Shown one piece after another: positions 1 through 16,879 of a stretch of DNA of 16,879 bases (the first letter of the stretch is position 1; every line of letters begins with the position of its first letter). The stretch covers positions 1-16,879 of the forward strand of contig NZ_JXTE01000110.1 of the NCBI RefSeq assembly GCF_000972385.1, in the 5' to 3' direction. Origin of the DNA: Streptomyces sp. WM6386. GTDB taxonomy: Bacteria > Actinomycetota > Actinomycetes > Streptomycetales > Streptomycetaceae. The notes under the pieces were generated by a model, which worked only from the letters and a program-made list of their open reading frames with translations, was not told the DNA's origin and did no database searches. Both the position numbers and the translations under genes were made by a program.

Positions 1-147
1 GTCGGCAACCCCCTCAAACTCTCCGACTCCCCCACCCACATCACCACCCCACCCCTCCTGGGCCAGCACACCGAAGAAATCCTCATCGGCGAACTCGGCA
101 TCGGTGACGAGGAATTGCGCCTGCTCAAGTCGAGCGGGGTGATCTGA
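1..147 (+). CDS. frc: Formyl-CoA:oxalate CoA-transferase, C-terminal end (partial)
   Basis: Frame 1 is open from the window edge to a TGA at 145-147, giving the last 48 residues of a protein whose start lies outside the window. The visible part reads NPLKLSDSP, then PLLGQHTEEIL and a final ELGIGDEELRLLKSSGVI. This is the typical end of class III (CaiB/BaiF) CoA-transferases: a proline-rich loop, the LGxHTxEIL helix and a short helix ending in a small-residue-G-x-I tail. The NPLKLSDSP form is typical of formyl-CoA transferase, which moves CoA from formyl-CoA to oxalate for decarboxylation by oxalyl-CoA decarboxylase in the cytoplasm. The OFA-family transporter immediately downstream supports the oxalate reading. 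The catalytic aspartate is not in view, so another class III CoA-transferase cannot be excluded. Confidence 0.75.
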   Translation, partial: VGNPLKLSDSPTHITTPPLLGQHTEEILIGELGIGDEELRLLKSSGVI

Positions 148-275
148 CGTGACATGACCGAGCAAGGGGCCGACCGACGGTGCGCGTCGCCCGGCCCCGG
201 GACCCGTGCGCGCACGAAAGGCATTTGGACAGGGGGCGCTGGCCAGATCTTTCGACGCAAGGAGTGCTTGAGCAG

Positions 276-1661
276 ATGACAACCATCGACTATTCGACGT
301 CCGTCCCGTACCGGGAGGTGACGGACGCCAACGGCCGCGTGTACCGCGTCGGTGAGACCGACATCGACATCATGGGCCGTAAACGCAAGTGGATGGTCAT
401 CCTGCCGTGGGTCGGCATGATGGGCATCAGCTCGGCGGAGTACGCGTTCGCGTCTGCCGAGGACACGCTGCACATCGCACACGGCTGGAACGACGGCCAC
501 ATCTTCTGGATGCTCGGCGTCTGGGTGTTCTTCCAGGCGGCGGTCGCCTTCCCGGCCGGAAAGCTCAGGGAAAGCGGAAAGCTGCCCGCACGTTGGGCGA
601 TGATCCTCGGCGCGATCGGCACACTGCTCGGATATCTGTCTCTCGCGTTCGCGCCGCATGTGGTCGTCGCGTACGTCGGGTTCGGCATGTTCAGCGGTAT
701 GGGCGCCGGAATGGTCTACGCGACCTGTGTGAACATGGTCGGCAAATGGTATCCGGAGCGAAAGGGAGGAAAGACCGGGTTCGTCAACGGAGGATTCGCC
801 TACGGTTCCGTGCCGTTCGTCTTCCTCTTCACCAGCTACATGGATCTGACGAACTTCCGCTGGGTGCTCGTCGCGGTCGGAGTCCTCCTGGCCACGGCCG
901 TGGCTGTGGCCGGCTCCTTCTTCAAGGACCCGCCGAAGAACTGGTGGCCGGCCGAGGTCGACCCGCTGAGCCCGCCGACCGACCCCCGGGCCCGGCGTGC
1001 CATGGCCATGAACCCGCCTGCCGTGCGGCAGTACACGCCGGGCGAGGCCTGGCGTACCGGACGGGTCGCGCTGATGTGGTTCTGCCTGCTGTGCACCTCG
1101 GGCGTGAACATCTTCGGTATCGCCTTCCAGGTCGACATAGGCGAGGAGGCCGGCTTCGCGGGCGGAATCGTCGCGACGGCCATGTCGATGAAGGCCATCG
1201 TCAACGGCACCGGACGCGGTGTGATCGGCTGGCTGTCGGACCGTTACGGGCGAAAGCGGTGCCTGATCTTCGTCTGCATCGTCCTCGGCCTTTCGCAGTA
1301 CGGCATCCTGTGGTCCGCCGACATGAAGAACCTCCCGTTGTTCCTGCTCTTCTCCAGCATCTCCGGGTTCGGCGGTGGCGCCATCTTCCCTATGTTCGCG
1401 GCCATGACGGCGGACTACTTCGGCGAGAACAACAACGCCTCCAACTACGGCCTGGTCTACAGCTCCAAACTGGTATCCGGACTTCTCGGAGCCGGAATGG
1501 GCAAGGTCGTCGTGGACCACTGGGGACACAGTGGCGCATTCACGCTGGCCGGCTCGATCTCTCTGTTCGCCGCGTTCATCGCCCTGTTCCTGACCCCGCC
1601 GGGCCGGCCGAAGAAGGAGGTCAAGGCCAACCCGATGCCCATCAGCCGGGACACGGACTGA
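276..1661 (+). CDS. OFA-family MFS transporter (oxalate/formate antiporter-like)
   Basis: A 461-residue major facilitator with about twelve hydrophobic segments, predicted to lie in the cytoplasmic membrane. OFA-type features include the early KWMVILPWVGMM segment, the loop motif GWLSDRYGRKR, and ADYFGENNNASNYGLVYSSK late in the second half. Lys398 in YSSK falls where OxlT has its substrate-binding lysine. The tail is charged (RPKKEVKA). An in-frame GTG at 180 would add 32 arginine-rich residues, but the ATG at 276 is preferred because GGAG lies 11 nt upstream and because alignable sequence starts only after it. It follows a formyl-CoA transferase end by 128 bp, which fits oxalate uptake or oxalate/formate exchange. 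The exact substrate is inferred from context. No convincing promoter is visible in the gap. Confidence 0.85.
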   Translation: MTTIDYSTSVPYREVTDANGRVYRVGETDIDIMGRKRKWMVILPWVGMMGISSAEYAFASAEDTLHIAHGWNDGHIFWMLGVWVFFQAAVAFPAGKLRESGKLPARWAMILGAIGTLLGYLSLAFAPHVVVAYVGFGMFSGMGAGMVYATCVNMVGKWYPERKGGKTGFVNGGFAYGSVPFVFLFTSYMDLTNFRWVLVAVGVLLATAVAVAGSFFKDPPKNWWPAEVDPLSPPTDPRARRAMAMNPPAVRQYTPGEAWRTGRVALMWFCLLCTSGVNIFGIAFQVDIGEEAGFAGGIVATAMSMKAIVNGTGRGVIGWLSDRYGRKRCLIFVCIVLGLSQYGILWSADMKNLPLFLLFSSISGFGGGAIFPMFAAMTADYFGENNNASNYGLVYSSKLVSGLLGAGMGKVVVDHWGHSGAFTLAGSISLFAAFIALFLTPPGRPKKEVKANPMPISRDTD

Positions 1662-1706
1662 TCCCGGTTTCCCGGCGCGTTCAGCCGAACGGCATTCAGT
1701 CCGAGC

Positions 1707-1743
1707 AAAACGCTCGGCCGGGCTTCTCCCGGCCGAGCGTTTT
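1707..1743. terminator. Perfect 16-bp bidirectional intrinsic terminator
   Basis: Bases 1707-1722 and 1728-1743 are exact reverse complements, with a 5-nt loop CTTCT at 1723-1727. The arms begin with AAAA and end with TTTT, so each strand has a GC-rich stem followed by a U-tract. The hairpin lies 46 nt after the transporter stop and 47 nt beyond the stop of the convergent minus-strand gene, so it should terminate both transcripts. Confidence 0.9.
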
Positions 1744-1789
1744 GCGTGAGCGAGTGGCGTGCGCGATCGGAGACCGCGTACCCGGGTGG

Positions 1790-2836
1790 CTACTCGCCGC
1801 ACTTCTCCCTGAGCGAGTGGAGGTGTTCGCTGGAGCGCCGCGCGAACGTGAAGGACTCGGTCGGCTGGTCGTGCTCGGCCTGCCAGTGGTGGGCGAACCG
1901 TTCACCGCGCAGCCTGGTCACGGCGGAGATGAACCGCCGGTAGTCGATGTCGCCGTCGCCGACGTCGGTCATGCGGTAGCCGTAGGTGTTCGCGGGGTCG
2001 CTCACACCGTCCTTGACGTGGAACAGCGGATAGCGGTGGGGCTGCTTGAGGACGTAGTCCAGCGGCTCGAACGGCGCGGCTGTGCCGTCGGGGCGCTTGG
2101 AGAAGCGGAACTGGCCCGAGTACGCCCAGAAGATGTCCATCTCCAGGAACACCAGGTCGGGGTCGGTCTCGGCGAGCAGGACGTCGTAGAGACGGACCTT
2201 GGGGTTGTCGGTGGCGAAGGAGAACTCCTCGGAGTGGTTGTGCTGGTAGAACTTCATGCCGCGGGCCCGGGCGGCGGCGCCGTAGGTGTTGAACTCCTGC
2301 GCCGCGCGTTTCCAGGCGTCGACGGTGGAGCCGTAGCGGAACGGTCCCGAGGCGGTGCCGATGTGCTTGAGGCCGAGGGCCTGGGCGTCGTCGAGGACCT
2401 TGGTGAGGTTCTGGGCGAAGGTGTAGGCGTTCGGGTCGTCGGAGTAGTAGCCGACATGGCTGCCGATCGGGTTCAGGCCGTGGTTCCTGGCCAGCCGCTT
2501 GAGCTGGGCGAGGGTGATCGGGCCGGCCGAGCCCTGGGTGTATCCGGCGAACTCGACCTCGTCGTAGCCGTACTTGGCCAGTTCGGCGAAGACAGGCGCG
2601 AAGCCGAGGGTGGAGACCTTGTCGCGCAGGCTGTAGAGCTGGATGCCGAGCCGGCCGGGGGGCAGGACGGGACGGCCGCGGCCCGCGCTGCCGGACGCGG
2701 CCTCGGTGGCGGCGCCGGCGGGGGTCGCGGCGGCGCCCACGAGCGCGGCGGCGGTGGCGCCCGCGGCCACACCGAGCATGCCTCGTCTGGTGAGGCGGTG
2801 GGTGAGCTCGGGGTCGGGCTGGGAGATGCGGCTCAT
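1790..2836 (-). CDS. Tat-exported sugar phosphate isomerase/epimerase (AP endonuclease 2-type TIM barrel)
   Basis: A 348-residue protein. Residues 1-42 form a twin-arginine signal (LTRRGMLG, Arg17-Arg18, then an alanine-rich hydrophobic stretch ending ATPAGAA), so it is probably secreted folded. Residues about 63-345 are a xylose-isomerase-like TIM barrel: GIQLYSLRDK at strand 1, YQHNH at 197-201, LEMDIFW at 231-237, LFHVKD at 271-276 and AEHDQ near 320-324. These are positions that usually carry the divalent-metal and sugar ligands. The ATG at 2836 is preferred over a TTG 21 nt upstream because GAGGAG sits 7 nt before it. It is the last gene of the minus-strand locus, ending at the shared terminator. 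A tandem 22-bp repeat lies directly before its ribosome site. The substrate is unknown; a keto- or inositol-type sugar is plausible from context. Confidence 0.85.
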   Translation of the reverse strand: MSRISQPDPELTHRLTRRGMLGVAAGATAAALVGAAATPAGAATEAASGSAGRGRPVLPPGRLGIQLYSLRDKVSTLGFAPVFAELAKYGYDEVEFAGYTQGSAGPITLAQLKRLARNHGLNPIGSHVGYYSDDPNAYTFAQNLTKVLDDAQALGLKHIGTASGPFRYGSTVDAWKRAAQEFNTYGAAARARGMKFYQHNHSEEFSFATDNPKVRLYDVLLAETDPDLVFLEMDIFWAYSGQFRFSKRPDGTAAPFEPLDYVLKQPHRYPLFHVKDGVSDPANTYGYRMTDVGDGDIDYRRFISAVTRLRGERFAHHWQAEHDQPTESFTFARRSSEHLHSLREKCGE

Positions 2837-2849
2837 GCCTGAACTCCTC

Positions 2850-2893
2850 GATGTCAAAGGGCGTTGTCAGTGATGTCAAAGGGCGTTGTCAGT
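2850..2893. repeat. Perfect 22-bp tandem direct repeat upstream of the Tat isomerase gene
   Basis: Bases 2850-2871 are repeated exactly at 2872-2893. On the minus strand each unit contains two direct TGACA motifs (TGACAACGCCCTTTGACA). The downstream unit ends at the GAGGAG ribosome site of the isomerase gene. It may be a recent slippage duplication or a paired operator. The upstream TTGACA has no good -10 at 17 bp, so no promoter is called. Confidence 0.9.
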
Positions 2894-2903
2894 GGCGAGT
2901 GCT

Positions 2904-4424
2904 TCACTGGTGACCAGTCGGAGGAGACCGGTCGTGTGGGCCGGTGGGTGGGCCGGTGGGTGGGCCGGTCAGCCGAGACCGGCCAGTCGGAGCAGGAGTG
3001 CTTTCACATCGGTGGCAGCGACCCGGTCGCCGACTGCACGGGGGGGTGGAGCAGATGAGTAGCGGACCGTCGTCGTCGTTCGCCGGGAGGCGGCCGTGGC
3101 TGCCGCGGACGGGTGAGGGATCCAGAGGCACGACCGCCATGCGGTAGCGCAGGCCGAGTTTCTTGCGGGCCAGTGCGGTGGCCGCCTTGACCTTGACGTA
3201 GGGGTCGCGGGGATCCATGAAGAGTTCGACCGGGTCGTAGCCGGGTTTGCGGTGGATCTCGACGAGTCGCGCGAAGTCGGGCGCGCGGGCGTCGTCGAGC
3301 CAGTAGTAGTACGTGAACCAGGCGTCCGGCTCCGCGACGGCGACGAGCTCTCCGGAGCGCGGGTGGTCGAGGTGGTGGGTCTTCTTTCCCTCGTCGTCCA
3401 GGAGTTGCTCGATGCCGGGCAGTCCGGCGAGGGCGTCCCGGGTCGCCTCCAGGTCTTCGGGGCGACGCACATAGACGTGGGCGATCTGGTGGTCGGCGAC
3501 CGCGAAGGCACGTGAGGCCATCGGGTCCAGGCACTCCATGCCGTCCTGGGTGTGCACCTCCAGCAGTCCTGCGCGGCGCAGGGCGCGGTTGATGTCGACG
3601 GGCCGGCTGACCCTGGTGATGCCGTACTCGGACAGCGCGACGACGGTACGGCCCTCCGCGCGGGCGTCGTCCAGCAGCGGGGCCAGGGCTCGGTCCAGGT
3701 CGGCGGCCGCCTTCAGGGAGCGTGGGTCCTCGGGGCCGAAGCGCTGCAGGTCGTAGTCGAGGTGCGGGAGGTAGCACAGCGTCAGATCGGGGTGGCGGGT
3801 GCTGATGAGGTGGCGGGTCGCGTCGATGATCCAGCGGCTGGAGACGAGGCCGGCACCGGGGCCCCAGAAGTGGAAGAGGGGGAAGGTGCCGAATTTCGCG
3901 GTGAGTTCGTCGTGCAGGGCCACAGGGCGGGTGTAGCAGTCGGGTTCCTTGCGGCCGTCGGAGTAGTAGATCGGACGGCGGGTGACGGTGATGTCGGTGT
4001 CGGCGCCCATGGCGTACCACCAGCAGATGTTGGCGACGGTGTAGCCGGGATGGGCGCGGCGGGCGGCGTCCCACAGCTTGTCCCCGGCGACCAGGCCGTT
4101 GTGCTGACGCCACAGGAGTACGTCGCCGAGGTCGCGGAAGTACCAGCCGTTGCCGACGATGCCGTGCTCGGCCGGGTGGGTGCCGGTCAGGAAGGTGGAC
4201 TGGGCGGCGCAGGTGACGGCCGGCAGGACGGTTTCGAGGGGAGCGTGCGAGCCCGCTCGGGCGAGGGTCTTGAGGTGGGGCATGTGGTCGAGGAGACGGG
4301 GGGTGAGGCCGACGACGTCGAGGACGAGGAGCGGCGTGGGGCGCGGGTCGGTCCGGTGGGTGTCGGTGGCGGCATCGGGGTCCCTGGCGGCTTCGGCGGC
4401 CGTGGCGGCTTTGTGGGTGCTCAT
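2904..4424 (-). CDS. eboF: EboF-type nucleotide pyrophosphatase/phosphodiesterase family protein (C-terminal frameshift)
   Basis: A 506-residue reading frame of the type I phosphodiesterase/alkaline-phosphatase superfamily. LLVLDVVGLTP gives the first metal aspartate (Asp36). PAVTCAAQSTFLTGTHPAEHG carries the presumed nucleophile Thr71, followed by IVGNGWYFRD. The later ligand motifs are unusual: LDYDLQRFGP replaces the common D-x-x-G-H-x-x-G-P, and LSEYGI replaces S-D-H-G. I believe this is a subfamily trait rather than damage. From about residue 460 the frame becomes Pro/Arg/Thr-rich, and the expected family ending is found in another frame (2969-3045). A 1-nt change in the G7 run at 3040-3046 is therefore likely. 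Its start overlaps the eboE stop (ATGA, 4421-4424). EboF is a soluble member of ebo clusters linked to moving metabolites towards the periplasm or membrane; its substrate is not known. Confidence 0.8.
   Translation of the reverse strand: MSTHKAATAAEAARDPDAATDTHRTDPRPTPLLVLDVVGLTPRLLDHMPHLKTLARAGSHAPLETVLPAVTCAAQSTFLTGTHPAEHGIVGNGWYFRDLGDVLLWRQHNGLVAGDKLWDAARRAHPGYTVANICWWYAMGADTDITVTRRPIYYSDGRKEPDCYTRPVALHDELTAKFGTFPLFHFWGPGAGLVSSRWIIDATRHLISTRHPDLTLCYLPHLDYDLQRFGPEDPRSLKAAADLDRALAPLLDDARAEGRTVVALSEYGITRVSRPVDINRALRRAGLLEVHTQDGMECLDPMASRAFAVADHQIAHVYVRRPEDLEATRDALAGLPGIEQLLDDEGKKTHHLDHPRSGELVAVAEPDAWFTYYYWLDDARAPDFARLVEIHRKPGYDPVELFMDPRDPYVKVKAATALARKKLGLRYRMAVVPLDPSPVRGSHGRLPANDDDGPLLICSTPPCSRRPGRCHRCESTPAPTGRSRLTGPPTGPPTGPHDRSPPTGHQ
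2906..2918. repeat. 13-bp palindrome ACTGGTGACCAGT
   Basis: The arms ACTGGT and ACCAGT are exact reverse complements around one central base. It lies between the likely original end of eboF (2969) and the next start (2836). It could be a regulator site, but the length alone gives little statistical support. The 10-mer CCAGTCGGAG that overlaps it (2914-2923) recurs at 2983-2992. Confidence 0.4.
2937..2969. repeat. 12-bp tandem repeat, 2.75 copies (unit TGGGCCGGTGGG)
   Basis: Copies lie at 2937-2948 and 2949-2960, with a 9-nt partial at 2961-2969. In the current eboF frame they encode the low-complexity GPPTGPPTGP. They lie just past the stop of the reconstructed, frame-corrected eboF, so they were probably non-coding spacer before the frameshift. 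Confidence 0.85.
2969..3045 (-). other. Out-of-frame authentic C-terminus of eboF
   Basis: Read one frame over from the long eboF frame, this stretch encodes RAVGDRVAATDVKALLLRLA followed by GLG and TGA at 2969-2971. It looks like a normal C-terminal helix, unlike the low-complexity tail of the annotated frame. Adding one C to the run on the minus strand restores ...LLICSTPPRAVGD... and gives a protein of about 484 residues. Confidence 0.7.
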
Positions 4425-5620
4425 GGGAGTTCCTTCAGGCCGAGGTCCGTCAACAGATCGCGGGCGAGGGTGAGTTCGGCGGCGATGCCGTCGGCGAGCT
4501 GGGCCCGGCCGCGGGGCCGCAGCTCGGGTGGGAGGGCCTGCCAGGTGTAGGTCTCGACCTCCAGGTGGCGGGTGAGCGGGTGCGGGCCGCCGACCAGCCG
4601 GGTCAGCGCGGCTCTGAGGACGGGGAGCGTGGAGGTGAGGGGCGCGGCGGGGGCCGCGTGCAGGGGGACGTGGAAGTGGGCGCGCCAGGGGCTCGCGTCG
4701 GGCAGTGTGTCGCCGCCGAGGGCCTCGCCCAGGTCGTCGGTGCCGCGCAGTCCCGCGGCGATGGGGGCCCCTCCCGCTCGAACGGAGTTGAGAGTGGGGG
4801 ACGTGCGGGTCTGGTGCAGGAAGCGGGGTTCGTCGAAGGCGGCGAGGGCCGTGCGGACCTCCGGCAGATGGGGGTGCTCGGCGTGCAGGGCCGCCGAGAG
4901 CTGGGATTTGACGACGGGGACGCCGGCCGCGGTGAGCGCGTCGAGGGCGGTGTGCGGGTCTTCGAAGGAGGTGGCGAGGTGGCAGGTGTCGACGCAGATG
5001 CCGATCCGGCGGTGGCCGATCGCGGACAGCGGGGCGAGGGCGTCGTGGGTGGTCTCGACGACGCAGCCGGGTTCCGGTTCGAGGCCGATGCGGATGGACC
5101 GTCCGGTCAGCTCCTGCAGGGCGTCGAGGCGTTCGGCGAGCGTGCGCAGGGCCTTCTCGTGGCGTCCGGTGTCGTGGGCGGCGGTGCGCCACGCGAGCGG
5201 CAGGGTCGAGATGCTGCCCTCGGTGACGTCGTCGGGGAGGAGTCCGGCCAGGACCCGGGCCAGGGCGGTGGTGTGCTCCAGGCGTTCGGGGTCGGCCCAG
5301 TCCGGTCGGTAGACGCGGTACTTGACCTCCTCGGCACCGAACCCGTCGTAGGGGAAGCCGTTGAGGGTGACCACTTCCAGGCCGCGCCGGTCGAGTTCGG
5401 CGCGCAGGGCGCGCAGGGCGGAGGGGTCGGAGTCCAGGGCGCGGGCGGCGTCGGCGGCCAGCCACAGGCCGATGCCGAGGCGGTCGCGGCCGAGACGGCG
5501 GCGGACGGGTTCGCAGTGGTCGCGGAGTTGGGCGACTACGCCGTCGAGGGTCTCTGCGGGGTGGACGTTGGTGCAGTAGGCGAGGTGGACGGTGGAGCCG
5601 TCGGGGTGGCGGAAGCGCAT
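4421..5620 (-). CDS. eboE: Metabolite traffic protein EboE (xylose-isomerase-like TIM barrel)
   Basis: A 399-residue protein with the recognisable EboE layout: CTNVHPAET at 16-24, GLWLAADAA at 51-59, NGFPYDGF at 87-94, KYRVYRPDW at 100-108, EPEPGC at 181-186, DTCHLAT at 211-217 and a late HFHVPL. These are the conserved positions of a TIM barrel that resembles sugar phosphate isomerases. The EPEP and DTCH motifs are the likely metal-ligand strands. It starts 3 bp after the eboB stop and its own stop overlaps the eboF start. Residues 274-286 (SPTLNSVRAGGAP) are encoded by a hairpin resembling a dispersed Streptomyces repeat and look inserted just before LRGTDDLGEAL. EboE proteins accompany eboA/B/C/D/F in metabolite-transport clusters, but no reaction is established. 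Confidence 0.88.
   Translation of the reverse strand: MRFRHPDGSTVHLAYCTNVHPAETLDGVVAQLRDHCEPVRRRLGRDRLGIGLWLAADAARALDSDPSALRALRAELDRRGLEVVTLNGFPYDGFGAEEVKYRVYRPDWADPERLEHTTALARVLAGLLPDDVTEGSISTLPLAWRTAAHDTGRHEKALRTLAERLDALQELTGRSIRIGLEPEPGCVVETTHDALAPLSAIGHRRIGICVDTCHLATSFEDPHTALDALTAAGVPVVKSQLSAALHAEHPHLPEVRTALAAFDEPRFLHQTRTSPTLNSVRAGGAPIAAGLRGTDDLGEALGGDTLPDASPWRAHFHVPLHAAPAAPLTSTLPVLRAALTRLVGGPHPLTRHLEVETYTWQALPPELRPRGRAQLADGIAAELTLARDLLTDLGLKELP
4763..4801. repeat. Dispersed Streptomyces-type hairpin element inside eboE
   Basis: On the minus strand the stretch begins CCCCCACTCTCAACTCCG and continues TTCGAGCGGGAGGGG, an imperfect hairpin with C-rich and G-rich ends. It resembles a small palindromic sequence that I recognise as frequent between Streptomyces genes (the family with CCCACTCTCGGCTTCGCTCG). 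Here it is in frame within a coding region and adds about 13 residues. The recognition is from memory, not from a search. Confidence 0.5.
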
Positions 5621-5623
5621 GCC

Positions 5624-6472
5624 CTACTCGCCCCCGCGCAGGATGGAGTTGCCCTCGTGGGTGGGTGCGGTGGCCGTGGCGTCGAGGGTGAGGCGGCCGC
5701 TGAGGCCGTAGAAGGCGACGGGGTTGCGCCACAGCACCAGGTCGACGTCGTCCTCGGTGAAGCCGCTCGCCAGCATGGTGTCGGCGACCCTGCGGGTCTT
5801 GAGGGGATCGCTCCTGCCCCAGTCCGCGGCGGAGTTCACGAGCACCTTCTCCGGGCCGTACTCCTTCAGGATCGCGACCATCCGCTCCTCGTCCATCTTG
5901 GTGTCGGGGTAGACGGAGAAGCCCAGCCAGCAGCCACCGGCCTTGGCCTCCTTGACGGTGGTCTCGTTGAGGTGGTCGACCAGGACGTGGTCCGGGGGCA
6001 GTGCGGACTCCCGGACGACGTCGAGGGTGCGGCGCAGGCCGGCCAGTTTGTCGCGGTGCGGGGTGTGCACGAGTGCGGGCAGTTCGTGGTCGGCGGCGAG
6101 CTGGAGCTGGGCGGCGAGGGCGGTGTCCTCGGCGGGGGTCATGGAGTCGTAGCCGATCTCGCCGACGGCGACGACCTGGTCCTTGACGAGATACCGGGGC
6201 AGTTCGTCGAGGACGGGCACGCAGCGCGGGTCGTTGGCCTCCTTGGGGTTGAGGGCGAGGGTGCAGTGGTGGGCGATGCCGTACTGGGCGGCGCGGAAGG
6301 GCTCCCAGCCGAGGAGGGAGTCGAAGTAGTCGAGGAAGGAGGAGGGGGAGGTGCGGGGCTGGCCGAGCCAGAAGGAGGGTTCGACTACGGCGCGGACGCC
6401 GGCCGCGTGCATGGCCTCGTAGTCGTCGGTGGTGCGGGACGTCATGTGGATGTGGGGGTCGAACAGGCGCAT
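5624..6472 (-). CDS. eboB: EboB-type TatD-like metal-dependent hydrolase
   Basis: A 282-residue amidohydrolase-superfamily protein. The metal site is readable in order: HIH at 7-9 (FDPHIHM), Glu105 in VGEIGYD, His136 in VHTPH, His167 in VDHLNE and Asp217 in SAADWG. This is the TatD pattern, though the family here handles an unknown substrate rather than proven DNA. Its ATG overlaps the eboA stop by one base (TGATG at 6470-6474), with AAGGAG 8 nt upstream. eboE follows after 3 bp. A TatD-like enzyme between eboA and eboE is a constant part of ebo clusters, and this is the basis for the symbol. It is cytoplasmic (no signal or membrane segment). Confidence 0.85.
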   Translation of the reverse strand: MRLFDPHIHMTSRTTDDYEAMHAAGVRAVVEPSFWLGQPRTSPSSFLDYFDSLLGWEPFRAAQYGIAHHCTLALNPKEANDPRCVPVLDELPRYLVKDQVVAVGEIGYDSMTPAEDTALAAQLQLAADHELPALVHTPHRDKLAGLRRTLDVVRESALPPDHVLVDHLNETTVKEAKAGGCWLGFSVYPDTKMDEERMVAILKEYGPEKVLVNSAADWGRSDPLKTRRVADTMLASGFTEDDVDLVLWRNPVAFYGLSGRLTLDATATAPTHEGNSILRGGE

Positions 6473-7158
6473 CAGGACTGCTCCTTGGACTCGGTCGGCG
6501 TCGCCTGGGTCAGGGCCAGCGCGCGTTGGAGGTCTTCGGGCACTTCACGCCCCGCCGCGGTGCGTTCGGCGGCGTAGTCGCCGAGCATGCGGGCGAGTTC
6601 CTGGTCGGCGTGGGCCCGGCGGTCCAGGCCGGCCACCGCGTCGACGGGTACGCCGGTGAACAGGCACTTCAGGACGGCGTGCCGCCACTGGTGGGGGTCC
6701 AGGTGGCGGGCCGCGTAGGGGCCGACGGCGGCGGTGAGGAGGCGGGTGTCGTTGGTGCGCAGGGCGTCCTCGACGAGCGGGAGCGCGTCGGGGCCCGGCA
6801 CGAGGTGGGGCAGGGCGTGCAGGACGGCGCGGCGTTCGGCGGCGGTGCCCTGCCGGTAGACGCGGGTGAGGGCGGCGGTGTCGGCGTGGGCCGCGTGCAG
6901 GATGAGGACGCGGGCGGCGTCGGCGTGCTCGGGCCCGCAGCGGCGGCCGGCCTCGGCCAGGCGCAGTTCCCACACGGAGATGGGGCCGTGGACGCCGGGG
7001 TGGGCGGCGGCCTCGTCGAGGGCCTGGTCCAGCCAGGCGCGGGCGGCTCCGGCGAGGCGGGTGTCGAGGTGGGCGTGCAGGGTGGCCGGCGGGGTGTGGG
7101 CGAGGGCGTCGGGGTCCACCGTGGGGGTGTCCGGGGTGGAGTGGGCGGCGCGGGTCAT
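6472..7158 (-). CDS. eboA: EboA domain protein
   Basis: A 228-residue soluble helical protein with no catalytic motif. The diagnostic region is AVLKCLFTGVPVDAVAGLDR (161-180) followed by RAHADQELARMLGDYAAER, typical of EboA. The N-terminal half has alanine-rich helices and ISVWELRLAEAGRR near 60-73. The first 30 residues are a Pro/Thr/Ala-rich leader. The start at 7158 overlaps the stop of the upstream isomerase (ATGA), with AGGGAG at a normal distance. EboA has no known activity; it marks ebo clusters, which in cyanobacteria act in delivering scytonemin precursor to the periplasm. Confidence 0.85.
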   Translation of the reverse strand: MTRAAHSTPDTPTVDPDALAHTPPATLHAHLDTRLAGAARAWLDQALDEAAAHPGVHGPISVWELRLAEAGRRCGPEHADAARVLILHAAHADTAALTRVYRQGTAAERRAVLHALPHLVPGPDALPLVEDALRTNDTRLLTAAVGPYAARHLDPHQWRHAVLKCLFTGVPVDAVAGLDRRAHADQELARMLGDYAAERTAAGREVPEDLQRALALTQATPTESKEQS

Positions 7159-8093
7159 GTGGTGCTCCCTTCAGGGGTGGCGGAGGGATCGCCGGGAGGT
7201 GCGTGGGTGGCCGCCGCTCGGCGGAGGAAGGGGAGGGACTGTTCGGCGAAGTGGGGGCCCGCGTGGGAGTGGCGGGGCAGTTCGACGACGGTGAGTCCCT
7301 GGTAGCCGGTGTCGGCCAGGGCGGCGAGGACGGGAGGGAAGTCGATCTCTCCGTCGCCGAGTGGAAGGTGTTCGTGGACGCCGCGGCGCATGTCCTCGAT
7401 CTGGACGTGCCGCAGCCAGGGGGCGGCGGCGCGGACGCAGGCCGCGGGCGGGAGCGGTTCGAGGCACTGGCAGTGGCCGATGTCGAGGGTGAGGCCGAGG
7501 GGTTCGGGGTCGCCGAGTTCCCGGCGCAGGCGGTGGAAGTCGGTGAGGGTGGCGAGGAGGTGGCCGGGTTCGGGCTCGACGGCGAGGGGCACGCCCGCGG
7601 TGGCGGCGGCGTCGAGGACCGGGGTGAGGGCTTCGGCGAGGCGTTTCCAGGCCGTGTCCTGGTCGGTGCCCGTCGGGGTGATCCCGCTGAAGCAGTGCAG
7701 GGCGTGTGCGCCGAGGTCGGCGGCGACCCGGACGGCACGGATCAGGAGGTCGACGCGGCGGGCCCGGTCCTCGGGGTCCGGGTCGAGGAGGCAGGGGCCG
7801 TGTTTACGGCGCGGGTCCAGGACATAGCGGGCGCCGGTCTCCACGGTGACGCTCAGGCCGAGCGCGTCCAGCCGCCGGGCCACGCGACCGGTGCGGGCGG
7901 CGAGGTCCGGGGCGAGCGGGTCGAGATGCATGTGGTCGAGGGTCAGGCCTGCGCCGTCGTAGCCGAGGTCGGCGAGCAGGCCGAGGGCGTCGTCGAGCCG
8001 GAGGTCGGTGAGGCCGTTGGTTCCGTAGCCGAAGCGGAGGGGCGTGCCGTTGCGGGATCGGCCCTGGACAGGGGCGGCGGTTTCGGGGCTCAT
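7155..8093 (-). CDS. Sugar phosphate isomerase/epimerase (TIM barrel) of the ebo cluster
   Basis: A 312-residue cytoplasmic xylose-isomerase-like TIM barrel. GYGTNGLTDLRLDDAL forms strand 1. Likely metal ligands are Glu173 in AVEPEPGH, Asp204 and His207 in LTLDIGHC, and Glu271 in VVELPRHSH; HVQIEDM (229-235) is the strand-7 motif. The ATG at 8093 has GAGGAGGGGG about 7 nt upstream and overlaps a TGA in the upstream frame as ATGA, while its own stop overlaps the eboA start. The frame stays open as far as 8951, but the upstream part is unrelated and belongs to the pseudogene region. Location immediately after an eboC tail suggests it is a standing accessory member of this cluster. Substrate unknown. 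Confidence 0.87.
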   Translation of the reverse strand: MSPETAAPVQGRSRNGTPLRFGYGTNGLTDLRLDDALGLLADLGYDGAGLTLDHMHLDPLAPDLAARTGRVARRLDALGLSVTVETGARYVLDPRRKHGPCLLDPDPEDRARRVDLLIRAVRVAADLGAHALHCFSGITPTGTDQDTAWKRLAEALTPVLDAAATAGVPLAVEPEPGHLLATLTDFHRLRRELGDPEPLGLTLDIGHCQCLEPLPPAACVRAAAPWLRHVQIEDMRRGVHEHLPLGDGEIDFPPVLAALADTGYQGLTVVELPRHSHAGPHFAEQSLPFLRRAAATHAPPGDPSATPEGSTT

Positions 8094-8263
8094 GGGTTGC
8101 ACCCCCTCCTCGCGGACTTCCTGCCGAGCGGCGCGAGTGCGGCGATGAGGAGGGCGCTGACGCGGGCGCCGGAGCGGACGGTGAGGGTCGGGCCGGTCTC
8201 GTACGGGCCGAGCAAGGAGCCGATGGCGAGCACGCCCTTGTGGAGTTTCGAGGGGTTGGCCGC
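8090..8263 (-). pseudogene. C-terminal remnant of EboC/UbiA-type prenyltransferase
   Basis: The last 57 residues of an open frame read from AANPSKLHKGVLAIGS through SGARVSALLIAALAPLGRK and SARRGCNP to TGA. This matches the end of actinobacterial EboC-type UbiA proteins as I know them: an NPSP-x(n) start, a first helix with GI(L/R)xLIPLQAAL, a second hydrophobic helix, and a closing PxxRRxARK. The usual IPLQAAL segment is degenerate here (LLGPYETGPTL). The TGA overlaps the next ATG, as expected for an intact coupled operon. The rest of the protein (about 230 residues, including both Asp-rich motifs) is absent. The EboC assignment is an inference from pattern and context. Confidence 0.55.
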
Positions 8264-8391
8264 GCGAGATTCGGGGCCTGCGCCTCGGGACGTCTCTGGT
8301 GTGTCGGCGGCCGTCGGCGAGTCCGCGTTGCGGGACGAGTTCGGCCGCGTCGCACCGGCTGTCCGTGACGGCTCCACTCCCGGCCCCTTCC

Positions 8392-8643
8392 TCATCGGGC
8401 CTCCCCGTCACCACCGGCACGGTCGGAGCGTCCCGATCCCGCACCGTCGTGGCCGCCGAGGACGAGCGACACCAGGGCCGGCAGGCCGCTGTCGGCGAGA
8501 GCCGGGGCCCCGGTGACCAGGCCGGTCGGCGATTGCGGGCCCGCGGTGACGGCGACGCAGCCGGTGACGACGGTCGTCGCGACGGAACCGCGCGCCCCGA
8601 CCGGTCGGGCACCGACGCGTGGTGAGGAAACGGACGCGGACAT
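8392..8643 (-). pseudogene. N-terminal remnant of inositol-3-phosphate synthase
   Basis: An 83-residue frame starting at an ATG with AAGGAGG 7 nt upstream. Residues 16-29 (GARGSVATTVVTGC) are the NAD-binding start of this enzyme family. PTGLVTGAPALADSGLPAL and VSLVLGGHD (to residue 66) continue the match over the first strand-helix-strand unit. After residue 66 similarity fades and the frame stops at 8392; the full enzyme is about 350-390 residues. The next frame over holds DAAELVPQRGLADGRR (about 8304-8351), which may be a frameshifted continuation. The enzyme normally converts glucose-6-phosphate to inositol-3-phosphate. Here only the nucleotide-binding start survives, so it cannot be functional. 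Confidence 0.7.
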
Positions 8644-8714
8644 GGGCAGCCTCCTTGTCGAACGCGTCGTGGCTGAACCCCTGGAGGGAACGCCCGTCGG
8701 GGCAGTGGAAGAGA

Positions 8715-8748
8715 CGGCGGGCGGAGGTCCGGCGTCCCCCGCCCGCCG
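8715..8748 (-). terminator. Hairpin just after the ThuA-DUF1080 gene
   Basis: CGGCGGGCGG (8715-8724) pairs exactly with CCGCCCGCCG (8739-8748). After one A-C mismatch, two more G-C pairs follow, with an 8-nt loop. It begins 5 nt past the stop at 8753 on the minus strand. No clear U-tract follows, so it may be a weak terminator or an mRNA-protecting stem between the sugar operon and the ebo region. Confidence 0.45.
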
Positions 8749-8752
8749 CCGC

Positions 8753-10090
8753 TCAGCCGCCCTTGACGGGCAGTTCCTTGATCCGGACGTTCCGGAAGGA
8801 CACCTGGTCGTCGGCTCCGTGGTTCTGGATGCCGAAGTGACCGTCGGTGAGGCTCCGGGCCGGATCGGTGTTGGTGAAATCGTTGATCTTCACGCCGTTG
8901 AGCCAGACGCGGAGCCGTTCGCCCTCCACCCGGATCTCGTACGTGTTCCACTCCCCCGCCGGGTTCAGCGCGCGGTCGCGCTTCAACAGGTCGGCGGAGC
9001 GGAAGCCGTAGACGGACCCGGTCGTCTTCTCGGGCACGTCCGTGGCGTCGATCTGGATCTCATAACCGTTGTTCACGGCCGACCACGGGTCGTCCGAGGG
9101 CGGGAAGCCGACGAACACACCGGAGTTGTCGTCGCCGGCCGTCTTCCAGTCGAGCTTGAGCGAGTACGCGCCGAAGTCCGAGGCGGCGTACCAGAGCATC
9201 CCCATGCCGCCGGTCGACGTGATGGTGCCGTCGTCGTCCAGGGTGAAGGAGCCCGGGCCGGCCTGCCGCCAGCCGTCCAGCGACTGCGCGGTGCCGTCGA
9301 ACAGCGGACTGTATCCGTTCTCCGGTCGGCAGTCGGCCTGCGCCTCGCCGACCGCATACAGGATGCCGCCGACCAGATGCTGCCGGAAGACGGGGTCCGC
9401 GTACGACTCCTTCGTGTGGCCGACGCCCGTGTAGAAGGCACGGCCGCCCTGGTAGTTCTGGCACCAGGCGATCGGATGGTCCCCGCTCATCGTGCCGCCG
9501 CTGTACGACGACTCGTCGAGCGAGGCGAGGACATGGGCCCGTTCCCGGGGATTGGAACGGTAGTTGTACCACTCGTCGGTCCGGTTCCAGGTCGGCCCCA
9601 GTGCCGAGGTGGCCGGGTGGGCGCGGTCCTCGACGACGACCGTCGCGGGCTGGATCGCCGGGTGCGACTGGAAGTAGGCGCCGGCGAGGCCGCCGTAGAA
9701 CGCCCAGTCGTACTCGGTGTCGGCGGCGGCGTGGATGCCGACGTAGCCGCCGCCCTTGCGGATGTAGCCCTCGAAGGCCCTCTGCTGGGCGGCGTCCAGG
9801 ACGTCGCCGGTCGTCGACAGGAAGACGACCGCGTCGTAGCGCCGCAGGTTGCCCGGCGTGAAGGCGGCGGCGTCCTCCGTGGCGTCGACCCTGAAGCCGC
9901 TCGCCCCGCCGAGTTCCTTCAGGGCGGCGACGCCGTCGGGGATGGAGTCGTGCCGGAAGCCGGCCGTCTTGGAGAAGACCAGCACGCGTTCCCCGTCACG
10001 CCCGCCCTGTGAGGCGGCGGGGTCGCAGACGCAGCCCAGGAGCACAGCGGCTCCCACAACTGCCGTGCTCAGTCGGCTCGTTGAGCGCAT
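8753..10090 (-). CDS. ThuA-DUF1080 (3-keto-disaccharide hydrolase-like) lipoprotein
   Basis: A 445-residue two-domain protein. Residues 1-20 form a signal with lipobox LLGC (Cys20), so it is probably a membrane-anchored lipoprotein outside the cell. Residues about 35-248 are a ThuA-like domain: LVFSKTAGFRHDSIP (37-51), IHAAADTEYDW (119-129), WYNY (174-177), PIAWCQNYQGGRAFYTGVGH (206-225). Residues about 262-438 are a DUF1080/3-keto-disaccharide hydrolase domain with a laminin-G-like fold: LFDGTAQSLDGW (263-274), GYEIQIDAT (342-350), GEWNTYEIRVEG (379-390), GHFGIQNHG (417-425). ThuA relatives act on 3-keto sugars such as 3-ketotrehalose, and DUF1080 members cleave 3-keto-glycosides, so a role in breaking down an oxidised glycoside is likely. 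AGGAGGT lies 6 nt before the ATG. Confidence 0.9.
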   Translation of the reverse strand: MRSTSRLSTAVVGAAVLLGCVCDPAASQGGRDGERVLVFSKTAGFRHDSIPDGVAALKELGGASGFRVDATEDAAAFTPGNLRRYDAVVFLSTTGDVLDAAQQRAFEGYIRKGGGYVGIHAAADTEYDWAFYGGLAGAYFQSHPAIQPATVVVEDRAHPATSALGPTWNRTDEWYNYRSNPRERAHVLASLDESSYSGGTMSGDHPIAWCQNYQGGRAFYTGVGHTKESYADPVFRQHLVGGILYAVGEAQADCRPENGYSPLFDGTAQSLDGWRQAGPGSFTLDDDGTITSTGGMGMLWYAASDFGAYSLKLDWKTAGDDNSGVFVGFPPSDDPWSAVNNGYEIQIDATDVPEKTTGSVYGFRSADLLKRDRALNPAGEWNTYEIRVEGERLRVWLNGVKINDFTNTDPARSLTDGHFGIQNHGADDQVSFRNVRIKELPVKGG

Positions 10091-10105
10091 CGTTCGTACC
10101 TCCTG

Positions 10106-10355
10106 TCAGCCGGTCGTGAAGGTGAAGTCGTCCACGTCGAACAGGGCCCCGGATCCGGTGCTCCCCTTGGAGGCCAGGTAGAGCGTGGCGGTGCCCCTCG
10201 GTGCGCGGGGCAGGTCGGCGCTGACTTCCTGGAAGGTCTCCCAGGTGTGGGTGGTGCCGTCTTTCCCGTGCACGAATGCCTCCAGAACGGGGCCGGTTGT
10301 ACGGGCGGGTGCGGTACGCCGGAATACGCCGTCATCCCAGGGAGTTGACGGGCAA
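10106..10355 (-). pseudogene. C-terminal remnant of a carbohydrate-binding (ThuA-associated) secreted protein
   Basis: Between the stop of the isomerase gene (10356) and the ThuA-DUF1080 start there is an open minus-strand frame ending in TGA at 10106-10108. It reads WDDGVFRRTAPARTTGPVLE, then AFVHGKDGTTHTWETFQEVS, then LPRAPRGTATLYLASKG and FDVDDFTFTTG. The TLYL-x-KG and FDVDDFTF pattern is the end of a beta-sandwich carbohydrate-binding domain, as found at the tail of large secreted ThuA or glycosidase proteins in such loci. There is no start codon with a ribosome site and no N-terminal part. It lies 15 nt before the next ATG, so it looks like the stub left by a large deletion. Confidence 0.65.
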
Positions 10356-11354
<999 letters not shown>

Positions 11355-11368
11355 GTCGCTTCGCCTCC

Positions 11369-12571
11369 TCAGACGGCTATGAGCGTGTAGACGGAGTTCT
11401 TCTCGGCGCTCTCCTCGACCGCGGCGAGAACGCGCTGGACCTGGAGCCCGTCGGTGAAGGAGGGTTCGGGGCGGCGGCCCTCGGCGACGGCGTGGACGAG
11501 GTCGCGGGCCTGGTGGACGAAGCTGTGCTCGTAGCCGAGGCCGTGGCCCGGCGGCCACCAGGCGTCCAGGTAGGGGTGGTCGGGTTCGGTGACGAGGATG
11601 CGGCGGAAGCCGGCGTGCGCGGCGGGCTCGGTGGCGTCGTGGTACGAGAGTTCGTTGAGGCGCTCCAGGTCGAAGGCCAACGAGCCGCGCTCGCCGTTGA
11701 GTTCGATACGCAGGGCGTTCTTGCGGCCGGTGGCGTACCGGGTCGCCTCGAAGGAGGCGAGGGCGCCGGAGATGAAGCGGCCGGTGAACAGGGCGGCGTC
11801 GTCGACGGTGACCTGGCCGGTGCCGGCGGACGTCACCGCGGACAGCCCGCTGGTGGCGCCGACGGGCAGGGGCCGTTCCCGGACGAAGGTCTCCGTGAGG
11901 GCGGAGACCCCCGCGAGCCGCTCCCCCGCCAGGTACTGGGCGAGGTCGATGATGTGCGCCCCGAGATCGCCGAGCGAGCCCGAGCCGGCGTGTTCCTTGC
12001 GCAGCCGCCAGGTGAGGGGGAACTCCGGGTCTACCAGCCAGTCCTGAAGGTACGTCACCCGCACGTGCCGTAGCCGCCCGAGGCGTCCCTCGGCGACCAT
12101 GTTCCGGGCGTGCGCGGTGGCGGGCACCCGGCGGTAGTTGAAGCCGACCATCGCCAACCGGCCACGCTCGTACGCCTCTTCGGCCGCCTGTGCCATCACC
12201 GCGGCTTCCTCGACCGTGTTGGCGAGCGGCTTCTCGCACAGCACGTGCTTGCCCGCGGCGAGTGCGGCGACGGCGATCTCGGCGTGGCTGTCGCCGGGGG
12301 TGCAGATGTCGACGAGGTCGACGTCGTCCCGGGCGATCAGCGCACGCCAGTCGGTCTCGGCCGCCGCCCAGCCGTGCCGGTCGGCCGCCGCCCGCACGGC
12401 TGCCGGGTCGCGGCCGCAGATCGCGGACAGCACCGGCTGCCTGGGCAGGTCGAAGACGCGGCCCACGGTGCGCCAGCCCTGGGAGTGGGCGGCGCCCATG
12501 AAGGCGTAGCCGACCATGCCCACCCTGAGGGGCGGCTTCTCGGCCCCTTCTGACTGCTGCGGCTGTGCCAT
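11369..12571 (-). CDS. Gfo/Idh/MocA-family NAD(P)-dependent oxidoreductase
   Basis: A 400-residue cytoplasmic dehydrogenase. The Rossmann start is [15 protein letters not shown] (16-30). The family motif EKPLA is at 113-117, and the catalytic Asp/His pair lies in [17 protein letters not shown] (Asp202, His206). The C-terminal half is the typical open beta-sheet substrate domain. Members oxidise sugars or inositols at one hydroxyl, often to a 3-keto form. The ATG at 12571 is preferred over a TTG 6 nt upstream because GAGGAGG lies 9 nt before the ATG but only 3 nt before the TTG. It follows the sugar-binding protein gene after an 82-bp gap holding a hairpin and is coupled to the downstream isomerase. 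Confidence 0.92.
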
Positions 12572-12615
12572 GCGCAATGTCCTCCTCGTCGTCGTGGCGC
12601 GGTGGGGGGTGCCTT

Positions 12616-12647
12616 CCGCCCGACGGGCCGCTCGGCCTGTCGGGCGG
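12616..12647 (-). terminator. GC-rich stem-loop between the binding-protein and oxidoreductase genes
   Basis: Bases 12616-12630 pair with 12633-12647 over 15 positions with one non-Watson-Crick pair; the innermost pairs must open to form a loop. It lies 6 nt past the binding-protein stop (12654) on the minus strand. There is no U-tract, so partial readthrough or protection of the upstream message is more likely than full termination. Confidence 0.5.
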
Positions 12648-12653
12648 GACGCC

Positions 12654-13703
12654 TCACTTGAAGCCGGTGGACATGTACTGGTCGATGTTGGTCTTGTCGA
12701 CGACGGCCGAGTAGAGCGTGAGCGAGGCCGGGATCTCGAACTCGGCGAGGCCTCCGATGCCCTTGCCCTGGCCGAGGGCGCGGGCGAGGTCGATCGCGGA
12801 CGCGGCCATGGTCGGCGGGTAGAGGACGGTCGCCTTGAGGACGCCGTCGTCCTTCTTGATGGCCTGGAACGCGGAGAGGGCGCCGGCGCCGCCGACCATC
12901 AGGAAGTCGTCCCGCCCGGCCTGCTCGATGGCCCGCAGCGCGCCGACCCCCTGGTCGTCGTCGTGGTTCCACAGGGCGTCGAACTTCGACTGGGCCTGCA
13001 GGAGTTGGGCCATCTTGGCCTGCCCGGACTCCACGGTGAACTCGGCGGCCTGACGGGCCACCTTCTTGATGTTGGGGTAGTTCTTCAGGGCGTCGTCGAA
13101 GCCCTTGGTGCGCTGCTGGGTCAGCTCCAGGTTGTCCAGGCCGGCCAGTTCGATGACCCGGGCGGCCGACTTCCCCTTGAGCTTCTCGCCGATGTAGTGA
13201 CCGGCGTTGAGGCCCATGCCGTAGTTGTCGCCGCCGATCCAGCAGCGGTAGGCCTGCGGGGTGTTGAAGATCCGGTCGAGGTTGACGACCGGGATGCCCG
13301 CGCGCATCGCCTGCAGTCCGACCTGGGTGAGGGCCTTGCCGTCGGCGGGCAGCACCACCAGGACGTCGACCTTCTTGTTGATCAGCGTCTCGATCTGGCC
13401 GATCTGTGCGGCCGTGTCGTTGGAGCCCTCGGTGATCTCCAGGGTGACGTCCGAGTACTTCTTGGCGCGGCTCTTGGCGTTGTCGTTGATGGCGTTGAGC
13501 CAGCCGTGGTCGGCCTGCGGTCCGGCGAAGCCGATGGTGACCTGCTTGCCGGGCTTGTCGTCGGCGGCCGGCTGGTCGTTCGCGGCCGGTTCGTCGTCCG
13601 ACTCGTTGCTCGTGCACCCCACGAGGAGGGCACCCGCTCCCATGGCGGCGGTCCCGAAGAGCAGCCCTCTGCGGCTGGTGAATCGACTGTCCGGATGCTG
13701 CAT
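12654..13703 (-). CDS. Sugar ABC transporter substrate-binding lipoprotein
   Basis: A 349-residue periplasmic-binding-protein type 1 (ribose-binding-like) protein. The N-terminus combines a twin-arginine motif (TSRRGLLFG, Arg11-Arg12) with a lipobox LVGC (Cys30), so it is predicted to be a Tat-exported lipoprotein on the outer face of the membrane. An acidic linker (ESDDEPAANDQPAADDKPG) precedes the binding domain from about residue 54 (VTIGFAGPQADHGW). DVLVVLPADGKAL, GIPVVNLDRIF and FDALWNHDDDQGVGALRA are the usual hinge and ligand strands. The gene follows the permease by 17 bp. It delivers an unidentified sugar or polyol to the transporter. Confidence 0.93.
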   Translation of the reverse strand: MQHPDSRFTSRRGLLFGTAAMGAGALLVGCTSNESDDEPAANDQPAADDKPGKQVTIGFAGPQADHGWLNAINDNAKSRAKKYSDVTLEITEGSNDTAAQIGQIETLINKKVDVLVVLPADGKALTQVGLQAMRAGIPVVNLDRIFNTPQAYRCWIGGDNYGMGLNAGHYIGEKLKGKSAARVIELAGLDNLELTQQRTKGFDDALKNYPNIKKVARQAAEFTVESGQAKMAQLLQAQSKFDALWNHDDDQGVGALRAIEQAGRDDFLMVGGAGALSAFQAIKKDDGVLKATVLYPPTMAASAIDLARALGQGKGIGGLAEFEIPASLTLYSAVVDKTNIDQYMSTGFK

Positions 13704-13720
13704 GGCGGTGAACCCTTTCC

Positions 13721-14740
13721 TCAGGTCGTGCTTGCGGTACGGCGCTGGACCAGCACGGCGGCGACGATGATCGCGCCCTTGGCGATCTGCTGGACGTCGC
13801 TCTGCAGGTTGTTCAGGGCGAAGATGTTGGTGATCGTGGTGAAGATCAGGACACCGAGGACGGAGCCGGTGATGGTGCCGCGGCCGCCGCTGAGCAGCGT
13901 GCCGCCGATGATCGCGGCGGCGATCGCGTCGAGCTCGTAGAGGTTGCCGTTGGTGTTCTGGCCCGAGCCCGAGAGGATGATCAGCAGGAAGGCGGCGATG
14001 CCGCAGCACAGCCCGGACAGCAGGTAGAGGTAGAGGCGTTGGCGGCGGACGTCGATGCCGGCGAGGCGGGCGGCCTCCGCGTTGCCGCCGACCGCGACGG
14101 TGCGGCGGCCGAAGGTGGTGCGGTTGAGGACCAGCCAGCCGATGATCGTGACGACGGCGAAGACCATGACGAGCGGCGGGATGCCGAGGACGTACGCGTC
14201 GCGCAGCCCGAGGTCCAGGACGCTGTCGACGGTGACGATCTGCGTCTTGCCGTCGGTGATCTGCAGGGCGAGGCCGCGCGCCGAGGCGAGCATGGCGAGT
14301 GTCGCGATGAAGGGGACCATCCCGCCGTACGCGATGAGCAGTCCGTTGACCAGGCCGCAGCCGAGGCCCACGAGGACCGCGGTGAGGAGGATGCCGCCGA
14401 AGCCGTACTCCTGGGTGGCGACCGTGGTCGCCCACACGGAGGCCAGCGCGACGATCGCGCCGACGGACAGGTCGATGCCGCCCGACATGATCACGAAGGT
14501 CATGCCGACCGTGACGACGCCGATCACCGAGCCCTGGGTGAGGACGAGTTGGAGGTTGCGGGTGTCGAGGAACTCGTCCGGCTTGGTGATCCCGCCGACC
14601 ACGATCAGTGCGGCGAGGACCCCGAGCAGGGAGAGGGTGCGGAGGTCGACTCGGGCCAGCACCCCGCGCCAGACGGGGGGTCGGGCCACGGGGGCGGTCT
14701 TTCCGGTGCCGTCCCGGGGCGGGGAGACATGCTGCGTCAT
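13721..14740 (-). CDS. Sugar ABC transporter permease (RbsC-like)
   Basis: A 339-residue integral membrane protein of the branched-chain/ribose permease family (BPD_transp_2), with about nine or ten hydrophobic segments after a 30-residue polar N-terminus. The family signature GMTFVIMSGGIDLSVGA is at 79-95. The cytoplasmic coupling loop reads FGRRTVAVGGNAEAARLAGI. The late AIIGGTLLSGGRGTITG stretch is also typical. Its ATG overlaps the ATPase stop (ATGA at 14737-14740). With one permease and one two-domain ATPase, the transporter would assemble as a permease homodimer. Confidence 0.93.
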   Translation of the reverse strand: MTQHVSPPRDGTGKTAPVARPPVWRGVLARVDLRTLSLLGVLAALIVVGGITKPDEFLDTRNLQLVLTQGSVIGVVTVGMTFVIMSGGIDLSVGAIVALASVWATTVATQEYGFGGILLTAVLVGLGCGLVNGLLIAYGGMVPFIATLAMLASARGLALQITDGKTQIVTVDSVLDLGLRDAYVLGIPPLVMVFAVVTIIGWLVLNRTTFGRRTVAVGGNAEAARLAGIDVRRQRLYLYLLSGLCCGIAAFLLIILSGSGQNTNGNLYELDAIAAAIIGGTLLSGGRGTITGSVLGVLIFTTITNIFALNNLQSDVQQIAKGAIIVAAVLVQRRTASTT

Positions 14741-16254
14741 GACGCCGGGCTTCCTTCCATGACGAGGTCCAGTACGCGGGATTCGTCGAGCTCGCGGGCG
14801 GGGGCCGTGTGCACGACACGGCCCTCGCGCAGTACGAGGACGCGGTCGGCGAGGCCGAGCACTTCGGGCACCTCGCTGGAGACGAGCAGAACGGCGAGGC
14901 CTTCGTCGGCCAGTCGACGGACGACTGCATACAGTTCACTGCGGGCACCGACATCGACGCCGCGAGTCGGCTCGTCGAGGAGCAGCACCCGGCAGCCGCG
15001 CAGGAGCCAGCGGGCCAGGACGGCCTTCTGCTGGTTGCCGCCGGACAGGGTGCGGACCGGGGCGGACGGGTTGTCGGGCCGCAGGGACAGCTCGCGGGTG
15101 GCCGCCCGCGCCGCGCCGAGTTCGGCGCCGCGGTCGATCCAGCCGCCGCGTGAGAAGCGGGACATGGTGGAGACCGAGACATTGCGGGTGACGGACTCCA
15201 GCATCAACAGGGCCTGCGCCTTGCGCTCCTCGGGGGCGAGGCCGAGTCCGGCGCGGACGGCGGCGCGTACGCTGCCGGGCTTGAGCGGTCGACCGTCGAC
15301 CAGGACCTGCCCGGAGGTCGGCTTCCGTGCACCGTATACAGTCTCCAGTATTTCGGATCGGCCGGATCCGACGAGACCGGCCAGTCCGACGATCTCGCCG
15401 GGGTGCAGGGTCAGGTCGAAGGGCTCGAACTCGCCCTCCCGGCCGAGGCCTCGGACCTCCAGGACCGGTGTGCCCGTGGGAGGCGACGCGGGCCGGTCGG
15501 GAAAGACGTACTCCACGTTCCGTCCCGTCATCAGCGCCACGACCTCACGGGTCGGGGTCGACTTGGCGGGCAGCCCGCCCGCGACGGCCCGTCCGTCCTT
15601 CAGCACGGTGACCCGGTCGCCGATCCGCCGGATCTCCTCCAGCCGGTGGGAGATGTAGACGACGGCGACGCCGTCCGCGGTGAGGTCGCCGACGATCCGG
15701 AAGAGGTTGTCGACCTCGTCCGGGTCGAGGGCGGCGGACGGTTCGTCCATCACGATGAGCCGTACGTCGTGGGAGAGCGCCCGCGCCATGGAGACGATCT
15801 GCTGCTGGGCCGCCGACAACTCGCCCACCAGGCGGGCCGGGTCGATCTCGGGGTGCCCGAGTCGCTTGAGCAGCAGGCCGGTCGACGCGCGGGCCGCCTT
15901 GCCCCGTACGACGAATCCGGCCGCCGTCGGTTCGTGACCGAGGTGGACGTTCTCGGCGACCGACAGGTGTTCCACCAGGTCGAGTTCCTGGTAGATGGTG
16001 GCGATGCCGAGGCGCATGGCGGCGATCGGCGAGCGCAGGGTGACCGGTTCGCCGCGCCAGGTGATGGTGCCGTCGTCGGGCTGGTGGGCGCCGGCCAGGA
16101 CCTTGATGAGGGTGGACTTGCCGGCCCCGTTCTGGCCGAGCAGACAGTGCACTTCACCGGCCTGGACGTCGAGGTCGACGCCGTCGAGGGCCCGGACTCC
16201 GGGGAACGACTTGGTGATGCCGGACATGCTGAGGAGCGGTGGTTCTGGTGCCAT
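14737..16254 (-). CDS. Sugar ABC transporter ATP-binding protein with two ATPase domains (RbsA-like)
   Basis: A 505-residue protein of two fused ABC domains. Domain 1 has Walker A GQNGAGKST (40-48), signature ELSAAQQQ (145-152), Walker B IVMDEPSA (167-174) and the switch His203. Domain 2 has a degenerate Walker A GLVGSGRSE (293-301), signature LSGGNQQK (403-410) and LLLDEPTRGVD (424-434). An intact first and degenerate second P-loop is normal for RbsA/MglA-type importers. The ATG at 16254 has a weak AGGGGA upstream. It lies 136 bp after the ROK gene in the same direction; that gap shows no clear promoter or palindrome, so co-transcription or a promoter that I cannot see are both possible. Confidence 0.93.
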   Translation of the reverse strand: MAPEPPLLSMSGITKSFPGVRALDGVDLDVQAGEVHCLLGQNGAGKSTLIKVLAGAHQPDDGTITWRGEPVTLRSPIAAMRLGIATIYQELDLVEHLSVAENVHLGHEPTAAGFVVRGKAARASTGLLLKRLGHPEIDPARLVGELSAAQQQIVSMARALSHDVRLIVMDEPSAALDPDEVDNLFRIVGDLTADGVAVVYISHRLEEIRRIGDRVTVLKDGRAVAGGLPAKSTPTREVVALMTGRNVEYVFPDRPASPPTGTPVLEVRGLGREGEFEPFDLTLHPGEIVGLAGLVGSGRSEILETVYGARKPTSGQVLVDGRPLKPGSVRAAVRAGLGLAPEERKAQALLMLESVTRNVSVSTMSRFSRGGWIDRGAELGAARAATRELSLRPDNPSAPVRTLSGGNQQKAVLARWLLRGCRVLLLDEPTRGVDVGARSELYAVVRRLADEGLAVLLVSSEVPEVLGLADRVLVLREGRVVHTAPARELDESRVLDLVMEGSPAS

Positions 16255-16390
16255 GTGTGGTTCCCCTCGGCTGGCGTGCGGGCCGTTTCAGGGCAGGGCG
16301 AGGCAGCGAGTGGTGCGGGTGAGCTGTGCCGGACCGGTGGCTTGCGCGGACTTGCGGGGGCCTCTTCGGCTCACGCAGGCCTGTTCGGGC

Positions 16391-16879
16391 TTACGCGGGT
16401 GAGAACAGGTGGTCGCTGATCAGTCGGGCCGCGCCGATGACTCCGGCGGTGGGGCCCAACTCCCCCAGAACGATGGGCAGGTTGCCGGTCGCGAGAGGCA
16501 GCGACTGGCGGTAGACCTGGGTGCGGATCGCGGCGAGCAGGGTGTGGCCGAGGCCGGTCACCCCGCCGCCGATCACCACCAGGCCGGGGTTGAAGAAGCT
16601 GACCAGGCCGGCGATGACCTGGCCGGTTCGGTTGCCGCCCTCACGGATGAGGTCGAGGGCGGTGGCGTCGCCTGCCGCGGCCGCGGCCGCGACGTCTATG
16701 GCGGTCAGGGTGCCGTTGGTCTCCAGCCGGGTGGCGAGTTCGGCGGAGTGTCCCTGCTGGGCCGCGTCGACGGCGTCCCGGGCCAACGCGGCCCCGCTGA
16801 AGTGGGCTTCCAGGCAGCCCCGGTTGCCGCAGGCGCAGGGACGGCCGTCGGGCACGGCCTGGATGTGCCCGATGTCGCC
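16391..16879 (-). CDS. ROK-family protein, C-terminal part (partial)
   Basis: The frame is open to the window edge, giving the last 162 residues; the start lies outside. It opens with GDIGHIQAVPDGRPCACGNR, followed by GCLE, i.e. the ROK zinc-binding motif C-x-C-G-x-x-G-C-x-E. It continues through AAGDATALDLIREGGNRTGQ and LVSFFNPGLVVIGGGVTGLG to a TAA at 16391-16393. ROK proteins are either sugar kinases or NagC/XylR-type repressors with an N-terminal winged helix, and the missing N-terminus decides which. Its place at the head of a sugar ABC operon, with the same orientation, favours a repressor that responds to the imported sugar. Confidence 0.85.
   Translation of the reverse strand, partial: GDIGHIQAVPDGRPCACGNRGCLEAHFSGAALARDAVDAAQQGHSAELATRLETNGTLTAIDVAAAAAAGDATALDLIREGGNRTGQVIAGLVSFFNPGLVVIGGGVTGLGHTLLAAIRTQVYRQSLPLATGNLPIVLGELGPTAGVIGAARLISDHLFSPA

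Follow-up and report, generated by a model that had tools for sequence, protein, structure and literature searches.

The two genes at the head of an ebo cluster in a Streptomyces genome, I3PS1 (for an ebo-linked inositol-3-phosphate synthase, I3PS) and eboC1, form a real double pseudogene and not one scar. Most probably, both were lost from this cluster (cluster A) by separate internal deletions, their functions are covered by spare copies elsewhere in the genome, and the pattern is one of reciprocal loss among co-resident clusters. The I3PS and EboC functions look relocated, not lost, and the case suggests that one bacterial pathway can become scattered over several loci.

The window, meaning the whole stretch of DNA analysed, covers one contig, C14, from end to end (16,879 bases); the draft genome has 856 contigs and a size of 9.2 Mb. 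Its minus strand carries, in order, a ThuA protein gene, ORF 8392-8643, ORF 8090-8395, an isomerase gene and the genes for EboA, EboB (TatD-like), EboE and EboF (Table 1). The adjacent EboA, EboB, EboE and EboF genes (NF035938, PF01026, NF035939, PF01663) place the locus among ebo clusters, and the gene for the ThuA and 3-keto-disaccharide hydrolase protein is a shared upstream neighbour in many relatives. The UbiA-family EboC of this cluster is represented only by remnants at 8104-8232, and, of the two domains that mark an inositol-3-phosphate synthase (PF07994 and PF01658), only a sub-threshold PF07994 was found in the window remnant. The sugar phosphate cyclase family to which EboD belongs (PF01761) gave one strong match (C246) and one weak match (C1, E 4e-4) in the genome, both away from the window's contig.

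Table 1. Features of the decayed ebo cluster A in the window
Feature	Coordinates	Strand	Evidence
ThuA + 3-keto-disaccharide hydrolase protein, upstream of remnants	8753..10090	-	PF06283, PF06439
AAGGAGG ribosome site of I3PS1 remnant	8650..8656	-	sequence
I3PS1 remnant, first 66 codons, ebo-linked I3PS	8446..8643	-	DNA match, dN/dS
I3PS1 remnant ORF, last 17 codons, origin not demonstrable	8392..8445	-	156/500 shuffles reach best score
ATGA stop/start overlap, I3PS1 remnant / eboC1 remnant	8392..8395	-	sequence
eboC1 remnant ORF, 5' part; N-terminal linker by position only	8246..8395	-	62/200 shuffles, chance level
eboC1 fragment, second-helix segment (LAIGS..LYEAGMAL in relatives)	8183..8232	-	42/50 bases, 0/200 shuffles
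eboC1 C-terminal fragment	8104..8190	-	0/200 shuffles
ATGA overlap, eboC1 remnant / isomerase	8090..8093	-	sequence
Xylose-isomerase-like TIM barrel protein (ISO1), intact	7155..8093	-	PF01261 E 1.2e-44
EboA, intact	6472..7158	-	NF035938 E 6.4e-50
EboB (TatD-like hydrolase), intact	5624..6472	-	PF01026 E 4.1e-13
EboE, intact	4421..5620	-	NF035939 E 2.4e-123, above its cut-off
EboF-like phosphodiesterase, start codon provisional	2904..4331	-	PF01663 E 5e-70; position in intact ebo clusters

The first remnant frame (83 aa) starts 6 bases past the ribosome site and its end overlaps the second (101 aa) via ATGA; the second overlaps the isomerase ORF in the same manner. Pfam searches returned a sub-threshold NAD_binding_5 match for the first ORF (E 0.11, 12.3 bits) and no match for ORF 8090-8395, and it was comparison with intact relatives that identified both fragments. 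Over positions 8446-8643, 162 of 198 bases are identical to those of an intact I3PS gene; the score is 216, and the best of 200 shuffles reached 34. The end of eboC (8104-8190) scored 109, where the best of 200 shuffles reached 37, and the score of the inner eboC piece was reached by none of 200 shuffles. At the protein level, the first 70 residues of ORF 8090-8395 were not significant (69/500 shuffles) and residues 47-70 taken alone were reached by 2/500. Likeness to relatives was at chance level both for 8392-8445 (156/500 shuffles), so that the tail of the I3PS1 remnant is not demonstrable as the true gene end, and for 8246-8395 (62/200 shuffles); the first helix of EboC was not found in the eboC1 remnant. 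UbiA prenyltransferases are marked by two Asp-rich motifs, NDxxD and YDxxxK, and both are absent from the eboC1 remnant and present in the spare, EboC2. A sequence-only reading of this DNA had proposed a strong ribosome site followed by a synthase N-terminus, an EboC tail still coupled by ATGA to the next gene, the loss of most of both genes, and an ancestral order of synthase, eboC, isomerase, eboA, eboB, eboE and eboF; comparison with relatives bears out the gene identities, the loss of most of both genes, the retained overlap and the order.

The same reading held that a single deletion had fused the synthase start to the EboC tail, with the join probably near 8260-8280. We consider such an event very improbable because the I3PS/eboC overlap at 8392-8395, a -1 overlap that is the usual form in intact relatives, survives, and the matching inner eboC fragment at 8183-8232 also sits between the two ends; the join at 8260-8280 is not borne out. 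A synthase-to-eboC join of that kind does occur in another genome (L146/G253). The overlap and the inner fragment indicate instead that each gene lost its own interior. Judging from these pieces, I3PS must have undergone one deletion or more, and eboC one or two. In I3PS1 everything past codon 66 up to the unplaced tail is gone; in eboC1 the loss runs from the second helix to the C-terminal region, and the fragments meet across a GCCCTCA-like repeat that is found at both parent sites when the flanks are compared. In the close relatives L008 (S. canus V4I20) and L009 these two genes have decayed at the corresponding position, but the breakpoints differ. L009 retains an in-frame C-terminal piece of I3PS; in L008 and L009 alike, the isomerase frame begins with a GTG that overlaps the end of the I3PS remnant. 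An assembly join at the remnants is unlikely since both of these relatives show the decay, and the L008 locus lies on a contig of 10.5 Mb. Even with a draft of 856 contigs and a window that spans an entire 16.9 kb contig, the idea that intact genes were collapsed or misjoined thus has next to no likelihood, and the sole EboC match of the window genome at E 1e-12 is EboC2, on contig C24. As side observations, in S. antibioticus DSM 40234 (L011 4350-4900) a short I3PS start continues in one open frame into an otherwise full-length EboC, and in S. cyaneochromogenes (L012 5375-5890) a shortened EboC has a long N-terminal stretch that is repeat-like and rich in glycine, tryptophan and serine.

Between the window and L008, dN/dS of the 66-codon I3PS stub is 0.97 (0.83 over all 83 codons), whereas the isomerase (0.30), EboA (0.37), EboB (0.07), EboE (0.11) and EboF (0.16) give low values. 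The stub gives 0.51 against both L009 (35 codons) and the intact L010, so that constraint was not absent over its whole history. By these values the stub seems to be under little constraint and to have lost it recently, while its neighbours are constrained.

We also considered whether the remnant frames and their ATGA overlaps form a translational relay that carries ribosomes to the isomerase and is preserved by selection. Of the 15 decayed loci, 14 still have a chain of stops and nearby starts that leads from the beginning of I3PS to the isomerase (13 when tight overlaps only are allowed). However, random deletions of at least 200 bases placed in 99 intact loci keep such a chain in 74-86% of cases (66-83% for tight overlaps only). 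As random deletions keep it in most cases, chain retention is no evidence of selection; selection on an overlapping-frame relay was not distinguishable from chance under this null, and we regard the relay as unlikely.

The window genome holds an intact copy of each lost gene. I3PS2 (C57:124332-125432) contains both PF07994 and PF01658, is 77% identical to one intact ebo I3PS and is the only ebo-type I3PS of the genome; a distant homologue (26%, C112) is presumably the housekeeping enzyme. EboC2 (C24:35053-35949) is the only EboC (E 1e-12) and belongs to a complete cluster, ebo2, made up of EboC2, ISO2, EboA2, TatD2, EboE2 and EboF. At the genome level, then, the sequence-only proposal that the membrane and inositol-related steps were lost fails. 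Low dN/dS values were obtained for I3PS2 (0.13-0.25, 5 genomes) and EboC2 (0.21-0.28, 3 genomes). I3PS2 and EboC2 would serve cluster A; EboC2 is only about 50-60% identical to most of the intact EboC1 proteins, and the two need not have the same specificity. No I3PS was mapped beside ebo2 in the window genome (L119 1-7960), and since another genome with ebo2 (G014) has only a 26% I3PS match (E 5.9e-5), ebo2 may not need an I3PS. A further type of ebo cluster, present in six genomes (L262, L263, L264, L265, L266, L267), has its own I3PS, 54-60% identical to I3PS2, beside EboC.

I3PS2 itself lies in a decayed locus, B, on C57, where the order is ROK, ABC transporter and oxidoreductase genes, I3PS2, an EboF tail (74-residue match) and genes for a TIM protein and a PQQ-type protein. 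In two other genomes (G223 and G049) the B cluster is complete, with I3PS2 followed by EboC, ISO, EboA, TatD, EboE and EboF. Cluster A has thus lost I3PS and EboC, and cluster B all but I3PS. Clusters A and B were seen together in 12 genomes: every one has a full-length I3PS2, B is otherwise decayed in 10, and 5 have lost I3PS1. In a comparison of the two loci, window positions 11369-16879 and C57 (G000:C57, L118) have ROK, ABC ATPase, permease and oxidoreductase neighbours in common at 75-88% protein identity, so that much of the sugar-uptake neighbourhood is present twice.

The association between loss and spare copies was examined in two sets of genomes. The 80 named loci nearest the window isomerase are all from Streptomyces, and 50 of them (nine known to be decayed and 41 picked by hand) made up the first set, from which 48 genomes were searched along with the window genome. 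Two loci already noted as odd, L055 and L056, were outside these 50 and were searched later among 29 supplementary genomes. L055 was added to the counts as a counter-example; the other 28, several of them cut by contig ends, were not counted, including L056 (same genome region as L165), which is rearranged with two ebo blocks run together. In L056 6043-12768 (Streptomyces sp. uw30), a truncated type A isomerase, EboA, EboB and EboE are followed directly by ebo2-type EboA, EboB and EboE, as if two clusters had been fused. The second set was drawn after the idea had formed, from 199 Streptomyces genomes, 127 of which had the isomerase at E 1e-100; 120 of the listed isomerase matches were taken and 10 duplicates of the first set removed. 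Spares were searched for in 80 of 100 candidate genomes; the 20 omitted were the lowest-scoring, and 19 of these scored intact and one (L219/G118) was only partly covered. Two flagged genomes, G105 and G244, were deliberately retained, and L224/G244 was dropped as a decayed locus on account of 1,847 N in the region. The automatic test for intact I3PS and EboC was passed by 154 of 201 loci, many of the others being cut by contig ends, and long open EboC frames with partial alignment cover (e.g. L036, L050, L205, L207) were counted as intact. Spares were coded by hand at cut-offs of E 1e-12 (first set) and E 1e-35 (second set), with a 126-residue frame in G073 counted as absent. Sampling was conditioned on the isomerase, whose own loss lies outside what the counts can show.

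Over the 129 genomes, a spare EboC accompanies 13 of the 15 loci without EboC and 21 of the 114 with it (Fisher 2.9e-7). The first set gave 9/9 lost versus 11/40 intact (Fisher 8.2e-5; 9/10 and 5e-4 with L055 included), and the second 4/5 versus 10/74 (Fisher 0.003). A spare I3PS was found for all 5 loci without I3PS as compared with 10 of the 124 with it (Fisher 1.1e-5): 4/4 versus 5/45 in the first set (Fisher 6e-4), and 1/1 versus 5/78 in the second (Fisher 0.076, from one loss only). Both I3PS copies are retained in 10 genomes, so I3PS2 may have a job of its own.

Independence of the losses was assessed on a FastTree tree of the isomerase and ThuA proteins (129 rows, 929 columns), which is a locus tree; ebo clusters may move between species. 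EboC loss requires 9 events. Lineages with a spare account for 16.5% of the length of the tree but for 7 of these events (P 9e-5). The 3 events required for I3PS all map to lineages that carry another I3PS and account for 6.3% of the length (P 2.5e-4). A stricter independent-pairs test on supported branches lacked power for EboC (8 pairs, about 2 informative, median P 0.5), the spare following the loss in 2.1 pairs on average and the opposite direction in 0.0, and gave a median P of 1 for I3PS (3 pairs). The weak pairs result may reflect intact sister species that often also carry the spare, as expected if spares came first.

Plain decay would account for the window differently: the cluster would be on its way out, I3PS and EboC would simply have gone first, and the spares would be coincidental. 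In its favour are the 2 exceptions among the 15 loci (L239/G105 and L055/G263), in which EboC is lost, no other EboC is found and the cluster is broken beyond EboC. In the former, EboC is truncated with no second EboC at E 1e-35, the isomerase match stops at residue 254 of 312 and that of EboE at 316 of 399, EboF pieces lie in both orientations, and EboA was not found. In the latter (S. phaeoluteigriseus), the first half of EboC is gone, there is no other EboC at E 1e-12, and no EboA, EboB, EboE or EboF was found within 6 kb downstream. Both look like dead clusters. EboF, too, is short or absent in L069, L075 and G155. By contrast, the downstream genes of the window are open with dN/dS of 0.07-0.37 against L008, loss is associated with spares in two sample sets, and EboA, EboB and EboE are rarely short: among the 80 named loci, 1/77, 1/76 and 2/75 assessable cases, respectively, fell below the set length. 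We therefore hold plain decay to be quite unlikely. EboF fell below the set length in 6 of 74 (L055, L056, L069, L075, L080, L082), some of which may be contig ends. Four of the five decayed loci of the second set (G253, G143, G155, G172), followed downstream, keep EboA, EboB and EboE in 4/4 and EboF in 3/4; the fifth is the broken G105. As side observations, cluster A of G155 (L276 6658-9161) is also without EboF, and EboF is lost in part in L069 and L075.

The clearest case of a pathway shared between two loci is G253. Its locus A has isomerase, EboA, EboB, EboE and EboF genes without stops, and I3PS and EboC only as scraps; its locus B keeps I3PS2 and EboC, and isomerase, EboA, EboB, EboE and EboF are absent. 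Genome-wide, G253 has one I3PS (E 1e-60) and one EboC (E 1e-35).

Reciprocal loss could arise as follows. The products of I3PS and EboC, a cyclitol phosphate and a prenylated lipid, would be diffusible; one intact I3PS or EboC anywhere in the cell would thus suffice to feed the remaining cluster, and co-resident clusters could therefore lose these genes reciprocally, with the isomerase, EboA, EboB and EboE staying in cluster A. Where genes have been duplicated, reciprocal loss takes different members from the redundant copies until one working set is spread over loci; the clusters here, in contrast, have diverged and are no recent duplicates, and exchange is seen for some steps only. A more speculative extension, which we find possible though on balance doubtful, divides the pathway into two halves. 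The supply half (I3PS, EboC and perhaps EboF) would make a shared prenylated cyclitol, inositol phosphate replacing the product of EboD, and the site-specific half (isomerase, EboA, EboB and EboE) would use it; a common pool would then permit reciprocal loss of supply genes and a pathway laid out over two or three loci.

I3PS-type and EboD-type enzymes both form a carbocycle from a sugar phosphate, and in the Streptomyces loci I3PS sits where an EboD-like step would be expected; I3PS may replace EboD there. Published reports describe the ebo operon (eboA-F) from Bacteroidetes, Cyanobacteria and eustigmatophyte plastids (PMC5133447, PMC6282210), and propose that EboD, a putative sugar phosphate cyclase, and EboC, of the UbiA superfamily, together lead to an isoprenoid-cyclitol compound (PMC5133447). 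A related prenyltransferase, Ubi-297, adjoins ebo genes in Flavobacteria and Saccharomonospora (PMC9235831). The window cluster resembles the published operon in its EboA, TatD-like EboB, UbiA-family EboC, TIM-barrel EboE and phosphodiesterase EboF (PMC5133447, PMC6282210); it differs in that no eboD was identified at the window locus and in that intact Streptomyces relatives carry an I3PS gene and an extra isomerase in the cluster. None of PMC5133447, PMC6282210 and PMC9235831 uses the word "inositol" in its main text, and among the matches listed from the open literature we recognised no report that places I3PS within ebo clusters or describes such a pattern of loss. A cyclitol-forming enzyme at the head of the cluster agrees with the isoprenoid-cyclitol proposal (PMC5133447). 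For this widespread cluster, the natural losses suggest which ebo genes are exchangeable (I3PS, EboC) and which are fixed. They also caution that what looks like a broken cluster when viewed by itself may be complete at the genome level. In Nostoc punctiforme, too, the ebo genes of a single genome are divided between two sites, with one eboD on its own and another next to the remaining five genes (PMC5133447); the Streptomyces clusters differ in showing complementary decay.
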